Origin: Kordiimonas sp. SCSIO 12603
GTDB taxonomy: Bacteria; Pseudomonadota; Alphaproteobacteria; Sphingomonadales; Kordiimonadaceae
Assembly (NCBI RefSeq): GCF_024398035.1
Contig: NZ_CP073748.1
Span: 611,501-675,500, forward strand
Direction of reading: 5' to 3'
Length of the DNA stretch: 64,000 bases
Part shown: one piece after another, positions 1 to 64,000 of the stretch
How positions within the stretch are numbered: position 1 is the first letter of the stretch
Layout: each line of letters begins with the position of its first letter
Program-made: the position numbers and the translations under genes
The notes under the pieces: model-generated
Databases searched by the model: none
Seen by the model: the letters and a program-made list of their open reading frames with translations, nothing else
What the model was told of the DNA's origin: nothing

Positions 1-348
1 CGTGGAAAGATCGGATGTTTCTCTGGCTTCAAGTTGTGTAAGCGTATCTTCAACCGCCTGAAGAGATAGGGTTATTTCTTTTTGTTTTTCTTCCAGAACA
101 GTTTTTTGCATACGGAGCAAATCAGTGGCTGGAATTTCTTTCGAACGCAGCAGATCAGCGATTTGTTCAAGCGAAAAACCAGTTTGCTTTAACAGCTGAA
201 TTTGTTGCAGTCTCAAAATATCTCTGTAACGGTACACTCGCTGTCCAGACTCGGATCGTTGAGGTGCTAAAAGCCCTTTATCTTCATAATGTCTGAGTGC
301 CCTGACTGTTACGCCAGATTGTTTTGCCACATCTCCAATGGAAACCAT
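1..348 (-). CDS. MerR-family transcriptional regulator (C-terminus off window)
   Basis: The first 116 codons are present and the gene runs off the left edge. The start is the ATG at 346-348. The N-terminus begins MVSIGDVAKQSGVTVRALRHY, followed by a GLLAP.R...GQRVYRYRDI stretch. This is the winged helix-turn-helix of the MerR family (residues about 3-70). A glutamate- and glutamine-rich helix follows (about 75-116), as expected for the dimerisation coiled coil. MerR proteins bind spacer-distorted promoters and activate on ligand binding. The effector domain lies beyond the window, so no ligand can be proposed. The next gene on the same strand ends 68 bp upstream. Confidence 0.9.
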   Translation of the reverse strand, partial: MVSIGDVAKQSGVTVRALRHYEDKGLLAPQRSESGQRVYRYRDILRLQQIQLLKQTGFSLEQIADLLRSKEIPATDLLRMQKTVLEEKQKEITLSLQAVEDTLTQLEARETSDLST

Positions 349-415
349 AGATCATCCTTTCTTTCCACTGTTCTGGTGGTTAATTGCTGACGCTGCGTGA
401 GGGGCAAGAGGTTTT

Positions 416-1573
416 TTATGCCCAACCAATTTTTTTATATTGGTTACATAAAGTGTGATCTTTGCGGAAACTGTTTGGCCTTCTGGTTCTAAAAGTTTTC
501 CAGCCAGAATTAAATTCGGGAAAATGTCTGTATTCGACAAGGTTACTTAGATTGACATCATTCTTCATGCCGGGAATTCTGTGTATATGCCATAGATGAG
601 CATCCTTACACATGGAAGGTTTTAGCGCCCACTTTTTTGTCGGGAGTTTATGAATTTGTGAATAAAAATAATTGGAGTAATGTCGATTTTCTTCGGGGAT
701 TGAGAAATCTGTACCGCCTTCTTTTATTGTCCATACACCTGTAAACTCTAGATACTTCTGAGAAGTTTGATCGAGTAAATCCGGTATAGCTATATTGTCT
801 TCACATACTATCAATTCATCAACATCTGCGTTGATAACAGTGTTCGCTTTTTCCAAATAACGCCAGCGTGCGTGTTGTAATGCATTGATTTGACAAAAGG
901 CTAATCGGCCAGTCCAATTATCTGCCAACCTCGGTCCGTAGGGAAAAAACCAATCAATAACTCTTACTGTCTGCAGGCCTTTAATATCAGACAAAATGCT
1001 TAGTATATCTTCGCCGGAATAATTGGGGGCGTTATTGTTGTATAATATCAGGGCATTAACCTTGTGCGATTTTACATAAAACTCTACCCAGTTCTTGATC
1101 CATTGTAGGTTATCAAATTTTATCATGGTTAGGAGTACGTTTTTGTTTTTAAACGCATCATGTTCATTGGCATTCGGTTTAATCAGAAATTTGGAACCAG
1201 ACTTTAACTGGAAGATATAGGCATCTTGTTTGTTGATTGGTTTGAAAGAAATCAGGCTGCATTTTTTTTGGTGAGTCTGTTTTTCGAATTGAATTATTTG
1301 TCTTGTTGATGGGCAAATTAGTGAGGTTTCCGTAATTTCATTTTCCAGATTCATGAAATTGGGACCATGGAGAAGAATTTGGTCTTGTCTTGTATAATAC
1401 CCATCATAAAACAGGGTATGAGAATCAAAGTTCTTTTTGAAGTTCCCATCTACGTAGGATTCGGGAATGGGTGCATGCCGCAGTGGTTCGGATATGCCGT
1501 CAAGCATACATGATTGCAACGATGAAGCACCTATGTGCTGAAAATCTCGGCGCCTACGAATAAAGTTGAGCAT
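416..1573 (-). CDS. Glycosyltransferase, family 92 / GT2-like
   Basis: A cytoplasmic protein of about 385 residues with no signal peptide. The central part reads LLTMIKFDNLQWIKNWVEFY, then LILYNNNA, then NADVDELIV. This is the arrangement of GT92/DUF23-type glycosyltransferases: a conserved entry strand, a 'YDNNS'-like loop, and a DxD-type metal and nucleotide-sugar site. The conserved HxIHR region near the C-terminus (LWHIHRIPGMK) also fits. The acceptor and sugar are unknown, and no other glycan genes flank it. I chose the ATG at 1571-1573. A TTG four codons upstream is possible but has no better ribosome site. A 217-bp gap separates it from divergent argG. Confidence 0.7.
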   Translation of the reverse strand: MLNFIRRRRDFQHIGASSLQSCMLDGISEPLRHAPIPESYVDGNFKKNFDSHTLFYDGYYTRQDQILLHGPNFMNLENEITETSLICPSTRQIIQFEKQTHQKKCSLISFKPINKQDAYIFQLKSGSKFLIKPNANEHDAFKNKNVLLTMIKFDNLQWIKNWVEFYVKSHKVNALILYNNNAPNYSGEDILSILSDIKGLQTVRVIDWFFPYGPRLADNWTGRLAFCQINALQHARWRYLEKANTVINADVDELIVCEDNIAIPDLLDQTSQKYLEFTGVWTIKEGGTDFSIPEENRHYSNYFYSQIHKLPTKKWALKPSMCKDAHLWHIHRIPGMKNDVNLSNLVEYRHFPEFNSGWKTFRTRRPNSFRKDHTLCNQYKKIGWA

Positions 1574-1728
1574 TTTCTTATACAAAATAATTGCTTAGAT
1601 GATGAAAAGTTAGGGTGAGTGGAATTTTTTCGCAATTAGTATTTCATGTAACATAAAGCGGAAGATGCTCATTTTGAACAGAAGTGATAAAAAACTAAAG
1701 CTAATTGAAACTTTATAAAAGCTCTTGT

Positions 1729-1756
1729 TTGACGCGAGCGATCCTGTGCCTATACT
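1729..1756 (+). promoter_or_regulatory. Sigma-70-type promoter of argG
   Basis: A TTGACG -35 box (1729-1734) is separated by 16 bp from a TATACT -10 box (1751-1756). It lies about 45 bp upstream of the argG start codon, so the leader is short. GGAG at 1791-1794 is the ribosome-binding site. No ARG-box-like palindrome is obvious. Confidence 0.7.
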
Positions 1757-1802
1757 CCGCGCATTCATTGACATTATGTCATCATTTCTTGGAGTTAATT
1801 AA

Positions 1803-3035
1803 ATGTCGGAGCAAATCAAAAAAGTTGTGCTCGCCTACTCAGGCGGTTTGGACACAAGCATCATCCTTAAATGGCTACAGGTAACATACGGCTGTGAAGT
1901 TGTTACGTTTACCGCTGATTTAGGCCAGGGTGAAGAGCTTGAGCCTGCACGACGAAAAGCGGAAATGCTCGGCATCAAAGATATCTTCATTGAAGACCTG
2001 CGCGAAGAATTTGTGCGCGATTATGTATTCCCGATGTTTCGTGCGAACACGGTTTATGAAGGTCAGTATCTTCTTGGTACATCAATTGCTCGCCCGCTTA
2101 TTTCAAAGCGGCAGATTGAAATTGCCAAAGAAGTTGGTGCGGATGCAGTTTGCCACGGCGCTACAGGCAAAGGAAACGATCAGGTTCGGTTCGAGCTTGG
2201 CTATTACGCGCTTAATCCAAACATCAAGGTGATTGCGCCTTGGCGTGAGTGGGAGCTAAACAGCCGTACAGCACTTATTGATTTTGCTGAAAAGCACCAA
2301 ATCCCAGTGCCAAAAGATAAGCGCGGAGAAAGTCCGTTCAGTGTGGATGCAAACCTTCTGCATACGTCATCTGAAGGTAAGGCGCTTGAAGACCCATGGA
2401 CGGCTGCAGAAGAGTATGTCTACGCCCGTACAGATAATCCGGTAACAGCGCCGGATGAACCAGAGTATATCGAAGTGGAGTTTGAAAAAGGTGATCCGGT
2501 TGCCATTAATGGTGTGGCGCTTTCACCGGCTGAACTTCTAACCAAGTTAAATGAGCTTGGCAAAAAACACGGTATTGGTCGTCTTGATCTGCTTGAGAAC
2601 CGTTTTGTGGGTATGAAATCTCGCGGTATCTACGAAACACCGGGTGGTACAATTCTGCTTGCTGCGCACCGCGGTATTGAACAGATAACGCTTGATAGCG
2701 GCGCGATGCATCTGAAGGATGAGATCATGCCTAAATATGCAAAGCTTCTCTATAACGGCTTCTGGTTCTCACCAGAGCGGGAGATGATGCAGGCGCTTAT
2801 TGATAAATCTCAGGAATTTGTCGCGGGTACTGTGCGCCTTATGCTCTTCAAGGGCGGAGTGCATGTGGTTGGCCGTAAGAGCCCATACAGCCTTTATTCA
2901 ATGGAACACGTAACCTTTGAGGAAGACAGCGTGTACGATCAGCGCGATGCGGAAGGCTTTATCAAGTTGAACGCCCTTCGTCTCCAGCTTCTCAAGCAGC
3001 GTGGTAACATTCAGGAACCACCAAGCTACGATTGA
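1803..3035 (+). CDS. argG: Argininosuccinate synthase
   Basis: ArgG joins citrulline and aspartate, with ATP cleaved to AMP and pyrophosphate, in the penultimate step of arginine synthesis in the cytosol. The 410-residue length is normal. The PP-loop ATP-binding motif is near the N-terminus ([16 protein letters not shown], residues 10-25), and family motifs [13 protein letters not shown] and GRKSPYSLY are present. It is preceded by a good promoter and ribosome site. The AEC transporter starts 48 bp downstream on the same strand and may be cotranscribed. Confidence 0.97.
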
Positions 3036-3083
3036 AAGTCCCAACGCTAGGACTAGCTAACAAGCTGAAAGGGGAAAGCGCAC

Positions 3084-4034
3084 GTGCTTGAAATCATCAC
3101 CATTGTCGCACCAGTATTTTTACTTATGGTGCTTGGCTATGGTTTTGGGCGCACCAAGCTTTTCCCTGAAGGATCTTCCACAGTATTAATCGCTTACGTG
3201 TGGAACATTGCGATTCCGGCGCTTCTGTTCAGTGCTATTGCGCCGCGCGAGTTGCCGGGGCTTGAACAGATTACCTATATCGGCAGCTATTATCTTTCGG
3301 TTTATGCCATCTATATAGCTGCCGTATATCTCTCGCGCTGGATGTTTAAACTAACACTCGCCGAGCAAGGTGTTTTTGCCTTCGCAACGGTGTTTGGGAA
3401 TGTGGGCTTTATTGGAATTCCGATTGTGGAAGGCGCCTACGGTGAAGAAGGCTTACGCTTTCTCCTGATGCTGATGAGCTTCCACAGCTTCACCCTTATT
3501 CCAGTGACAACCATCCTTGTGGAACGTGCGAAGAATGTGGCTGGGGGCGCTGGTATGATGCAGCGTACGTTTGCTAGTATCCGCCAAAACCCCATTATTT
3601 TATCGCTCTTTTTCAGTCTGCTATGGTCAGCTTTTGGGTTGCCGTTTCCTTATTGGCTTGAGCGTTTGTTTGAGCTTCCCGCCCAGTCAGCGGCGCCTGT
3701 TGGGTTGTTTGCGGGTGGGCTTGCGCTTTCCCGGGTGAAGATTGCGGGGGACATGCTCCATTCGGTAGCAGCTGTGGTGTTCAAACTGGTTATGCTGCCG
3801 CTCGCGGTGTTCTCCATCACCAATTTTATCCTTGAGATGCCTAACATCATGGTGGCGGTGGCGACTATTATGGCGGCGATGCCTACGGGTATGATTGTCT
3901 ATAGTTTTGGTGCGCAGCAGCAGGTGGGAGCCCGGCGCGCCGCGACAGCTGTTCTGATCTCAACCGCTTGTTCTTTCCTTACCATTTTCCTTATCCTTGC
4001 TTTCCTGAGGGAACAGGGAATGGTGCCAGTTTGA
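3084..4034 (+). CDS. AEC family transporter (auxin-efflux-carrier type)
   Basis: An integral membrane protein of 316 residues with about ten hydrophobic segments in two blocks around a hydrophilic centre (residues about 150-165), the layout of the AEC (PF03547) family. The N-terminus (VAPVFLLMVLGYGFGR) and the GNVGFIGIPIV motif near residue 112 are typical. Bacterial members move small organic acids such as malate or malonate, but the substrate cannot be read from sequence. The start is GTG at 3084, preceded by a strong GAAAGGGGAAAG ribosome site. Its stop overlaps the next start (TGATG). Confidence 0.85.
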   Translation: MLEIITIVAPVFLLMVLGYGFGRTKLFPEGSSTVLIAYVWNIAIPALLFSAIAPRELPGLEQITYIGSYYLSVYAIYIAAVYLSRWMFKLTLAEQGVFAFATVFGNVGFIGIPIVEGAYGEEGLRFLLMLMSFHSFTLIPVTTILVERAKNVAGGAGMMQRTFASIRQNPIILSLFFSLLWSAFGLPFPYWLERLFELPAQSAAPVGLFAGGLALSRVKIAGDMLHSVAAVVFKLVMLPLAVFSITNFILEMPNIMVAVATIMAAMPTGMIVYSFGAQQQVGARRAATAVLISTACSFLTIFLILAFLREQGMVPV

Positions 4035-4578
4035 TGAAAATGGATGGGTATAATAAGCTGATTAAAGCGCTGGGCAAGCATGCCGCTGTGGGCATTAGCG
4101 GGTTGGATGGTGCTGGAAAAACCACTTTTGCAAAAGAGTTGCTCGAAAGCCTCAAAGCAGAGGGGCTTAATCCCGTACTTCTTCATATCGATGACTTTAA
4201 TAATCACGTAGTTCAGAAACGAATTTATGATGCTTACATGAGAGGTGTTTTACAGAGAAGCACTTCGAAATTTACTACCGAGAAAGCATTAAATATGAGA
4301 TAGCCGCTAAAGCGATAGCAGAAGCGAAAAGCAAGGGGCTTGTAATTGTAGAAGGTATTTTTCTCTTTAAACCTCAGCTAAACCATTTGTTTGACCTGCG
4401 GTTTGAGATTGATACTTCACCCACCACCGCGCGAACGCGTTTTGTAAAGCGCAAAGAGGAAGTAGGCGATCCGCGCCCTGTGGAAGTGTTTGATGATATC
4501 TGGTTGCCAGCTTTCCAGCGCTACCGCGAGGAACACAGTAGCGGCGTTGAGGTCGACATCACCATCAAGAATGGCTGA
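4034..4578 (+). pseudogene. Uridine-kinase-like P-loop kinase, frameshifted
   Basis: The gene starts at ATG 4034, overlapping the AEC stop. Frame 1 gives a P-loop (GISGLDGAGKTTFAKELL) and a LLHIDDF strand, then stops near 4303. A second frame, displaced by one base, continues without interruption as FTEKHFEIYYRES, then GLVIVEGIFLF (the usual Walker-B-like region of uridine kinase relatives), to the TGA at 4578. Restoring one T in the run at 4248-4251 fuses the halves into one plausible kinase of about 180 residues. The break is either a real one-base deletion or a homopolymer sequencing error. It would phosphorylate a nucleoside or similar small substrate if intact. Confidence 0.75.
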
Positions 4579-4583
4579 AGTTG

Positions 4584-5105
4584 TTATTCAGTAGTAGCGG
4601 TTACCTGAACTTCCATGCCTTTACGGTCTGTCTGTAGCCAGTATTCCACAATTTTCCCGCCTTCAATTCGGTATACGGTGCTTGTTACTTCAGTAAGAGG
4701 CTTGCCGGTCACGGCTTCACCTGCATGGGCTTCTTTGTGAAAGCCGTCCTGCCGCCAGCGAACATAAACCCGGTCTTCATCTGCAATAATATCTTCGATA
4801 GTGACGGTGAAGTCTCCAAACGCCTGCTGAAACTCTTCAATATGTTCCCAGTACTGTGCCGGTGTGCGTTCCACTGTTGCGCCGCCTTCAGCCCAAACCT
4901 GATGGGCGAGTACCTTTGGAGCCATATAGTGGTGGACAGTTTCCAGCTTTTTACCTGACCTGATATTGAGAACAAAATCCCGAACAATTTCTTTTGGAGA
5001 CGGCATCATACAAATTCCTGTATCTGACGAAAAGGCAGGTGTTGAATAGGGTAAAATTACCAAAGGGATAAATAGGTATAAACGCAAAAAGGTGTGTTTC
5101 ATCAT
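4584..5105 (-). CDS. Secreted SnoaL-like / NTF2-fold protein
   Basis: A 173-residue protein. Residues 1-27 are a signal peptide (MMKHTFLRLYLFIPLVILP, cleavage near AFSSD). The rest has the SnoaL-like ester-cyclase pattern: IVRDFVLNIRSGK, then HHYMAPKVLAHQ, FGDFTVTIEDIIADEDRV, VRWRQDG and GGKIVEYW. SnoaL-like proteins form a cone-shaped alpha+beta barrel binding small hydrophobic ligands, and many are enzymes of unknown substrate. It converges on the kinase remnant with 5 bp between them, and appears to stand alone. Confidence 0.7.
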   Translation of the reverse strand: MMKHTFLRLYLFIPLVILPYSTPAFSSDTGICMMPSPKEIVRDFVLNIRSGKKLETVHHYMAPKVLAHQVWAEGGATVERTPAQYWEHIEEFQQAFGDFTVTIEDIIADEDRVYVRWRQDGFHKEAHAGEAVTGKPLTEVTSTVYRIEGGKIVEYWLQTDRKGMEVQVTATTE

Positions 5106-5184
5106 AAGTCTTTACCACTCGTATGATTAACACGCCGACAGCATTTATTTGGGAAGTGTGGTTTGATCTTCAACCACCAAGTAG

Positions 5185-5213
5185 GAAAAAAGGCGAGAGC
5201 TTGAGCTCCCGCC
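5185..5213 (-). terminator. Rho-independent terminator of the M28 peptidase gene
   Basis: On the minus strand a 9-bp stem (GGCGGGAGC / GCTCTCGCC, one mismatch) with a TCAA loop is followed by a run of seven T. It lies 11 bp past the peptidase stop codon. Confidence 0.85.
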
Positions 5214-5223
5214 TTGAGATTCT

Positions 5224-6864
5224 TTATTTGCCTTTACGCTGAGCATCTCGTTTGGCTTTAAACTCACTGCCTTCAGACCATTTCGGCCAATCACGTGAAT
5301 TCAGGATCAGGCGACCTGTTAGCTCATAAAGCTTCAGGTCTTCCACGGCGCCAGACAGGTCCCAGTCATCGCTATATTCATCGCCCGGTTTATGGTAGCC
5401 AACACGGAGATATTCCTTGCGGATTTCAGCCACATACTCTTTGCCTTTTTCTTTATGGTCATTGCCCGAGTTCGGGTAGAGCATCGGCACGCCTTCTTTA
5501 GAAAGCTCAAAATGGTCAGAGCGGTAGAAGCCACCTTTTTCAGGGTACGCATCAGGTGCTAAAACGCGGCCCTGTGTTTCAGCAATTTGGCGCAGATAGT
5601 TATCAAGCTCACTATTACCGTACCCCGTTACTGTTACGTCATTGGTTGGTCCAAAATTATTAAGGCCATCCATGTTGATACCACCAACGGTGTCTGCGAG
5701 CGGCACGAGCGGATTGGCAGCATAATAAGCGGAACCAAGAAGACCTTGTTCCTCCGCGGTTACAGCAATGAACATTACTGAGCGCTCAGGTTGTTCGCCG
5801 CTAGCGAAAGCGCGCGCGAGTTCAATGAGACCACCTGTGCCTGTGGCGTTATCAAGAGCGCCATTATAAATGCCGTCGCCCTCAATGGATGGATCAGTAC
5901 CAATATGATCCCAGTGAGCCATATAGATGAAATATTCATCTGGATATTTAGAACCTTTAACAACACCGGCGATGTTCTGGGAATTTACATTCCCCACCTT
6001 GCTTTCGAAGCTTGTAGCGGCTTTCAAATTCATTGGGACAGCTTTGAAGCCCGGTGTTTCAGCAGCCTTCTGAAGGGCAGCACGATCAAGCCCTGCAAGT
6101 TTGAACAGGCGGTCGGCAGCACCCGTCGTGATCCAGCTTTCTGCCTGGCTAAGGCTCGCGCCACCATCAGGGCGGATGGTATCAAACTGAGGGCCTGTCC
6201 AGCTGGCATCAACAGTGTTCCACGGGTAAGCCGCAGGCTTGGTTTCGTGGATCATGATAGCGCCTGCCGCACCTTGGCGGGCGGCTTCATCAAACTTATA
6301 GTCCCAGCGGCCATAATAGGTCATGGCGTTACCATTAAAGAGCGCATCATTCTGAGTTGCAAAGCCCGGGTCGTTGATCATCATCACAACGGTTTTGTCC
6401 GTTACATCAATACCTTCATAATCATTCCAACCGCGCTCGGGTGCATTGATGCCGTAGCCTACAAATACCAATTCACTGTCTGCAAGTGAGGTTTCTGTTT
6501 GTGCGCGGCGGGTCCACACAACCATATCATTCCGGTAGGCGAAGGCTTCTGTGCCGTTTTCACCGCTGATGGTAAGGATTGGCGCACCTAGCGTTTCAAC
6601 GGAAATAAGGGGTACATCTTGTGTGTATTTGCCGCCGTTCGCGGGCGAAAGGCCCGCTTCTTTGAATTCTTTGGTGAGGTAAGCAACCGTTAGCTCTTCG
6701 CCCTTGGTTGCTGGAGCACGGCCGCCAAATTCATCGGATGCCAGCGTCTTGATGTGGCTCGCTAGGGCAGTTTCGTTGATTTCATATGGTGCTGGTGTTT
6801 CAGCGGTGTCGCCGCAAGCTGCGAGTACAGCAAAGGCTGCAACTGATACAAATAATTTTTTCAT
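5224..6864 (-). CDS. M28-family metallopeptidase lipoprotein
   Basis: A 546-residue zinc aminopeptidase-type enzyme, probably anchored to a membrane facing the periplasm. The N-terminus MKKLFVSVAAFAVLAACGD is a lipoprotein signal with lipobox LAAC (Cys17). A protease-associated insert (residues about 130-260) precedes the catalytic domain. Metal and catalytic motifs are visible: AHWDHIG, GALDNATGTGG, AVTAEEQGLLGS and SDHFELSKEGVPM, matching the His/Asp/Glu-Glu/His order of M28 enzymes. It probably trims peptides for nutrient uptake. The gene has its own terminator, and marC lies upstream in the same direction. Confidence 0.9.
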   Translation of the reverse strand: MKKLFVSVAAFAVLAACGDTAETPAPYEINETALASHIKTLASDEFGGRAPATKGEELTVAYLTKEFKEAGLSPANGGKYTQDVPLISVETLGAPILTISGENGTEAFAYRNDMVVWTRRAQTETSLADSELVFVGYGINAPERGWNDYEGIDVTDKTVVMMINDPGFATQNDALFNGNAMTYYGRWDYKFDEAARQGAAGAIMIHETKPAAYPWNTVDASWTGPQFDTIRPDGGASLSQAESWITTGAADRLFKLAGLDRAALQKAAETPGFKAVPMNLKAATSFESKVGNVNSQNIAGVVKGSKYPDEYFIYMAHWDHIGTDPSIEGDGIYNGALDNATGTGGLIELARAFASGEQPERSVMFIAVTAEEQGLLGSAYYAANPLVPLADTVGGINMDGLNNFGPTNDVTVTGYGNSELDNYLRQIAETQGRVLAPDAYPEKGGFYRSDHFELSKEGVPMLYPNSGNDHKEKGKEYVAEIRKEYLRVGYHKPGDEYSDDWDLSGAVEDLKLYELTGRLILNSRDWPKWSEGSEFKAKRDAQRKGK

Positions 6865-6905
6865 CCCTGTTCCTCCCTGAAAGGATTTGGAGCAGGGTGG
6901 TTGAT

Positions 6906-6929
6906 AGCGGCGCTGGTGTCAACGCCGCT
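6906..6929 (-). terminator. Hairpin after marC, possible terminator without a T-tract
   Basis: A perfect 7-bp GC-rich inverted repeat (AGCGGCG / CGCCGCT, 10-nt loop) lies 15 bp past the marC stop. No run of T follows on the minus strand, so it may be a stabilising hairpin and not a true terminator. Confidence 0.35.
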
Positions 6930-6943
6930 GCCATGATTGTTAC

Positions 6944-7567
6944 TTAACCACCCAGGAAGGTGGCTTTAAGCCCATCCAGAATATACTGGAATGCTAGCGC
7001 CGCCAGAATAACGCCTAATAGACGGGTCAGAACGGCATTCACGGTTGGGCCAAGGAAATCCATAACCTTACCTGCCACAAGGAAGGTTAAAAGTGTAATC
7101 AGCATCACAAGGCCAAGAGCCGCAAGAACACCCGCTTGCCCCACATAATCACCATTATGATTAGCAATAAGGAGCATAATAGTGGCAATAGAGCCCGGTC
7201 CAGCTAACAGCGGTAGGCCGATAGGGAATACGGAAATATCTTCAAAGTGTTCGTCAATCCGTTCAGCGGCATCCTGTTTACGTTCGGTACGTTTTTCAAA
7301 AACCATCTCAATCGCGATGATGAAGAGCATTACACCACCCGCAACGCGGAGTGCATCCATTGAAATGCCAAGCGCGCCAAGAAAAGCTTCGCCTACAAGG
7401 GCAAAGAAAACCAGGATCAAGGTGCCAACGATTGAGCCCTTTATGGCCATGCTACGTTTATGTGATTTTGGCGTACCTTGGGTAAGCCCCGCAAAAACCG
7501 GGGCAATACCGATAGGGTCAATAATCACAAACAGGGCGATGAAGGCTGCTATAAACGCTTCATACAT
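6944..7567 (-). CDS. MarC family inner-membrane protein
   Basis: A 207-residue protein with six hydrophobic segments. It has the MarC/UPF0056 signatures FVIIDPIGIAPVF near residue 15 and FPIGLPLLAGPGSIATIML near residue 113. The family was once thought to be multidrug efflux proteins, but its function is not established. It is last in the run yggT - DUF167 - folD - marC. The gap to folD is 53 bp. Confidence 0.85.
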   Translation of the reverse strand: MYEAFIAAFIALFVIIDPIGIAPVFAGLTQGTPKSHKRSMAIKGSIVGTLILVFFALVGEAFLGALGISMDALRVAGGVMLFIIAIEMVFEKRTERKQDAAERIDEHFEDISVFPIGLPLLAGPGSIATIMLLIANHNGDYVGQAGVLAALGLVMLITLLTFLVAGKVMDFLGPTVNAVLTRLLGVILAALAFQYILDGLKATFLGG

Positions 7568-7620
7568 ATCATGTTTCCTTTAGGGTTAACTTTCGTTTGG
7601 CACCATACCGTTACGGTTGG

Positions 7621-8505
7621 CTAAATTTCAATGCCGTTTTGATAGCAAGTAGCGGTTACCGTATTCTTAAGAAGGCAGGCGATTGTCATCGGCCCAACAC
7701 CACCCGGTACAGGGGTGATAGCATGCGCGCGTTCTGCCGCGGATGCGAACTCAACATCTCCTACAACACGGGTTTTGCCTTCACCGCGCTCTGGCGCAGG
7801 GATACGGTTGATACCTACATCAATGACTGTGGCGCCTTCTTTGATCCAGTCGCCTTTTACCATTTCCGCTCGGCCAACAGCAGCTACCACAATATCCGCA
7901 GCCCGAACTTCATCTTCGAGATTTTTCGTACGGCTATGTGCGATAGTAACAGTGCAGCTTTCATTTAAAAGTAACTGTGCCATTGGCTTTCCAACAATGT
8001 TTGAGCGGCCAACAACGATGGCCTTTTTGCCGGAAAGATCACCAAGTGTGTCTTTCAGCATCAGGATGCAGCCAAGCGGTGTGCAAGGCACCATGCCTTT
8101 GCCGCCAGTTGCCAGAAGGCCTGAGTTTACAACATGGAAACCATCCACATCTTTTTCAGGTGAGATGGTTTCAATGATGGCAGCTTCATCCATGTGCTTT
8201 GGAAGGGGCAGCTGCACAAGAATACCGTTTACAGCAGGATCGGCGTTTAGTTCTTTTACTTTTGCCACCAGTTCTTCCTGACTGGTTTCTTCTGGCATTT
8301 CAAAGTGAAAGCTGTTCATCCCAACTGCAGCTGTTTGTTTCACTTTGTTTTTTACATAAATCTCGCTTGCAGGGTCATTCCCAACAATGACAACGGCTAG
8401 GCCAGGTTTAATGTTATGATTATCTTTGAGTTTGCTGACATCTTCAGCAACATTTGATCGCACTTTTGCGGAAAAGGCTTTTCCGTCTATCAGGTGGGCG
8501 GTCAT
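7621..8505 (-). CDS. folD: Bifunctional methylenetetrahydrofolate dehydrogenase / cyclohydrolase
   Basis: FolD interconverts 5,10-methylene-THF, 5,10-methenyl-THF and 10-formyl-THF with NADP, supplying one-carbon units for purines and formyl-Met. Its 294 residues are the usual length. The catalytic lysine region ([15 protein letters not shown]), the [11 protein letters not shown] segment and the Rossmann motif [17 protein letters not shown] are present, followed by DVGINRI and [11 protein letters not shown]. It is in an operon with DUF167 and yggT upstream (34-bp gap) and marC downstream. Confidence 0.97.
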
Positions 8506-8539
8506 GGGCGTTCAGCTCCGGGCATAAGAGTAGTGGTGT

Positions 8540-8863
8540 TTAAATTTTCAGGCCCAGCACCATAAGTTTTTCGGTGATTATATTTTTAAGGGCGTCACCG
8601 TCGCCTGTAATCAAAACCGTCTTTTGCCGGGCTTGGTCCCCCGCTATAAGGGTTATAGAGGTTTTGGGCAACCCGAGTTTTTTCGATAGCAGCTTCACGA
8701 GCGACGCATTGGCTTTCCCTTTTTCAGGGACAGCGGTTACAGATGCTTTGATATAGCACTTGCCGTCTGCATCATTTTCAAGGCGGATTAAGGCATCTTT
8801 TGATGCCTTAGGTGTAAGTTTGATATGAAGAACAACGCCTTCAGCTTTGAGCTGTAACGGCAC
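8540..8863 (-). CDS. DUF167 (YggU-type) protein
   Basis: A small 107-residue protein of the DUF167 family, marked by HIKLTPKASKDALIRL near the start, VTAVPEKGKANASLVKLLSKKLGLPKTSI in the middle and GDQARQKTVLITGD. The family is conserved in bacteria beside yggT, exactly as here (3-bp gap), but its biochemical role is unknown. Confidence 0.88.
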   Translation of the reverse strand: MPLQLKAEGVVLHIKLTPKASKDALIRLENDADGKCYIKASVTAVPEKGKANASLVKLLSKKLGLPKTSITLIAGDQARQKTVLITGDGDALKNIITEKLMVLGLKI

Positions 8864-8866
8864 AGG

Positions 8867-9157
8867 TTAATAGAACATTGGTGCGATTGAGGTGTTGATC
8901 AAAATCTGAACGAAACGGATACCTAAAAACAGTACAATAACTGATAGGTCCAGCCCGTTGAATGGCGGAACGTATCTTCGAATATGTCGAACAGCAGGCT
9001 CAATTAGTCGACCCAAGAAGCCATTAATTGTCTGTACCAGAGGTTGGTAGCTGTTAATAATGTTGAAGGCGACGAGCCAGCTTATGATCACATAGACCAG
9101 CAAGCATAATGCATATAGATCAAGCACTGTGTTAATCAGCCAGAAGATTGCTGTCAT
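8867..9157 (-). CDS. YggT family membrane protein
   Basis: A 96-residue protein with two long hydrophobic segments (residues about 5-28 and 70-92) and the family signature SYQPLVQTINGFLGRLIEPAVRHIRRYVPP between them. YggT proteins are linked to cell envelope or division functions in several bacteria, without a settled mechanism. It is the first gene of the yggT-DUF167-folD-marC run. The 212 bp upstream separate it from a divergent gene and show no clear promoter beyond AT-rich sequence. Confidence 0.88.
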   Translation of the reverse strand: MTAIFWLINTVLDLYALCLLVYVIISWLVAFNIINSYQPLVQTINGFLGRLIEPAVRHIRRYVPPFNGLDLSVIVLFLGIRFVQILINTSIAPMFY

Positions 9158-9369
9158 GATTTTTTATCCTTTACTGTCAATTGGCCTTAATTAGCACGGA
9201 CCTTGCAACTGATGTAGTGAATTTAATGCTCAAATGCAATCGAGCGGCAATTTTTGCCTTTAAAAGCGAGTCGTTTTCAATGGTTTGCAAATGAAGGGCG
9301 GTAAAGTTTGCCGACTAGGAATTTATTTCCGAGTTTTGAGCAGGTGTGTTGACTGAAAGAAACTAGTAG

Positions 9370-12300
9370 ATGGCACTGTTTGGAAATGCGAGTTTTGGCT
9401 CATTGTTCGGCGCTGGCGGCGCTCAGAGCACATTTTCCACGCCTGTAATTGGTGTTAGCCAGTCTCTTCTTCAGGCATCCTTTAATGCTGACCTTACTCG
9501 CCTTGGTCTCCAGAATTTATCTCCAGCTGATCGTGCTGCTTTTAACCGAGGCACATCAGAGGACGCTTTTATCTTGCCACCGGGATTCAGTGGCGCGGAA
9601 GAAGCTGAAGATACGACCTTGAATGAAAGGGTTCGTGAGGTACGGGCCAAGACTACTTTCATTGATACTGACTCCCGATTTATTGAATCGGTAGAGAATG
9701 ATATCGACCGACAGGCAACGTTTGTTTTGTTTCAGGCGCTTACAGATCTTAGAACGCTTGCTGAATTTGCTGCAGATGATCGTACGACAGAAGCTTCTCT
9801 CGAGCGTGCTGATGAACAGTTCCAGAGAGGTTTTGCGGAAGTTCAAAATTACCTTCTGGAGACACAGACCGATAGATTGGATTTATTCCTCGGTGAAAAA
9901 ACCGACGATGTGGAAACGGCTATCCGTACAGGTAGAAATGGTACTGTAACCGAAGGCTCTGGTGTTGTTGCAAACCGTACGGATGTTGTATCCGGATTGA
10001 CGGGTACCGAGGTCTTTACAGTTTCCATCAGTAAGGCTGGTGAAACAGATAATATTACGGTTGATTTGTCTGGTATCTCTGGTGACCTGACACTTGAGAA
10101 TATCGCGGCTCATATTAATACGCAAATTGAAGCTCTTACGGATACGAACGATCAGGGCGAAGAGTTTATCAAGCATCAAACCCGTTTCAGTGTAAGTGAG
10201 GATTCAACCGGTCGTTTTGGGCTTCAGGTAGATGGTACGATTACGGAAGCGGTAACATTATCTGCGGCAAGTGCGGAACCAACGCTATATGTGGCTTCTT
10301 CCGTTTCCCAAATTGATGAGAGTTTCGCGACAACAGCACGTGTCACGCAGGTGAATGGTCTGTCGGGTACTCTTGTTAGAGACGATTCTTTCACATTTGC
10401 AGGTATTGATTTGGCTGCGACTGAGCTTAACGAGCTTACGGCTGATGCAGAAGAAGATGATCTGGATGAAGATATCGCTGCACTGCGTGATCAATTCAGA
10501 GCTGATGCGCTTGCTGATGTTACCACTAATAGTACGTCAAATGATGATGACAACACTTCAGATAACTCCGCATCTATCACGAATGTAGACAGTGAGTTTG
10601 TTGAAAATGCTAACACGTTTGGTAATCGAGTTGCGACAACCAGTGACGGGGGTATTTTCGTTGTAGGCACCACGCAAGGTTCGTTTGGGCACCAGATTAA
10701 TACATCTGGCACTCAGGATGTTTATCTTACCCGCTTTGATAGCGAGGGGAACGAGCTATTCTCCCGCCTTCTTGGCGCTGCAGATAGTGCTGACGTTTTT
10801 GATATTACTGTTGATGCGAACGATAATGTTATTATCACGGGTCAGACTAATGGTGAACTTGCGCAAGGTGATGTAATTGATAGCGAAGAAGGTGATGCCT
10901 TTGTTGCCAAGTTCAATGAAAATGGTGATGAAGTTTTCCGGTATCAGCTTGATACATTTGCTGAAACAAGTGGCCAAACCGTTGCTGTCGATTCTAATGG
11001 TGATATATTTGTTGGCGGGTTTACGCGCTCGGCAATCGGTATTGGTTCAACGTTCTCCGGTGGTGAAGATGCATTGGTGTTGAAACTAAACGGCACCACG
11101 GGCGCGCTTCAGGATAGCCATGTATTTGGTACATCAGGTAATGATGTTGTGAAGGGTATTGCGGTTGACGCAAACGACAACGTAGTGCTGGCGGTTGAAG
11201 AGGGTGCTAATGCTGTTGTTTACCGAGCTGACGGCAGTAACTTATCCAATCAGACAGATAGTGTAACCTTTGGCAATCTTGGTTTGGGCGGCTCTATCGA
11301 GAGTTTGACGATCGATAATACCAATGGTGAAGTTTATCTGGCCGGTACTACAAATGGTGGCAGTTTGAATGCATCTGGTGCTGCGACGGTTAATGGTGCT
11401 CAATCTACAGGCTTTGATGGTTTTGTAAGCGGCGCTACACTAAGTGGTAGTACGAATTTGTCTGCTAACTTCACTACTTACCTCTCGACGACGGGTACAG
11501 ATACCATCGCTGATGTGGTGGTAAATAACGGCAATGTTTATGTGGCTGGCTCTACAAATGCCGAATTTGCCGGTGAGGATGACCGTGGGGCAACGGATGC
11601 TTTTGTAGCAAGGTTGGATGGTGCTTCAGGAACCGTAAGTGATATTGAGCAGTTTGGTGAGGGTTTGGCGCGTACCAATGTAGGTGGTTTAGCGTTTACC
11701 ACGCAGGGCGATAGTGTGCTTGAAACACTGGGTTTGCCTGTGGGCGACATCAGCATTGATGAAACACTTGATATTGAAACTCAGACATCAGCCACGGAAG
11801 GTGATCACTTCTTTATTTCTTTTGATGGTGGTCGGCGTCGTGAGATCGATCTGGATGAGGGTGATACACTAGATGATATTGCCCGCAAAATCCGGATCGC
11901 TGGTTTTGGTCAGGTTGAAGTGAATGTAAGCTCCAGCCTTGAAGGTGACCGCTTGCAGATTGAAGCTTTGAGTGACGGTGTATCTGTTGATTTGATCGCT
12001 GGCGCTGATGGCGAAGACTTGCTTGGCCATCTAGGATTGGAACCAGGACGCTTGCTGCCGCGGGATGAAATTTTCGATCTGAATGACGATGATGATCGCC
12101 CGTTTGATCCTGAGACAGATCTGGGTGGTGTTTTTGGTTTGGGCCTTGAGGGTGCACTGCATATCCGAGACAGAGCGACAGCGAATTATGTTTTGAATTT
12201 GCTTGATAGTGCAATCGGCACAACCCAGCGGGCTTTCAGGTCCCTTGAGTTTAACCAGTTCCGTGATCTTCTTAACAGGCCGGGGGCAAGCGGTGGCACT

Positions 12301-12402
12301 GTTTCTCAGGCAACTCAGAATCAGTTGGCTAATTTACAGTCTGGTCTTGCTCGTTTGCAGGCAGGTTCCCCTGCAGGATCTTCTCTAAGTTTGTTCGCTT
12401 AG
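9370..12402 (+). CDS. Large SBBP beta-propeller protein, FlaEY-like
   Basis: A 1010-residue protein with no classical signal peptide. Residues about 100-190 are helical. From about residue 400 there are repeated SBBP-type propeller blades: GGIFVVGTTQGSF, then DVYLTRFDSEGN, and NDNVIITGQT, then DAFVAKFNENGD, recurring about every 50-60 residues. The C-terminal 100 residues (from RATANYVLNLLDSAI) are again helical and glutamine/leucine-rich, like the ends of axial flagellar proteins. This layout recalls the alphaproteobacterial flagellin regulatory protein FlaEY. That identification is from memory of the family and is tentative. The FliL-like gene downstream mildly supports a flagellar link. 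No other flagellar genes are in the window. Confidence 0.55.
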   Translation: MALFGNASFGSLFGAGGAQSTFSTPVIGVSQSLLQASFNADLTRLGLQNLSPADRAAFNRGTSEDAFILPPGFSGAEEAEDTTLNERVREVRAKTTFIDTDSRFIESVENDIDRQATFVLFQALTDLRTLAEFAADDRTTEASLERADEQFQRGFAEVQNYLLETQTDRLDLFLGEKTDDVETAIRTGRNGTVTEGSGVVANRTDVVSGLTGTEVFTVSISKAGETDNITVDLSGISGDLTLENIAAHINTQIEALTDTNDQGEEFIKHQTRFSVSEDSTGRFGLQVDGTITEAVTLSAASAEPTLYVASSVSQIDESFATTARVTQVNGLSGTLVRDDSFTFAGIDLAATELNELTADAEEDDLDEDIAALRDQFRADALADVTTNSTSNDDDNTSDNSASITNVDSEFVENANTFGNRVATTSDGGIFVVGTTQGSFGHQINTSGTQDVYLTRFDSEGNELFSRLLGAADSADVFDITVDANDNVIITGQTNGELAQGDVIDSEEGDAFVAKFNENGDEVFRYQLDTFAETSGQTVAVDSNGDIFVGGFTRSAIGIGSTFSGGEDALVLKLNGTTGALQDSHVFGTSGNDVVKGIAVDANDNVVLAVEEGANAVVYRADGSNLSNQTDSVTFGNLGLGGSIESLTIDNTNGEVYLAGTTNGGSLNASGAATVNGAQSTGFDGFVSGATLSGSTNLSANFTTYLSTTGTDTIADVVVNNGNVYVAGSTNAEFAGEDDRGATDAFVARLDGASGTVSDIEQFGEGLARTNVGGLAFTTQGDSVLETLGLPVGDISIDETLDIETQTSATEGDHFFISFDGGRRREIDLDEGDTLDDIARKIRIAGFGQVEVNVSSSLEGDRLQIEALSDGVSVDLIAGADGEDLLGHLGLEPGRLLPRDEIFDLNDDDDRPFDPETDLGGVFGLGLEGALHIRDRATANYVLNLLDSAIGTTQRAFRSLEFNQFRDLLNRPGASGGTVSQATQNQLANLQSGLARLQAGSPAGSSLSLFA

Positions 12403-12505
12403 TAACACTTTGTAAAGAAATCAGCCTTATAAAATTTGCGTCTGAATAGGTGCAAATTGGGTGAGGCACGGCTTATTGCTAAATAGGTTGATGGCCTCAT
12501 AAATG

Positions 12506-12536
12506 AAAAAGCCCGCTCTTTGAGCGGGCTTTTTTC
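12506..12536 (+). terminator. Strong intrinsic terminator
   Basis: GCCCGCTC / GAGCGGGC stem with a short TTT(G) loop, flanked by five A on the left and TTTTTT on the right. It works in both directions and ends the propeller-protein transcript. Confidence 0.9.
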
Positions 12537-12857
12537 TACTTGAGCGGGGTACGCGGGAATAGGTGCACGATTGGGGGTCGAGTAAATAAATTACCCATTC
12601 CCGCACCCCTGCTCGAGAGGTACGTTTATATATTCAAGGGGTGTGCCAGAATTTTAAATTAAATAAATCTTTTAAAATCAATATATTAGATAATTTCGAA
12701 TATCTGCATTACTAAAATTGTATCATTTTGTTGAAAAATGCATCGATAATTTGTCTTTAAATGCAACAATTGTTGTAAAATGCGATAACTTATCACTTTT
12801 CATTCGACTGCAGTTGGGTCATGCTATTGATCTGACAGATAATTTTGAAAGAAACCT
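12537..12857 (+). other. Intergenic AT-rich leader of the FliL-like gene
   Basis: About 320 bp without a gene. Positions 12640-12790 are strongly AT-rich and contain a perfect 12-bp palindrome, CAACAATTGTTG (12764-12775), about 80 bp before the next start. It may be an operator. No convincing -35/-10 pair was found. Confidence 0.4.
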
Positions 12858-13271
12858 ATGCTGAGATTTGCTTCAATAGTGCTGTTCCTTTTGCTGGCGG
12901 CCGAGTTTTCGCCTGCCCTTTCGGTCGTGACCATGCAGGATGCGCCGGAAGAAGGTAAGCACAAGGTTGAGCTAATGCCCTTTACCTTCACTATGCAAAA
13001 AAGAGGCAGGCTTATCGGTAAGGTGACTGTGCAGGTTGTTCTTGAAGTGCAGGATGCTTCAAAAATCGAATATGTTAAGCAGCGTGTACCACAAATTCGA
13101 GCCGATTTTAATTTGGTGCTGTCTGAACTTTCTCGCGTTCGATTTGATATCAATCGTCCGATTGATCCTGACCTAGTTCAACAATATCTGACACCATATG
13201 CAGATTACCGTATGGGGAAAGATGTTGTGAAGGTCTATCTTAAACAGGCTCTTATTGAGCCCAATAAGTAA
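12858..13271 (+). CDS. FliL-like exported protein
   Basis: A 137-residue protein with an N-terminal signal or anchor (MLRFASIVLFLLLAAEFSPA). The remainder reads like the FliL periplasmic domain: a beta-rich start (VELMPFTFTMQKRGRLIGKVTVQVVLEVQD), then a helix beginning VKQRVPQIRADFNLVLSEL, and a final VVKVYLKQALIE strand. FliL binds the flagellar motor stator ring. Here the usual cytoplasmic stretch is missing and the sequence match is by pattern only. A stand-alone relative with another role is possible. Confidence 0.45.
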   Translation: MLRFASIVLFLLLAAEFSPALSVVTMQDAPEEGKHKVELMPFTFTMQKRGRLIGKVTVQVVLEVQDASKIEYVKQRVPQIRADFNLVLSELSRVRFDINRPIDPDLVQQYLTPYADYRMGKDVVKVYLKQALIEPNK

Positions 13272-13411
13272 ATAAATACAGCTACAAACAAATAACAAAC
13301 TGCCCTGACTATAAAAAATAGTGGTTCAAGCCCTTGACCAAAGGGGTGATCGAACTAACCATTAATAGTTGGGAAGGAATAAAAGATATTAGTCTAATCA
13401 GGAGGGGATAT

Positions 13412-16147
13412 ATGCTTCTTACTCGCTTTAGGAATGCTACCGCCTTGGCGGCAGGCTGTCTGAGCATGCTTGCAACTAGCCAAGTAGTGGCTCAAGACGA
13501 TGAGTCCTATGAAATCGAAGAAGTTGTTGTTACCGGTACTTATTTAAAAGGTAAATCACAGTTTAACAGCCCATCACCAATCGCGGTGATCGGCGCAGAT
13601 AATTTGAATAACATCGGCGCTAGTACAGTAGCGGATCTTGTTCAGACGCTAACAATCAACGCTGGTTCTCAGAACAATCCAGACGCGTTTACGCAGAATA
13701 ACACCACGGGAACGTCAAACTTTAACCTGCGCGGTCTTGGTGTGGCGTCCACGCTTGTTCTTTTGAATGGTCGCCGTCAGGTTAACACAGGCGCGCTTAC
13801 GAATGACGGTGTAACATTTGTGGATACAAGTTCACTTGTGCCGCAGATCGCTGTGCAGCGTATTGAGATCGTGAAAGATGGTGCCGCAGCGATTTATGGT
13901 ACGGATGCTGTTGCTGGCGTTGTTAACTTTATCACGGATGATAATTTTGAAGGTCTTTCACTAAGTGCACGCGGTGCAACACTGACAGGTGAAGGAAGTC
14001 AGAGCGATCTTCAGGTTGAAGGTAAATTTGGTTGGAGTTCAGGTAACACGAACTTCATGATTGCCGCTAGCTATCTTGACCGTACAGAACTAACGACTGC
14101 AGAGCGCCGTCTAAGCCGCCCTGAGGATGATAGCTCTGCGCTTGGCAACCCAGGTTCGTTCTTTGTGCCGTCAGTTGCTGCCGGCCTGGCACAGCAATCA
14201 GCTGCAGCTGCAGCTGCCGGCAACGCAACGTTGGCTGCTCAGTTGGCTGCTCTTGCTAGGGCACCAATTATTGACCCAACAGGTTGTGGCGAAGTAGGTG
14301 GTATTCCTGCGGCAGCTACAACTCTGCCTAATGGTCTTCAGCCGGGTACATGTCGTTTTGATTTCGGTGATTTCTTCACGCTCGTGCCTGAAGAAGAGCG
14401 TATTCAACTGTACGGTGTGGTGAAACACGAATTTGAAGGTGGGCATACATTCCGTGCTGAAGTTGCTTATGCAGATAATGAAGCAAGCCGCGGTAACTCG
14501 CCATCGTTCCCATTCCTTCAGTTAGGTGCTGCTCAGGTACCTGCGGATCACCCAAACAACGTATTTGGTGAACAGGTTACATTCTTTGGCCGTGTGAGCG
14601 GTGTAGGTGGTGATGTATCGCCAAGCAGCTTTACATCTGAAACATACCGTGTGAGCGGTGCAATTGATGGCCCAATTAATGATAACTGGAGCTATAACCT
14701 TGCAGCAACCTATGCCCAGAACGATCACACGAACAATACAGAAGATACTGTAACAGATCGTGTTCGTCTTGCTCTGCAAGGCCTTGGCGGCCCAAACTGT
14801 GATGCTGCAACTGGTACGCCTGGCGAAGGTAGCTGTCAGTATTTCAACCCGTTTGCGACATCATTTACTACTTCGCCAAATGATCCGGCACTGCTTGATC
14901 ATCTGATTGCTACTCAAACTATTGAGAGTAATTCAGAGCTATGGACAATTGATGCTGTTCTTTCAGGTACAGTGGGTTCGCTTCCTGCGGGTGATATTGG
15001 CCTTGCGGTTGGTTTCCAGTACCGGGATGAAACTTTTGGTCGTGATCTAGATCCGCTTGCAAATGCTGATGCGTTTGCGTTTGTGATCGGCGCACCAGAT
15101 TTTGAAGACAGCCGTAGCATTTATGCATTCTTTGCAGAGGCTTTAGCGCCAATCACTGATAAGATTGATCTATCTGTTGCAGCTCGTTTTGAGGATTATG
15201 GTGGGAATATTGGATCAACATTTGATCCAAAAGTATCTCTACTTGCACGTCCAACAGATAGTCTGACCCTTCGTGGTAGTTATTCCACAAGTTTCCGTGC
15301 GCCTAGCCAATTCCAGATTCAAGGCCAGGCTACGAGCCTTAACCAGATCAGTGATCCACTTACAGGTGGTACATTCTTCGCGGCGGTTCGTGGTACAGAC
15401 CCTCAAGGTGGTCGGGCTCTTGATCCGGAGCAAAGTAAAGCATGGAACTTTGGTCTTTCCTGGCAGCCAATTGATGGTTTGAGTGTTGATATTGACTATT
15501 TCAACTACGATTTCTCTGATGTGATCATTCAGGAAAACTTCCAGTCTGTAGTGAATGCTGATCCAACAGGTGACCGTGTGGTTCGTGCCTTTGATGGCGG
15601 TCCGATCCTGATGGTATTTGTAGATTATGTGAATGCATCAAGCGTTAAAACAGATGGCCTCGATGTATCTGTGAAGTATGATATCGAAGTTGGTGACGGC
15701 GTTATTCAGCCGTTCTTCGACGGTACATACTTGTTCAGCTATGATATCACTGATCCACAAGCTGGTAACATTGATGGCGTAGGTAACCGGAACTTCTCTA
15801 ACTTCGGTAGTCCAACACCAAAAACACGCTTTAACACAGGTATCGCGTTTACCAACGATACCCATGATGCGCGTTTCTATGTTCGTCATATCTCTGGTCT
15901 GGATGATGATCAGGTTATTGGTGGGGTAGAGAATGGCGATATCCCAAGCTACACAACTGTAGATGTTCAATATAGCTTGAACCTTGGCGGTATTTTCGAA
16001 AACCTTGATGGAACATCGCTCCAGATTGGTGCTCGGAACGTGTTTGATAAAGATGTACCACGCGTGGCAACAAATGGTGGCTTCGAAAGCCGTACACATG
16101 ATCCACGTCAACGTTCGGTTTATGCGAAAATTAGCACAACATTCTAA
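13412..16147 (+). CDS. TonB-dependent outer-membrane receptor
   Basis: About 911 residues. I chose the ATG at 13412 because GGAGGGG sits 5-6 bp before it; an upstream in-frame start would bury that site. A signal peptide (MLLTRFRNATALAAGCLSML, cleavage after VVAQ) is followed by a TonB-box-like EEVVVTG. The plug domain runs about residues 50-190, with FNLRGLGVASTLVLLNGRR and EIVKDGAAAIYGTDAVAGVVNF. A 22-strand barrel ends in the terminal aromatic residue (ISTTF). Such receptors take up siderophores, cobalamin, glycans or peptides through TonB-ExbBD. Substrate genes are not adjacent, so the ligand is unknown. Confidence 0.92.
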   Translation: MLLTRFRNATALAAGCLSMLATSQVVAQDDESYEIEEVVVTGTYLKGKSQFNSPSPIAVIGADNLNNIGASTVADLVQTLTINAGSQNNPDAFTQNNTTGTSNFNLRGLGVASTLVLLNGRRQVNTGALTNDGVTFVDTSSLVPQIAVQRIEIVKDGAAAIYGTDAVAGVVNFITDDNFEGLSLSARGATLTGEGSQSDLQVEGKFGWSSGNTNFMIAASYLDRTELTTAERRLSRPEDDSSALGNPGSFFVPSVAAGLAQQSAAAAAAGNATLAAQLAALARAPIIDPTGCGEVGGIPAAATTLPNGLQPGTCRFDFGDFFTLVPEEERIQLYGVVKHEFEGGHTFRAEVAYADNEASRGNSPSFPFLQLGAAQVPADHPNNVFGEQVTFFGRVSGVGGDVSPSSFTSETYRVSGAIDGPINDNWSYNLAATYAQNDHTNNTEDTVTDRVRLALQGLGGPNCDAATGTPGEGSCQYFNPFATSFTTSPNDPALLDHLIATQTIESNSELWTIDAVLSGTVGSLPAGDIGLAVGFQYRDETFGRDLDPLANADAFAFVIGAPDFEDSRSIYAFFAEALAPITDKIDLSVAARFEDYGGNIGSTFDPKVSLLARPTDSLTLRGSYSTSFRAPSQFQIQGQATSLNQISDPLTGGTFFAAVRGTDPQGGRALDPEQSKAWNFGLSWQPIDGLSVDIDYFNYDFSDVIIQENFQSVVNADPTGDRVVRAFDGGPILMVFVDYVNASSVKTDGLDVSVKYDIEVGDGVIQPFFDGTYLFSYDITDPQAGNIDGVGNRNFSNFGSPTPKTRFNTGIAFTNDTHDARFYVRHISGLDDDQVIGGVENGDIPSYTTVDVQYSLNLGGIFENLDGTSLQIGARNVFDKDVPRVATNGGFESRTHDPRQRSVYAKISTTF

Positions 16148-16173
16148 TGTTGCTACTTTACGTTACGGAATCA

Positions 16174-16206
16174 AAAGGGCGACCTCGGTCGCCCTTTGTC
16201 TTTTTG
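16174..16206 (+). terminator. Intrinsic terminator of the first TonB receptor
   Basis: An 11-bp stem AAAGGGCGACC / GGTCGCCCTTT (16174-16184, 16187-16197) is followed by GTCTTTTT. A similar hairpin sequence ends the second receptor gene. Confidence 0.85.
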
Positions 16207-16388
16207 AGCACTAATTTCTATTTTTCTTTGAAAAAACAGCAGTTTGGCTAAAGAATCCCCTTGACCTGAGCCATTTGCCATATGATCATTTTACTTAGGT
16301 CTTTGAAAGTTTTGAACCTTGATACGTGTTGCCAGAGCATATGAGGATGTCGGGTTTTCAAGACTAGGGATATATATGGGAGGACTTC

Positions 16389-18914
16389 ATGAAACTATCA
16401 CGCGGGCAAGGGACGCGTTCCCGCCTTTTGGCATCTGTCGCGTTGTGCGCGAGTATGGCCACCACCACAGCAGTCGTTGCACAAGATGACGATTTCGAGC
16501 TCGAAGAAATTCTTGTAACATCATCCAAGCGTACTCAAACGCTACAGGAAACACCGATTGCAGTTTCTGTAACAACAGCAGAAACCTTTGAAAAAGCACG
16601 TCTTTTAGATATCAATGATCTACAAACCGTTGTACCTTCATTGCGTGTTACAACACTTCAAAACTCCGCATCGACAAACTTCGTAATTCGTGGTTTTGGT
16701 AATGGTGCGAACAACGCTGGTATCGAACCATCAGTAGGTGTGTTCATTGACGGTGTTTACCGTTCTCGTTCAGCGGCACAAATTGGTGACCTTCCACGTC
16801 TTGAGCGTGTTGAGGTACTAAGCGGCCCACAAAGTACACTCTTTGGTAAAAACGCTTCTGCGGGTGTAATCAGCGTAGTTTCTGCGGCTCCATCATACGA
16901 AACAGAAGGTCGTGTAGAGCTTCAGTATGGTAATTATGATCAGGTTGTTGCACGCGGTTATGTTACGGGCGGATTGTCTGATACTGTTGCTGTTAGCCTA
17001 TCGGGCGGTATTAACAAGCGCGATGGATATACAGAAAGCCTCGTAGATGGAATTGATGATCTAAACGACCGTGATCGCTGGAATATTCGTGGTCAGGTAC
17101 TCTTTGAGCCAAGTGAAAATGTAAGCTTCCGTTTGATTGCTGATTACAGCAAGATTGATGAGAGCTGCTGTACAGTTACCACTATTCAAAATGGCCCGAC
17201 AGCTGCAGCTGTTCAAGCGCTTGGCGGTGCTTTGAATGATGATACAGATCCATTCTCATATACAGCGCCGTTCAACCAGCCTTCTATTAACGAAGTGAAA
17301 GATGGCGGTATCTCCCTTCAGGGTGATGTTGACTTTGATACCTTCACTCTAACATCCATCACAGCTTACCGCTCGAACAAGAGCTTTAACGATGCTGAGG
17401 CGGATTATACGGGTGCGAATATTATTGATAGCGCGAACAATGACGCTGATATCGATACATTCACTCAAGAAATTCGCCTGACATCTACAGGTGATAATGT
17501 ACTCGACTGGATGGTTGGTGGTTTCTTCTTCCAGGAAGATATCACACAGATTCAAGGGCTTGAGTATGGTACAGACACACGTGCTTACGTAGACCTTCTA
17601 ACAGGTGCGCCGGGTACACTTGCAACACTAGAAGCACTTTCTGGTTCAACACCAGGTTCGTTCTTTAATGCAGATACTACAACGCGTGAAACTTTCACGC
17701 AGGACAACACTGCATATTCTATCTTTGCAACAGTTGATTATCATATTACTGACCGGGTAACACTGACAGGTGGTGTGAACTACACCAAAGATAAAAAGAC
17801 TGTAACAGGCAGCACTGTGAACGGGGATGCATTCTCTGCAATTGATCTGTTCACTGTGAACAATGGCCTTATCCCTCAAGCCTTCTTCGGACAGGCATTC
17901 CAGGGAGCGACAGGCCTTGCACCAACACCAGAGAATATTGCCGCCATTGAAGCTGCAGCTCCTGGCACAAGTGCTGCTATTCAGGCTGGTGTAAACGAGT
18001 CGATCACTGGTTTGCAGGCGCTGCAGTTCCAGCCGCAATTTGTTGCCTTCCCGAACTCTGTGGAAGACGGCAGAACAAGCGATGATAAATTTACATGGAC
18101 AGCACGTGTGGCTTATCAAGTAAGTGATGCTGTGAATGTGTATGCAAGTGTTGCAACAGGCTTTAAGGCTTCGTCTTGGAACTTGTCACGCGATAGTCGT
18201 CCATTCCCTGGGGATCAGGCAGCACTTGAAGCCGCTGGTCTCACTCAGGTTAACCAGAACTTTGGTACACGCTTTGCTGGCCCAGAGGAATCAACGGTTT
18301 ACGAACTTGGTCTGAAAGCACGTTTTGCTCGCGGCCATTTGAACCTTGCTCTGTTCGACCAAACTATCAAAGGCTTCCAGTCGAACGCCTTCACAGGTAC
18401 AGGCTTTAACCTTGTAAACGCTGGTAAGCAATCGACCAAAGGTGTTGAACTTGAGTTCTCTTACTACCTAACAGACGATTTTGTTGTTGGCTTCTCAGGT
18501 ATTTACCTAGATCCGCTATATGATGATTTCGTAGGTGGCCTTGGCCCGAATGGTCCAACAGACCTATCAGGCACACGTCCGCTGGGTATTCACGAATTCA
18601 GCGCAAGCACATCTGCTACATATAACTTTGAATTCGATAACGGAATATACGGTTATGTACGTGCAGATTGGCTTTATGAAAGTGATGAGCCTGTTGGTGA
18701 TCGTTTCCCAACAATCACTCGTGAAGTTAATACCTTCAATGCAAGTGCGGGAATCACTCTTGAAAATGGTGTAAGCCTTCAGATTTGGGGCCGTAACCTA
18801 TTCAATGATGAGTATTTCTTCACGGCGTTCCCAGGTGTTATTCAGCCGGGTACGATCAATGGTTATCCAAGTGCGCCAAGAACTTATGGTCTAACACTGG
18901 CTTACGAGTTCTAA
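16389..18914 (+). CDS. TonB-dependent outer-membrane receptor
   Basis: 841 residues, ATG preceded by GGGAGGAC. The signal peptide is about 1-31 (ends VVAQ), and the TonB-box-like region is LEEILVTSSKR. The plug contains NFVIRGFGNGANNAGIEPSVGVFIDGVYRSR and RVEVLSGPQSTLFGKNASAGVISV. The barrel ends LTLAYEF. This is the sub-type often linked to uptake of complex carbohydrates or hydrophobic compounds in marine alpha- and gammaproteobacteria. That is family knowledge, and no substrate is shown here. It has its own terminator, so it is not an operon partner of the preceding receptor despite the same direction. Confidence 0.92.
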   Translation: MKLSRGQGTRSRLLASVALCASMATTTAVVAQDDDFELEEILVTSSKRTQTLQETPIAVSVTTAETFEKARLLDINDLQTVVPSLRVTTLQNSASTNFVIRGFGNGANNAGIEPSVGVFIDGVYRSRSAAQIGDLPRLERVEVLSGPQSTLFGKNASAGVISVVSAAPSYETEGRVELQYGNYDQVVARGYVTGGLSDTVAVSLSGGINKRDGYTESLVDGIDDLNDRDRWNIRGQVLFEPSENVSFRLIADYSKIDESCCTVTTIQNGPTAAAVQALGGALNDDTDPFSYTAPFNQPSINEVKDGGISLQGDVDFDTFTLTSITAYRSNKSFNDAEADYTGANIIDSANNDADIDTFTQEIRLTSTGDNVLDWMVGGFFFQEDITQIQGLEYGTDTRAYVDLLTGAPGTLATLEALSGSTPGSFFNADTTTRETFTQDNTAYSIFATVDYHITDRVTLTGGVNYTKDKKTVTGSTVNGDAFSAIDLFTVNNGLIPQAFFGQAFQGATGLAPTPENIAAIEAAAPGTSAAIQAGVNESITGLQALQFQPQFVAFPNSVEDGRTSDDKFTWTARVAYQVSDAVNVYASVATGFKASSWNLSRDSRPFPGDQAALEAAGLTQVNQNFGTRFAGPEESTVYELGLKARFARGHLNLALFDQTIKGFQSNAFTGTGFNLVNAGKQSTKGVELEFSYYLTDDFVVGFSGIYLDPLYDDFVGGLGPNGPTDLSGTRPLGIHEFSASTSATYNFEFDNGIYGYVRADWLYESDEPVGDRFPTITREVNTFNASAGITLENGVSLQIWGRNLFNDEYFFTAFPGVIQPGTINGYPSAPRTYGLTLAYEF

Positions 18915-18935
18915 AAAACACTAAGAAATCTGCGG

Positions 18936-18967
18936 AAGGGCGGCCTGTTTGGTCGCCCTTTTTTTTA
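18936..18967 (+). terminator. Intrinsic terminator of the second TonB receptor
   Basis: Stem AAGGGCGGCC / GGTCGCCCTT with a TGTTT loop (one G-T pair), followed by a run of T ending at 18966. Confidence 0.9.
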
Positions 18968-19121
18968 TGCGAAATTCGCTTGCACTTGGGGTAAAATCAG
19001 CTATCAGTTCTGTGTAATAAAAATTTCATAATAAAGATTCCCAATAGGGAAAAGCATGGGCTATAGCCTGTTACAGTTTTGTTTTTGAGTACCAAAGCTT
19101 GGTTTATCTAAGGGTTTATTG

Positions 19122-20570
19122 ATGAATAATCACAAGGTTGATTCTGACCTTAAAAAGGTACAGGGCTTCCAAACTGGGGTAAGTGAACACGGGCGACCAA
19201 TCGCTAACCTTGGTTTTGCAATGTTATTTTTGCTGGGTGTATTCCTCTATGCATCTTTAGTACATGGCCTTGAAGGCACAAGTGTATTTGTAATCGTGGC
19301 TGCTGTTATTGGTGGCTATATGGCGATGAATATTGGCGCTAACGATGTTGCCAATAACATTGGCCCGGCTGTTGGCTCTAAAGCGCTTACAATGGTGGGT
19401 GCGCTTATCATCGCAGCTGTTTTTGAAGCCTCTGGTGCTCTTCTTGCGGGTGGTGATGTAGTTTCCACAATCCGCAAAGGTATCATTGATCCCTCAGGTA
19501 TCAGCGATCAGATGGTTTTTATCTGGGCTATGATGTCAGCGCTGTTAGCGGCTGCATTGTGGCTTAATCTCGCGACATATGTTGGCGCGCCTGTGTCTAC
19601 CACTCACTCAATTGTAGGCGGTGTAGTAGGGGCTGGTATCGCGGCTGCCGGTGCTTCAAGCGTGGCATGGGGCAAGTTGGCTGCTATTGCAGCCAGTTGG
19701 GTTATTTCACCACTCTTGGGCGGTGTTATCGCTGCTGGCTTTCTCTATTTTATTAAGCGGAATATCCTTTGGCAGGATGATATGCTCGCGGCTTCTCGTC
19801 GGTGGGTGCCTGTGCTTGTTGCTATCATGTCAGCAGCTTTCACGCTTTATCTTGCTACAAAAGGTTTGGCTAAGGTCTGGAAACCTGATGTTGTTTCTAT
19901 GTGGGCAATTACAGCGCTTGTGGCTTTTGCAACATGGCTTGTAACCAAACCACTGGTTGCTCGCCGTTCTTTGGTGCTTGAAAATCGCCGTAAATCAGTA
20001 GCAAGCCTGTTTACAATCCCGCTTATTTTCTCTGCAGCACTTCTTTCATTTGCGCACGGTGCGAATGATGTGGCCAACGCGGTTGGTCCGCTGGCAGCTA
20101 TCGTAAGCGTTGCAACAGACAGTTCAGGGACGGATCAAGTTTCTATTCCTCTGTGGGTGATGATTATCGGTGCTATTGGTATTTCTATTGGCCTGATGCT
20201 TTTTGGCCCGAAGCTGATCCGCACGGTTGGTGAGAAGATTACTAAACTTAATCAGATGCGTGCCTTCTGTGTGGCGCTGGCAGCCGCTATTACTGTGATT
20301 GCTGCAAGCTGGCTTGGGCTTCCGGTATCATCTACACACATCGCTGTTGGTGGTGTGTTTGGTGTTGGTTTCCTTCGCGAGTATCTCGCGAATAATGGCG
20401 ATGCAAAAGGACGTCCAACCAAGAAAGAGCGCCGGGCCCGCGAAAAACGCAAGTTGGTTCGCCGCCGTGAGATGCTGACAATCGCAGCTGCTTGGGTGAT
20501 CACAGTACCTGTTGCAGGTATACTCTCAGCTGGCCTCTTCTTTGTGCTCTATAATGTTTTTGAAGGCTAA
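19122..20570 (+). CDS. Inorganic phosphate transporter, Pit family
   Basis: A 482-residue membrane protein moving phosphate with protons or as a metal-phosphate complex. It has two copies of the PiT signature: GANDVANNIGPAVGSKALT near residue 72 and GANDVANAVGPLAAI near residue 316. Each is followed by a PVSTTHSIVG / PVSSTHIAVG loop. The central loop is short, and a lysine/arginine-rich insert (residues about 430-450) precedes the last helices. I chose ATG 19122; the TTG one codon earlier is less likely. No PhoU-like gene is adjacent. Confidence 0.93.
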   Translation: MNNHKVDSDLKKVQGFQTGVSEHGRPIANLGFAMLFLLGVFLYASLVHGLEGTSVFVIVAAVIGGYMAMNIGANDVANNIGPAVGSKALTMVGALIIAAVFEASGALLAGGDVVSTIRKGIIDPSGISDQMVFIWAMMSALLAAALWLNLATYVGAPVSTTHSIVGGVVGAGIAAAGASSVAWGKLAAIAASWVISPLLGGVIAAGFLYFIKRNILWQDDMLAASRRWVPVLVAIMSAAFTLYLATKGLAKVWKPDVVSMWAITALVAFATWLVTKPLVARRSLVLENRRKSVASLFTIPLIFSAALLSFAHGANDVANAVGPLAAIVSVATDSSGTDQVSIPLWVMIIGAIGISIGLMLFGPKLIRTVGEKITKLNQMRAFCVALAAAITVIAASWLGLPVSSTHIAVGGVFGVGFLREYLANNGDAKGRPTKKERRAREKRKLVRRREMLTIAAAWVITVPVAGILSAGLFFVLYNVFEG

Positions 20571-20601
20571 GGGTTTTCCAATTCTTTGAGTTCTTGAAAA
20601 G

Positions 20602-20626
20602 CCGCTTCCTGTGAAGCGGTTTTTTT
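20602..20626 (+). terminator. Intrinsic terminator after the phosphate transporter
   Basis: CCGCTTC / GAAGCGG stem with a CTGT loop, followed by seven T. Confidence 0.9.
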
Positions 20627-20704
20627 GTCGCAGCACCTCTATGTCACATATGCATAGCTTAAAGGTCTTGAGATAGTCCTCTAAGCAAACAAGAGGGGGA
20701 TACT

Positions 20705-22153
20705 GTGTTTAAGATATTGGCATCAGTTTTGGCACTTGGTTTTACTGAAGCAACAGTAGCGGACGAACAAGAGGTTCAAAAATTTGAAAATGCCCTCGCG
20801 CCAACCTTTCAACTGAAGGGTAGATTACAAACATTTAATATGCTTGAGCGAATGCAGTTGTACGATGTACCCGCTGTTTCTGTTGCCATCATTGATGATG
20901 GGAAAATCGCTTGGTCTCACGCTTGGGGCGTGAGTGATACAACATCAGGGAAACAGGCCACGGAGCACACCCTCTTTCAAGCAGCTTCGATCTCAAAACC
21001 TGTTTCCGCTTTTGCCGTGATGCAGATGGTGGATAAAGGTGAACTTCGCTTGGATACACCTATCAATGATTATCTCAAAAGCTGGCAGTTGCCGGAAAAT
21101 GAGTTATCGGAGAAAACACCAGTTACATTAAAGCATCTTCTAAGCCATACGGCAGGTACGACAGTGCATGGTTTCCCGGGGTATCAGCTTGGGGCTGAAT
21201 ATCCATCTACCAAGGATGTTGTAGCAGGAGCCGGAACAGCAAATACAGGCGCTGTAATAGTGGATTTCGAACCAGGTACCAATTGGCGCTATTCTGGTGG
21301 TGGTTACACCGTAATGCAGCTCGCGCTTGAGGACAGGGCAGGTGTTTGGTTCCCTGAGATTGTCAATAAACTCACTGTAAAACCTGCGGGCATGAATGAG
21401 AGCTTCTTTGATTTTATTGTCCCTGAAAATAAGAAAGCATTGCTGGCATCCGGGCATTTGCCAAATGGTGAGATTGTTAAAGATGGGTATGTGGTACACC
21501 CAGAAAGCGCGGCTGCCAGCCTCTGGACAACACCCAATGATATCGCCACTTTTTCGCTGGAAATGATGAAAGCATGGAATGGTGTGGAAGGGGCTTTGAT
21601 AACTCAGAAGTCTGCCAAAGAAATGCTGACACATATCAAGGGCGGATACGGCTTGGGCTTCAGTTTGGAGATGGAAGGTGATGAGATCATCGGCTTCAAA
21701 CACGGTGGATCAAATGTTGGTTTCCGGGCTTATATGATTACCCTTCTCGAAGGTAAAGGTGCTGTTGTGATGACCAACAGTGATAACGGCATGAAGATTA
21801 TCGAGGAAATCCTGAGTGCAGCAGCAAACACATATCATTGGCCTATCTACCAATCTGCAGTGAAAGACTGGCGGCCAGCTACCGCAGAAGAAAGAAACAG
21901 ATTTACTGGCTCGTATGCCTTTGAATTCCAAGGACGTGAGATACGTTTTAATGTTACCGCAGAAGGTGAAGGCTTTCTTGTCGAGAGCCAAGGGAATTTG
22001 TCTCCAACTCAGTTCTTTATTGAAGGGCATGAAAAAGGGGAAACCTATCTGTTTGCACAAATGGGTATGGAGTTTTCTTTCAGCAAAAATGAAGCTGGAG
22101 AGCTGGTAATGAAGGTGTGGGGCAACCAAGCGAAGAGATTGCCCGCACAGTGA
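20705..22153 (+). CDS. Serine hydrolase of the beta-lactamase / PBP-like class C fold
   Basis: 482 residues, GTG start after GAGGGGGA. A short signal-like stretch (FKILASVLALGFTEATVA) suggests export. The active-site SxxK is SISK near residue 98, a YSG tyrosine motif is near residue 197, and the KTG-equivalent is HGGS near residue 337. This is the Beta-lactamase (PF00144) domain. A C-terminal beta-rich domain (about 395-482) resembles DUF3471-like extensions. Members are esterases, D-aminopeptidases or penicillin-recognising enzymes. True beta-lactamase activity should not be assumed. The BlaI/M56 pair at 56.3-58.2 kb is far away. Confidence 0.85.
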   Translation: MFKILASVLALGFTEATVADEQEVQKFENALAPTFQLKGRLQTFNMLERMQLYDVPAVSVAIIDDGKIAWSHAWGVSDTTSGKQATEHTLFQAASISKPVSAFAVMQMVDKGELRLDTPINDYLKSWQLPENELSEKTPVTLKHLLSHTAGTTVHGFPGYQLGAEYPSTKDVVAGAGTANTGAVIVDFEPGTNWRYSGGGYTVMQLALEDRAGVWFPEIVNKLTVKPAGMNESFFDFIVPENKKALLASGHLPNGEIVKDGYVVHPESAAASLWTTPNDIATFSLEMMKAWNGVEGALITQKSAKEMLTHIKGGYGLGFSLEMEGDEIIGFKHGGSNVGFRAYMITLLEGKGAVVMTNSDNGMKIIEEILSAAANTYHWPIYQSAVKDWRPATAEERNRFTGSYAFEFQGREIRFNVTAEGEGFLVESQGNLSPTQFFIEGHEKGETYLFAQMGMEFSFSKNEAGELVMKVWGNQAKRLPAQ

Positions 22154-22165
22154 TAAAGGTTGGGG

Positions 22166-24949
22166 CTAGTGCGCTTCTTCCCAGTTATGGCCTGTACCGC
22201 AATCCACAATTAGGGGTACGCTCAGGTCAAGTACTGGTTTGCAGGCATTTTCCATCACATCACGGATAACAGGGATAGCCGCTTCTACTTTGCCTTCAGG
22301 TGCTTCAAATACCAGTTCATCATGCACCTGAAGGAGCATGCGAACATCCGTTAGGCCAGCGTCCTTAAGCGCATCCGGCATACGGATCATTGCCCGGCGG
22401 ATCACATCAGCGGCCGTACCCTGAATTGGGGCGTTGATGGCTGCACGTTCACCAAAGCCGCGCTTCATTGGGTTTTTGTCCTGTAGGGATGGTGTGTGGC
22501 ATTTGCGACCAAACAGCGTTTCCACATAGCCGTGCTCTTTACCGAATTCGACCGTATCATCCATATATTTGCGGATGCCCGGGAATTTTTCGAAATAAGC
22601 ATCAATATATTTCGCGGCATCTGAGCGGCTAATATCTAATTGGCGAGCAAGGCCGAAAGCTGAAATACCGTATATGATACCGAAGTTGATAGCCTTTGCC
22701 TGACGGCGGACAATCGGGTCCATGCCTTCAACAGGCACACCAAATACTTCGCTTGCTGTCATAGCGTGAATATCAGTGCCTTCAGCGAATGCTTTTTGCA
22801 GTGCTTCAATTTCAGCGATATGAGCAAGGATACGTAGTTCAATCTGGCTATAGTCAGCCGCGATCAGAATGTTACCTTCTTCTGGCACAAAGGCACGGCG
22901 GATTTTGCGGCCTTCTTCTGTCCGGATCGGAATATTCTGAAGGTTCGGGTCATTTGATGACAAGCGACCCGTTGTGGTAGACGCCATATGGTAGCTGGTG
23001 TGAACGCGGCCTGTATGTGGGTTTACCTGCTGCTGGAGTGCATCAGTATAGGTACTCTTCAATTTGGAGAACTGGCGGAATTCCATGACCTTCTTTGGAA
23101 GTTCATGGCCTTCGGCTGCCAGTTTTTCAAGCACATCTACATTGGTTTGCCATGCGCCTGTTTTCGCGGATTTTTTACCGCCTTTCAGGCCAAGGTCATC
23201 AAAGAGAATTTCACCTAGCTGCTTCGGTGATGCAACGTTAAACGGGCGACCTGCCATGTCCTGAATTTCTTTATCCAGACGCTCGATGCCCATAGCAAAA
23301 TCATTGGAAAGTTTTTTCAGCGTACCTACGTCTACCTTGATGCCTTCAAGCTCCATACCTGACAGTACTTTAGCCAGTGGGCGTTCAAGGGTTTCGTAAA
23401 CCGTTGTCACCTTCTCTGGCGATAGGCGTGGTTTCAGAATTTTATACAGGCGAAGTGTGATATCAGCGTCTTCAGCTGCATAATCTGTTGCGCGGTCCAG
23501 CGGTACTTTATCAAAAGTAATCTGGTTTTTGCCTGTGCCCGCAATTTCCTTGAACGGAATTGGGGTAATATCCAGATGAATGCCTGAAAGTTCGTCCATA
23601 CCGTGGTTATGCTTGCCAGCATCCAGCGCGTAGCTGATCAGCATGGTGTCATCCATCGGGTGGAGATCAATTCCCACACGGGAGAGGATCGACATATCAT
23701 ACTTGAGGTTTTGCCCAACCTTCAGAACAGATGCGTCTTCCAGCATCGGCTTAAGTGCTTTAATTACGTCTGCTTTTGGCAGTTGATGTGGTGGTTCTGC
23801 CAATAGATCATCGCTGTCACCCACGTGGCCCACAGGGATATAACAGGCTTTGCCTGGCGCGGTAGATAGGCAAATACCCACAAGACCAGCTTCAGCAGCA
23901 TCAAGGCCTGTAGTTTCAGTATCTACGGCTACAACGCCAGTCGCGTAAGCGCGCTCGATCCATTTCTCAAGCTCCGCCATATCGGTAACGCAGCTATAAT
24001 CCTTCTCAACCGTTTCTACTTCTTCGTCGATCGGGTCGATATCCGCGCCGTCACCCCAAGCGGCAATTGCTTTCACGCGGAGCGAGCGGAAATCCTGTGC
24101 GTCCACAAACTTCAGGAACGGGTCCAGCTCAGGCTGTGAGAGGCCAAAATCATCAACGCTGTTTTCCACAGGTACATCTGATTTAAGGGTAACCAGCTGG
24201 CGGCTGATGCGCGCCATATCTGCGAACTCAATCAGGTTTTCACGGCGTTTCTTCTGTTTGATCTCTTCGGCACGTTCAAGAAGCGTATCCAGATCGCCGT
24301 ATTCATTGATGAGAAGCGCGGCCGTTTTAATACCAATACCAGGCACACCAGGCACGTTATCCACGCTATCGCCGGCGAGCGACTGCACATCCACAACGCG
24401 TTCCGGGCCAACACCGAATTTCTCAACCACACCGTCCGCTGCAGTGCGCTTGCTTTTCATGGTGTCAAACATATCGGTACGGTCATCAAGAAGCTGCATC
24501 AAATCTTTGTCTGAGCTTACGATGGTTACCTGCCAGCCTTTTGCGCGCGCTTCAGCGGCATAGGTTGCGATCAGATCATCGGCCTCATAGCCTTCCATTT
24601 CAATAGCTGGTAGGCCAAAGGCTTCAGTTGCTTCGCGGATCAGCGGGAACTGGGGCACAAGGTCTTCAGGTGCTGGTGGGCGGTGTGCTTTATATTCTGG
24701 GTAAATTTCAGAACGGAATGTTTTGCGGGCCGCATCAAAAATCACAGCAAGGTGCGTTGGTTTTTCGTTATCTTCCAGATCCTGAAGCAGCTTCATGATC
24801 ATATTGGAAAAACCGTATACCGCACCCACAGGGGTACCGTCGCTGCGAGTTAGTGGCTTTCGAGCATAAGCCATGGCGTGATAGGCGCGAAAAATATAGC
24901 CGGAGCCATCGATCAAATATAAATGCTCTTTGCCGCTCTCTGCAGTCAT
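22166..24949 (-). CDS. polA: DNA polymerase I
   Basis: 927 residues with all three PolA domains: 5'-3' nuclease (about 1-300; YLIDGSGYIFRAYHAMAYA, DDLIATYA, GDSVDNVPGVPGIGIKTA), 3'-5' proofreading exonuclease (about 320-520; AVDTETTGLDAAE keeps the DxE pair, so it should be active) and polymerase (about 540-927; ADYSQIELRILAH, RRQAKAINFGIIYG, LLQVHDELVFEAP). It fills gaps in repair and removes RNA primers. It converges with the serine hydrolase with 12 bp between them. The small zinc-finger gene lies 46 bp upstream on the same strand. Confidence 0.98.
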   Translation of the reverse strand: MTAESGKEHLYLIDGSGYIFRAYHAMAYARKPLTRSDGTPVGAVYGFSNMIMKLLQDLEDNEKPTHLAVIFDAARKTFRSEIYPEYKAHRPPAPEDLVPQFPLIREATEAFGLPAIEMEGYEADDLIATYAAEARAKGWQVTIVSSDKDLMQLLDDRTDMFDTMKSKRTAADGVVEKFGVGPERVVDVQSLAGDSVDNVPGVPGIGIKTAALLINEYGDLDTLLERAEEIKQKKRRENLIEFADMARISRQLVTLKSDVPVENSVDDFGLSQPELDPFLKFVDAQDFRSLRVKAIAAWGDGADIDPIDEEVETVEKDYSCVTDMAELEKWIERAYATGVVAVDTETTGLDAAEAGLVGICLSTAPGKACYIPVGHVGDSDDLLAEPPHQLPKADVIKALKPMLEDASVLKVGQNLKYDMSILSRVGIDLHPMDDTMLISYALDAGKHNHGMDELSGIHLDITPIPFKEIAGTGKNQITFDKVPLDRATDYAAEDADITLRLYKILKPRLSPEKVTTVYETLERPLAKVLSGMELEGIKVDVGTLKKLSNDFAMGIERLDKEIQDMAGRPFNVASPKQLGEILFDDLGLKGGKKSAKTGAWQTNVDVLEKLAAEGHELPKKVMEFRQFSKLKSTYTDALQQQVNPHTGRVHTSYHMASTTTGRLSSNDPNLQNIPIRTEEGRKIRRAFVPEEGNILIAADYSQIELRILAHIAEIEALQKAFAEGTDIHAMTASEVFGVPVEGMDPIVRRQAKAINFGIIYGISAFGLARQLDISRSDAAKYIDAYFEKFPGIRKYMDDTVEFGKEHGYVETLFGRKCHTPSLQDKNPMKRGFGERAAINAPIQGTAADVIRRAMIRMPDALKDAGLTDVRMLLQVHDELVFEAPEGKVEAAIPVIRDVMENACKPVLDLSVPLIVDCGTGHNWEEAH

Positions 24950-24995
24950 CAGCTTCCCCTGAAATAATTATGTGTGGATAGTTCTGCTAAGTGGC

Positions 24996-25172
24996 TTACT
25001 TATCAGAAGGGCCGCCTTGCAAAATATAGCGGCGATCACAATATGGGCATTCTACCTGGCCGTTTTCGTCCATGGTTAGATAAACGCGTGGATGACCAAG
25101 GGCGCCGCCGTCGCCATCGCAGGCTACCTTTTTTGTGTCAACAATTTTAGTTTCTGGTGCTTCAAGCGTCAT
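24996..25172 (-). CDS. Small CHCC-type zinc-finger protein
   Basis: A 58-residue ORF starting at the ATG 25170-25172. It contains VACDGDGGALGHPRVYLTMD and then VECPYCDRRYIL. This is the zf-CHCC motif (Cys, His, Cys, Cys), the fold of mitochondrial complex I subunit NDUFS6 and of many small alphaproteobacterial proteins. A role near respiratory complex I is plausible by homology but not shown by neighbours. It is upstream of polA on the same strand. Confidence 0.85.
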   Translation of the reverse strand: MTLEAPETKIVDTKKVACDGDGGALGHPRVYLTMDENGQVECPYCDRRYILQGGPSDK

Positions 25173-25315
25173 GGGTTTAATCTCTCTAGGATTTTTACTC
25201 GGTTAGACGGGAACTATTCTATATATCAAAGCTACTGCGGCGTACAAGCGGTGTGGTGCATATGGCAGTGAATTTTATACCATGCTGCCCGGTTAAGTTT
25301 GTAAAGGATTTTGGT

Positions 25316-26263
25316 GTGAGCGGAAATGCAATTGAAATCAAAGGCTTGAAGAAAGTTTATAAAGGCCGTGGCGGTGCTGAAGATAAAGTTGCGCTCAAAG
25401 GGATTGATCTTGAAATTCCGCAAGGGTCCATGTTTGGGCTGTTGGGGCCGAACGGTGCTGGTAAATCAACCACGATTAACATCCTTGCAGGCCTTGTGAA
25501 TAAAACAGCGGGAGATGCTAAAATCTGGGGTTTTGATATTGATGAAAACCCACGAAATGCGCGTGCGAACATTGGTATCGTGCCGCAGGAATTGATGTTT
25601 GATGCGTTTTTTACCCCGCGCGAGATGCTTGAGGTACAGGCCGGTATGTATGGTGTACCAAAAGAAGACCGCCGTACAGAGGAACTGCTGAAGGCTGTGC
25701 ATCTATATGATAAAGCGGATGCTTATTCTCGCTCCCTTTCTGGTGGTATGAAACGTCGTCTTTTGGTTGCTAAGGCGCTTGTACATAACCCGCCTGTTCT
25801 AGTGCTTGATGAACCAACAGCGGGTGTTGATATTGAGCTTAGGCAGCAGCTCTGGGATTATGTGCGCGAACTGCACTCCCGCGGCACCACTATTGTGCTG
25901 ACCACTCACTATCTTGAAGAAGCGGAAGAGCTTTGTGATACCATCGCCATCATCAACCACGGTGAAGTGGTATGTTCTGAATCAACCGAACAGCTTCTGA
26001 AGCGGATTGATGAGAAAGAAGTGGTGATCAAGGTTGGTGAAACTTTGGGCGCGATCCCGACCGAGCTTGCTGATTTCAATAGCCATCTGCGCGGTGAACA
26101 TGAACTTGCGGTTCAGATTAACCAAAGCGACGCGAACGTTGGCGCTGTGCTGGCTGCAGTTCAAAAAGCGGGGCTGACGATCAATGATATCTCAACCAAC
26201 GAGACCGACCTTGAGGATATCTTCCTTCAGCTTACGAGTAAGAAAGAAGGCAAAGCGGCATGA
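25316..26263 (+). CDS. ABC transporter ATP-binding protein (ABC-2 / drug-export type)
   Basis: About 315 residues from GTG 25316, which has AAAGGA 7 bp upstream. An ATG at 25253 would add an unlikely cysteine-rich leader. All ATPase motifs are intact: Walker [11 protein letters not shown], signature LSGGMKRRL, Walker [13 protein letters not shown] and switch [10 protein letters not shown]. The C-terminal 80 residues resemble the extension of DrrA/NatA-like exporters. No membrane partner is adjacent. Its last four bases overlap the start of nadB, so it must work with a permease encoded elsewhere. Confidence 0.88.
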
Positions 26264-27888
26264 AGCACATCTATGATGTTGTGATTGCGGGCACTGGTGC
26301 GGCGGGTTTGACCGCAGCCCTTAAGCTTGCACCGCATATGAAAGTGGCTGTGCTATCCAAAGGCCCGATGTCGGGCGGTTCAACCCGCTGGGCGCAGGGC
26401 GGTATTGCGGCGGTTCTTGAAGCCACGGACAGTATCCAAAGCCATATTGATGACACGCTGGTTGCGGGCGCCGGGCTCTGTAATGAAGAGGCGGTGCGTT
26501 TTGTGGTGGAACGTGGCCGGGAGGCCATCGAAGGCCTTATCGATCTGGGTGTGGAGTTTGACCGTGCCAATCAAGCCCATGAAGACGGCTATGATTACCA
26601 CCTTACTCGAGAAGGTGGCCATAGCCACCGGCGGATTATCCATGCAGCAGACGCTACAGGAAAAGCCGTTCAGAAAACCCTGAATGAGCAGGTTCTGGCG
26701 CACCCAAATATTGATATCTATGAATATCATGTAGCGGTAGATGTGATCACCAATCGCCATTTGGAAAAGCAGGGTGGTTACACGGACCAGGCCCACGGGC
26801 TTTATGTGCTTAATTTGAAAACGGGTGGCGTGGAAACCTTTTCTGCTCGGTCCACTATTCTTGCCACAGGTGGTGCGTCAAGGGTGTATCTCTACAGCAG
26901 TAATCCTGATGCCAGCACAGGGGACGGTATTGCCATGGCGTGGCGAGCAGGTTGCCGCGTAACCAACATGGAGTTTAACCAGTTCCACCCGACATGCCTT
27001 TATCATCCAGACGCAAAAACCTTCTTGATTACCGAGGCTATGCGTGGTGAGGGAGCTGTGCTTCGTGGCAAGGACGGTGAACGTTTTATGCCCAAGTATG
27101 ATGAGAGGGCTGAACTAGCACCAAGAGACATTGTAGCTCGCGCTATCGATAGCGAAATGAAACGCACAGGTGTCGATAATGTATGGCTTGATATCACCCA
27201 CAAGGATGCAGATTTCGTGATCTCGCATTTCCCGAACATTTACCGCTACTGCCAATCACTGGGGATTGATATCACGTCTGACCTGATCCCGGTGGTGCCT
27301 GCCGCGCATTATACCTGCGGCGGTATTCATATTGATATGAAGTCCCGCACAGACCTAAGCCAGCTTTATGCCATTGGTGAATGTGCGCACACTGGTCTTC
27401 ACGGGGCCAACCGAATGGCGTCAAACAGCCTTCTTGAGTGCCTTGTGATGGGAAATGCTGCGGCGGATGATATTCTTGAAAATGCGGCAGATCTTCAGGC
27501 ACCAGCAATTGTGCGGCCGTGGGATGAAAGCCAGGTAACAGATTCTGATGAAGAAGTAGTGGTAAGTCATAACTGGAAAGAGCTGCGCCGCTTTATGTGG
27601 GATTATGTGGGTATTGTACGTACAGACAAACGCCTTGCCCGCGCTAAGCGCCGGGTTGATCTTCTGGCTGCCGAAATTCAGGAATATTACGGCAATTTTC
27701 GGGTAACCGCTGATCTGCTTGAATTGAGGAATTTGGTGACAGTGGCTGATCTTATTGTGCGTTCAGCACAGATGCGCAAGGAAAGCCGTGGCCTTCACTA
27801 TACGCCGGATTATCCTGAACTAGCTGAAGGCAGCTATGAGACCACGCTTATCCCTTTCAGCCGAACAGTATCTGACCGGGTAGCCTAA
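26260..27888 (+). CDS. nadB: L-aspartate oxidase
   Basis: NadB oxidises L-aspartate to iminoaspartate with FAD, the first step of de novo NAD synthesis. 542 residues. The dinucleotide-binding motif is [15 protein letters not shown] near the start, with [16 protein letters not shown], the catalytic-loop [26 protein letters not shown] and [10 protein letters not shown]. All are typical of NadB as opposed to fumarate reductases. nadA and nadC are not nearby. The start overlaps the stop of the ABC ATPase (ATGA). Confidence 0.95.
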
Positions 27889-27911
27889 CTAGCATTCGGT
27901 TTTAGAAAAAG

Positions 27912-27943
27912 AAAAGCCCGGCAGGGAGGAAGCCGGGCTTTTT
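27912..27943 (+). terminator. Intrinsic terminator of nadB
   Basis: AAAAGCCCGGC / GCCGGGCTTTTT with an AGGGAGGAA loop. It works in both directions and could also serve the convergent TonB-C gene. Confidence 0.9.
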
Positions 27944-27971
27944 GCACATTCTCTGGGGGAAAATGCGGGTA

Positions 27972-28331
27972 TTAGTCTAGACGCCAGTCTAGTGGAAGAA
28001 CGAAAGAAAGTTCTTCCTGGCCTGCAGGTAGTGATGGCAGTGGGTTCAGGCGCTTAACCAGTTTCGGGATTTCGCGGTCAAGAACAGCAGCACCAGTTTC
28101 TTCGATTACTTCGTGCGCTTTAATTGCGCCGTCAGCAGCAACTGTCAGGCGAATTTTTGCTTTACCTTCAATTTCGCGAGCAAGAGCAGAACGTGGGTAG
28201 CGCTGATTTTTGGCTACTTTTTTTGCAACAGCTTTTTTCCATGCTGTCATATCTTCAACAGCGAATACAGCTGTCGTACTTGCTAGTGCGCAGAATGTTG
28301 CCAGAACTAGTACTTTAATAAGGTTTGTCAT
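27972..28331 (-). CDS. Small exported TonB-C domain protein
   Basis: About 119 residues from the ATG at 28331 (GGAAAC just upstream). An earlier ATG adds seven residues. The signal peptide is MTNLIKVLVLATFCALASTT, with cleavage near VFAVE. The rest is a TonB C-terminal fold: QRYPRSALAREIEGKAKIRLTVAADGAIKAHEVIEETG, then a final LPLDWRLD strand. There is no proline-rich linker or membrane anchor beyond the signal. It is thus a free periplasmic TonB-C protein, not a complete TonB. Such proteins are common in alphaproteobacteria and their partners are unknown. Confidence 0.8.
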   Translation of the reverse strand: MTNLIKVLVLATFCALASTTAVFAVEDMTAWKKAVAKKVAKNQRYPRSALAREIEGKAKIRLTVAADGAIKAHEVIEETGAAVLDREIPKLVKRLNPLPSLPAGQEELSFVLPLDWRLD

Positions 28332-28726
28332 CACGTTTCCTATAAATTTCAATCAAAACCTGGGGGATTTGCGGGCGGTTCTACGGGGAATTCGTAACCA
28401 AAAGGTTACCAAAATCAGGAAAGCAATTTTTTGCTGATAAAAGGTATCACAGGCGATTCATTTGATGGGTATTGTTCAGTTTTGCGCAATAATATTATAA
28501 GCCTTAACGGCCTTTTAACCACAAGGGTGATTCGTGTAAACTGCTGTGGTGGTAAAATTCTCGCGTTTGGTGGGGTGATTCACGCTTCCTTGAGCTTACC
28601 GTGAAGAAGAAACAGTTCGCGGGCGATGTTCCCTTTGAGCATTAAAAGGTATGGATTGCATATGATGCGAAAAGAAACTTGAAGGTGGCTTCATTGCCGT
28701 GTAGTGTCCGCGCCACCAACTGATGC
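28332..28726. other. Intergenic region before tRNA-Arg
   Basis: About 395 bp without a convincing gene. A possible weak tRNA promoter is TTGAAG (28679-28684), then 17 bp, then TAGTGT (28702-28707). The stop codon of the recombinase read from the other strand falls here, at 28691-28693. Confidence 0.35.
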
Positions 28727-30301
28727 GCACCCATAGCTCAGCTGGATAGAGCGCTGCCCTCCGAAGGCAGAGGCCAGAGGTTCGAATCCTCTTGGGTGCG
28801 CCATCTCAAAATTTTCCCCACAAATCTCCCTCAAAGCCTTGAATGGCAAGGCGTACGCTGGTGTTCGAAAACCTTCACCGCGCTTGAACGCTAATTTGTC
28901 TGCAAACGTCAGTCTTAGGACCGTTCTTTTGTCCACCAATTTGGGGGAATTCCATATTTTCTGCGGGTTTGAGAGGTAGGTCATCGCGTGTTCGAACATT
29001 TGCTCGAAGGTATGCTTGGGTTTGTGCATATCTGCAAGCTGTTCACGCAACTCAAACTTGGTATTTTCAAGTCTTTGGATTTTACGTTCATATGCTTTGA
29101 CGACAGTTTTACTATCCGAATCTGCGAGGAGGTCCATCAACTCATCGATTTGTTTGTCGATAGAATTCAAGTCTCTTTTCACGCAAGCCTTGAGTTGCGT
29201 GGCTTTTGACACTGACATGTCCCATAAATCACGAAACATATCTGCTGCAAGCGTCGCTAACGATTCTGATGGCTGCAACTTGCCTAAAAGCGTTTCGAAC
29301 TCTTTCTCAATTAGCTCTTTACGGATAGACTTTCGGTAGCTTTCACAGCCTTTAATAAAGCAAAGATAATAAGGATAGCTCTTATTTCTACCTTTAGACC
29401 AACAAGCGGTTAAAGGATGACCGCAATCACCACAGGTAATGAAACCGCGTAAAGGGAAGTCTTCTCTGATATCCGCGACTGCAGGTGCTTTGGCACCTTT
29501 CTTCAGGCGTTCCTGTATCTTTTGATATGTCTGGAATTTAATCAGAGGCTCATGATGACCTTTTCTCAAAGAGACATCCCAATCAGGGATTTCAATATAG
29601 CCTGCATAGATAGGACGATTAAGAAGCTCGTATATCCGTTGATGACGTGCGATCCCTTTACTGAAATAAGGTTGCTTTTCCAGGAAACGCTTCGCTTCGG
29701 CTTTTGTTTCAAAGCGTCCTGATGCAAATCCATTCAAAGCTTCAGCTAGAATAGTTGCGTAAGGTTCGTCTCTTACAAGCAACTTGCCATGACCCGCTAC
29801 TTTCTCATAGCGATAGCCTATCGGGGGCATAAACACCCAATAACCATTCATCGCACGCGCACGCATACGGTTCTTGGTTTGCTCGCCGTTCTTCTGTCGC
29901 TGGTGTTGCGATACAGAGGCAAGAAGGTTCTCTACAAGAATAGAGTCTGAGTCTTCACCAAACTCAATAGAAGGGCTTTCGAGCACACCGCCAGCAGTCG
30001 CAATATCAGCTCGAAGCTGCAAGTGAGCATCCAGCCCACGAGCAAGACGAGAGATATCGTCAATGATAACGATGTGACCGCTACCTTTTCTATTAGCACT
30101 TAGATAATTAAGCATGGCTTGCATACCTGTTCGTGCAGTCAGAGAGCCTGACGTGTCGTCGTTAAATACCTTAACGACTTTATGGCCTTTATACTTCGCA
30201 TATTCACGACAACGCGTTTCCTGAGAAGAGAGACCATTGCCGCGTGTGGTCTGTTTTACATTCGACACACGGCAGTAGATTACAGCTGGTTGTTGGGGCA
30301 T
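28691..30301 (-). CDS. Large serine recombinase (integrase of the element)
   Basis: 536 residues as read here. The N-terminal resolvase domain has the catalytic serine in VIYCRVS (Ser13) and IIDDISRLAR. A recombinase domain follows (about 165-270). Then come a zinc ribbon (CGDCGHPLTACW, then YLCFIKGCESY) and a coiled coil (about 365-430). It catalyses integration and excision of the element. The last 37 residues, from MAHPRGFEPLASAFGG on, are an antisense reading of tRNA-Arg and 36 bp of chromosome. They belong to the integration site and not to the gene. In the excised circle the frame would instead run into the 52-codon ORF at 49475-49633, giving 551 residues. The gene is preceded by a 95-residue ORF with a one-base overlap. 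Confidence 0.93.
   Translation of the reverse strand: MPQQPAVIYCRVSNVKQTTRGNGLSSQETRCREYAKYKGHKVVKVFNDDTSGSLTARTGMQAMLNYLSANRKGSGHIVIIDDISRLARGLDAHLQLRADIATAGGVLESPSIEFGEDSDSILVENLLASVSQHQRQKNGEQTKNRMRARAMNGYWVFMPPIGYRYEKVAGHGKLLVRDEPYATILAEALNGFASGRFETKAEAKRFLEKQPYFSKGIARHQRIYELLNRPIYAGYIEIPDWDVSLRKGHHEPLIKFQTYQKIQERLKKGAKAPAVADIREDFPLRGFITCGDCGHPLTACWSKGRNKSYPYYLCFIKGCESYRKSIRKELIEKEFETLLGKLQPSESLATLAADMFRDLWDMSVSKATQLKACVKRDLNSIDKQIDELMDLLADSDSKTVVKAYERKIQRLENTKFELREQLADMHKPKHTFEQMFEHAMTYLSNPQKIWNSPKLVDKRTVLRLTFADKLAFKRGEGFRTPAYALPFKALREICGENFEMAHPRGFEPLASAFGGQRSIQLSYGCASVGGADTTRQ
28727..28803 (+). tRNA. tRNA-Arg (anticodon CCG)
   Basis: 77 nt with encoded CCA. The acceptor stem GCACCCA pairs with TGGGTGC, followed by discriminator G. 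The D-arm begins at AGCTCAGCTGGATAGAGC. The anticodon stem CTGCC/GGCAG holds loop CTCCGAA, so the anticodon is CCG, reading CGG. The T-arm is CCAGAGGTTCGAATCCTCTTGG. Its 3' end is the attachment site of the mobile element. Confidence 0.97.
28798..28804. repeat. Left attachment-site repeat (att core GCGCCAT)
   Basis: It comprises the last two bases of the acceptor stem, discriminator/CCA of tRNA-Arg plus one T. On the minus strand it reads ATGGCGC and forms codon 500 onward of the recombinase frame. Confidence 0.7.
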
Positions 30302-30588
30302 TATTTGTCCTCGCTTTCTGTTGTTAATTTATCCTTCAAGTATAAGTCATACTCGTCATCTAATGGGGCTGCTTCAAAGTCTTCTCCACAGATAGCTTTA
30401 AGGGCGAGAGTGGTTGCATCTCTGCCAAAACCCAGGTCAACAAATTGGGTCATGATCTGCCAGAGTGTGATGAGCAATTCCTGCTTTTGCTCTTCGGTCA
30501 GATCAAACTCGTCCAGGTGATGGCGATACTTTTCGAGTTCAGGAGAGTCAGCGGGTAGTGGGTCTGGGATTGGGGCATGTTCATTCAT
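30301..30588 (-). CDS. Small acidic protein upstream of the serine recombinase
   Basis: 95 residues, acidic, predicted mostly helical, with LTEEQKQELLITLWQIMTQFVDLGFG in the middle. Its TAA overlaps the recombinase ATG by one base, so the two are translated together. I recall similar small 'VDLGFG' proteins encoded before serine recombinases in alphaproteobacterial islands. It is a reasonable candidate for a directionality factor or regulator of the recombinase, but nothing in the sequence proves this. Confidence 0.7.
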   Translation of the reverse strand: MNEHAPIPDPLPADSPELEKYRHHLDEFDLTEEQKQELLITLWQIMTQFVDLGFGRDATTLALKAICGEDFEAAPLDDEYDLYLKDKLTTESEDK

Positions 30589-30730
30589 GTCTTCTACTTT
30601 CTTTTTATAGTTTGCGAGGGCATGTATTCGCCCACACTTGAAAAAAATTACATCTCAATAGAGATATTTTTTGCTTGCGATTGTATTTTCGCTGATTGAA
30701 AACTTGCCATGTGAACTATGGATAAGTCTA

Positions 30731-30771
30731 AGGACTGCCTGTTAAGTCCTGTAAAGTTTACGGAAGTTTAC
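30731..30771. promoter_or_regulatory. Cluster of small dyads between divergent genes
   Basis: AGGACT-N8-AGTCCT (30731-30750) is followed directly by GTAAAGTTTAC (30751-30761) and a further GTTTAC (30766-30771). It lies 33 bp before the 30804 start and 143 bp from the recombinase operon start. It is likely an operator region. A weak hairpin ATCTC-AATA-GAGAT followed by T's lies at 30652-30672. Confidence 0.45.
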
Positions 30772-30803
30772 AAACTGAGTGATTTTGTTGGGGGTACATA
30801 AGT

Positions 30804-31400
30804 ATGGCATTTGATGTGGCAGCGCATGGGCTTGATAGCCACTACTCCCCAGCACAGCAGGAACGTATCAGACAGTTAATGCTTGAGGACTGGAAAGCTG
30901 CTGGCGTTAAGCTCCCTACCTATATGAAACTTGTTGCACGCTATATTGAGAAAACAGGTGTGTCAGAAGACTGGCTATCAAAGCTGCGTCACCAGACAAT
31001 GGATAATATGCTCAAAAAGCTTTACAACCCACGCTACGAGTTCTGGGCGTGCCTCCATTTATATCTGAATAAGAAATACGGTCATCAAGACATCACCGGT
31101 CAGTATGCCGAGGATGATATATTTGGTGCTGCCTTCGTTCGCTATGGGGGCGCTCAGTCAGCCCCAAATTCAGGTCAGCATAAAATCGGTGACATGGTGA
31201 TTGATATAACCACCGAGGAAGGGAAGGAGTTTGCATATGCTTCAATCCCTCAGGAAGATAGCCATAAACCTCTAAATGACTTTACCCTTGATATTGAATA
31301 CCCGGTAAGGGGCGTTGCTATTAAGCAGGATCAAAAGACCTTAATCATTTTAAGGGATGTAATGACCCAAGCGATCACCATGCAGGAGCTTGAGCAATGA
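30804..31400 (+). CDS. Hypothetical protein
   Basis: 198 residues, not recognised. The N-terminal half is helical (YSPAQQERIRQLMLEDWKAAG, then WLSKLRHQTMDNMLKKLYNPRYEFWACLHLYLNKKYG). This could be a DNA-binding or partner-binding helical domain. The C-terminal half is beta-rich, ending IKQDQKTLIILRDVMTQAI. There is no signal or membrane segment. It overlaps the next gene by 4 bp (ATGA), so the two are cotranscribed and probably act together. It is a divergent first gene on the element's plus strand. Confidence 0.75.
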   Translation: MAFDVAAHGLDSHYSPAQQERIRQLMLEDWKAAGVKLPTYMKLVARYIEKTGVSEDWLSKLRHQTMDNMLKKLYNPRYEFWACLHLYLNKKYGHQDITGQYAEDDIFGAAFVRYGGAQSAPNSGQHKIGDMVIDITTEEGKEFAYASIPQEDSHKPLNDFTLDIEYPVRGVAIKQDQKTLIILRDVMTQAITMQELEQ

Positions 31401-31987
31401 GTGATCAAGCACAAGAACGCTTCGAAGCATTAAAGGCGTATTTCGATAAATTACCCACCAAAGAGAAAGAGCGAGAGGCCGCAAAGGGGCAAGCTCATGA
31501 TGGCGCTGTATTTGATCTGATCAAGAATGGTGACGGCGTTGGTCTCTATGCCTCTGTGCAGAAAGATCCAAGCTTACTTGAAAAGCAGGATGAAAAGGGG
31601 ATGACACCGTTACATTGGTCTGCGGTGGATAAATCTGGCCTTACGTATGAGATCACTACGTCACAACCAAGCAATGCACCCTGGATGCGGGATAACTTTG
31701 ATCGCCTGCCTATGGAGGTAGCTAAAGAAGCTGGACGTGAACAAGATCAATTAAAACTCGAACGCGTTACATATCCGCAGCTATTCCAGCAGGAGAAAAA
31801 TGGCCCCGAGCAATCAGCTAAAGTTTCTAAATATTATAAGAAGCATAAGGAAACTGGTAAGACAGATACAAGGGATAGGGAGAGCCGTGCTTTGGAGAGG
31901 CTTAAGGCCAAGCTTAACAAACTGTCCCAAACAAAAGAACTTGGAAGCCCGAAAGAAAAAACGAAATCAAAGAGCAGGGGACGATGA
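31397..31987 (+). CDS. Acyl-CoA-binding/ankyrin-like hypothetical protein
   Basis: 196 residues. Around residues 35-110 there is one clear ankyrin-type unit (DEKGMTPLHWSAVDKSG) and a second degenerate one (NFDRLPMEVAKEAGR). This resembles the ankyrin half-repeats seen in small acyl-CoA-binding or toxin-immunity-like proteins. The C-terminal 60 residues are highly basic and lysine-rich, suggesting nucleic-acid contact or disorder. The function is unknown. It is coupled to the preceding ORF by ATGA. Confidence 0.6.
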   Translation: MSDQAQERFEALKAYFDKLPTKEKEREAAKGQAHDGAVFDLIKNGDGVGLYASVQKDPSLLEKQDEKGMTPLHWSAVDKSGLTYEITTSQPSNAPWMRDNFDRLPMEVAKEAGREQDQLKLERVTYPQLFQQEKNGPEQSAKVSKYYKKHKETGKTDTRDRESRALERLKAKLNKLSQTKELGSPKEKTKSKSRGR

Positions 31988-32011
31988 AAAAAGGGCGGCT
32001 ATAAAGCCGCC
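31987..32011 (-). terminator. Terminator shared by convergent genes
   Basis: On the minus strand AGGCGGCT / AGCCGCC with a short loop is followed by CTTTTTT, 18 bp beyond the lipoprotein stop. Read on the plus strand the hairpin follows the ankyrin-like stop but lacks a T-run. Confidence 0.8.
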
Positions 32012-32028
32012 TGAATTTGTGGGTGTAG

Positions 32029-32643
32029 TTATAGGCCGTATTCTTGTTTTTTCTCGGCGACTACTTCTTCAATGGTTTCACCTGAAAACCCGAACTTCTT
32101 TCCAGCCTTCGCATATGCCGCATCTGCCTTCTTACGGAAGGCTAGTTCTTCCGGTGTATCAAGGATCAGGGCATTCTTATAACCATCCCACGAAGTACGT
32201 GTGCCGTTATGGTCATAGTAATGTTTCAGGGCGTCACTGATCTTCGCTCTATGGGTGCCATAGTACCAAGAGCCATTTTTGTCTTTCTTAACCATCATGA
32301 CAGCTTCTTTCTCACCCTTTGTCCCTTTGGGATAAAGAACCGCAATAACATTCTGCTTGGGTAGGTTTGCTGGATTACTGTCACTAATTTCATAGATAGT
32401 TTTGGCGACGCCTTCGATGGTAGAGACGTGAAGCTTCAATCGCACTTTATATTCTGGTTCTGCATCTGAGCCTTCATTATCAAATGCCAAAACCTCAACG
32501 TCATCCAATTGAATGACAGGCGTATCTGAATCAAATTCCTTCTCTTCAATTGCTGCTTTTAATGTGTCCGGGGTGATTGGTTCGGGATAGCTATCACAGG
32601 CGGCTAACCCTAATAATAAGAACATCATAAATAGATATTTCAT
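32029..32643 (-). CDS. Lipoprotein of unknown function
   Basis: About 204 residues from the ATG at 32643, which has GAAGGAAT upstream and a proper lipoprotein signal (MKYLFMMFLLLGLAACDSYP, lipobox LAAC, Cys16). The mature part has a beta-rich domain (DTPVIQLDDVEVLAFDNEG, KVRLKLHVSTIEGVAKTIYEI) and a helical C-terminus (AFRKKADAAYAKAGKKFGFSG). I do not recognise the family. It has its own terminator. A surface-exclusion or envelope role is conceivable for a mobile-element lipoprotein, but that is a guess. Confidence 0.75.
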   Translation of the reverse strand: MKYLFMMFLLLGLAACDSYPEPITPDTLKAAIEEKEFDSDTPVIQLDDVEVLAFDNEGSDAEPEYKVRLKLHVSTIEGVAKTIYEISDSNPANLPKQNVIAVLYPKGTKGEKEAVMMVKKDKNGSWYYGTHRAKISDALKHYYDHNGTRTSWDGYKNALILDTPEELAFRKKADAAYAKAGKKFGFSGETIEEVVAEKKQEYGL

Positions 32644-32751
32644 GATGAATAATTCCTTCGAGTTAAAACCCTCCATTTCTCCCGTTTTTCATAACTATAA
32701 ATTGACAGATTCAGCTTTTGAACGTAGGTAGGAAATCCAACGACTTGCTAA

Positions 32752-32822
32752 ACATACAGTCGTATGTATCGAGTCGATGCGTGCAAATTCAGCCCCCGTG
32801 CATAATGGAGCCTTTTTGCACG
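32752..32822. promoter_or_regulatory. Inverted-repeat region upstream of the resolvase
   Basis: Two dyads lie in 71 bp: ACATAC-AGTC-GTATGT (32752-32767), and CGTGCAAA (32780-32787) with TTTGCACG (32815-32822). The position, 66-136 bp before a resolvase/invertase gene, suits a res-like recombination site or operator. Confidence 0.45.
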
Positions 32823-32887
32823 ACTTACACGTATCAAGAGTCTCTTTTCCCTTTTAAATCAATCCGCTAAAGCCCTATCCTTCATAT

Positions 32888-33454
32888 ATGAAGATAGGAT
32901 ATGCCCGCGTTTCTACCGAGGATCAAAGCCTTGATCTCCAACTAGACGCACTCACTGCCGCTGGCTGTGAAGCAATCTATAAAGATCATGGTGTGAGTGG
33001 CGTTAAATCTAATCGCCACGGCCTTGATGCTGCGATCAAAGCAACAGGGAAAAATGACGTGTTTATGGTCTGGAAACTCGACAGGCTAGGCCGCTCATTG
33101 GGCTTCCTTATTCAGCTGGTAGACACCTTGCGCGAACGAGGCGCTGGATTTTGCTCTCTGACGGACGGGATTGATACCACGACACCATCAGGGAAACTTG
33201 TGTTCCATATTATGGGCGCACTTGCTGAATTCGAGCGTGAACTAATCAGAGAGCGTACCAAAGCAGGCATGCTTGCAGCCAAAGAACGCGGAACCATATT
33301 GGGTAGACCAAGGAAGCTAACAATCAACCAGATTAAGCAGGCATATGCCCTGCATAAAAACGGTATGACATTAACCGATCTTGCACCACGTTTTGGCGTT
33401 GATAGATCAACACTTTCCAGAGCAATCGCAGCAATCAATGATACCTGTCACTAG
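32888..33454 (+). CDS. Small serine recombinase, resolvase/invertase family
   Basis: 188 residues. The resolvase catalytic domain has IGYARVSTEDQSLDLQ with Ser9, then VWKLDRLGRS, GKLVFHIMGALAEFERELIRERT and a C-terminal helix-turn-helix (MTLTDLAPRFGVDRSTLSRAI). It matches Tn3-type resolvases and DNA invertases. Its dyads upstream and the large inverted repeat 180 bp downstream are possible targets. No transposase accompanies it. It is separate from the element's own large serine recombinase, and may resolve multimers of the circular form or invert a segment. Confidence 0.92.
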   Translation: MKIGYARVSTEDQSLDLQLDALTAAGCEAIYKDHGVSGVKSNRHGLDAAIKATGKNDVFMVWKLDRLGRSLGFLIQLVDTLRERGAGFCSLTDGIDTTTPSGKLVFHIMGALAEFERELIRERTKAGMLAAKERGTILGRPRKLTINQIKQAYALHKNGMTLTDLAPRFGVDRSTLSRAIAAINDTCH

Positions 33455-33602
33455 GTTTAATCAAGGTTTCTGCGAACCGGATAACCAGCTTTCTATCTTC
33501 CGATGAAGGCAGGTTTAAATAGGCAGATAACAAACGTCCGCAATCGTCCGCTTCCATCTTGCTTATCTTCCTGAGTAGTTCGTTGAAATTGTCTTTGGCC
33601 AT
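33435..33602 (-). CDS. Short hypothetical protein convergent with the resolvase
   Basis: A 55-residue ORF, MAKDNFNELLRKISKMEADD onward, mostly helical. A very good ribosome site (GAAAGGA, 8 bp before ATG) supports it. Its 3' end overlaps the resolvase 3' end by 20 bp on the other strand. No family is recognised. Confidence 0.5.
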   Translation of the reverse strand: MAKDNFNELLRKISKMEADDCGRLLSAYLNLPSSEDRKLVIRFAETLIKPSDRYH

Positions 33603-33636
33603 ACAGTAGTCCTTTCTTTTTCTGGTAGGCCGGACG

Positions 33637-33750
33637 TTAACAACTGCGCAAACGCGTGCAGCACGATGTATTAGACCAGATTGCTCTAGTCCTATTTCAC
33701 CGTCATCCGACCCTCAAGAAAGGCCGTTTTTGCGTTTGCTGGGTTGTTAA
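33637..33750. repeat. Large imperfect inverted repeat (19-nt arms)
   Basis: Left arm 33637-33655 begins TTAACAACTGCG and right arm 33732-33750 is its reverse complement apart from about three positions (TTAACAACCCAG when flipped). The spacer is 76 bp. It lies between the resolvase and dinB, and is a candidate recombination site. An integron attC-like reading was considered (GTTAAGC at 33746 fits GTTRRRY), but the left box does not fit. Confidence 0.6.
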
Positions 33751-33791
33751 GCCCAGATTGACTTTCAGTAAAACAGATAGGATTTCCGCAG

Positions 33792-33851
33792 GCCATATCC
33801 CCCACATGGATATGCACAGCTTTCAAAGTGAATGACCTCAAATATCATTTG
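33792..33851 (+). repeat. 60-bp repeat copy 1, before dinB, with hairpin
   Basis: It matches 35020-35079 at 46 of 60 positions. It contains the hairpin CATATCC-N7-GGATATG (33794-33814). Confidence 0.7.
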
Positions 33852-33866
33852 GAACAAAATAAGAAC
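33852..33866 (+). promoter_or_regulatory. LexA (SOS) box upstream of dinB
   Basis: GAAC-AAAATAA-GAAC is an exact GAAC-N7-GAAC direct repeat, the alphaproteobacterial LexA site, 38 bp before the dinB start. It predicts DNA-damage induction of dinB. Confidence 0.8.
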
Positions 33867-33904
33867 ATATGCTAGTTTGATTCTAATAAAATAGAAGTGT
33901 TCAC

Positions 33905-34975
33905 ATGAGTATCAGGAAGATCATACATATTGATATGGATGCGTTTTATGCTTCCGTTGCACAGCGCGATAATCCTGAGTTGCGCGGAAAACCCATTGCA
34001 GTTGGTGGCGGTGGTGAGCGAGGCGTAGTAATGACCGCCAGTTACGAAGCTCGGGCCTATGGCGTTCGATCAGCCATGCCGGGTCGCAAAGCTCAAGAGC
34101 TATGTCCTGACATTATATTTGTTCCATCCAATTTTGATGCTTACCGCGAAGCTTCTCGGAAAATACGAGCTATCTTTAATGATTATACGGATCTGGTTGA
34201 GCCTCTGTCGTTGGATGAGGCTTATCTGGATGTAACAGAAAATAAGCATGACATTCCGTATGCGACACAAGTTGCCAAGGAAATCAGAGAACGGATTTTC
34301 GAGGATACAGGTCTGACCTCATCTGCCGGTATTTCTTTCAATAAGTTTTTGGCAAAGACTGCGTCAGACATAAATAAGCCAAACGGTATGAAAGTGATTT
34401 TACCAGAAGATGCACCTGCGTTTCTTGAAGCCATGAAAATTGAAAAGTTTCACGGTATTGGCAAAGCCACCGCGGCCAAAATGCACAAGCTGGATATCTA
34501 TACAGGGGCAGATTTAAAGCAGCTTAGTGAGCATGAACTTCATCAGCGTTTTGGCAAAGCTGGTATCCGCTATTATCATATCGTCAGAGGTAACGATAAC
34601 CGGGCTGTAAATCCGGACCTTGAGCGTAAATCGATCAGCGTTGAAAACACCTTTCGCCAAGACACCATGGATAAGAATACCCTCGCTGACGAATTAAGAG
34701 ATATGTCAGAGTCCCTTGATACCCGTATTGAGAAAGCCAAGGCATCAGGTAAAACCATCACCCTTAAAATCAAATACTCTGATTTTAAATCGATCACCCG
34801 TTCAATAACCATTGATCATCCGACCGCAGATATTGATGAAATCCTGCGCCTAGGTATTCACTTGCTGGATAAGGTTGAACTTGTAAAAACTGTGCGCCTG
34901 ATAGGAATTGGTATTTCTAACCTCAGCGATGATAATGGGGATGAAGAAATACCCCAATTAAGCCTCGGAATATAA
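33905..34975 (+). CDS. dinB: DNA polymerase IV (Y family)
   Basis: 356 residues. Catalytic acids are visible in IIHIDMDAFYASV (Asp10, Asp12) and in LSLDEAYLDV (Asp104, Glu105). The YEARAYGVRSAM finger motif and helix-hairpin-helix (FHGIGKATAAKM) are also present. It ends QLSLGI, a typical beta-clamp-binding tail. It performs error-prone translesion synthesis. The LexA box indicates SOS control. Carriage on a mobile element beside a putative nuclease gene suggests a damage-tolerance or mutagenesis role during transfer or defence, which is inference. Confidence 0.96.
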   Translation: MSIRKIIHIDMDAFYASVAQRDNPELRGKPIAVGGGGERGVVMTASYEARAYGVRSAMPGRKAQELCPDIIFVPSNFDAYREASRKIRAIFNDYTDLVEPLSLDEAYLDVTENKHDIPYATQVAKEIRERIFEDTGLTSSAGISFNKFLAKTASDINKPNGMKVILPEDAPAFLEAMKIEKFHGIGKATAAKMHKLDIYTGADLKQLSEHELHQRFGKAGIRYYHIVRGNDNRAVNPDLERKSISVENTFRQDTMDKNTLADELRDMSESLDTRIEKAKASGKTITLKIKYSDFKSITRSITIDHPTADIDEILRLGIHLLDKVELVKTVRLIGIGISNLSDDNGDEEIPQLSLGI

Positions 34976-35019
34976 AACCTAAACTCACCTCAGTTCACTA
35001 CACCTATATCTCAGGACAC

Positions 35020-35079
35020 GCCATACCCTTCACACGGGTATGCACGGCTTTAAAGATGAATAAATTCAAATATTAGTTG
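35020..35079 (+). repeat. 60-bp repeat copy 2, before the 580-residue gene, with hairpin
   Basis: The hairpin is CATACCC-N7-GGGTATG (35022-35042). Relative to copy 1 one stem pair has changed from T-A to C-G on both sides, a compensatory change that keeps the stem and the 7-nt loop length. Confidence 0.7.
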
Positions 35080-35144
35080 TTTTTTACATCCATTTTGCTC
35101 GATAAATTCCTATATAAATGAATTAAGAATCAGAAAGAGTAGAC

Positions 35145-36887
35145 ATGGGTAAAATACTTCAAAATTTTTTTCGGGCACTTAATGAACAAGAGAAGTTATT
35201 TCAGGCTGAACTAGCCACAGACAATCTAGGTATTGCTTTGCGAGCTGCCGTTAATGAGTTGGATTGGTATGATTACAATCTTAGGAAAGTTGCTGAACTC
35301 AATGCGGAACAACATGAACAATTCTCTATTCTAACTTTGGGAGTAACTAGGTTAATTAAACTCGCTTTGGACGCTCGTCCTTCTTATGACGTGCCAGTTG
35401 TCTGTTTTCCACGAACTAAAGAGATAACCATTAAGGCTTTAAATTGCGTGAGTGGGATTGGTATAATCCAGCATGGTAGAAGAGTTGCTCAAACTGTTTC
35501 TTCAGGTCGGGCAAAAATTGAACTCACCAATGAAAAAGAATTTGATATCACTCTGCCAGATAGAATTCACGATGAAAATTTATTAGAAAAAGCAGTATTT
35601 GAACATTATACAGCTCAGTCGTACCGCCAGTTCGAAGAGATAATGTCAAGCGAGCTTTTTCAAGAATTGCATGAAAAGGTCTCAGACCTTTTACAAGAAC
35701 TGGTTTACCCCTTTGCAGAGCATTACATCGGTTACGAAGCAGACCCAACACTTGATGCATATTTTTTGGGAATAGCTCTCCATCGTCTTAAAGGTGAGAG
35801 AGGTTATGATAGCTTCAAATATGATCTTAAATTTGGAGGTATTGAATTCCAGAAATATTTAAATGCTCTAACTTTTTTAATAGGGTCAGCAATCCGGCAT
35901 GAGCGTTTTGCAGAAGCTCTAGCCGAAAAAGAGGAAAAGTCTTATTTAGAAAACCTGCTTACGATATCGGTTGACAATGAGCCATTTATTGAGAGCTTAC
36001 GCGACGCAATAAATTTTTTAGGTGAGGATTTAGTCGGTTATACAGAAACAACAACGGAAGAAGCGGCTACCATCTTCAAGGTATTATCAGTTGGGCGCGA
36101 TAGTACAGAGATGTTGGATCGACCAGGGTGTGCGTTGCCATTGCTTATTCGAGTTTCTGATACCGCTGCAATTAGATGCCAGACTGCGGCATTTCACTTC
36201 CCAATGCAGTTTTTACTTGATTCGTTAAGGTGGCACTTCCCAGAAGATTATTCAAAAAATCAGGCGACGAGAGAACAATCTATGCAGGCGGCAGTTGAGC
36301 GTGTGATGTCTGAAGCATTTCCAAATTTGATTTTTCGCCAAAATGTTAAACTTCGGTTAGACGGTCAAACTTTAACAGATGTGGACTTGGTTGTCGCCGA
36401 ACCTTCAACTGGTTTGATACTATTTGTTCAATTAAAACATCAAGATTTGTACGGGGAAGATTTACATGCTGAAACGCAAAGAAAAGAACGCCTCAGCTCC
36501 CAAGTGGAAAGGTGGATTAATTCGGTTGATGAATGGCTTAGTATGAATGGACCAGATAACCTATCAAGCACACTAAGACTTCCGAAAAAATTCCCTGAAC
36601 CGATGATACGGACTTTTATTTTAACAAGACATTTTGCAGGTAATCTTCAAAAAGAATGTGATGGGAAAACGCTTTTGTCGGCGAACTGGGAGGTGTTTTA
36701 TAATTCAGTACATTTGGTAAAACAAAACAGTACCATAGCTGTGGTGAATGATTTGCTTGATTATGTCGAAAAAGGTATGGAAGAGGGGGCGAGTAATACT
36801 TACTTACCGGAGCCAGAAAGTGAGTGGATTGTTCGAGATTTAAAATTCAAGGTCCAGCAAATAGGTAATGTTGAGGCTGCAGAGTAG
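35145..36887 (+). CDS. Putative PD-(D/E)xK (QxK-type) nuclease protein
   Basis: 580 residues, soluble, not recognised as a named family. Residues 1-380 are helical with no clear motif. From about residue 395 an alpha-beta core appears: MSEAFPNLIFRQNVKLRLDGQTLTDVDLVVAEPSTGLILFVQLKH. The order 'D-x-D ... strand ... QxK' with the acid at TDVDLV and QLK about 16 residues on is the Mrr-like variant of the PD-(D/E)xK nuclease core. A predicted helix with RKERLSSQVERW follows. Its leader shares the 60-bp hairpin repeat with dinB. It converges on the defence-like operon with 254 bp between. Confidence 0.55.
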   Translation: MGKILQNFFRALNEQEKLFQAELATDNLGIALRAAVNELDWYDYNLRKVAELNAEQHEQFSILTLGVTRLIKLALDARPSYDVPVVCFPRTKEITIKALNCVSGIGIIQHGRRVAQTVSSGRAKIELTNEKEFDITLPDRIHDENLLEKAVFEHYTAQSYRQFEEIMSSELFQELHEKVSDLLQELVYPFAEHYIGYEADPTLDAYFLGIALHRLKGERGYDSFKYDLKFGGIEFQKYLNALTFLIGSAIRHERFAEALAEKEEKSYLENLLTISVDNEPFIESLRDAINFLGEDLVGYTETTTEEAATIFKVLSVGRDSTEMLDRPGCALPLLIRVSDTAAIRCQTAAFHFPMQFLLDSLRWHFPEDYSKNQATREQSMQAAVERVMSEAFPNLIFRQNVKLRLDGQTLTDVDLVVAEPSTGLILFVQLKHQDLYGEDLHAETQRKERLSSQVERWINSVDEWLSMNGPDNLSSTLRLPKKFPEPMIRTFILTRHFAGNLQKECDGKTLLSANWEVFYNSVHLVKQNSTIAVVNDLLDYVEKGMEEGASNTYLPEPESEWIVRDLKFKVQQIGNVEAAE

Positions 36888-36977
36888 AAGCAGGTATGAC
36901 TATTTAACTTAGCCCTGTTGTGTATATAAAGTTTCTATGAACCATTCGCCGTTTATATTAGTAAGCATTTTTGTAAG

Positions 36978-37107
36978 ATGACAGTGTGTCATAGTACTTG
37001 TACGACACTGGTTTTTCAGGGCCTGTTTAACAATCAGCGTCCTTTAAATCGTACGCAAGATGTGTACTGGTAGTACCATCTTGGCAAGGGGGTCGCTGCG
37101 CACCCCC
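36978..37107. repeat. Inverted-repeat-rich intergenic region
   Basis: Four dyads lie in 130 bp: ATGACA-GTG-TGTCAT (36978-36992); GTAC-TT-GTAC (36994-37003); a 12-bp stem with one bulge, CAAGATG.GTACT / AGTACCATCTTG (37056-37083); and GGGGGT / ACCCCC (37088-37107). There is no T-run, and convergent genes lie on each side. It is a candidate oriT or other structured origin, or a bidirectional transcription barrier. Confidence 0.5.
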
Positions 37108-37141
37108 GTTGCATCCCCCGTGCGTAATTGTGAAATAATAC

Positions 37142-37864
37142 TTATGCCTTAAAAAGCTCTGTGCGGTGGAAATCCATATACTCTGCGCATTTTGCGGTCA
37201 TATATATTTTCATGTTGTTGGATACATTGAATGTGGACGGGGATACTAATTGAGGTGAAACCATAATGTTACCTTTATGGTTAAAGCTGATAAGGCGTCT
37301 GTCAAATAGCTTGTCTAAGTTTGGTAGTAATAATAAGCCGTTTTCTGGATCAAGGCGTTCTGTGGAGTTAGAAAGGCGCCATGGCTTAATATGAGACGCT
37401 ATAAGTAAAGAGCAGTCTTTGTATCCTGTAACTGAACATCCTCGCCATTTCTTAACCAATGCTTGTCGAAATTTATCTTGTCCAATTCGAGCTTTTACAT
37501 TTGTGAGTTTATCCGTTTCGTCAATTTGAGAGATAAGAGCTGTAGTAGATTGTGGAAGGTAAGGTTCTTTTTGAGCAATATCTTTTTCGATTAACTCGAA
37601 TGCTTTTTCTTTGATTTTTGGCTCTAGTTTCTTGGAGTTGAGTGCTATGAGTAAAGCGTCATTTGCGCGATCAGCTTTTTTAATTGTTCGGATATTATGA
37701 ACCCGAGTCTCGTAACTTTTAGAGGTGTATCCATACTCTTTAATAGATCGAATTTTTGCGATTGTCTGACTAATGGTTAATTCTTCATCGCAGAATTCTA
37801 ACCAATCAACAAAACGAGCTTTTCCTGTCTTTTGTAGCAGAGTATTTAATAATTCATCATCCAT
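37142..37864 (-). CDS. HNH endonuclease (HNH_2 type)
   Basis: 240 residues. The C-terminal nuclease reads GCSVTGYKDCSLLIASHIKPW (His158), then ERLDPENGLLLLPNLDKLFDRRLISF (Asn175, Asn182, Asp187). This is the HNH_2/PF13391 pattern common in restriction-type enzymes. The N-terminal 100 residues are helical and may recognise DNA. It is the last gene of the five-gene run that starts with the cytosine methyltransferase, 74 bp after the preceding stop. It is the best candidate for the DNA-cutting effector. Confidence 0.85.
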   Translation of the reverse strand: MDDELLNTLLQKTGKARFVDWLEFCDEELTISQTIAKIRSIKEYGYTSKSYETRVHNIRTIKKADRANDALLIALNSKKLEPKIKEKAFELIEKDIAQKEPYLPQSTTALISQIDETDKLTNVKARIGQDKFRQALVKKWRGCSVTGYKDCSLLIASHIKPWRLSNSTERLDPENGLLLLPNLDKLFDRRLISFNHKGNIMVSPQLVSPSTFNVSNNMKIYMTAKCAEYMDFHRTELFKA

Positions 37865-37938
37865 GACATTTTAAGTAGGTTTAAAAATTTAATTTAGTCT
37901 TGAGTAGTTGTAATTTGGGTAGAATGTTTGTTTTGAAA

Positions 37939-38892
37939 TTAAATGTGGGTGCCACTGTGTGCGACTAAAATTCTTTTGCAGTCTTGATCTTCGACAAAGC
38001 CAAAATAAACACGTTCTTTATATTCAACACCGTCGTTTGTATTGTTAGAACTGAATTTGATATGAAATTCGCAGTTTACTGTTTTCTGTGTGCCATCTGA
38101 GAGTGTATGGAGAAATTTTAGCCTCTCTTTGTTGCTACCTTGTGGAGTACAGTCAAAACCAGATGCTGCCCTTACCTCCAATAAGATTTCCTCAGTAGTT
38201 TTGCCTTCTAGCTGAATGGTGTTCAAAGCTGCTAAAGCAATGGTTACATTCTCTGAGAATCCTTGAATTCCTGGCACAGGGGCTTTGGCGTAGGATCTAA
38301 TTTTTTTCCCTTTAGCGTCTTTTGCAGGAGATGCTGAACCGTGGCTTTTTAACGTTTCTGGAAAATCGTGATGAAAAATTAAATTTGGGAATATTTTTTG
38401 GCATCTATCAGTATAATTATCTTCGTTTATTGGGGCTTTCGCTAAGTATACATGCGCCCATTTATTTAATTGATTTTCATCTGATACATGTATTTCCTCT
38501 GAAATACTGGGCCAAAAATTTTCTAATTTGAAGGCACCATAATACTGTAATTTCTTTTCATCTGGATTATTATCAGTTAGGTATAAAACTGCATCCGAGT
38601 AGTTTGTTTTGGTATCTATACATTCTGAGAACGTTTGATCATATAACTCGGTAAATATATGCCCCATTAGCTGACTATTTCCATCAACAACAATTTCAAT
38701 TCCATCCCAGAAATTATAATCAGGGTTAGGTTCTTCGGCCCAATCTTCTGGTACCTTAACCTTTGCATACCCGCTTTTATTGATAACACGGATTAAAGAT
38801 TTTAGATTGTTTAATGCATTATCTACGTGCTGAATATCAGTCCATGCCGTTATATCAATACTATGCGGGCCAAAAAAAACTATTCCGTCCAA
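37939..38892 (-). CDS. Unknown protein of the five-gene cassette
   Basis: 317 residues, starting at TTG 38892. No in-frame ATG follows for well over 50 codons, and GGGGAAAT lies 8 bp upstream inside the end of the ATPase gene. The N-terminal part (VVFFGPHSI-like DGIVFFGPHSIDITAW, SQLMGHIFTELYDQTFSE) is alpha/beta. The C-terminal part reads RVYFGFVEDQDCKRILVAHSGTHI. The ending resembles the last strands of RelE/ParE-like folds, but that is weak. It sits 2 bp after the ATPase, so it is certainly cotranscribed. No function is assigned. Confidence 0.8.
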   Translation of the reverse strand: MDGIVFFGPHSIDITAWTDIQHVDNALNNLKSLIRVINKSGYAKVKVPEDWAEEPNPDYNFWDGIEIVVDGNSQLMGHIFTELYDQTFSECIDTKTNYSDAVLYLTDNNPDEKKLQYYGAFKLENFWPSISEEIHVSDENQLNKWAHVYLAKAPINEDNYTDRCQKIFPNLIFHHDFPETLKSHGSASPAKDAKGKKIRSYAKAPVPGIQGFSENVTIALAALNTIQLEGKTTEEILLEVRAASGFDCTPQGSNKERLKFLHTLSDGTQKTVNCEFHIKFSSNNTNDGVEYKERVYFGFVEDQDCKRILVAHSGTHI

Positions 38893-38894
38893 AG

Positions 38895-39998
38895 CTATTT
38901 CCCCGATATCAATGTTCTCATGTCAATGGCTTGCTGATCGAAGAAACCTTCGGGCCAACTTGAAAGTTGGCCTACATCATTTACGTCTAATTTTTGGCAT
39001 GATGATTTTTTTTCAGAATCGTTTCGTTGAAAGTAGAGGATATTTAAATCGGGAGCCGATAGAATCTTCTTGCGCACTAAAATACGTGCTCCATTAATTA
39101 CATGTTCACTGTGAGTTTCTATTATAACCTGTACCCCAGCTTCAGCTGTTAAGCCAATTAATTGACCTAATTTACTTTGTCCTCTTGGGTGTAGGTGCGC
39201 TTCCGGGTTTTCGATGATAACGATATTCCCAGGTTCAGCTATAAGAAGGGCCGTTACAACACTTAAGGCGTAAGATAGGCCGAACCCTACATTAGATGCT
39301 TTATGTTGTTTTTGGCTGTCACCAAAGCTAAATGTACTGTATGCGGTTGCTGCTTTTTTTATGACTTGAGCATTTACACGTACATTCGGTGAAATTTCTC
39401 CCATCCAACTGTAAATATTTTCAGTGATTAGGTCGTTTGTTCCATTTTCATGGTGGCGAGGATCATTGCTATCTAAGAGATTTTTACCTGGTAGCTCGCC
39501 TGTATCTAGTGCACCTAATAGAGGAATTGTATATTCACCGTGCTTTCCTAACCAAGTCTTATTCTTATTTTCAATATTGAAAGGAACATTGTTTCTAGGC
39601 CCCCAACGTTCAGCTGAAATATATAGAAGATTGTCAAAAACTGAAGTGTGTTCTATTTCACCATCAAGTATCGGCAGTTCTATAGGGGCTTCAGTTGAAG
39701 GTATAACGTTGTCTTTATTATAACCCCAAGTAACGTTTTTTCCATCTACAGCAAAAGAAATATGAGAGTAGTCGTCTTCAGCTTTTTCATGCAATAAGTC
39801 ACCATAATCACCAATCTCAACTAAAGATCCGTTTAATTGTATTGAAGCTTTCGTTGCAGATTGGGATACCATCAAGATGCTTTGAATCAGAGAGCTTTTG
39901 CCGGCACCATTGATACCGGTTAGCACATTCACCTTTGAAAGGGTTATATCTAATTCACTAAAGCATTTAATGTTTTTTAGGTTTAAGTTGGTCAGCAT
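38895..39998 (-). CDS. AAA-family ATPase with DUF3696-type C-terminus
   Basis: 367 residues. Walker A is VLTGINGAGKSSLIQ (residues 26-40). An ABC/SMC-like signature region falls near VGFGLSYALSVV, and Walker B is IVIIENPEAHLHPRGQ, followed by ETHSEHVINGAR. The C-terminal EGFFDQQAIDMRTLI matches the short DUF3696 motif of OLD/RecF-like defence ATPases. Its first 32 bp overlap the end of the DUF262 gene. Such ATPases sense or remodel DNA, or control a partner nuclease. Here the HNH protein two genes on would be the natural partner. Confidence 0.88.
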   Translation of the reverse strand: MLTNLNLKNIKCFSELDITLSKVNVLTGINGAGKSSLIQSILMVSQSATKASIQLNGSLVEIGDYGDLLHEKAEDDYSHISFAVDGKNVTWGYNKDNVIPSTEAPIELPILDGEIEHTSVFDNLLYISAERWGPRNNVPFNIENKNKTWLGKHGEYTIPLLGALDTGELPGKNLLDSNDPRHHENGTNDLITENIYSWMGEISPNVRVNAQVIKKAATAYSTFSFGDSQKQHKASNVGFGLSYALSVVTALLIAEPGNIVIIENPEAHLHPRGQSKLGQLIGLTAEAGVQVIIETHSEHVINGARILVRKKILSAPDLNILYFQRNDSEKKSSCQKLDVNDVGQLSSWPEGFFDQQAIDMRTLISGK

Positions 39999-42018
39999 AT
40001 TCGTTTTTAATTATCCATTTTTCTGTATCTGAGGATTTGTTTTCTAGAATTATATTTTTGTCAGCAAACTTTTCATAAACTGGATTAATATGCACAGAAG
40101 AACCTATGATCTCTTCTACCAGTGCAATGAAGTTATGAAAACGATAGAGTATAGTTACTTTTTTACCTGTTGATTGGCTTATTGAGTATTCGAAACCACG
40201 ACCTTTGTTTAAGTAATTTTTCGATTGCCATTCATGTTTAGGTTTTCTTTGCCCATTTAGTAATTTTGTAAATTCAGTTCTGAAAATGTCTTTATTATGA
40301 ATTAAGGTGTTTGACTGGTTCTGATTCAAATTAGCAAACACGGTAACCACTAATTCAAATAAAGGTTTACTGATAACAATTTTGTCTGCGGGAGATTTTT
40401 GATATCGGTTTTCTCCGAAAATTTGTTCGGCTAAGATAAAAGCCTGCTCTATTTTTTCTTTCAATTCGGTATAGATTGTAGCTGTTTCTTCTGTATTCCA
40501 TATAGGTGAAATCAAGTCTGCTGTGTTTGTATCTTGAGATGTTAGGAAGTCTCCAGAAATTTTAAGTTTAAATCTATTTAGTTCTTCCATAGTTTTGCCA
40601 AGAAATTTGTCAAAACTGTTATAATCATAGCCTTTAAAACCAAACAATATAAATGCGGTTGCACCTAAGACATGTTCCATGTCTCGCATTCTCTTGTAAC
40701 TGATTTTCTCAAAAGTGGTTTTCTTAAAGGGTTCATCTTCTGCAAGGTATCGGATAAAAGAAACGGAAGTTCCTTCGTATAGAGCACATCGTATTTCTTG
40801 ATAACTTAATCGAATACCGTATGTATTAATACGTTGGAAAAGAGCTTTTACCAAGTCATCATCATTACTTTTTATCGAAATCACATGGCAATGAAGTGTA
40901 TATTCTCGGAACTTACGTTGATAATCCCTGCTTAATTGATTGTATGGGATGCCCTCAAGTTCTTTTAATATACTTAGCTCTGAAAGATTGAACTTACCTT
41001 CCATATAGTCTTTTAATGTTGTTAGGCGCTGTAGACCATCGATTACAACCCATTTACCATTTTGGCGTTCTGCAAGATATAAATTTGGAATTGGAAGGCC
41101 GATTAAAATAGATTCAATTAAAGCGCTTTTTTCCTTTGGCTTCCATAATCGATCTCTTCTCTGGAAGTTTGGTTGTAGTTCAATTTCTTCGTAACGCATT
41201 CTTTCAAAAAGCAAAGAAAACATTGGTGTGATATATCTTATCCGGGCTTGTGAAAGCTCTTTTGTTTCACCTATGTCAAGTGGTTCGCCTAATTCTTCGT
41301 CATCGTCACTTGGTAGATCAATGTCTTCGTCAATATCTTCTGACGTACCATCTTCATCATTATTGAACTTTTGCTTTGAGGTTACTTTCGTGGAGTTTGA
41401 AACGAAACTTTCTGAATAATCTTCATTCTTAATAACTGTTCCTGAAATAGTTTCTTGTAGCAAATTGAATGCATTCAAATCCTTTTGAAGATCGGAAGAT
41501 TGGAAATCTGCAGGATATTTAACCATGACTTCATTTAGAGAATTATTTAATGAAGTGAGAGCATTTTGAAATTGGGAAGAAAATTCTGATCGATTAAATT
41601 TTTGTTGATTATCTAGTACCCGCTTTGCTTCTCTTAATTGTGGGTTAGGTAATTCGTTGATAGTACCAAATTCATGGGTGGGGCTATCTTGTAGATATAG
41701 ATGTTTTTTTCTTTTGTATTTGAAATAATCTACATACGCTAAATTTGCTAATACTGTTTCTGGATGATGTCGACTTGATCCAGCTCCCTCTAATACAGCT
41801 TCAACATTTATTGCTTTGTATACAATGAGTTGTTCCCAAATTTTTTCTAATTCTGCAAAATATCTTGTGATAGCTTTCCCGTGCTGAGGCTTCACAGAGT
41901 ACCTTCTTAATTCATAATTAATGTTGGTAATTGTGATAGTACCAGTCTGTTCATTTATCGACTTTAATTCTTGGCCTTCAAGTTTAGATAAATCATATAA
42001 TACAGTATCAAAATTCAT
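39967..42018 (-). CDS. DUF262 (GmrS-like) protein
   Basis: 683 residues. Residues about 1-215 are an unknown helical domain, then an acidic linker (EDGTSEDIDEDIDLPSDDDE). The DUF262 core (about 255-430) shows QPNFQRRDRLWKPKEKSALIESILIGLPIPNLYL, then VIDGLQRLTTL and FQRINTYGIRLSYQEIRCALYEG. The DGLQR motif is the nucleotide-binding/hydrolysis site of the ParB-like DUF262 fold. The C-terminal 250 residues lack an HxxP/HNH motif of the DUF1524 nuclease half found in GmrSD, so this protein alone is not a complete type IV enzyme. It starts on the last base of the methyltransferase stop codon. Confidence 0.9.
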   Translation of the reverse strand: MNFDTVLYDLSKLEGQELKSINEQTGTITITNINYELRRYSVKPQHGKAITRYFAELEKIWEQLIVYKAINVEAVLEGAGSSRHHPETVLANLAYVDYFKYKRKKHLYLQDSPTHEFGTINELPNPQLREAKRVLDNQQKFNRSEFSSQFQNALTSLNNSLNEVMVKYPADFQSSDLQKDLNAFNLLQETISGTVIKNEDYSESFVSNSTKVTSKQKFNNDEDGTSEDIDEDIDLPSDDDEELGEPLDIGETKELSQARIRYITPMFSLLFERMRYEEIELQPNFQRRDRLWKPKEKSALIESILIGLPIPNLYLAERQNGKWVVIDGLQRLTTLKDYMEGKFNLSELSILKELEGIPYNQLSRDYQRKFREYTLHCHVISIKSNDDDLVKALFQRINTYGIRLSYQEIRCALYEGTSVSFIRYLAEDEPFKKTTFEKISYKRMRDMEHVLGATAFILFGFKGYDYNSFDKFLGKTMEELNRFKLKISGDFLTSQDTNTADLISPIWNTEETATIYTELKEKIEQAFILAEQIFGENRYQKSPADKIVISKPLFELVVTVFANLNQNQSNTLIHNKDIFRTEFTKLLNGQRKPKHEWQSKNYLNKGRGFEYSISQSTGKKVTILYRFHNFIALVEEIIGSSVHINPVYEKFADKNIILENKSSDTEKWIIKNEYADQLKPKKH

Positions 42019-43178
42019 TAATTACCTACCGAAATCATTTCGTTCTCTAATGTCTCCATAACTTTAGCTCCAACTAACTGAGCTAGTTGTACGGGGACAC
42101 CATTTCCAATAGTTTTATATTTGTCGGATAAAGTCATGTCCTGAGGAAGTATATACGTGTCTGGAATCGTTTGAATTTTCATTGCTTCTCTGACAGAGAG
42201 TCTACGTGCTTTGTATGGGTGTAAGTGAACTTCATTGTTACCATACGCTGCCGTGGGGCTGTAACGCCATCTATGAAGCCTCTTAAAAGATTTCCGAGAT
42301 ACATCGCCTTCTTCAACCGAATGGAATTTGTCACTTATAGGTTTGAAAAATTCGTCTTGATTTTGCAGATTAGATAAATTCTCTAAATAATGTCCAACAC
42401 ATAGCTCGAGGGGGACGTCATTTGGTTTACTAATTTCTGTACCAAAACGATTAGTAGTTGGCCAAGCATATTTGAATTTAGCGTTGTCAAACTTATTTTC
42501 AAAAGGCCAATCAAACCATGATGTCATTGTGAAGCAATTACGATCTAGATCATTTTGAAGCAAGAATGCGTTTTTTCTAACTATTTCCCGGAACTCCATC
42601 GTATCAGTGATATCTGAGAGATAGGCTTTGTGAAAGCCAATAACAACTACTCGTTCTCTGTCTTGAGGGACGCCTAAGTCTAAGCTATTCAAGATTTTAA
42701 TATCAAATACATAGTCGTTTTTTAGTTTGTCTAGTTGGCTGACAAGGTATTTGCGATGCCTCACGGTTGATAAAATACCTTTTACGTTTTCAAAGATAAA
42801 GAAAGTTGGTTGTAAGCCTTTGATTTGCTCAAAGTACACGCCGGTTAAACGCCCATTGTCTCCATCAGCCCCTTTGTTTTTTCCTCCTACAGAGAAGTCC
42901 GGACATGGTGGGCCGCCAATTACGCCAAACGCTTCGGGCCATTGTCTTCCGGTAAAAGCTTCTTGTCGAATTGAGTAAGGAGTAAGATCAGTTATCGATA
43001 AGCCATTTACGGGTAAATCATCCGTATGGATGCCTAAGTGCGATGAAAATCCACTTTGGAAGCCTTTAATAAAGGCTGGATGATATTCGTTCCTCCAAAC
43101 AACATTAAAGCCAGCATTGTGCATGCCTAGGTCTAGTAAGCCAGCTCCAGTAAAAAATGAAAGTACGGGGATAGTCAT
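42018..43178 (-). CDS. DNA (cytosine-5)-methyltransferase
   Basis: 386 residues with all core m5C motifs: I SFFTGAGLLDLG, IV GGPPCPDFSVGGKNKG (catalytic Cys92), VI FIFENVKG, VIII QDRERVVVIGF and X KTIGNGVPVQLAQ. The target-recognition region (about 215-320) contains LHRWRYSPTAAYGNNEVHLHP. It methylates cytosine within an unknown site, marking host DNA. It heads the operon, with a good promoter just upstream, so the modification enzyme is made first, as expected for a restriction-like system. Confidence 0.96.
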   Translation of the reverse strand: MTIPVLSFFTGAGLLDLGMHNAGFNVVWRNEYHPAFIKGFQSGFSSHLGIHTDDLPVNGLSITDLTPYSIRQEAFTGRQWPEAFGVIGGPPCPDFSVGGKNKGADGDNGRLTGVYFEQIKGLQPTFFIFENVKGILSTVRHRKYLVSQLDKLKNDYVFDIKILNSLDLGVPQDRERVVVIGFHKAYLSDITDTMEFREIVRKNAFLLQNDLDRNCFTMTSWFDWPFENKFDNAKFKYAWPTTNRFGTEISKPNDVPLELCVGHYLENLSNLQNQDEFFKPISDKFHSVEEGDVSRKSFKRLHRWRYSPTAAYGNNEVHLHPYKARRLSVREAMKIQTIPDTYILPQDMTLSDKYKTIGNGVPVQLAQLVGAKVMETLENEMISVGN

Positions 43179-43210
43179 CTAATGTTTTCTTACCTGATTT
43201 GTTTTATTAT

Positions 43211-43239
43211 TTTATACTGAAGCTGGCCAAATTACTCAA
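43211..43239 (-). promoter_or_regulatory. Promoter of the methyltransferase-HNH operon
   Basis: On the minus strand TTGAGT and TATAAA are separated by exactly 17 bp. The -10 box lies about 33 bp before the methyltransferase start. Confidence 0.7.
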
Positions 43240-43258
43240 CCCTGGAAGATTGATTTAA

Positions 43259-43275
43259 ACACATCTTCAATGTGT
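43259..43275. promoter_or_regulatory. Dyad upstream of the methyltransferase promoter
   Basis: ACACAT-CTTCA-ATGTGT, a perfect 6-bp inverted repeat 20 bp upstream of the -35 box. It could bind a controlling protein or activator of the operon, or be part of the coupling-protein gene's 3' region. Confidence 0.4.
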
Positions 43276-43322
43276 AAATAGTATATCAGTAACAATTAGA
43301 TATGCTTAGAAATAAGATTGTT

Positions 43323-45218
43323 TTATCGCCAGCTTTTAGTGTTTTTCTCAAACCACCAATGTTTCTCTGCAATAATTGGGTAACGGTTCTCTACAAACAA
43401 AACCTGTTTATTCCTATGCAGTGTCATCATTTCATCAGCGTAAGCGAGCGGACGTGAAACATCATCAATAGTGATACTTTCGTTTGAGCCAGTTGTGGAG
43501 CTTGATGATGAACCAGACGATCCACCTTGTGCACCACTTGATGAATTTATCCCCGATGTGTGGCTATGGTTGTTACCAAAGCTAAATGAACGTTTTTTCA
43601 TGGTGGTCATGCCACATAGATGCTCTGCATATTTGGCAGTTTCATAATCTCTTGAACCGAAATACTGGAATACACCAGCATTGGACACAAAGGTCTGCCA
43701 AGCCTTGTCACCGTATAGTTTCATCAATTGTCCAAGGTCTTGTGTAAATACCCATAGCTGCACACCAAGTCCTGCCATCGTGCCATAAGCTTTTTCAATG
43801 AGTGGTATTTTGTCCAGAGCAGCAAACTCGTCCAAGATCACACGTACCGGCGGCTTTGTATTGTCTACAGGTACACGAGTGAGATCAATCATGGCTGACG
43901 TTACAAGCAGACGCAGCCAGCGGTGAAAGGTTGGTAGCCGATCTAGCGGCAATACAAGATAAACCGTGATGCGTTCATCTGCTGTCTTAAGATCAGCGAA
44001 ACTGAATGAATTGCTGTTATTCCCCTCAAGGCTTTTTCTAATAACCGGGCTATCTAGAAAGTGCGTATTGGATTGTGCAGAAGATAATACGCCCGAGAAT
44101 TCTTTAGCTTCTTTTTGCTCAATCCGGTCGGCAGCCGTTTGCACCATCGGGTGATCACTGGCACGCATGTTTATGATGATCTCGTTGATGGTATTAGTAA
44201 GGTCTATGTCGTTTTCCTTGGCAGGACGCATGGAGATGATATCTCTTACTCTTGCAAGGGTACGGTTGCCTTCTTCTGCTTCATCCGTCACCACATAAAG
44301 GATAACACCGTAGATGAGGGCTTTGGCTTCATCTGTCCAGAATGGGTCTTTCGGGCTATCAATCACCAATGCATCAGCCAGCATCATCACATCCGTTACA
44401 AGGTCGGGATCATTTGGGTTAAGAGAGGCTAGGGGGTTATAGCCGCTTAGATATTCTTCTGAAATCCCTTCACCATATTTATCTGCTTGTGTGGAGATAG
44501 CCCAAGGGTCAATCACATATACTTTGCTATCTCTACCGTCACAGGCTTTAGACCTCGCTTCTACAGTACGCCGTGCATTCTCACCTTTGGGGTCAATGAC
44601 CAATATGGATGAGTTGGAACGCAAGAGATTTGGGATAATTGCAGTAGCACCTTTACCTGTTCTTGTAGGGGCTACTGTGAGGGCATGCATATCGCCATCA
44701 TAGACGATGCTGTCCTCTTCGGTCTTGCCTAGAAATAAGCCGTTGGATTTTTCCTGTTCGCCGAGTAAATCCCATTCCACCAAGTCATCTTTTGTTGCCC
44801 AGCGGGAAGAGCCAAATACGTTTGGCAGTTTGGTTTTAGGGATGAATTTGAAGTGGGCCTTCAAATAGAAATACATAATAACCGAGACACCCCAGATAAA
44901 CCCGATGATACCAGCGATAGGGCTGGTCACAGCCGCAGCAGCGGAATTGTATCCAGCAGAGTCACCAATCAGTATCAGGCCAGCAAGAAAGATCAGAAAC
45001 ACCCATTTGCCATAGCGTTTAATTAGGAAGCGGGTGAGGGTGTAGAGGCCTGCTAATAAAAGGCCAAATGCAAAGCCTGTGATCAAGGATGATAGCGTTG
45101 GGATGTAAGTGGCAGGTGATCGGCCATAGTCGCCTTCAATACCGTGTAGAAATAACAAAGAGACAAGAAGAGTTACAACAAAGCCAATTTGTACACGGCG
45201 ATCATCCAGATACTTCAT
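43323..45218 (-). CDS. Type IV coupling protein (VirD4/TraG family)
   Basis: 631 residues. Three to four membrane segments lie in the first 125 residues. The ATPase domain has Walker A APTRTGKGATAIIPNLL and Walker B VRVILDEFAAL. A serine/glycine-rich linker (about 555-585) precedes the last 45 residues. Coupling proteins deliver the relaxase-DNA complex to a type IV secretion channel. No VirB/Trb genes are present, so this element brings its own coupling protein but must borrow a channel. Confidence 0.95.
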   Translation of the reverse strand: MKYLDDRRVQIGFVVTLLVSLLFLHGIEGDYGRSPATYIPTLSSLITGFAFGLLLAGLYTLTRFLIKRYGKWVFLIFLAGLILIGDSAGYNSAAAAVTSPIAGIIGFIWGVSVIMYFYLKAHFKFIPKTKLPNVFGSSRWATKDDLVEWDLLGEQEKSNGLFLGKTEEDSIVYDGDMHALTVAPTRTGKGATAIIPNLLRSNSSILVIDPKGENARRTVEARSKACDGRDSKVYVIDPWAISTQADKYGEGISEEYLSGYNPLASLNPNDPDLVTDVMMLADALVIDSPKDPFWTDEAKALIYGVILYVVTDEAEEGNRTLARVRDIISMRPAKENDIDLTNTINEIIINMRASDHPMVQTAADRIEQKEAKEFSGVLSSAQSNTHFLDSPVIRKSLEGNNSNSFSFADLKTADERITVYLVLPLDRLPTFHRWLRLLVTSAMIDLTRVPVDNTKPPVRVILDEFAALDKIPLIEKAYGTMAGLGVQLWVFTQDLGQLMKLYGDKAWQTFVSNAGVFQYFGSRDYETAKYAEHLCGMTTMKKRSFSFGNNHSHTSGINSSSGAQGGSSGSSSSSTTGSNESITIDDVSRPLAYADEMMTLHRNKQVLFVENRYPIIAEKHWWFEKNTKSWR

Positions 45219-45470
45219 ACAAGCACATCCTTACAACAAGTGACAATGACCAGGATAGTTATAAAGATATCGCAATAAGGGAATTCACAAAGGTGTTAGT
45301 TGTTATTTCATATGCTTGGCTTGGATATGAAATGCAGGCTCAAGAGAGAATAGGGTTCACTCTAATTTTTCACCAAGAGTAAGGTTTTACGTGTGAATAC
45401 AATGTTATAGTTGTTGTTTTGTTGAAAATTATTCAATAAGTTGTCTTTTTGTGTTTAAAGAGGGGGCAGC

Positions 45471-45986
45471 ATGAGTGGTTCAATTCCTTACATCGATATG
45501 CTTGAAGTTATCAACGCAGTGTCAAATTTGATGATAGCATATGGGGTGTTTTTCTTTTTATATTTTTCACGAAGACAAGAGAAGAGAGAAAAAGTAGAGT
45601 TTGCCTCTAGGTATATCCAACAATGGAATACGCCAGATTTTTTTCATATAACATCGCGATTATTCAGTTTTGAAAATATAGAATTTCTTCGTGCCTTAAA
45701 TCCTGAAAGCTATGAAGATTTTCGTTCCAACAATAAAGTTGGGTTTGATGATATAGTTACAACGTTAAATTTTATCGAAGAGATGGCACAAGCTATTGAG
45801 TCAAATCTTGCAGATGAACATACTTTACGTAAGTATTTCCAACGATCTCTGATTGAAACTTATTTGATTCTTGAAAATTTCATAGAGATAACAAGAATGT
45901 TCAGAAATCACCCAACAGCTTATAGATCAACGGAACGACTGATGGGGCAGTGGGCTTTCTCTAAAAGTGTTGCTGGGGGGAAGTAG
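45471..45986 (+). CDS. Membrane-anchored protein, DUF4760-like
   Basis: 171 residues, ATG after GAGGGGG. One N-terminal membrane segment (VINAVSNLMIAYGVFFFLYFSRRQ) is followed by a charged helical cytosolic part: EFASRYIQQWNTPDFFHITSRLF, FIEEMAQAIESNL and LIETYLILENFIEITRMF. The 'tyrosine-isoleucine-x-tryptophan' pattern after the membrane helix resembles DUF4760 proteins. Three bases later the next gene begins, so the three genes 45471-47845 form one cassette. Confidence 0.7.
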   Translation: MSGSIPYIDMLEVINAVSNLMIAYGVFFFLYFSRRQEKREKVEFASRYIQQWNTPDFFHITSRLFSFENIEFLRALNPESYEDFRSNNKVGFDDIVTTLNFIEEMAQAIESNLADEHTLRKYFQRSLIETYLILENFIEITRMFRNHPTAYRSTERLMGQWAFSKSVAGGK

Positions 45987-46319
45987 ATGAGTAGTCTATC
46001 GAATATACCCAACCCAATAGACAATAACCCGATTGAGGTAGTCGAAAGGAAGGTACGAGAAGTGCCCTGTCCGAACCCTCAATGTAATCATCAATTGGAT
46101 ATAACCAGCATTAATGCGGGTACTAAAATCAAATGTCAAAATTGCTCCAATGTCACTTGGACCCCTTTGTATCATCAGAAATGGTGGCAAAAAACTAAAG
46201 GGTTTATTCTGAGCTTGATTTTATCTCTGGCTATTGGCGTTACAGGCTCAGTTTTAGGATCGATGGTATTGACGTCTCTTTCAGTAGAGACAGAACAAGT
46301 GAGTGAGGGTGCAGAGTAA
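45987..46319 (+). CDS. Zinc-ribbon membrane protein
   Basis: 110 residues, ATG right after the previous stop (TAGATG), with GGGGGAAG upstream. A zinc ribbon is at CPNPQCNHQLDITSIN..., closing with KCQNC (four cysteines, residues about 29-58). Then come WW and one membrane helix (FILSLILSLAIGVTGSVLGSMVL). It probably links a cytosolic zinc-bound knob to the inner membrane. Its partners are likely the two flanking proteins. Confidence 0.75.
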   Translation: MSSLSNIPNPIDNNPIEVVERKVREVPCPNPQCNHQLDITSINAGTKIKCQNCSNVTWTPLYHQKWWQKTKGFILSLILSLAIGVTGSVLGSMVLTSLSVETEQVSEGAE

Positions 46320-46342
46320 TTCCCTTCCTTTCGATAGGAGAT

Positions 46343-47845
46343 ATGAGTGGCTTCACGGTAGAAAAATTTGTATGCAAAATGATAAATAATCAAAGGAAGA
46401 TAGATTTTAAATTTCTTGCAGATACCCTATCTTATGATTGGGAAAATCGACCTGCCGTAAATTATGATTATGATGCACATATTAAGTTAATAAAGAGAGC
46501 GATCATTGATAATGATCTTGTTGATTATATTGAAATAAGTGGTCCAAATGTTGAAAAAGAATTTATCCAAGAATCATTGGATGAGTATTTCACAAAATGT
46601 ACCATAGTGGTTAGAAACCTTGATATTAGAGTTGATAGCTTTAGATGTGATCAATTAATTCTGGATCGATTAGAAATTGATGAAAAGTATCCTGAAAAAT
46701 CGATAAGAGAAGCCGACAAGTATAACGGCGGAATCCACATAAAATTCTTAAATAATAATTTTACAGCCAACGATTCCGATAGAAACCCATATGCTAAAAT
46801 TACTTTGGGAGAAAATGCATATGTAAGTTTTGAAAGTAATACCTTTAAAGGAACTGATCTCTATTTTGGACTAAGTCCTCTACGTAGTATCTTAGTCTTA
46901 CGCAATAACGCTTTTTTAAACCGTCATGTGACTATAGGTGGTTGGGAACGTACACCCACGGCAAGCCATGTTGCTTGGGGGTGGGTTTTGCAGGGAAGTG
47001 ACATCGAACGTTACGCTGCAGTAAAAAGATTTGAAGAAAAACTAGAGGAACGAAATGACGCTTCATTCAGTGCGCTGCGCCAAACCTTGACTGCAAAATT
47101 AAAAGAAGGCGAAGACGGTAACATAAATGATGTGCTAGATTTTTTATTGCGTTACGAAGAGAAGCCCAAAGTTGATGCAAAAGATCTGGTTAGAAAATCA
47201 AATACTCTTAAAGCAATTGTTAGACTAACGGATAATCAATTTACCCAATTAAAGCCTTTGAGTGGAATACATTACTTTTTCCGGGGTGTTAACAAGATTG
47301 AACAGCTTGTTGCAGATGCACCACCAGAGTATTTTTATTGGGGGCAATACCAACAACTTGATGCAAAAGGGCGCTTTGCCCATGCGCACAAGCAATTCTT
47401 TATGCAGCTTAAAGCTAATGCAATTGAACGATACGATGGTTTTCAAGAGTTGATTCTAAAGCGTGAAATTGCAAAATGTGAGAGCCATCTACTGAAAGAG
47501 GAAAAAAGTTACTTAAAATCGTTTCAAGATAGAGCTGTTTTATTTATCGGGTGGTTTTTTTCAGATTATGGGGCTTCGTGGATACGACCTTTAACGATAT
47601 TGTTCGCAGTGAATATTATAATAGTATTATTAGTTCATAGTGGTTATTTTTTCTCGAAACCTCACCCTCATTGTTGGTTTGTTTTTTGGGAACTGTTTAA
47701 TCCAATAAGTAGCTTAGCTGAGACGATAGGTGATGCGGCAAAGAAATCATCGTTGATAACCGTTGTAAACACATTTCAAAAAATAATATTCGCAGGTGCA
47801 GCTTATGAGATAATTAAAGCTTTTAGGAGGTTCTCGGGTAAATAA
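46343..47845 (+). CDS. Beta-helix/pentapeptide-like protein with C-terminal membrane segments
   Basis: 500 residues. The N-terminal third (about 95-220) shows loosely repeated strands with asparagine ladders (FLNNNFTA, FESNTFKG, LRNNAFLN), as in right-handed beta-helices or pentapeptide-like solenoids. The middle is helical. Near the C-terminus LFIGWFFSDYGASWIRPL is followed by a hydrophobic segment, and a second segment lies near the end. The 'SDYGxSWxRPL' motif is familiar from pentapeptide-repeat membrane proteins. Function unknown. It is 23 bp after the zinc-ribbon gene and converges on the relaxase gene. Confidence 0.65.
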   Translation: MSGFTVEKFVCKMINNQRKIDFKFLADTLSYDWENRPAVNYDYDAHIKLIKRAIIDNDLVDYIEISGPNVEKEFIQESLDEYFTKCTIVVRNLDIRVDSFRCDQLILDRLEIDEKYPEKSIREADKYNGGIHIKFLNNNFTANDSDRNPYAKITLGENAYVSFESNTFKGTDLYFGLSPLRSILVLRNNAFLNRHVTIGGWERTPTASHVAWGWVLQGSDIERYAAVKRFEEKLEERNDASFSALRQTLTAKLKEGEDGNINDVLDFLLRYEEKPKVDAKDLVRKSNTLKAIVRLTDNQFTQLKPLSGIHYFFRGVNKIEQLVADAPPEYFYWGQYQQLDAKGRFAHAHKQFFMQLKANAIERYDGFQELILKREIAKCESHLLKEEKSYLKSFQDRAVLFIGWFFSDYGASWIRPLTILFAVNIIIVLLVHSGYFFSKPHPHCWFVFWELFNPISSLAETIGDAAKKSSLITVVNTFQKIIFAGAAYEIIKAFRRFSGK

Positions 47846-47856
47846 AGCCCGAATAG

Positions 47857-49128
47857 CTATCTTCCTAAAAATACTTTAGATGTTTTATGGTTACAGTGTT
47901 TGTGGAGTATATTTTTATCCATGGTAAGCGCTCGGTTAATCAAGTTATTTACTCGATAGAGTTCTTCTTTTTGCCGAACTTTCATACGCTTATTTTCTCG
48001 TTGAAGCTGTTGACGCTCATTAAGTTGTTTAAGGATAATGGTATCCTTCTGTTGTTGGTGTTCTTTCGCTTGCTGCCATTCTCTGAACTGAGCTTCTTTC
48101 TTGCGTTGTGTTGTTTTGCCAGACAGGAAATCCCATACGCCAGCTAGGCCTTTTCTTGTTTGAGCAGCGTTGTGATGCTTGATCAGTTCCCGCTCTTTTT
48201 GTTGGCGTTTAGCTAATGACTGCCTTGTCAGTTTTTGTTGCTTGGCAAGAATGAATACTTTTTCCTGAAGGATGCTTTTCTGTGTATGGTGGTTTTGCTT
48301 TTGTTGTTTGATCAGCTTGTTCAGATTTGGTGTTATGCGTTTCTTGAATGTGGCTTTGACTTCATCCACTGATGGCAATTTTTCAGGATCACCTAGGCGT
48401 TGTTTTACTTCTTTGGTTTTCACACCTGCGTATCTTGCTATTGAATATACTTCACCACGGTAATCAACAGCGACAAAGCCACGTTTGTCGCCCTTAGCTA
48501 ACATGAAGCCGTGTTCTGATAGAGCAGCATTGAGTGCTTTAGCGCTATCTGAATGTTGCCATGCAGATTGGAATATCTGTTTTATCTCTCGTGGGTCACG
48601 GCCTACCCGTAGTGCTTGTTGCCACTCAGCAAGGCCAAAGTTGGTTGGATCACGTAAGCTTGGGTCTCTGTGGCCATCAGGAAGCTTCCAGCCATGTTCC
48701 AGATACAGTTCTTTTGATAGTTCTGTCAGGCGGCGTTTATAGAAGGGGAGATTAACAGCCTTAAGCTTGTCATCCTCAATGCCAATGCGTGACCAGACCA
48801 CATGAGCGTGTCGTCGGCCTTCTTTTTCATGAAATACAATAGCGCGTGGCTGGCCTTCCAAACCGAGACGTTTTTCTACTTCATCAGCCACACGGATAAA
48901 AGCAGGGGTTGCCACCTGTTCATGTGCGGGTGGGTTCAGAGATAGTGAAAACAGATATTGTTTACATTTGGTGGCTTTGGATATGGCATGTGCTTCATCA
49001 AATGCCCCTTGCAGGTCATTGGCAATAAAGCCTCGCATTTCATGAAGTTCAATATGTTCGTTTTCTTCTTTCATCAAATGGGCGGCAAGCTCACGCCCGC
49101 CACCCCTTTGACTAGCTTTTAAGATCAT
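47857..49128 (-). CDS. Relaxase / mobilisation nuclease
   Basis: 423 residues. The relaxase domain (about 1-260) begins MILKASQRGGGRELAAHLM. Its metal-binding HxH motif is RRHAHVVWSRIG (about residues 105-116), followed by LPFYKRRLTELSKELYLEHGW. The rest is a long, basic, glutamine-rich coiled coil (about 270-400). It would nick and pilot a strand at an oriT on this element. It begins 4 bp inside mobC (ATGA). No oriT is obvious next to it. Confidence 0.88.
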   Translation of the reverse strand: MILKASQRGGGRELAAHLMKEENEHIELHEMRGFIANDLQGAFDEAHAISKATKCKQYLFSLSLNPPAHEQVATPAFIRVADEVEKRLGLEGQPRAIVFHEKEGRRHAHVVWSRIGIEDDKLKAVNLPFYKRRLTELSKELYLEHGWKLPDGHRDPSLRDPTNFGLAEWQQALRVGRDPREIKQIFQSAWQHSDSAKALNAALSEHGFMLAKGDKRGFVAVDYRGEVYSIARYAGVKTKEVKQRLGDPEKLPSVDEVKATFKKRITPNLNKLIKQQKQNHHTQKSILQEKVFILAKQQKLTRQSLAKRQQKERELIKHHNAAQTRKGLAGVWDFLSGKTTQRKKEAQFREWQQAKEHQQQKDTIILKQLNERQQLQRENKRMKVRQKEELYRVNNLINRALTMDKNILHKHCNHKTSKVFLGR

Positions 49129-49478
49129 AAGCGTTTACCCAAGCCCTGTAATAGCATGAGGCGCATATCTGCAACATCAGTACAAGCTTGTCTTAAAGCT
49201 TGCTCGGTATCAGATGTTACGGGGAGAACCCCAAGCTGTGCAGCTTCAGATAAGTCATTCAGTGAACTTGCAAGGCCACAGGAAGCAAGTTTTGCTAATA
49301 GGAGAGCAACTTGCTCCTGTGACATGCGTCCAGAGAATGACCGCTTACTAAACACACAGCGCTTCACATAGCTTGATAACGCTTCACCATTTGCACGGCG
49401 TAACAGGTCATCACGCTCAGCATCATTCAAACGGATAGATAGTGGTGCGGGACGTTTTATTGTAGAGGCCGACTTCAT
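49125..49478 (-). CDS. MobC-like relaxosome accessory protein
   Basis: About 117 residues from the ATG at 49478, which overlaps the stop of the 52-codon ORF. A longer reading upstream has no better site. The N-terminal PAPLSIRLNDAERDDLLRRAN is a ribbon-helix-helix, as in MobC/TraJ proteins. A helical C-terminus follows. It assists relaxase binding at oriT and is translationally coupled to it. Confidence 0.85.
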   Translation of the reverse strand: MKSASTIKRPAPLSIRLNDAERDDLLRRANGEALSSYVKRCVFSKRSFSGRMSQEQVALLLAKLASCGLASSLNDLSEAAQLGVLPVTSDTEQALRQACTDVADMRLMLLQGLGKRL

Positions 49479-49633
49479 GGTCGTGGCCCCTTCGGTTTTT
49501 GGGGAGAGGGATCTTCTAAAGCATCCCAATCAATGTATTTGAGAATGTCTTCCCAATCCGATAGGGCATTGAATAAATCGCGCAGTTCTTCAGGTGAATA
49601 CTGTTTCGAAATATGAAAAGGCTCGCGCGCCAT
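49475..49633 (-). CDS. 52-codon ORF: 3' exon-like end of the recombinase in the circular element
   Basis: The frame runs MAREPFHISKQYSPEELRDL and on, acidic and helical, to a TGA that overlaps the mobC ATG (ATGA). Its ATG lies within the GCGCCAT repeat at the right end. Joining right to left end at the repeat puts it exactly in frame with recombinase codon 500 (also ATG). In the circle it would therefore be the true recombinase C-terminus and link int, mobC and mobA in one operon. When integrated it is cut off from that promoter. Confidence 0.6.
   Translation of the reverse strand: MAREPFHISKQYSPEELRDLFNALSDWEDILKYIDWDALEDPSPQKPKGPRP
49627..49633. repeat. Right attachment-site repeat (att core GCGCCAT)
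   Basis: An identical 7-mer, three bases from the LysR stop codon (49636-49638). On the minus strand its ATG is the first codon of the 52-codon ORF ahead of mobC. Confidence 0.65.
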
Positions 49634-49635
49634 TC

Positions 49636-50541
49636 TTACTGTATTTCTTTCACCACGTTTTTGATCACATCAGCGATGCGCGTGTATGCATCGGCTTTGC
49701 CTACATCTTTACGGGAAACAAGCCCAATGGTGCGGTAGATATGCTTGTTCTTTAATGGTCTTACCATCACTTCGCTGTTCGCTGAGATTTCTGATTTGGC
49801 GTAAAGCTCGGGTAAGAAAGTTACTCCCATCCCCATCCCTACCATTTGTCTCAGTGCGTCAAGGCTGGTGCCAAGATAATCACCAGAAACAACTGCTTCA
49901 AAATCATCACAGAGATAGCGGATTTGCTCATGCATATGATAGCGTTGATCAAGGGACAACACGAGTTCGTTCTTCAGGTCCGCAGGGCTCACTTCTTTCT
50001 GGCTGGCGAACCTGTGATCCCGCGCATGCGCAAGAAGAAGACGTTCACGGTATAGCTCTGTGGTGGCCAGTTGTTCATGCTGAATGGGTAGTTGAGCGAG
50101 AATGATATCATGCTCCCCTTCCGCCAGTTCGCGTTCCATCTCTCTGGGATCAACTTCACGAATATAAAGCTTGAGATCAGGGTAATCTTTGTGAAGCCGC
50201 TGCACGACCTTTGGCAGGATATAGGGGCCTAGTGTTGATTTTGTGCCAAGCCTGATGGTGCCAGCCAGCGCATGTTTGCCAGCCTCTGCCACATCCCGTA
50301 ATCCTTGTACGCGGAGAAGGATATCTTTTGCCCGCTCCAGCACTTCCCGTCCCACAGGGGTGAAAAACACGCCACTACGGCTCCGTTCCACCAATCTCAC
50401 ATCAAGAGTAGTTTCCAGATTCTGGAGTTGAACACTAAGCGAAGGCTGGCTGATACCGCAAACGGCCGCTGCTTTTCTGTAATTACGGGTTTCATCCAGT
50501 GCCGCAAGATACTGCATCTGTTTCAGGGTAACGGCGTTCAT
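49636..50541 (-). CDS. LysR-type regulator, OxyR-like without the peroxidatic cysteine
   Basis: 301 residues from the ATG at 50539-50541. A longer ORF upstream would include the operator. The HTH lies in the first 65 residues (LKQMQYLAALDETRNYRKAAAVCGISQPSLSVQLQNLE). The effector domain matches OxyR in TKSTLGPYILP, REVDPREMERELAEGEHDIILAQLP and MVGMGMGVTFLP. In E. coli OxyR the disulfide pair is Cys199/Cys208. Here the aligned stretch RYHMHEQIRYLC keeps the second cysteine but has His for the first. It may therefore sense something else or act by another route. It is chromosomal, ending 3 bp from the element's right repeat. Confidence 0.85.
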   Translation of the reverse strand: MNAVTLKQMQYLAALDETRNYRKAAAVCGISQPSLSVQLQNLETTLDVRLVERSRSGVFFTPVGREVLERAKDILLRVQGLRDVAEAGKHALAGTIRLGTKSTLGPYILPKVVQRLHKDYPDLKLYIREVDPREMERELAEGEHDIILAQLPIQHEQLATTELYRERLLLAHARDHRFASQKEVSPADLKNELVLSLDQRYHMHEQIRYLCDDFEAVVSGDYLGTSLDALRQMVGMGMGVTFLPELYAKSEISANSEVMVRPLKNKHIYRTIGLVSRKDVGKADAYTRIADVIKNVVKEIQ

Positions 50542-50555
50542 CAAGGCTACTTCTT

Positions 50556-50576
50556 TTGATAGTTTTTTTATATCAA
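50556..50576. promoter_or_regulatory. LysR operator between the regulator and the exporter locus
   Basis: The perfect repeat TTGATA-N9-TATCAA contains the classic ATA-N9-TAT (T-N11-A) box. It extends rightwards with CATA and TATG at 11-bp spacing (to about 50594), like the four-part OxyR site. It lies 14 bp upstream of the chosen LysR start and 80 bp before the 69-codon ORF. Confidence 0.7.
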
Positions 50577-50656
50577 AAAACATATTTTATTTATGTTGAA
50601 CAATCAATCTGGTTTCCCATTTCAATCGTATCGGCAGAGAAAGAAAGAGAAACACA

Positions 50657-50866
50657 ATGAAAAGCGAAGCGACAAAAGATCAAAATAAACTTGTTTTATT
50701 GTCTATGAAGGCGCTGCTTTCTGTTGTGAGCTCTAAGCTTGCTTACGCTGACGTAGGCGGCATTTCGGGCATTGAGAACAAATCAGCGCTTGAAGCAACC
50801 CGCCGGAGATTACAGGCTCGAATTAAAGCCCTTGAAGCCTCACATTCTCTTGCTCCTTGTTCTTAG
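50657..50866 (+). CDS. Small protein, candidate substrate or partner of the adjoining exporter
   Basis: 69 residues. A charged start (MKSEATKDQNK) precedes a hydrophobic run (LVLLSMKALLSVVSSKLAYA), then ADVGGISGIENK and a basic amphipathic helix (ALEATRRRLQARIKALEA), ending APCS. It could have a signal peptide cleaved after AYA, or a double-glycine leader at VGG, but the transporter lacks a C39 peptidase. Transcription seems to be from the LysR-box region, and a strong terminator-like hairpin follows directly, as is usual when a small product is made in excess of its transporter. No known family. Confidence 0.6.
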   Translation: MKSEATKDQNKLVLLSMKALLSVVSSKLAYADVGGISGIENKSALEATRRRLQARIKALEASHSLAPCS

Positions 50867-50874
50867 TTCCCCCA

Positions 50875-50933
50875 GCCCTGCGCGTGCTACTTCATACCAT
50901 ACCCCCTACCTCAGTACGCGCAGGGCATTTTTT
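50875..50933 (+). terminator. Terminator/attenuator between the small ORF and the exporter
   Basis: A perfect 11-bp stem GCCCTGCGCGT / ACGCGCAGGGC (50875-50885, 50916-50926) encloses a 30-nt C-rich loop and is followed by ATTTTTT. It ends 12 bp before the exporter start. Partial read-through would set the small-protein to transporter ratio. Confidence 0.8.
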
Positions 50934-50944
50934 AGGTAATTTCC

Positions 50945-52693
50945 ATGCAAAACCCATCATCCGCAGCTTCTCCGCAGAAGTCGGTTTCTGATTTATGGCA
51001 TTTTATCCGCAGTTTGCTGCGGGATGAAAAGCAGTTCTATTGGCTTGCCATCATCTACGGTATCGGTATCAGCTTGCTTACGTTGGCGGTGCCGATTTCA
51101 GTACAGATGTTGATCAACACCGTTGCGAACACGGGCCTTAAAACCCCGCTTATCGGGCTTTCAGTCACGCTGTTTGTGCTCTTGATGGTATCGGGGTTGT
51201 TGAATGCGCTCAGGATTCATTTGATGGAGCTGTTTGGCAGACGGTTTTATGCGCGCCTTGTGGCAGAAATTACCCTTAAAACCTTATATGCCCAGAACCC
51301 GTTTTTTACAGATGCAGGCAAAAACACGCTTTTTAATCGGTATTTCGATATCGTAACGGTGCAGAAGGCAGTGCCTTATCTATTGATTGGTGGTTTCACC
51401 ATTATTCTACAAGCTCTAGTAGGGTTTACGATTGTATCCCTGTATCACCCGTTGTTTCTGGGATTTAATATCGGGCTTGTGCTACTTATCTGGGCGGTAT
51501 GGGGTGTTTGGGGTAATCGTGCGATGCTGAGTGCAGTGGCGCTTTCTCACACCAAGCATAATGTGGCGGGCTGGATTGAAAGTCTTGGTGCATCTAACGG
51601 CTATTATAAATCCCGTAAGCATATTGAACGTGCGCTTGAGCAGAGCGATAAGAAAACGGCTGATTATATCAATAGTACCAAGCATCATTTTAAATATACC
51701 TTTTCACAGGCACTGGCGTTTCTGGTGATTTATGCACTGGCCAGCGCTCTGCTTCTTGGTATCGGCGGCTGGCTGGTGATTAATGGTGAGCTTTCCCTCG
51801 GCCAGCTTGTGGCAGCTGAGCTTATTCTTTCAGCAGTATTTTACGGTATTTCCCAACTGGGTGATTATCTTGCGAGTTTTTATGATCTTACAGCCGCAAC
51901 GGAAGAACTGGCACATTTTTTTGATGTGCCACAGGAAGTTCCAGCGGGCACGCTTACTCCGCGCAAAGGCGCAAAAGACCTGATCTTCGCACAAGCCAGC
52001 GGTTTTGCCCGGCATGAGCATGTAACCTTTAATCTGGAGATCAAAGCCGGTGCTTCAATTTTCTGTGCTGCTCCCAATGCTGCCGTTCAGCGTCTTTTTA
52101 CAGATTTTCTGAAGCACCATGAACGCCCCCACCACGGGATTGTAAGCTTCACTGGCACGGATGTGCTGGATATTGAAGTGCATAAGCTTCGTCAGCTTAT
52201 CACCATCCTTGATCGGCCAACTCTCATCCCTGGTACCATCAGAAACTTCCTGAAAGCTGCTGAGTATGAAGGGCAAACTATACAGCCACTTGAGGCCATT
52301 AAAATAGTAGGGCTTGAAAGCACCATCCAATCCCTTTCTGATGGCATGGATACGCAGCTTTCACTTACAGGAGCGCCGCTTTCGCTTGTAGAAGTGTTGA
52401 AGCTTAAATTGGCAGCCGTCCTTATTGCTGAACCGCAAGTGCTTGTCTTGACGCAGCTGTTTGATGCGCTACCTGCGCCAGTGCTTGAACGCACGCTTAC
52501 AGCTATAAAAGCGAACACAGGAGCTTCCATTCTCTACTTCAGTAACCGTATCTCAGCCTGTGGCTTTGATCAGTTCATGTTAATGGCGTCAGACACGCAG
52601 CAGATCATCGAAAAACCGGAGGATTTTTTCATGCTTCGGGACCGCCCTTTCAGCTCTCAACCTCGGAACCAAACACAAGAGTTGGCATCATGA
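50945..52693 (+). CDS. ABC exporter with a degenerate (inactive) ATPase domain
   Basis: 582 residues. Residues about 1-335 form a normal type-1 exporter membrane domain (six hydrophobic segments, from FYWLAIIYGIGISLLTLAVPIS). Residues about 345-575 keep the ABC ATPase length and layout but not its chemistry. The Walker A slot reads CAAPNAAVQRLF with no GxGKS/T. The signature slot reads LSLTGAPLSLVEVLKL, not LSGGQ. The Walker B slot reads VLVLTQLFDAL, so the catalytic Glu and the Asp are lost. The switch His is Asn (FSNRIS). The reading frame is intact and followed by overlapping HlyD and TolC genes, so it looks maintained and not decayed. How it is energised is open. Confidence 0.8.
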   Translation: MQNPSSAASPQKSVSDLWHFIRSLLRDEKQFYWLAIIYGIGISLLTLAVPISVQMLINTVANTGLKTPLIGLSVTLFVLLMVSGLLNALRIHLMELFGRRFYARLVAEITLKTLYAQNPFFTDAGKNTLFNRYFDIVTVQKAVPYLLIGGFTIILQALVGFTIVSLYHPLFLGFNIGLVLLIWAVWGVWGNRAMLSAVALSHTKHNVAGWIESLGASNGYYKSRKHIERALEQSDKKTADYINSTKHHFKYTFSQALAFLVIYALASALLLGIGGWLVINGELSLGQLVAAELILSAVFYGISQLGDYLASFYDLTAATEELAHFFDVPQEVPAGTLTPRKGAKDLIFAQASGFARHEHVTFNLEIKAGASIFCAAPNAAVQRLFTDFLKHHERPHHGIVSFTGTDVLDIEVHKLRQLITILDRPTLIPGTIRNFLKAAEYEGQTIQPLEAIKIVGLESTIQSLSDGMDTQLSLTGAPLSLVEVLKLKLAAVLIAEPQVLVLTQLFDALPAPVLERTLTAIKANTGASILYFSNRISACGFDQFMLMASDTQQIIEKPEDFFMLRDRPFSSQPRNQTQELAS

Positions 52694-53706
52694 CTACAGA
52701 GCGTACGCAGGCCTATTTCAAAACGCTTGAAAGTATTCAGCCACCAAAGGTGATGAGAGCAGTAGCAATTATGATAGCCACTGGTCTCATAGCAGTTATT
52801 CTATTTTTGGTTTTCATGCCGTGGGTACAAACCACTTATGGCCGCGGCAGCATTATCGCCCTTAGCCCAAATGACCGGGTACAGGAAATCAATGCACTTG
52901 TTTCCGGCCGCATTCAGAAATGGTTTGTAGAGGATGGCAGCTATGTGAAAGCCAATGACCCTATCCTGCAGATTGTGGATAATGATCCTAATTTCCTTGA
53001 ACGTCTGCAAACAGAGCGGCAACAGGTTGCCTTTAAACTGGAAGCTAACCAGAACGCCATGAAAACCGCAGAACTGGATCTGGCTCGTACCGAAAAGCTT
53101 TTTAATGAAGGCTTGGCCTCTCGCCGTGATTTTGAAGCTGTGCGTATTCGAGTAGAGGATATGAAAAGCAAGGTTGCTGAGGCTTCTGCCCAACTAACAA
53201 GGCTTGATGTATCCCTGTCTCGCAGTTCTGTGCAATTTGTTCGTGCACCAAGAGACGGTGTGATCTTGAGAGTAAATGCTGGTGATAGCTCCACCTTCTT
53301 AAAGGCTGGTGATGTGGTGGCTACTTTTATCCCAGCGAATGCAGAACGGGCTGTAGCCCTTTACATCGATGGTAGAGATATCGCACTTGCGCGCATCGGA
53401 GATAAAGTGCGCCTGCAGTTTGAAGGGTGGCCGAGTATTCAGTTCAGCGGTTGGCCATCAGCGGCTGTGGGGATTTTTGGTGGAGAAATTGTAGCGATTG
53501 ACCCAACGGCGGACCCAAACGGCCTCTTCAGGGTATTGGTGCAGGAAGATAAATCTGACCCACATCCCTGGCCCGATAGCTCATATGTCAGATTTGGATC
53601 GAAAGCCCGCGGTTGGGTAACCTTTGAAACTGTATCAGTTGGCTATGAAGTATGGCGGCAGCTCAATAACTTTCCACCTGAATTCCGCAAAACATTCACC
53701 CCTTGA
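52690..53706 (+). CDS. HlyD-family periplasmic adaptor
   Basis: 338 residues. One membrane anchor (AVAIMIATGLIAVILFLVF, residues about 24-43) precedes a biotinyl-lipoyl-like beta domain (LVSGRIQKWFVEDGSYVKANDPILQI), an alpha-hairpin coiled coil (about 95-180), and the second half of the lipoyl fold (FVRAPRDGVILRVNAGD). It connects the inner-membrane exporter to the TolC-like channel. It starts 4 bp inside the exporter gene (ATGA). Confidence 0.9.
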   Translation: MTTERTQAYFKTLESIQPPKVMRAVAIMIATGLIAVILFLVFMPWVQTTYGRGSIIALSPNDRVQEINALVSGRIQKWFVEDGSYVKANDPILQIVDNDPNFLERLQTERQQVAFKLEANQNAMKTAELDLARTEKLFNEGLASRRDFEAVRIRVEDMKSKVAEASAQLTRLDVSLSRSSVQFVRAPRDGVILRVNAGDSSTFLKAGDVVATFIPANAERAVALYIDGRDIALARIGDKVRLQFEGWPSIQFSGWPSAAVGIFGGEIVAIDPTADPNGLFRVLVQEDKSDPHPWPDSSYVRFGSKARGWVTFETVSVGYEVWRQLNNFPPEFRKTFTP

Positions 53707-53717
53707 GGCACGCCGAT

Positions 53718-55154
53718 ATGTTTTATGTTCTTAAAAAGCTGAGCATTGTAACGGGTATGCTAGCGGTGCTGCATATGTCTTTCGGGGCGTTGGCTCAGGA
53801 TAAACCATTAACGCTTGAAGATGTTTTGGCTTCTTCGGTACGGAATGTACCTGAAATCTTGCTGGAAATTGCAGAAAAGAATGAAGCCGCAGGCTACGCG
53901 CAGGCAGCCCAAGGCGCATTCGATGTAAATTTAGGCGCTAGTGGTTTCAGTCGGGCAACAGGTTTCTGGAGTGGCTCTGTCGTTGAACTTGAAGCTAAAC
54001 AAAACATTGGTGTTTACGGGGCACAAGTTTACGGCAAGTACCGTATCTCTGATGGTCGGTTCCCAATTTATGAAGATGAATATTTCACCAATACACTTGG
54101 TGAATTTAAAGTGGGCACGCTCTTTTCGCTTCTACGGAACAGGGATATTGATGAAAACCGTTTTAATATCCGGGATACGGCTCTAGCCCAAAAGCAGGCT
54201 GAAACCGATATCCTGTTCCAGAAAATTATTATTCAGCAGCAGGCTACCCAAGCCTATTGGAACTGGGTTGTGACGGGGCATCAGTATGGTGTTTATCGGC
54301 AGCTTTTGCAGATAGCAAATGAGCGGCAAAAAGCCCTTGAGATTCAGGTAAAAGAAGGCGCGGTGGCTGATATCTTTATTCTGGAAAACAGACAGAATAT
54401 TACGCGCCGTGAGAAATTGGTAACCGAAGCAAAACAGCGCTTCCAGGCCTCGGCTATCAGGCTTAGCTATTATCTTCGAAATAAGGAAGGTACTACACGA
54501 TTGCCTGAAGCGTATGAGCTCCCGGATGTTACTGTTTTTGATCAGCAAGAAAGCGTTGTTTTTCCGTTGATTTTACGGCCTGGTCAGTTGCTTCAGAACA
54601 GGCCGGAGCTACAACAGTTAAAACTTGCTATTGAACGGCTTAATCAAACTGTGAATTTACGGGAAAATGATCTTGCACCGCAACTGGATCTGTCGCTCGA
54701 ACTATCAAGGGATTTTGGCTCTATTGCAGAAGGTGGTTCATCACGTGCATCTACAGATACTGTTGTTGGCCTCCAGTTTTCTATCCCGCTTGGCCAGAGA
54801 AAGGCTAAGGGCAAACTAACTGCTGCAAAAGCAAAACGGAAGGCACTAAGGCAGAAAACCAGAATGGTGCAGGATAAAATTCAACTTGAGCTTAAACGAG
54901 TAACGCTTGATCTTAAAGTGTCTGTGGAAATGCTTGAACTTGCGAAACAGGAAACCAGACAATCCAGACTTCTTGCAGATGCAGAACAGGTGCGTTTTCA
55001 AAATGGTGCCAGTGACTTCTTTATACTGAATATTCGGGAAGAAAGAGCCACAACCGCGCAAATTGAAGAGCTTAAAGCTCACCTTGTGCAGCGTACCTCA
55101 CTTGCTAATTTTTATGCCGCTTCCATGAATTTGCAGAAGTTAGGTTTGTTTTAG
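53718..55154 (+). CDS. TolC-like outer-membrane efflux protein
   Basis: About 478 residues from ATG 53718, with GAGG nine bases upstream. The TTG at 53703 would precede the signal peptide (MFYVLKKLSIVTGMLAVLHM, cleavage after ALAQ). Two TolC repeats follow: LTLEDVLASSVRNVPEILLE, YGKYRISDGRF, then QLDLSLELSRDFGS, VGLQFSIPLGQRKAKGKL. It forms the exit duct for the preceding HlyD and ABC proteins, with which it forms one operon. Confidence 0.92.
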   Translation: MFYVLKKLSIVTGMLAVLHMSFGALAQDKPLTLEDVLASSVRNVPEILLEIAEKNEAAGYAQAAQGAFDVNLGASGFSRATGFWSGSVVELEAKQNIGVYGAQVYGKYRISDGRFPIYEDEYFTNTLGEFKVGTLFSLLRNRDIDENRFNIRDTALAQKQAETDILFQKIIIQQQATQAYWNWVVTGHQYGVYRQLLQIANERQKALEIQVKEGAVADIFILENRQNITRREKLVTEAKQRFQASAIRLSYYLRNKEGTTRLPEAYELPDVTVFDQQESVVFPLILRPGQLLQNRPELQQLKLAIERLNQTVNLRENDLAPQLDLSLELSRDFGSIAEGGSSRASTDTVVGLQFSIPLGQRKAKGKLTAAKAKRKALRQKTRMVQDKIQLELKRVTLDLKVSVEMLELAKQETRQSRLLADAEQVRFQNGASDFFILNIREERATTAQIEELKAHLVQRTSLANFYAASMNLQKLGLF

Positions 55155-55168
55155 CAAAGCCTTAAATA

Positions 55169-55192
55169 AAGGAGCTGCAAAGGCAGCTCCTT
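55169..55192. terminator. Bidirectional hairpin between convergent genes
   Basis: AAGGAGCTGC / GCAGCTCCTT with an AAAG loop, between the TolC-like gene and the esterase. T-runs on either side are short, so the termination strength is uncertain. Confidence 0.6.
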
Positions 55193-55196
55193 ATGT

Positions 55197-56222
55197 CTAA
55201 CTATAGAAATGTTTCAAAAGCCGCTTTAAATCTTCAATGTAATCATTCAGGTGTGGTGCAATATCTGGATCATTTTTACGGTCAGGATTACTGAAATATC
55301 TCAGTAGACCTTCAATATCCCCTTTTGATGGCGTGACTTTAATTCCAAGCTCTTTTGATAGTTGTGCATAATGAGCGACAATGCCGTTATAGCCTTGTTT
55401 CCTGAATTGTGGCATGGAGAGATTATAGCCCTCATAAATAAAACTCAGCGCATCAATGAGACCCGGAAGAATAAGAGACCGGTGTGAGGCATTTCTAATA
55501 TCGCCTATATCCCAGCGCAGCCCTTCAGGTGTGGTTTCGTTAAAAATCTGCTGCATTCTCAAGTATTCATTTTCTATCCGGTAATACTCATCGCTGCCCA
55601 GGCTTGCGTAAAATACTTTATCGTTTGTGTCATGAGTTTTGAGAAACGTGCGCATATCTTCAAGCACAGGTTTTCCGTGATGATAAGAGGGGCTGAGAGC
55701 AATGAAGCTGTTGAAGAGATCAGGTTCATGAATGAAAAGATCTGTAACAAAAAGCCCGGCTAAGGAGTGCCCGACAATTGCTTTGGACGGTGTGGTTCTA
55801 TAGGTGCTGTTGATATAAGGGAAGATGTCTTCCTTTAGAAAGCGGTGAAAGCTATCCATTTCCTCTCTGCGAGTATCGCCATCATAGGGACTATATTCAA
55901 AACGGGAATTACCACTATGTGGAATGCCTACAACAATGGTTTCCGGGATATTTTCTTTGCTCGAGAGAAAGTCCACGATCTGGCTGGAAATCAGAAAGTT
56001 TTCTGGACGGTTTAATACATATAAAACCGGGTAAGTACGCTTCTTCTCTTCTGAGTAAGAAGATGGCAGATGGATATAGATTTGCTTTTCTTTTTCTAGA
56101 TGTTCAGAGGTGATTTTTGCTGTTTCATATTTAAACGATATGTGTTCGTCAGCATGCACAGGCGGGTTTAAAAGCAGCAGCACAAAGAATGTAAATAATA
56201 AGGGTTTCAGTGAATTCGGCAT
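55197..56222 (-). CDS. Secreted alpha/beta-hydrolase, putative esterase family
   Basis: 341 residues with a signal peptide (MPNSLKPLLFTFFVLLLLNPPVHA). The esterase (PF00756) core shows KEKQIYIHLPSSYSEE, YPVLYVLNRPENF, the nucleophile elbow GHSLAG (Ser about 148) and a His near NASHRSL. Relatives include IroE/Fes-type siderophore esterases and esterase D-like enzymes. With TonB receptors far away in the window, a siderophore role is possible but not shown. It stands alone and converges on the exporter operon. Confidence 0.82.
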   Translation of the reverse strand: MPNSLKPLLFTFFVLLLLNPPVHADEHISFKYETAKITSEHLEKEKQIYIHLPSSYSEEKKRTYPVLYVLNRPENFLISSQIVDFLSSKENIPETIVVGIPHSGNSRFEYSPYDGDTRREEMDSFHRFLKEDIFPYINSTYRTTPSKAIVGHSLAGLFVTDLFIHEPDLFNSFIALSPSYHHGKPVLEDMRTFLKTHDTNDKVFYASLGSDEYYRIENEYLRMQQIFNETTPEGLRWDIGDIRNASHRSLILPGLIDALSFIYEGYNLSMPQFRKQGYNGIVAHYAQLSKELGIKVTPSKGDIEGLLRYFSNPDRKNDPDIAPHLNDYIEDLKRLLKHFYS

Positions 56223-56298
56223 AAGTGTCTCCTTTCTTCAAAGAGGAAATCTTTGAAGGTGTTGGGTGATGAGGTTTTGGTTGGGAAAAGTCGGTGTG

Positions 56299-57879
56299 TT
56301 ATTCGAGCTGGATCAAATACCGCTCTATGTCATTCCGCTTTTGGCGTTTTGCTTCTTTAAGGGCGGTGGTATGGCGTTCTTGATGATTACGTTCTTCTAG
56401 GCGGCCAACGGCTTTCGTATCAGCCCCCGCGCGTACCAGCATTTCAACGATTTCCAGTTTACCAGATGATACGGCTGCTATCAGGGCAGAGCCTTCATCA
56501 TCAACAGGCATATTCGGATCAGCCTTATGGGCGAGAAGAAGTGAAACCATATCCGGATTAGCTATCTTCGCGGCTGTTGCAAGCGGGCTGGCATCCATTT
56601 CAGGCACAAGTGCGTTAATTGTTGCTCCGTTCTTTAGAAGCTGGGCAACTAGCGCAATATCTTCCCTTTCAACGGCTGATAAAAGCGGAAAACCCTTGCC
56701 TCTGGCAGAGAGATTAGTTTTAGCCCCGTGTGCCATCAGAGTTTCTGCCATTTTTGTATCACCACGGGATGCAGCAATAATAAGCGGTGTGCCGTAAGGT
56801 GAGATACTGATATTTGGATTTACACCGCTTTTAAGAAGTTTTGCGGCTTCTATAGTATCACCTTTTTGAGCTGCTGAAATCAGCGCCAGTTGGTCTGCGG
56901 AGGCGAAGGTGGCAATGGAAGGCGTTATTTGTCTTAACTGCTTGTTCCAGTCTGGCAGGACAGCGGCAAGAGTAATGATGGAAATTGTGCCCAATGCTAG
57001 AAGGTTGTTCACTTTTTTAGGGCCATTTAGGACTTCCAGCTGAATAGCCTGAATACGTTCTACAAATGGGTGTTTTTCCCGGCCCGTCCAAAAACAGTTG
57101 AGGGCGTTTGGAACAAGTTCGCGGTGGGCGTTCAAAAGGGTGTTTGCATACCGTTTGCGTGCCTTAGGGAATTGCCGGAGCACAGCTGCATCACACGCCA
57201 GTTCCTGATCCATAAAGAGTTTCCCAGCTGCATAATGAACCAGTGGATTGAACCAATTGATGAGCTGGAGCAGGGCGGTAATACCATTAACAAGTGGGTC
57301 TCTATGTTTTTGGTGCACCCGCTCATGGGTAAGGATCAACCGCTGTTCTTCGGAACTATATTTGGTGTCAAAATGTGGTGGGACGACGATTTTAGGTTTG
57401 ATCAGGCCTATGAGTGCAGGACCAACGGCTTCTGTATTTGATTGATAATACCCTTTGCCTGAGTTCTTGATTGGTGAAAGTAATGTTTTCAGGCGTCTTT
57501 GTCTGATAGCAAAAATAGCGGCTGATAACACGAAACCTAAGACCCATAGTGTTATTGCTGGCGTAGCAATGCCGCTGGGGAAAAAGCTGGAAATTGTTTG
57601 CTGGATGCTTGATGTCGCAACAGGGGTTGGAACAACTTCTTCAAGAAGAAATTGAGCATAGATCGGTTGTGAGGCTGCCTGTTGCTCCATGAACAGTGCG
57701 GCAAAAGGCAGGAAGTATATCAATAGGGAAAACGGCACAGCGAGCCACACCATATAACAAGCTGATGCCCCCAAATGCCGACGCACCTGTTTTCTGATCA
57801 TCAGCACCAGAAGGATTGCTACTGATAAAACCACGCTGAAGGAAATAAGTGTTTCCAAGGTACTATTCAGCATCTTCAA
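56299..57879 (-). CDS. M56 (BlaR1/MecR1-type) peptidase fused to ankyrin repeats
   Basis: 526 residues. Four or so N-terminal membrane helices surround the metallopeptidase loop with HExxH as LILTHERVHQKHRDPL and downstream FMDQELACDAAVL, the M56 signature. A further hydrophobic segment (LLALGTISIITLAAVL) crosses the membrane. The periplasmic part is about five ankyrin repeats (from QLALISAAQKGDTIEAAKLL through VEMLVRAGADTKAVGR), not a penicillin-binding sensor. It probably responds to a signal by cleaving the BlaI repressor encoded upstream. The signal read by ankyrins is unknown. The start overlaps the repressor gene by 17 bp. Confidence 0.88.
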   Translation of the reverse strand: MKMLNSTLETLISFSVVLSVAILLVLMIRKQVRRHLGASACYMVWLAVPFSLLIYFLPFAALFMEQQAASQPIYAQFLLEEVVPTPVATSSIQQTISSFFPSGIATPAITLWVLGFVLSAAIFAIRQRRLKTLLSPIKNSGKGYYQSNTEAVGPALIGLIKPKIVVPPHFDTKYSSEEQRLILTHERVHQKHRDPLVNGITALLQLINWFNPLVHYAAGKLFMDQELACDAAVLRQFPKARKRYANTLLNAHRELVPNALNCFWTGREKHPFVERIQAIQLEVLNGPKKVNNLLALGTISIITLAAVLPDWNKQLRQITPSIATFASADQLALISAAQKGDTIEAAKLLKSGVNPNISISPYGTPLIIAASRGDTKMAETLMAHGAKTNLSARGKGFPLLSAVEREDIALVAQLLKNGATINALVPEMDASPLATAAKIANPDMVSLLLAHKADPNMPVDDEGSALIAAVSSGKLEIVEMLVRAGADTKAVGRLEERNHQERHTTALKEAKRQKRNDIERYLIQLE

Positions 57880-58234
57880 TATCCTTGAGCAGTTGCTTCA
57901 GATCAGCAATATCTTGTTGTTTCAGACCATTTTCCCCAACGAACTGGGATACAAAGGGTGCCAATTTGCCATCAAAAAATCGGCCAAGGAATTTCTGACT
58001 TTCGGTTTTCACAAATGCATTACATTCAAGAAGTGGTCGGTACAGATATTGTCGATTTACACGCTCAGCAGAAATAGCTTCTTTTTTCAGGAGGCGATTG
58101 AGCAGCGTGCGAACGGTGGCGTCACTCCAGCCGTTAGGTTCGGCTGTTTCAGCCACCACCTCATGGGCCGTGAGAGGGCTTTTGTTCCAAAGCGCTTCCA
58201 TGATGATTTGTTCTGCATCGCTGATTTTAGTCAT
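57863..58234 (-). CDS. BlaI/MecI/CopY-family repressor
   Basis: 123 residues: ISDAEQIIMEALWNKSPLTAHEVV, then GWSDATVRTLLNRLLKKEAIS (recognition helix), YRPLLE and a C-terminal dimerisation helix. It represses its own operon by binding the ATTAC-N4-GTAAT operators just upstream and is expected to be inactivated by the M56 partner. No beta-lactamase gene is linked. The divergent RND exporter gene is a possible second target, since it shares the operator region. Confidence 0.93.
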   Translation of the reverse strand: MTKISDAEQIIMEALWNKSPLTAHEVVAETAEPNGWSDATVRTLLNRLLKKEAISAERVNRQYLYRPLLECNAFVKTESQKFLGRFFDGKLAPFVSQFVGENGLKQQDIADLKQLLKDIEDAE

Positions 58235-58255
58235 AAGTTACTACTTCTCTTATCT

Positions 58256-58316
58256 ATTACGCCTGTAATATTACGTGTGTAAAAGATGGAGTCAAGAATA
58301 ATATTACGTTTGTAAT
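58256..58316. promoter_or_regulatory. Three BlaI-type operators
   Basis: ATTAC-GCCT-GTAAT (58256-58269), ATTAC-GTGT-GTAAA (58270-58283, one mismatch) and ATTAC-GTTT-GTAAT (58303-58316). The first two abut. They lie 22-82 bp upstream of the repressor start and 125-185 bp upstream of the RND exporter gene. Confidence 0.85.
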
Positions 58317-58440
58317 AGTTGAGGGCGAGGCAGGCATAGAGGCTCTAAATACCTACTGTGATTTTATTTCGGAGGTTAGGGTCTCCTCGCTCCGTTATTC
58401 ACTCTGAAACGCAAGTTTGTATGAGTTGAGGTAGCGGCTA

Positions 58441-60861
58441 ATGACATTATTGAGCAACAGAATGGCTGAGCTGATTTGTGTTCAGCACAAATTGGTGTTG
58501 CTGCTAGCTGTTGTTCTGCTGTGGGTCTCATTTACGCAGATTGGCAATCTCAAGGTTTCCACTAAACTTGAAGCCTTGATGCCGGAAGGTGCAGCGAGTG
58601 TGAAAACGCTCCAGTCTGCTATGGAAAAGGCTGGTAGTTTTGCTTCTATCCAAGTGTTAGTGCGCGGTGAAGATCAAGCAAAAGTACAAGAAGTATTGTT
58701 CATTCTTGAAGCGGTTACTCGGCCGTTATTATGGAGTGAAAGCGTACAGTATTTTGAAGATATTTCGGTACTTGAACGGCATAAGCTGTTGCAGCTCAGT
58801 GTACCTGAATTAGAGAAACTGGAAACCACACTTGAGGAAGAAATACTTTCTTCAACGGCACGAGCTTTTAAGGAAAAAACTGGCATTCCTATCAGTATAA
58901 CGCTTGTTGGGAGCGGAGTTGAGGCTTCGAGCGAAATAACCGAAGAAACACCGTTTGAAGAAGAGCAAACTATTGAAACCGAGCAGCGGTTTATCTCTGA
59001 TGATGGACTGACGCAGGCGCTGGTTATCTGGCCGAAGCCGGGTTTTGAAGGGCTTGGTGCAGCCAAGAAAATGATTAGCGATGTGGCGTCTATCATTGGT
59101 GCGCTTGATTTGAATGCTGAGGATAGCGGTATCCATGTGGGTATCGCTGGGCGTATCAGAAACAAAGTTGCTCAGTATGATGCAGTGATAGGGGATGTGG
59201 GCACCGGGCTTGGCAGTTCTATATCCTTAATCGTGTTGTTGTTGCTCGTTTATTACCGCAGATTATCTGCAGTTTTCCTTATTATCCTGCCGCTTGTGGT
59301 TGGCATTATTTGGACCATCGGCCTGACAGCTGTTGTGGTAGGGGGCTTGAACCTCATCACTATCTTCCTTGCACTTATCCTTTTTGGGTTGGGGATCGAT
59401 TTCGGCATCCATAATTTCAGCCGTTATGAAGAATTAAGGGCAAAGGGTGAAACCCATATATCTGCCCTCGGCGAGGTGATTGGGCATACTGGAAAAGCAT
59501 CCCTGATCGCGGCTGTCACTACAGCTAGTGGGTTCTTGTCGCTTATGCTCACAGAGTTTCGGGCGTTCCGGGAATTTGGTTTTATCGCTGGCAGCGGTAT
59601 CCTGCTGATTTATATTGCTATGTACACAGTGTTCCCTGCACTGCTTACATTCTCTGAGCGTTATATCAACTGGCAACCGCGTAAGAAGAAACAGAATTTC
59701 ACTAATGCTTTTTGGGGATTAGGCGGAAAGCACAGCCGAAAGGTATTTCTCTGTTTGTTACCGATGGTTGTTATCGCGGGATATCTGGCACCACAAATAA
59801 GCTTTGAACGTAATTTCAAAAACCTTGAGGCAGCGAAAAAAGCTGATCATCAGTGGGCTGTAACTCAATCAAAAAATATCTTCAAAGGCGGGCACGACAG
59901 GGCTGTTCTGGTTGTGGAAAACCTTGATGAAGTGAAAGCTATTGAGGCCTATTTTGAAGAATATGCCAAAGCGGATACGGAAACACCTACAATTGCGAAG
60001 CTCACAAGCGTACGTAATTTTGTGCCTGACCGTACAGAGCAAGCGGAACGCCTTGAGGTAATTAAACGTATGTGGAGCAGGCTGGAAGAAAGCGGGCCTG
60101 TACCAGAAAGCGTGGAGGACAAAGCTAAATACTTACAGATTGATACATTTGGTGTCGATGATCTGCCGCCCGCTATGCGCCGAGTGTTCCTGGGGGATGA
60201 AAGTAAGCCCGGATATCTGATGTATATCTATAATTCTGTGACCATGGATGACGCACGATTGGCGGCACAGTTTTATGATGACGTAGCTTCCTTCACAGTG
60301 AATGGAAAAACCTATCATCCAGCATCAGAGAGTTTTATTTTTGTCGAGATGCTTCAGCTCATGAAAGCCGATGCAGTGAAGGCCGTGCTTCTTGTGGGCA
60401 GTATTACCCTCCTCGTTGTTTTCATGTTTGTACGTTCTGTGAGTGGCACGCTGGTTATTCTGTTGCCGACACTTGTTGGGTTGCTTTTCACAGTGGCTGT
60501 AATGGCATTCTCCGGTATCCAACTGTCCATTATCAACATGGTGATTATCCCGTCACTCATCGGTATTTCGGTTGATAATGGTATTCACATTTACGAGCGG
60601 TTTCGTGAGGGTGGCTCAAGTCTCACAGAAGTGATGGCCACGACGGGCAAAGCGTCCAGTATTACGACGCTTACGACACTTCTTGGATTCGGTGGTTTGA
60701 TCACGGCATCAATGGGCGGGCTCCGCTCTATGGGGCTGTTGGCGATAATTGGTTTCACTATGTGCCTGCTCCTTACATGGGCGCTTCTGCCGGCGCTGCT
60801 GAAACTGAAGAAACCAGCGAACCCCGCACCTTCTACTCCCTACCAGTTAAGGACACTATAA
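58441..60861 (+). CDS. RND/MMPL-family exporter, HpnN-like
   Basis: 806 residues in two repeats. Each has one membrane helix, a large periplasmic loop (about 40-255 and 445-635), then five helices, the first block including LILFGLGIDFGIHNFSRYEE and the second GISVDNGIHIYERFREGG. These GxxxDxxIH motifs are typical of MMPL/sterol-sensing-type lipid exporters such as the hopanoid transporter HpnN. No hopanoid genes are adjacent. Its stop overlaps the start of the nucleotidyltransferase (TAATG), so the two are linked in expression. Confidence 0.85.
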   Translation: MTLLSNRMAELICVQHKLVLLLAVVLLWVSFTQIGNLKVSTKLEALMPEGAASVKTLQSAMEKAGSFASIQVLVRGEDQAKVQEVLFILEAVTRPLLWSESVQYFEDISVLERHKLLQLSVPELEKLETTLEEEILSSTARAFKEKTGIPISITLVGSGVEASSEITEETPFEEEQTIETEQRFISDDGLTQALVIWPKPGFEGLGAAKKMISDVASIIGALDLNAEDSGIHVGIAGRIRNKVAQYDAVIGDVGTGLGSSISLIVLLLLVYYRRLSAVFLIILPLVVGIIWTIGLTAVVVGGLNLITIFLALILFGLGIDFGIHNFSRYEELRAKGETHISALGEVIGHTGKASLIAAVTTASGFLSLMLTEFRAFREFGFIAGSGILLIYIAMYTVFPALLTFSERYINWQPRKKKQNFTNAFWGLGGKHSRKVFLCLLPMVVIAGYLAPQISFERNFKNLEAAKKADHQWAVTQSKNIFKGGHDRAVLVVENLDEVKAIEAYFEEYAKADTETPTIAKLTSVRNFVPDRTEQAERLEVIKRMWSRLEESGPVPESVEDKAKYLQIDTFGVDDLPPAMRRVFLGDESKPGYLMYIYNSVTMDDARLAAQFYDDVASFTVNGKTYHPASESFIFVEMLQLMKADAVKAVLLVGSITLLVVFMFVRSVSGTLVILLPTLVGLLFTVAVMAFSGIQLSIINMVIIPSLIGISVDNGIHIYERFREGGSSLTEVMATTGKASSITTLTTLLGFGGLITASMGGLRSMGLLAIIGFTMCLLLTWALLPALLKLKKPANPAPSTPYQLRTL

Positions 60862-61601
60862 TGACAAAAGACCTGCTAATTGTTGCTGCAGGAATGGGCA
60901 CACGGCTCAGGGCCAAAGGCAATCTAAAGCCGCTTGTTGAGCTTTGTGGCATTCCGCTTATTGAACGGGCACTTGAAAGTGCGTTCGCTGCGGGCTTGAG
61001 CCGTGCGGTTGTTGTAACAGGCTATCATGCAGAAATTCTTGAAACCTTTCTTGAAAGCCTTTCAAAGGACACTGGCTGGCATATTGAAACCATCCATAAC
61101 CCTGATTTTATGTATCCAAATGGTCTGTCTGTCCTGAAAGCGGCGGAGAAGCTTTCAGAAAGTTTTGTGCTTTCTATGTGTGATCACTTCCTTGAACCTG
61201 CTCTTATTGAACAGCTGCTTTCTGCTGGTAAGAAGCAGGATGAAATAGCATTGGCGGTAGACGGTAAATTAAACAACCCGTATGTGGATTTGGAAGATGT
61301 AACCAAGGTGTGCACCAAGGGCCGTTATATTGCGAATATCGGGAAGGAAATCCCTCTCTATAATGCTTTTGATACAGGTGTCTTTCACGCGGGGCCTGCC
61401 TTGTTTGAAGCGATTGAGAAAAGCGGCAGAGACCAGAATGATTATTCCATCTCAGGCGGAATGCTGGAGCTGGCTAAGGAAAAAAGAGCGGTTACAGTGG
61501 ACGTTTCAGGCCATTTCTGGATAGATGTTGATAGCCCTGAAATGCACGAAATGGCCACGAAATGGCTTAATTCTAACCAGCCCTTAATCGCTTCCAGATA
61601 G
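60861..61601 (+). CDS. NTP-transferase, sugar- or alcohol-phosphate cytidylyltransferase-like
   Basis: 246 residues from ATG 60861; a longer upstream reading would lie inside the exporter gene. LLIVAAGMGTRLRAKGNLKPLVELCGIPLIERAL is the GxGxR...KP nucleotide-binding start. YPNGLSVLKA, VLSMCDHFLEP and HFWIDVDSPEM also match the family. It resembles inositol-1-phosphate (IPCT) or choline-phosphate cytidylyltransferases. It could supply a CDP-alcohol to the CDP-alcohol phosphotransferase encoded at 63 kb. The substrate is not determined. Its end overlaps the convergent flippase by 29 bp. Confidence 0.8.
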   Translation: MTKDLLIVAAGMGTRLRAKGNLKPLVELCGIPLIERALESAFAAGLSRAVVVTGYHAEILETFLESLSKDTGWHIETIHNPDFMYPNGLSVLKAAEKLSESFVLSMCDHFLEPALIEQLLSAGKKQDEIALAVDGKLNNPYVDLEDVTKVCTKGRYIANIGKEIPLYNAFDTGVFHAGPALFEAIEKSGRDQNDYSISGGMLELAKEKRAVTVDVSGHFWIDVDSPEMHEMATKWLNSNQPLIASR

Positions 61602-63030
61602 TTTTATCTTCTGCCGTTAGGGATGTGAGGCGAATTACCCCCAGATAGAGAGCAATGGCTGCGAAAATATATATGCCGAAGTAATCAGGATTATAAATCG
61701 CAGTCTCTTGTTTCATAAAGCCAAAGATAGCAGCAATGAAGAACGCCCCAGTGAGTGGTTTTAAGAAATTGCTGCTTAAAATGGTGATATTCAGTTTTGA
61801 TTTCAGCTTCCATAGGCGCATCCCTGCCAGGCTGACCATAGCAAGCATAAACCCAAATGCCGCGCCTTCGGCCCCCAAAAAATACGAGAATGAGATGATG
61901 GCAATAGTTTCTATCATTAGTGCCACCATAATCAGCTTTGGCGGTGTGCGTGGTGCTGCATAAACGAGAGCTGTTTCTCCAAGGGCGAAGCTGCCATCAA
62001 ACAGTTCAGCAATGAGCAGCAGGCTCAGCACCAAACCGCCAACATAAAATTGTTCTCCAAAGACAGCCATCAACTCGTTTGAGAACAGAATGAACGGCAC
62101 AGTAAGGGCAAGTTGAAGTGTAAAGACCCAGCGGCAAAACCCGGATAGTTTTCTGCCAGTGGCTTTTCGTTTGGCGCCATGGTGCAGTTTCGCCAGCACA
62201 GGAGCCATCATCGGTTCAAACAGTTGGTGGATTTTATGGGGTACAGTTACAATTTGCTGCGCCATATAATAGATGCCTGTTACGCCGTGGCCCGCAACGA
62301 GCGACAGCAACAGAATATCAATGCGGCGAAACATCATGATGCCAATATCTGTAATACCTACTGGAAGGCTTTTCAGGGGTATCTGATAAAGTGCTTTAAT
62401 CTCGATTTGGGTATGGAATATAGCGCTGAAACTATAAGCTTTATTAAGGCCAATACCGATACCAAAAGCAGCCGCCAGCGCCGATATAGCGTACGCTGAA
62501 AGAAGACCTGCTTCTGAAGGTGAAAGCCAGTAAAAGAGGGTGGCTGATATTAAGAAAGCCCAGGGTTCAAAAATGCAGCGCGCGATTACTTCCCAGCGGA
62601 TAATGCGTTGAAAGCGGATAGCTGTGCCAGCCACTTCCGCAAATACAATTGCCGGGATTGCTACAAGAAGCAGGATTGGCAGTTCAATATCGGTGAATAG
62701 ATATTCCCAAAGCACTCCAAAAACTATGGACATAAAACTGGCAAGCAGCAGGGAGGAAATAAGAGCTTCTTTGACGATTTTTGAGGCTTTGCCTTCGTTG
62801 TATGGATGGCTCAGAATATCTAGAAGACTACGTTTCAATCCGATTACTGCGGCTGCAGCCAGAATTTCCGTGAGCGCTGCAACTTGCCCTAAAACACCGA
62901 GCGCTTCAGCGCCGTATAATTGACCTGCAAGCAGCATCAAGATAAGCCGCGCAATAACGCGGCCACCAAACCCACCAAGAGACGCCAGAGCGCCTCTGAG
63001 GATATCCTGAATATCTGAGAGGGTACTCAT
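61573..63030 (-). CDS. Polysaccharide/lipid flippase (MOP/Wzx-like)
   Basis: 485 residues with about 12-14 membrane helices, the pattern of oligosaccharide flippases: GGFGGRVIARLILMLLAGQLYGAEALGVLGQVAAL near the start and MFRRIDILLLSLVAGHGVTGIYYMAQQI in the middle. It would move a lipid-linked sugar or polar lipid across the inner membrane. It begins 4 bp inside the CDP-alcohol phosphotransferase gene, so they are coupled. Confidence 0.85.
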   Translation of the reverse strand: MSTLSDIQDILRGALASLGGFGGRVIARLILMLLAGQLYGAEALGVLGQVAALTEILAAAAVIGLKRSLLDILSHPYNEGKASKIVKEALISSLLLASFMSIVFGVLWEYLFTDIELPILLLVAIPAIVFAEVAGTAIRFQRIIRWEVIARCIFEPWAFLISATLFYWLSPSEAGLLSAYAISALAAAFGIGIGLNKAYSFSAIFHTQIEIKALYQIPLKSLPVGITDIGIMMFRRIDILLLSLVAGHGVTGIYYMAQQIVTVPHKIHQLFEPMMAPVLAKLHHGAKRKATGRKLSGFCRWVFTLQLALTVPFILFSNELMAVFGEQFYVGGLVLSLLLIAELFDGSFALGETALVYAAPRTPPKLIMVALMIETIAIISFSYFLGAEGAAFGFMLAMVSLAGMRLWKLKSKLNITILSSNFLKPLTGAFFIAAIFGFMKQETAIYNPDYFGIYIFAAIALYLGVIRLTSLTAEDKTIWKRLRAG

Positions 63031-63926
63031 GCGGGTGGGGCGGTGAAGGTGTTAGCGTATTCAATCAGGGTTTTTTCTTGCTGCCATTCAGCGATGATTA
63101 ACCCCAACATTATGATGTTGAATAAGATCAGTTCCACTGCAAAATAAAGTGCGGGTTGACCCATAAAGGCGAAGATAAAAATAAGCAGCGTACGATTATT
63201 TGCATTAAGTAAAGCCCAGGCTTTCACCATGGGGATAGTGCGCATGATGACAGCACCTGCCACACCTTTACCCCACTGAGTTTCGCTGAGTTCCATTAGT
63301 TTGCAGTCAAGCCCGTGGTCAGCCCCAGCAACAAGTTTTTGGGCTTTGTCGTAGAGCGAAGCGAGGAATGATTTTTTCCCATTTATATGAAGGAGTTTAT
63401 CTTGCACTGATGTGCGGTGAAGGCCTTCTATTCGCCTTTGGTATTTTTGGCGACGTTCTTCATAGCCTGCGGCCTGTACCGCATGGGAAATCCCGGCCCC
63501 AATTACCAGCCACCAGACATTGGGGGAGTATCCCGTTTCTACGAGATGGAGAGCGAGGGAGATATATACCACACTAAATACAACATGATCACAGATACCG
63601 TCGATGATACGGCCAAAAGCACTAGTCTTCCCTGTGGCGCGTGCTAGTTTGCCGTCTGCACCATCAAAAACATGCCAGCCGATCATGGCGAGGAAACCGC
63701 CAATCACATAAGGCGTTTGCGGTAGATAGTAGTATAGATAGGCTGCAAGAAAACCGCATCCCATACCCATAAATGAAATGATGTTTGGGCTAAGTTTGAG
63801 AGCAATTCCTATCTCTACTACTAACTCTGAAAGCGGATGGATAAAATACTTATTAGAGGCATCTTCAATGGAATTGGGACGACCATATTCTGGCGGCTTT
63901 ACGAAGGTGACTTTTGTTTCGCTCAT
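63027..63926 (-). CDS. CDP-alcohol phosphatidyltransferase family protein
   Basis: 299 residues from ATG 63924-63926 (a TTG start lies four codons earlier). The catalytic motif DG-x2-AR-x8-G-x3-D-x3-D is exact in DGKLARATGKTSAFGRIIDG... (residues about 88-110). At least five membrane helices are visible. It transfers a phosphate-linked group from a CDP-alcohol to a second alcohol. Together with the nucleotidyltransferase and flippase it suggests synthesis of an inositol-phosphate- or polyol-phosphate-type lipid or polymer. Confidence 0.9.
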   Translation of the reverse strand: MSETKVTFVKPPEYGRPNSIEDASNKYFIHPLSELVVEIGIALKLSPNIISFMGMGCGFLAAYLYYYLPQTPYVIGGFLAMIGWHVFDGADGKLARATGKTSAFGRIIDGICDHVVFSVVYISLALHLVETGYSPNVWWLVIGAGISHAVQAAGYEERRQKYQRRIEGLHRTSVQDKLLHINGKKSFLASLYDKAQKLVAGADHGLDCKLMELSETQWGKGVAGAVIMRTIPMVKAWALLNANNRTLLIFIFAFMGQPALYFAVELILFNIIMLGLIIAEWQQEKTLIEYANTFTAPPA

Positions 63927-63940
63927 TTGAAGCCTCAATA

Positions 63941-63989
63941 AAAAAGGGATCTGCGGGAACCGAAATGCAGAAAGGGATGGCTCCCGCAG
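63941..63989 (-). terminator. Terminator of a minus-strand gene beyond the window
   Basis: An 11-bp stem CTGCGGGAGCC / GGTTCCCGCAG (one mismatch, 17-nt loop) is followed on the minus strand by ATCCCTTTTTT. It lies between the window edge and the CDP-alcohol phosphotransferase. Confidence 0.65.
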
Positions 63990-64000
63990 AAAGTGCCGTT

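Follow-up and report, generated by a model that had tools for sequence, protein, structure and literature searches.

A conserved clade of trans-envelope exporters appears to have given up ATP hydrolysis, with a membrane domain that would be ion-driven and a degenerate NBD that would act as a scaffold or gate; we give this reading an even chance. The window, which is the whole stretch of DNA analysed, comprises 64,000 nt of Kordiimonas sp. SCSIO 12603 (NZ_CP073748.1, 611,501-675,500). The features below are in window numbering.

49636..50583, minus strand: LysR-type regulator, divergent from the gene triplet
50945..52693, plus strand: ABC-exporter-like gene (582 aa), with a six-helix membrane domain at about residues 14-326 and an NBD, predicted to be folded, at about 345-560 without ATPase motifs
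51797..51826, plus strand: TM6 segment LGQLVAAELI of the ABC protein, with Gln287 and Glu292 invariant
51977..52624, plus strand: pseudo-NBD portion of the ABC gene, with Gln382 at the Walker A Lys site
52690..53706, plus strand: HlyD-type membrane fusion protein (338 aa)
53703..55154, plus strand: TolC-type outer-membrane efflux protein (483 aa)

The preliminary description had the HlyD and TolC genes overlapping or following at once. Its coordinates proved exact, and the ABC/HlyD and HlyD/TolC junctions both overlap by 4 nt. The TolC gene starts with TTG as given, and an ATG is found at 53718, five codons further 3'. In Pfam, the ABC protein matched ABC_membrane (34.2 bits, cut-off 28), the adaptor matched HlyD_3 (51.4 bits, cut-off 22.2) and the outer-membrane protein matched OEP (91 bits, cut-off 22). 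As judged from the genes alone, an inner-membrane pump, a membrane fusion protein and an outer-membrane factor are all present, as in a tripartite efflux system. The HlyD gene was matched in all of the 103 loci and the TolC gene in 96; the other seven are six loci near a contig end and that of the divergent relative L053. Loci end at contig ends and are at least 14 kb long in 81 of the 103. The LysR gene probably regulates the operon, and in 21 of 109 loci a LysR homologue is found no more than 4.5 kb from the ABC gene. The sigma-70 promoter scan was uninformative: it returned 2 sites, whereas shuffled sequences averaged 6.3.

Walker A, the signature, the acidic residues of Walker B and the switch histidine had been described as replaced, with frame and length retained, and the alignment with the intact exporter L017 confirmed this. 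Walker A reads APNAAVQRL instead of GPSGSGKST, the Q-loop TILDRPTLI instead of VVLQENILF, the signature GAPLSLVEV instead of GANLSGGQR, Walker B VLVLTQLFD instead of ILILDEATS, and the H-loop ILYFSNR instead of VLIIAHR. Usable residues are absent from all five motifs, and the frame is intact. Arg383 occupies the Walker A Ser/Thr site and Asp423 the Q-loop Gln site. The window ABC protein gave no Pfam match to ABC_tran (PF00005) at E 0.001, though matches to this Pfam family persist in 13 of 65 members. Existing annotation obscures the motif loss: plasmid records label one and the same protein in two ways, as an ABC transporter ATP-binding protein and as an ABC transporter transmembrane domain-containing protein. 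In Novosphingobium aromaticivorans DSM 12444 the operon is on plasmid pNL2 (SARO_RS19820, RS19815 and RS19810).

The motif loss is shared by the family, represented here by 98 members, 97 with an NBD and one (L036) without. Since its loci include the 80 top-ranking stretches out of 553 that matched, the family statistics are skewed to closer relatives; L056, L057, L069, L102 and L115 were left out as identical to other rows. The closest protein among the matches listed, from Kordiimonas laminariae, is 99% identical to the window protein and carries the same replacements. A complete ATPase motif set was found in none of the 97 NBD-bearing copies, the window copy included. The Walker A Lys is kept in two copies, the Walker B Asp in one, the H-loop His in one and the first signature Gly in none, and close relatives with normal Walker motifs, by which the preliminary description would have recognised a decaying pseudogene, were not found among them. 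Neither the matches from the phylum sample (in 6 of its 299 genomes) nor those from the order sample (in 6 of 250) included a fully intact sister of the clade, with at most four or five candidates scored per genome. The residues that replace the motifs are themselves conserved: R383 is present in 91 of 97 copies, D423 in 84 and P478 in all 97. Positions 383 and 423 form a basic/acidic pair in 88 of 97 copies, and in 86 the place of the Walker A Lys-Ser/Thr pair is taken by an Arg preceded by Gln, Glu or Asp.

It had been asked earlier whether the degenerate motifs are conserved under purifying selection, and both the conservation of the replacement residues and the substitution rates of the NBD indicate that they are. 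The omega medians from 1476 mostly saturated pairs (0.40 for the membrane domain and 0.59 for the NBD) were set aside in favour of 60 close pairs. In these, the median dN/dS is 0.165 for the NBD, with values below 1 in all 60 pairs, and 0.128 for the membrane domain. The NBD is under purifying selection. Its retention in all but one of the 98 copies implies that it matters for something, a point against the ion-driven reading. A decaying pseudogene could be read from the motif loss in the window copy and from the L197 plasmid copy, which is truncated next to a gene for an IS3 transposase. However, the degenerate motifs occur family-wide in open frames and the NBD dN/dS is well below 1, so that this explanation is left with next to no probability. 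For the family as a whole it was rejected on the open frames, the shared replacements and the purifying selection.

The structure prediction that had been proposed for the NBD was also obtained. The pseudo-NBD is predicted with high confidence to fold, and the AF2 mean pLDDT is 83-97 in each of 22 ten-residue blocks over residues 341-560. The full-length model matches the structures of TmrAB, HlyB and PCAT1. As the domain is selected and carries conserved new residues, it might serve as a switch that binds nucleotide, or some other ligand, without hydrolysis, in a system that is regulated rather than powered. The divergent relatives L053 and L189 fit such a switch, since they keep the P-loop, and from their sequence they may still bind nucleotide; their signature, Q-loop and H-loop residues are gone. 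On the other hand, the change of the Walker A Lys-Ser/Thr pair in most copies and the one genome that manages without an NBD speak against it, and we regard a switch as quite improbable.

The copy without an NBD is the 333-aa ABC-type protein of L036. Its gene overlaps the HlyD gene by 4 nt and the triplet is retained. The genome is a single draft of 250 contigs, 93% complete, with three ABC_membrane proteins in total, and the gene lacking the NBD could be an assembly error. The L036 model gave weak Foldseek matches (best E 2.3e-5, TM 0.58, rmsd 11.9), and no SbmA entry was among the 50 matches listed for it, an absence that carries no weight. The SbmA/BacA Pfam family was not matched either; ABC_membrane alone was reported, at E 0.001 for the window protein and E 0.05 for L036.

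A dead NBD could also be explained if the protein formed a heterodimer, or some other complex, with an ATPase-competent partner whose gene lies elsewhere, either an ABC half-transporter or a separate NBD. In heterodimeric exporters the degenerate subunit usually retains Walker A, which counts against this explanation. Partner genes were searched for with three sets of queries: the window protein (103 loci, five of them repeats), two intact exporters (16 loci) and four intact NBDs (109 loci). The last of these searches found no recurrent partner ABC gene in the 109 loci. Another ABC-type ATPase was present in three of them: L134, L054 (UvrA) and L050 (an ABC-2-type ATPase about 7 kb away). The 591-aa gene upstream in L031 was considered as an ABC gene and rejected, as it is a dihydroxy-acid dehydratase. 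The one in L134 (Xanthomonas euroxanthea) is an MsbA-type exporter with intact motifs, encoded two genes upstream. Its NBD is 61.8% identical to that of an MsbA-like protein of the window genome, and the occurrence of such a protein in both genomes would be in favour of a partner. However, the other ABC_membrane proteins of the window genome, five in number, each have Walker A and Walker B; by our assignment, two of them are MsbA-like and Atm1-like, and the remaining three adjoin their own export or maturation genes. The L036 genome holds just two others. Also in favour of a partner, heterodimeric exporters, TmrAB for one, often have degenerate sites, according to parts of PMC7756269 and PMC8277102. 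TmrAB and TM287/288 have degenerate NBD residues in the same fold (TmrAB 6rai: Z 27.7, rmsd 3.0, 551 aligned) but keep a catalytic site with their partner, whereas no recurring partner was found in the 109 loci here. We consider a partner encoded elsewhere improbable. The preliminary description had offered a second ABC partner, a different energy source or a role as a gated channel, and was partly supported: the neighbourhoods and the NBD-less genome made the first unlikely, and the sequences fit both of the others.

Type I secretion exporters (HlyB, PrtD, LssB), which work with HlyD and TolC, are alike in membrane-domain fold and gene triplet, and the HlyB/HlyD complex 8dck is a full-length structural match (Z 27.1, rmsd 3.0, 545 aligned). 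They differ in having functional ATPase motifs, absent as a set from all 97 copies here. The NCBIfam scores of the window ABC protein are far below cut-off (HlyB 83.5 against 725.55 bits, LssB 79.8 against 693.1, PrtD 63.1 against 510.15). Its adaptor scored higher as an RND adaptor (78.3, cut-off 94.9) than as type_I_hlyD (51.8, cut-off 208.65), both below cut-off. The RND-like adaptor and the nearby LysR regulator weakly point to a small molecule rather than a protein as substrate; among the neighbours in 52 loci, no recurrent substrate-candidate gene was found.

By analogy and from the conserved residues, the most probable replacement for ATP would be an ion-coupled transport that the membrane domain carries out. 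The machine would consist of the inner-membrane ABC-type membrane domain, the HlyD adaptor and the TolC duct. The membrane domain, as a homodimer, would alternate without ATP, powered by a proton or other ion gradient as in the precedents below. The pseudo-NBD would be a scaffold or gate, in which a putative Arg383-Asp423 salt bridge occupies the place of Mg-ATP. Glu292 of TM6 would be the first candidate for ion coupling. Glu292, Gln255 and Lys204 are present in 98 of 98 family members and in five of five further divergent relatives (L189-L193), and of the acidic residues that we place inside the membrane, Glu292 alone is strictly invariant. At this site, seven intact exporters carry N, N, I, N, M, V and A. 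Three points count against ion coupling. In the window genome's MsbA-like protein a Glu occurs two residues off. An equivalence of Glu292 with LmrA Glu314 was rejected, since Glu314 falls near residues 313-316 of the window protein by residue counting. A full glutamate ladder as described for SbmA was not seen.

The degenerate and missing NBDs would fit equally well with a gated channel or facilitator. Substrate would then pass passively, under regulation, through the dimer of membrane domains, the adaptor and the duct; the pseudo-NBD would be the gate, and energy would not be coupled to transport. CFTR (ABCC7) is a precedent among ABC proteins, as given in part of PMC7756269. The strongly constrained membrane domain and the invariant TM6 Glu, which a passive pore does not obviously require, argue weakly against a channel, which we take to be unlikely but worth keeping in mind.

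Returning to the ion-driven exporter, there are precedents for the principle, though not for a trans-envelope exporter, in SbmA/BacA (natural) and in LmrA-MD and MsbA-MD (engineered). According to parts of PMC13316013, the secondary peptide transporters SbmA/BacA (SLiPT) have an ABC-type membrane domain that works without ATP, and their proposed origin is from ABC transporters after NBD loss. SLiPTs are described as importers that have a glutamate ladder but neither an NBD nor coupling helices. Unlike SbmA/BacA, the present family lacks the NBD only in L036 and has an adaptor and duct. LmrA-MD and MsbA-MD, membrane domains without NBD, are reported in portions of PMC4979069, PMC2704374 and PMC6155054 to move substrate with ion gradients. 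They are laboratory truncations of ATP-driven transporters, whereas the NBD decay here, and its absence in one genome, are natural.

The conserved clade, the conserved replacement residues, the partly degenerate relatives and the natural NBD-less copy go beyond the preliminary description. Tentatively, and at somewhat below an even chance, they may reflect an ion-gradient exporter that evolved naturally from an ABC transporter, a conversion from primary to secondary transport separate from that of SbmA/BacA, with its steps still visible and the pseudo-NBD locked by Arg and Asp. The signature, Q-loop and H-loop would have been lost first, then the P-loop, and the whole NBD in one lineage. The case for ATP-free ABC membrane domains has so far come largely from engineered truncations, according to parts of PMC4979069, PMC6155054 and PMC2704374. 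A conserved family that seems to have taken this step naturally, and that shows both partly degenerate relatives and an end point lacking the NBD, opens the question to direct tests, and it bears on how tripartite exporters can be energised.

The gene coordinates confirmed the positions of the three genes in the preliminary description (50945-55154).

50945-52693: ABC gene, first gene of the triplet
52690-53706: HlyD gene, second gene, overlapping the ABC gene by 4 nt
53703-55154: TolC gene, third gene, overlapping the HlyD gene by 4 nt

The ABC protein matched Pfam ABC_membrane above the cut-off, and no ABC_tran match was obtained at E 0.001. The NCBIfam models scoring highest were those for bacteriocin and type I secretion exporters, each falling far short of its cut-off. 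In the phmmer search against solved structures it matched ABC exporters with P-glycoproteins at the top, and HlyB and ComA were matched over most of its length. Structure prediction of the NBD, proposed earlier as a check, did return a fold. The AlphaFold2 model made with 65 family sequences had a mean pLDDT of 86, and the blocks covering residues 341-560 all scored 83-97. TmrAB (Z 27.7, rmsd 3.0, 551 aligned) and HlyB (Z 27.1, rmsd 3.0, 545 aligned) tied as its top structural matches in VIA-align 2.

The motifs were counted over 98 non-identical copies, of which 97 have an NBD. In place of the Walker A Lys there is Q in 59, E in 19, D in 12 and R in 5 (K is kept in 2), and 91 copies have R at the following residue (383). 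Where the Q-loop Gln would stand, 84 have D and 6 have E, and the first signature Gly is found in none of the 97. The Walker B Asp position holds S, T, N or G in 96 copies and D in one, and the H-loop His position N in 51 and H in one. Other replacements are also conserved: R424 (94), P478 (97), K488 (92) and D507 (93). The degenerate motifs are thus conserved among homologues, the point on which the preliminary description had asked for comparison. Judged from these residues, loss of ATP hydrolysis in the family is well supported. PF00005 was matched at 0.001 by 13 of 65 members; the family has therefore not lost its sequence relation to NBDs throughout. Arg/Lys at 383 occurs together with Asp/Glu at 423 in 88 of the 97 NBD copies, and neither column varies enough to reveal covariation. 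Because the Walker A Ser/Thr and the Q-loop Gln contact the Mg ion in working NBDs, we infer that the Arg383-Asp423 pair would fill the Mg site.

Purifying selection on the degenerate NBD, likewise proposed as a check, was borne out. Between the window gene and the Kordiimonas laminariae copy, dN/dS was about 0.010 for the membrane domain and 0.055 for the NBD. Over 60 close pairs, which share sequences and are not independent, the median was 0.128 for the membrane domain and 0.165 (0.048-0.451) for the NBD, and every NBD value was below 1. Decay of single copies does occur: in L197 (7001-9667), a plasmid copy, the match stops beside an IS3 transposase gene. Another match (G1076:C2:1621818-1622516) begins at residue 99 in a 484-aa frame, possibly an N-terminal truncation.

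Kordiimonas laminariae was the nearest named record among the matches listed (99%). Among 59 related genomes, counting the window's own, 16 close homologues were retrieved (E up to 3.9e-88). Once aligned, 15 of these (the window copy among them) showed a degenerate NBD and one had no NBD. An evenly drawn sample of the window's order had the membrane domain in 81 of 396 genomes and 17 of 84 genera. The class sample was positive in 3 of 385 genomes, all of that order (at most three candidates scored per genome), and the phylum sample had the HlyD gene in 11 of 398 genomes, six of which belong to the order. In the samples taken, the family is rarer outside the window's order. Named-species genomes gave at least 553 matching stretches, some of them possibly other ABC exporters. 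Of these the 80 best were retained, and they comprised Kordiimonas, Eilatimonas, sphingomonads, erythrobacters, Parvularcula, Hyphomonadaceae, and Gammaproteobacteria such as Halieaceae, Woeseiaceae and one Xanthomonas. Fifteen plasmid records matched at 1e-40, all from sphingomonad or erythrobacter genera.

No recurring ABC gene was found near the family gene in 109 loci, which are truncated where a contig stops (14 kb or longer for 81 of 103). With four intact NBDs as queries, another ABC-type ATPase appeared in three loci. That of L054 is UvrA, and that of L050 is an ABC-2-type ATPase about 7 kb away. In L134 (Xanthomonas euroxanthea, 3937-6831), the one locus of the 109 with an MsbA-type neighbour, an intact MsbA-type exporter gene and then a LysR gene stand directly upstream of the family gene, placing the exporter two genes away. 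Plasmid locus L196 has sugar-importer permease genes downstream. The window genome encodes five other ABC_membrane proteins, all of which retain Walker A and Walker B in the frames read; one reads FSAGQ at the signature, and Gln occupies the H-loop position in one. By sequence they look MsbA-like, Atm1-like, peptidase-bearing (two) and PrtD-like. The PrtD-like protein is accompanied by an HlyD-like gene; one peptidase-bearing protein is near an HlyD-like gene and the other beside a radical-SAM-like gene.

Among 52 loci under 75% identity, the recurrent neighbours were HlyD (52), TolC (48) and LysR (13), and the remaining clusters were frames opposite to the operon strand or present in few loci. 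The window LysR gene has a homologue in 24 of the 109 loci; in 21 of them it lies no more than 4.5 kb from the ABC gene. L049, L051 and L052 have a different LysR-type gene, NhaR-like by eye, which is encoded on the other strand at most about 1 kb upstream of the ABC gene. In four of the 109 loci, from three unlike lineages, a DabA-type gene and a NuoL/DabB-like gene lie next to or near the triplet.

L195, 1362-3914: DabA-type gene with NuoL/DabB-like neighbour
L126, 4351-6903: DabA-type gene with NuoL/DabB-like neighbour
L124, about 1064-3520: DabA-type gene with NuoL/DabB-like neighbour
L193, 1827-6502: DabA-type gene with NuoL/DabB-like neighbour

DabA, a probable inorganic carbon transporter subunit, was confirmed by Pfam in L195 and L193, and a functional link with the triplet is possible. 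Elsewhere in the window, 56299-57879 (-) encodes a BlaR1-type M56 peptidase with ankyrin repeats fused at its C-terminus, and the adjoining small gene looks BlaI-like by eye. A MobA/VirD2-like relaxase gene with a small gene beside it (47857-49128, -) suggests an integrated mobilisable element on the 3.85-Mb single contig.

In the membrane domain, Glu292 (TM6), Gln287, Gln255, Lys204, Ser201 and Gln54 are invariant in 98 of 98 copies. Because GQLVAAEL was among the patterns used to retrieve the named loci, the residues were also checked on pattern-free sets, which agreed (23 of 23, and 30 of 30 order-survey loci; the sets partly overlap). The Glu292 column in the seven intact exporters reads N, N, I, N, M, V and A, although the MsbA-like one has a Glu two residues away.

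In draft genome G024 the protein stops after the membrane domain at 333 aa, and its gene overlaps HlyD by 4 nt, followed by TolC. This copy lies beside full-length motif-less proteins on the tree (SH-aLRT 100). Lys222 is present in 97 of the 98 copies and is Gln in the G024 copy alone, as might be expected if Lys222 touches the NBD. Its membrane-domain model (mean pLDDT 83.5) gave weak matches to solved structures. G024 has three ABC_membrane proteins in all. The NBD-less case comes from one draft genome, 93% complete in 250 contigs, the one genome of its genus in the comparison set.

Divergent relatives (INTERMEDIATES; L053 and L189-L193) vary in what they keep of the motifs. In L053 and L189 the P-loop and Walker B Asp remain, but neither has the signature glycines, a Q-loop Gln or a His at the H-loop column; L053 has a His one residue past it. 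In L190 the Walker B Asp is present and the Walker A Lys is not. The motif set is missing from L191-L193, although two of the three have Lys at the Walker A position. Glu292, Gln255 and Lys204 are present in L189-L193, and HlyD and TolC matches adjoin the gene in all of these; L053 has HlyD and a TolC-like 599-aa frame. L190 (6936-9266) also carries a long N-terminal extension with no Pfam family at E 0.05. On the membrane-domain tree, a starred branch (99) splits the family and its divergent relatives from the seven intact exporters, and L053, L189 and L190 fall outside the remaining members (98). The order of motif losses is a suggestion, as this tree comes from a quick search and its branches are long.

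No described family of this kind was found in titles and abstract beginnings of the open-access papers searched. MsbA without its NBD is reported still to efflux ethidium, a pH gradient alone being sufficient (PMC4979069), and NBD-less LmrA is presented as a secondary translocator for which Glu314 of TM6 is important (PMC6155054, PMC2704374). SLiPTs are proposed to originate from ABC transporters having lost the NBD (PMC13316013), and degenerate sites in heterodimeric and full-length transporters are reviewed (PMC7756269; PMC8277102). The window protein is a member of a real, selected and widespread family of exporters that carry a pseudo-ATPase. The likeliest, though unproven, replacement for ATP hydrolysis is ion coupling.
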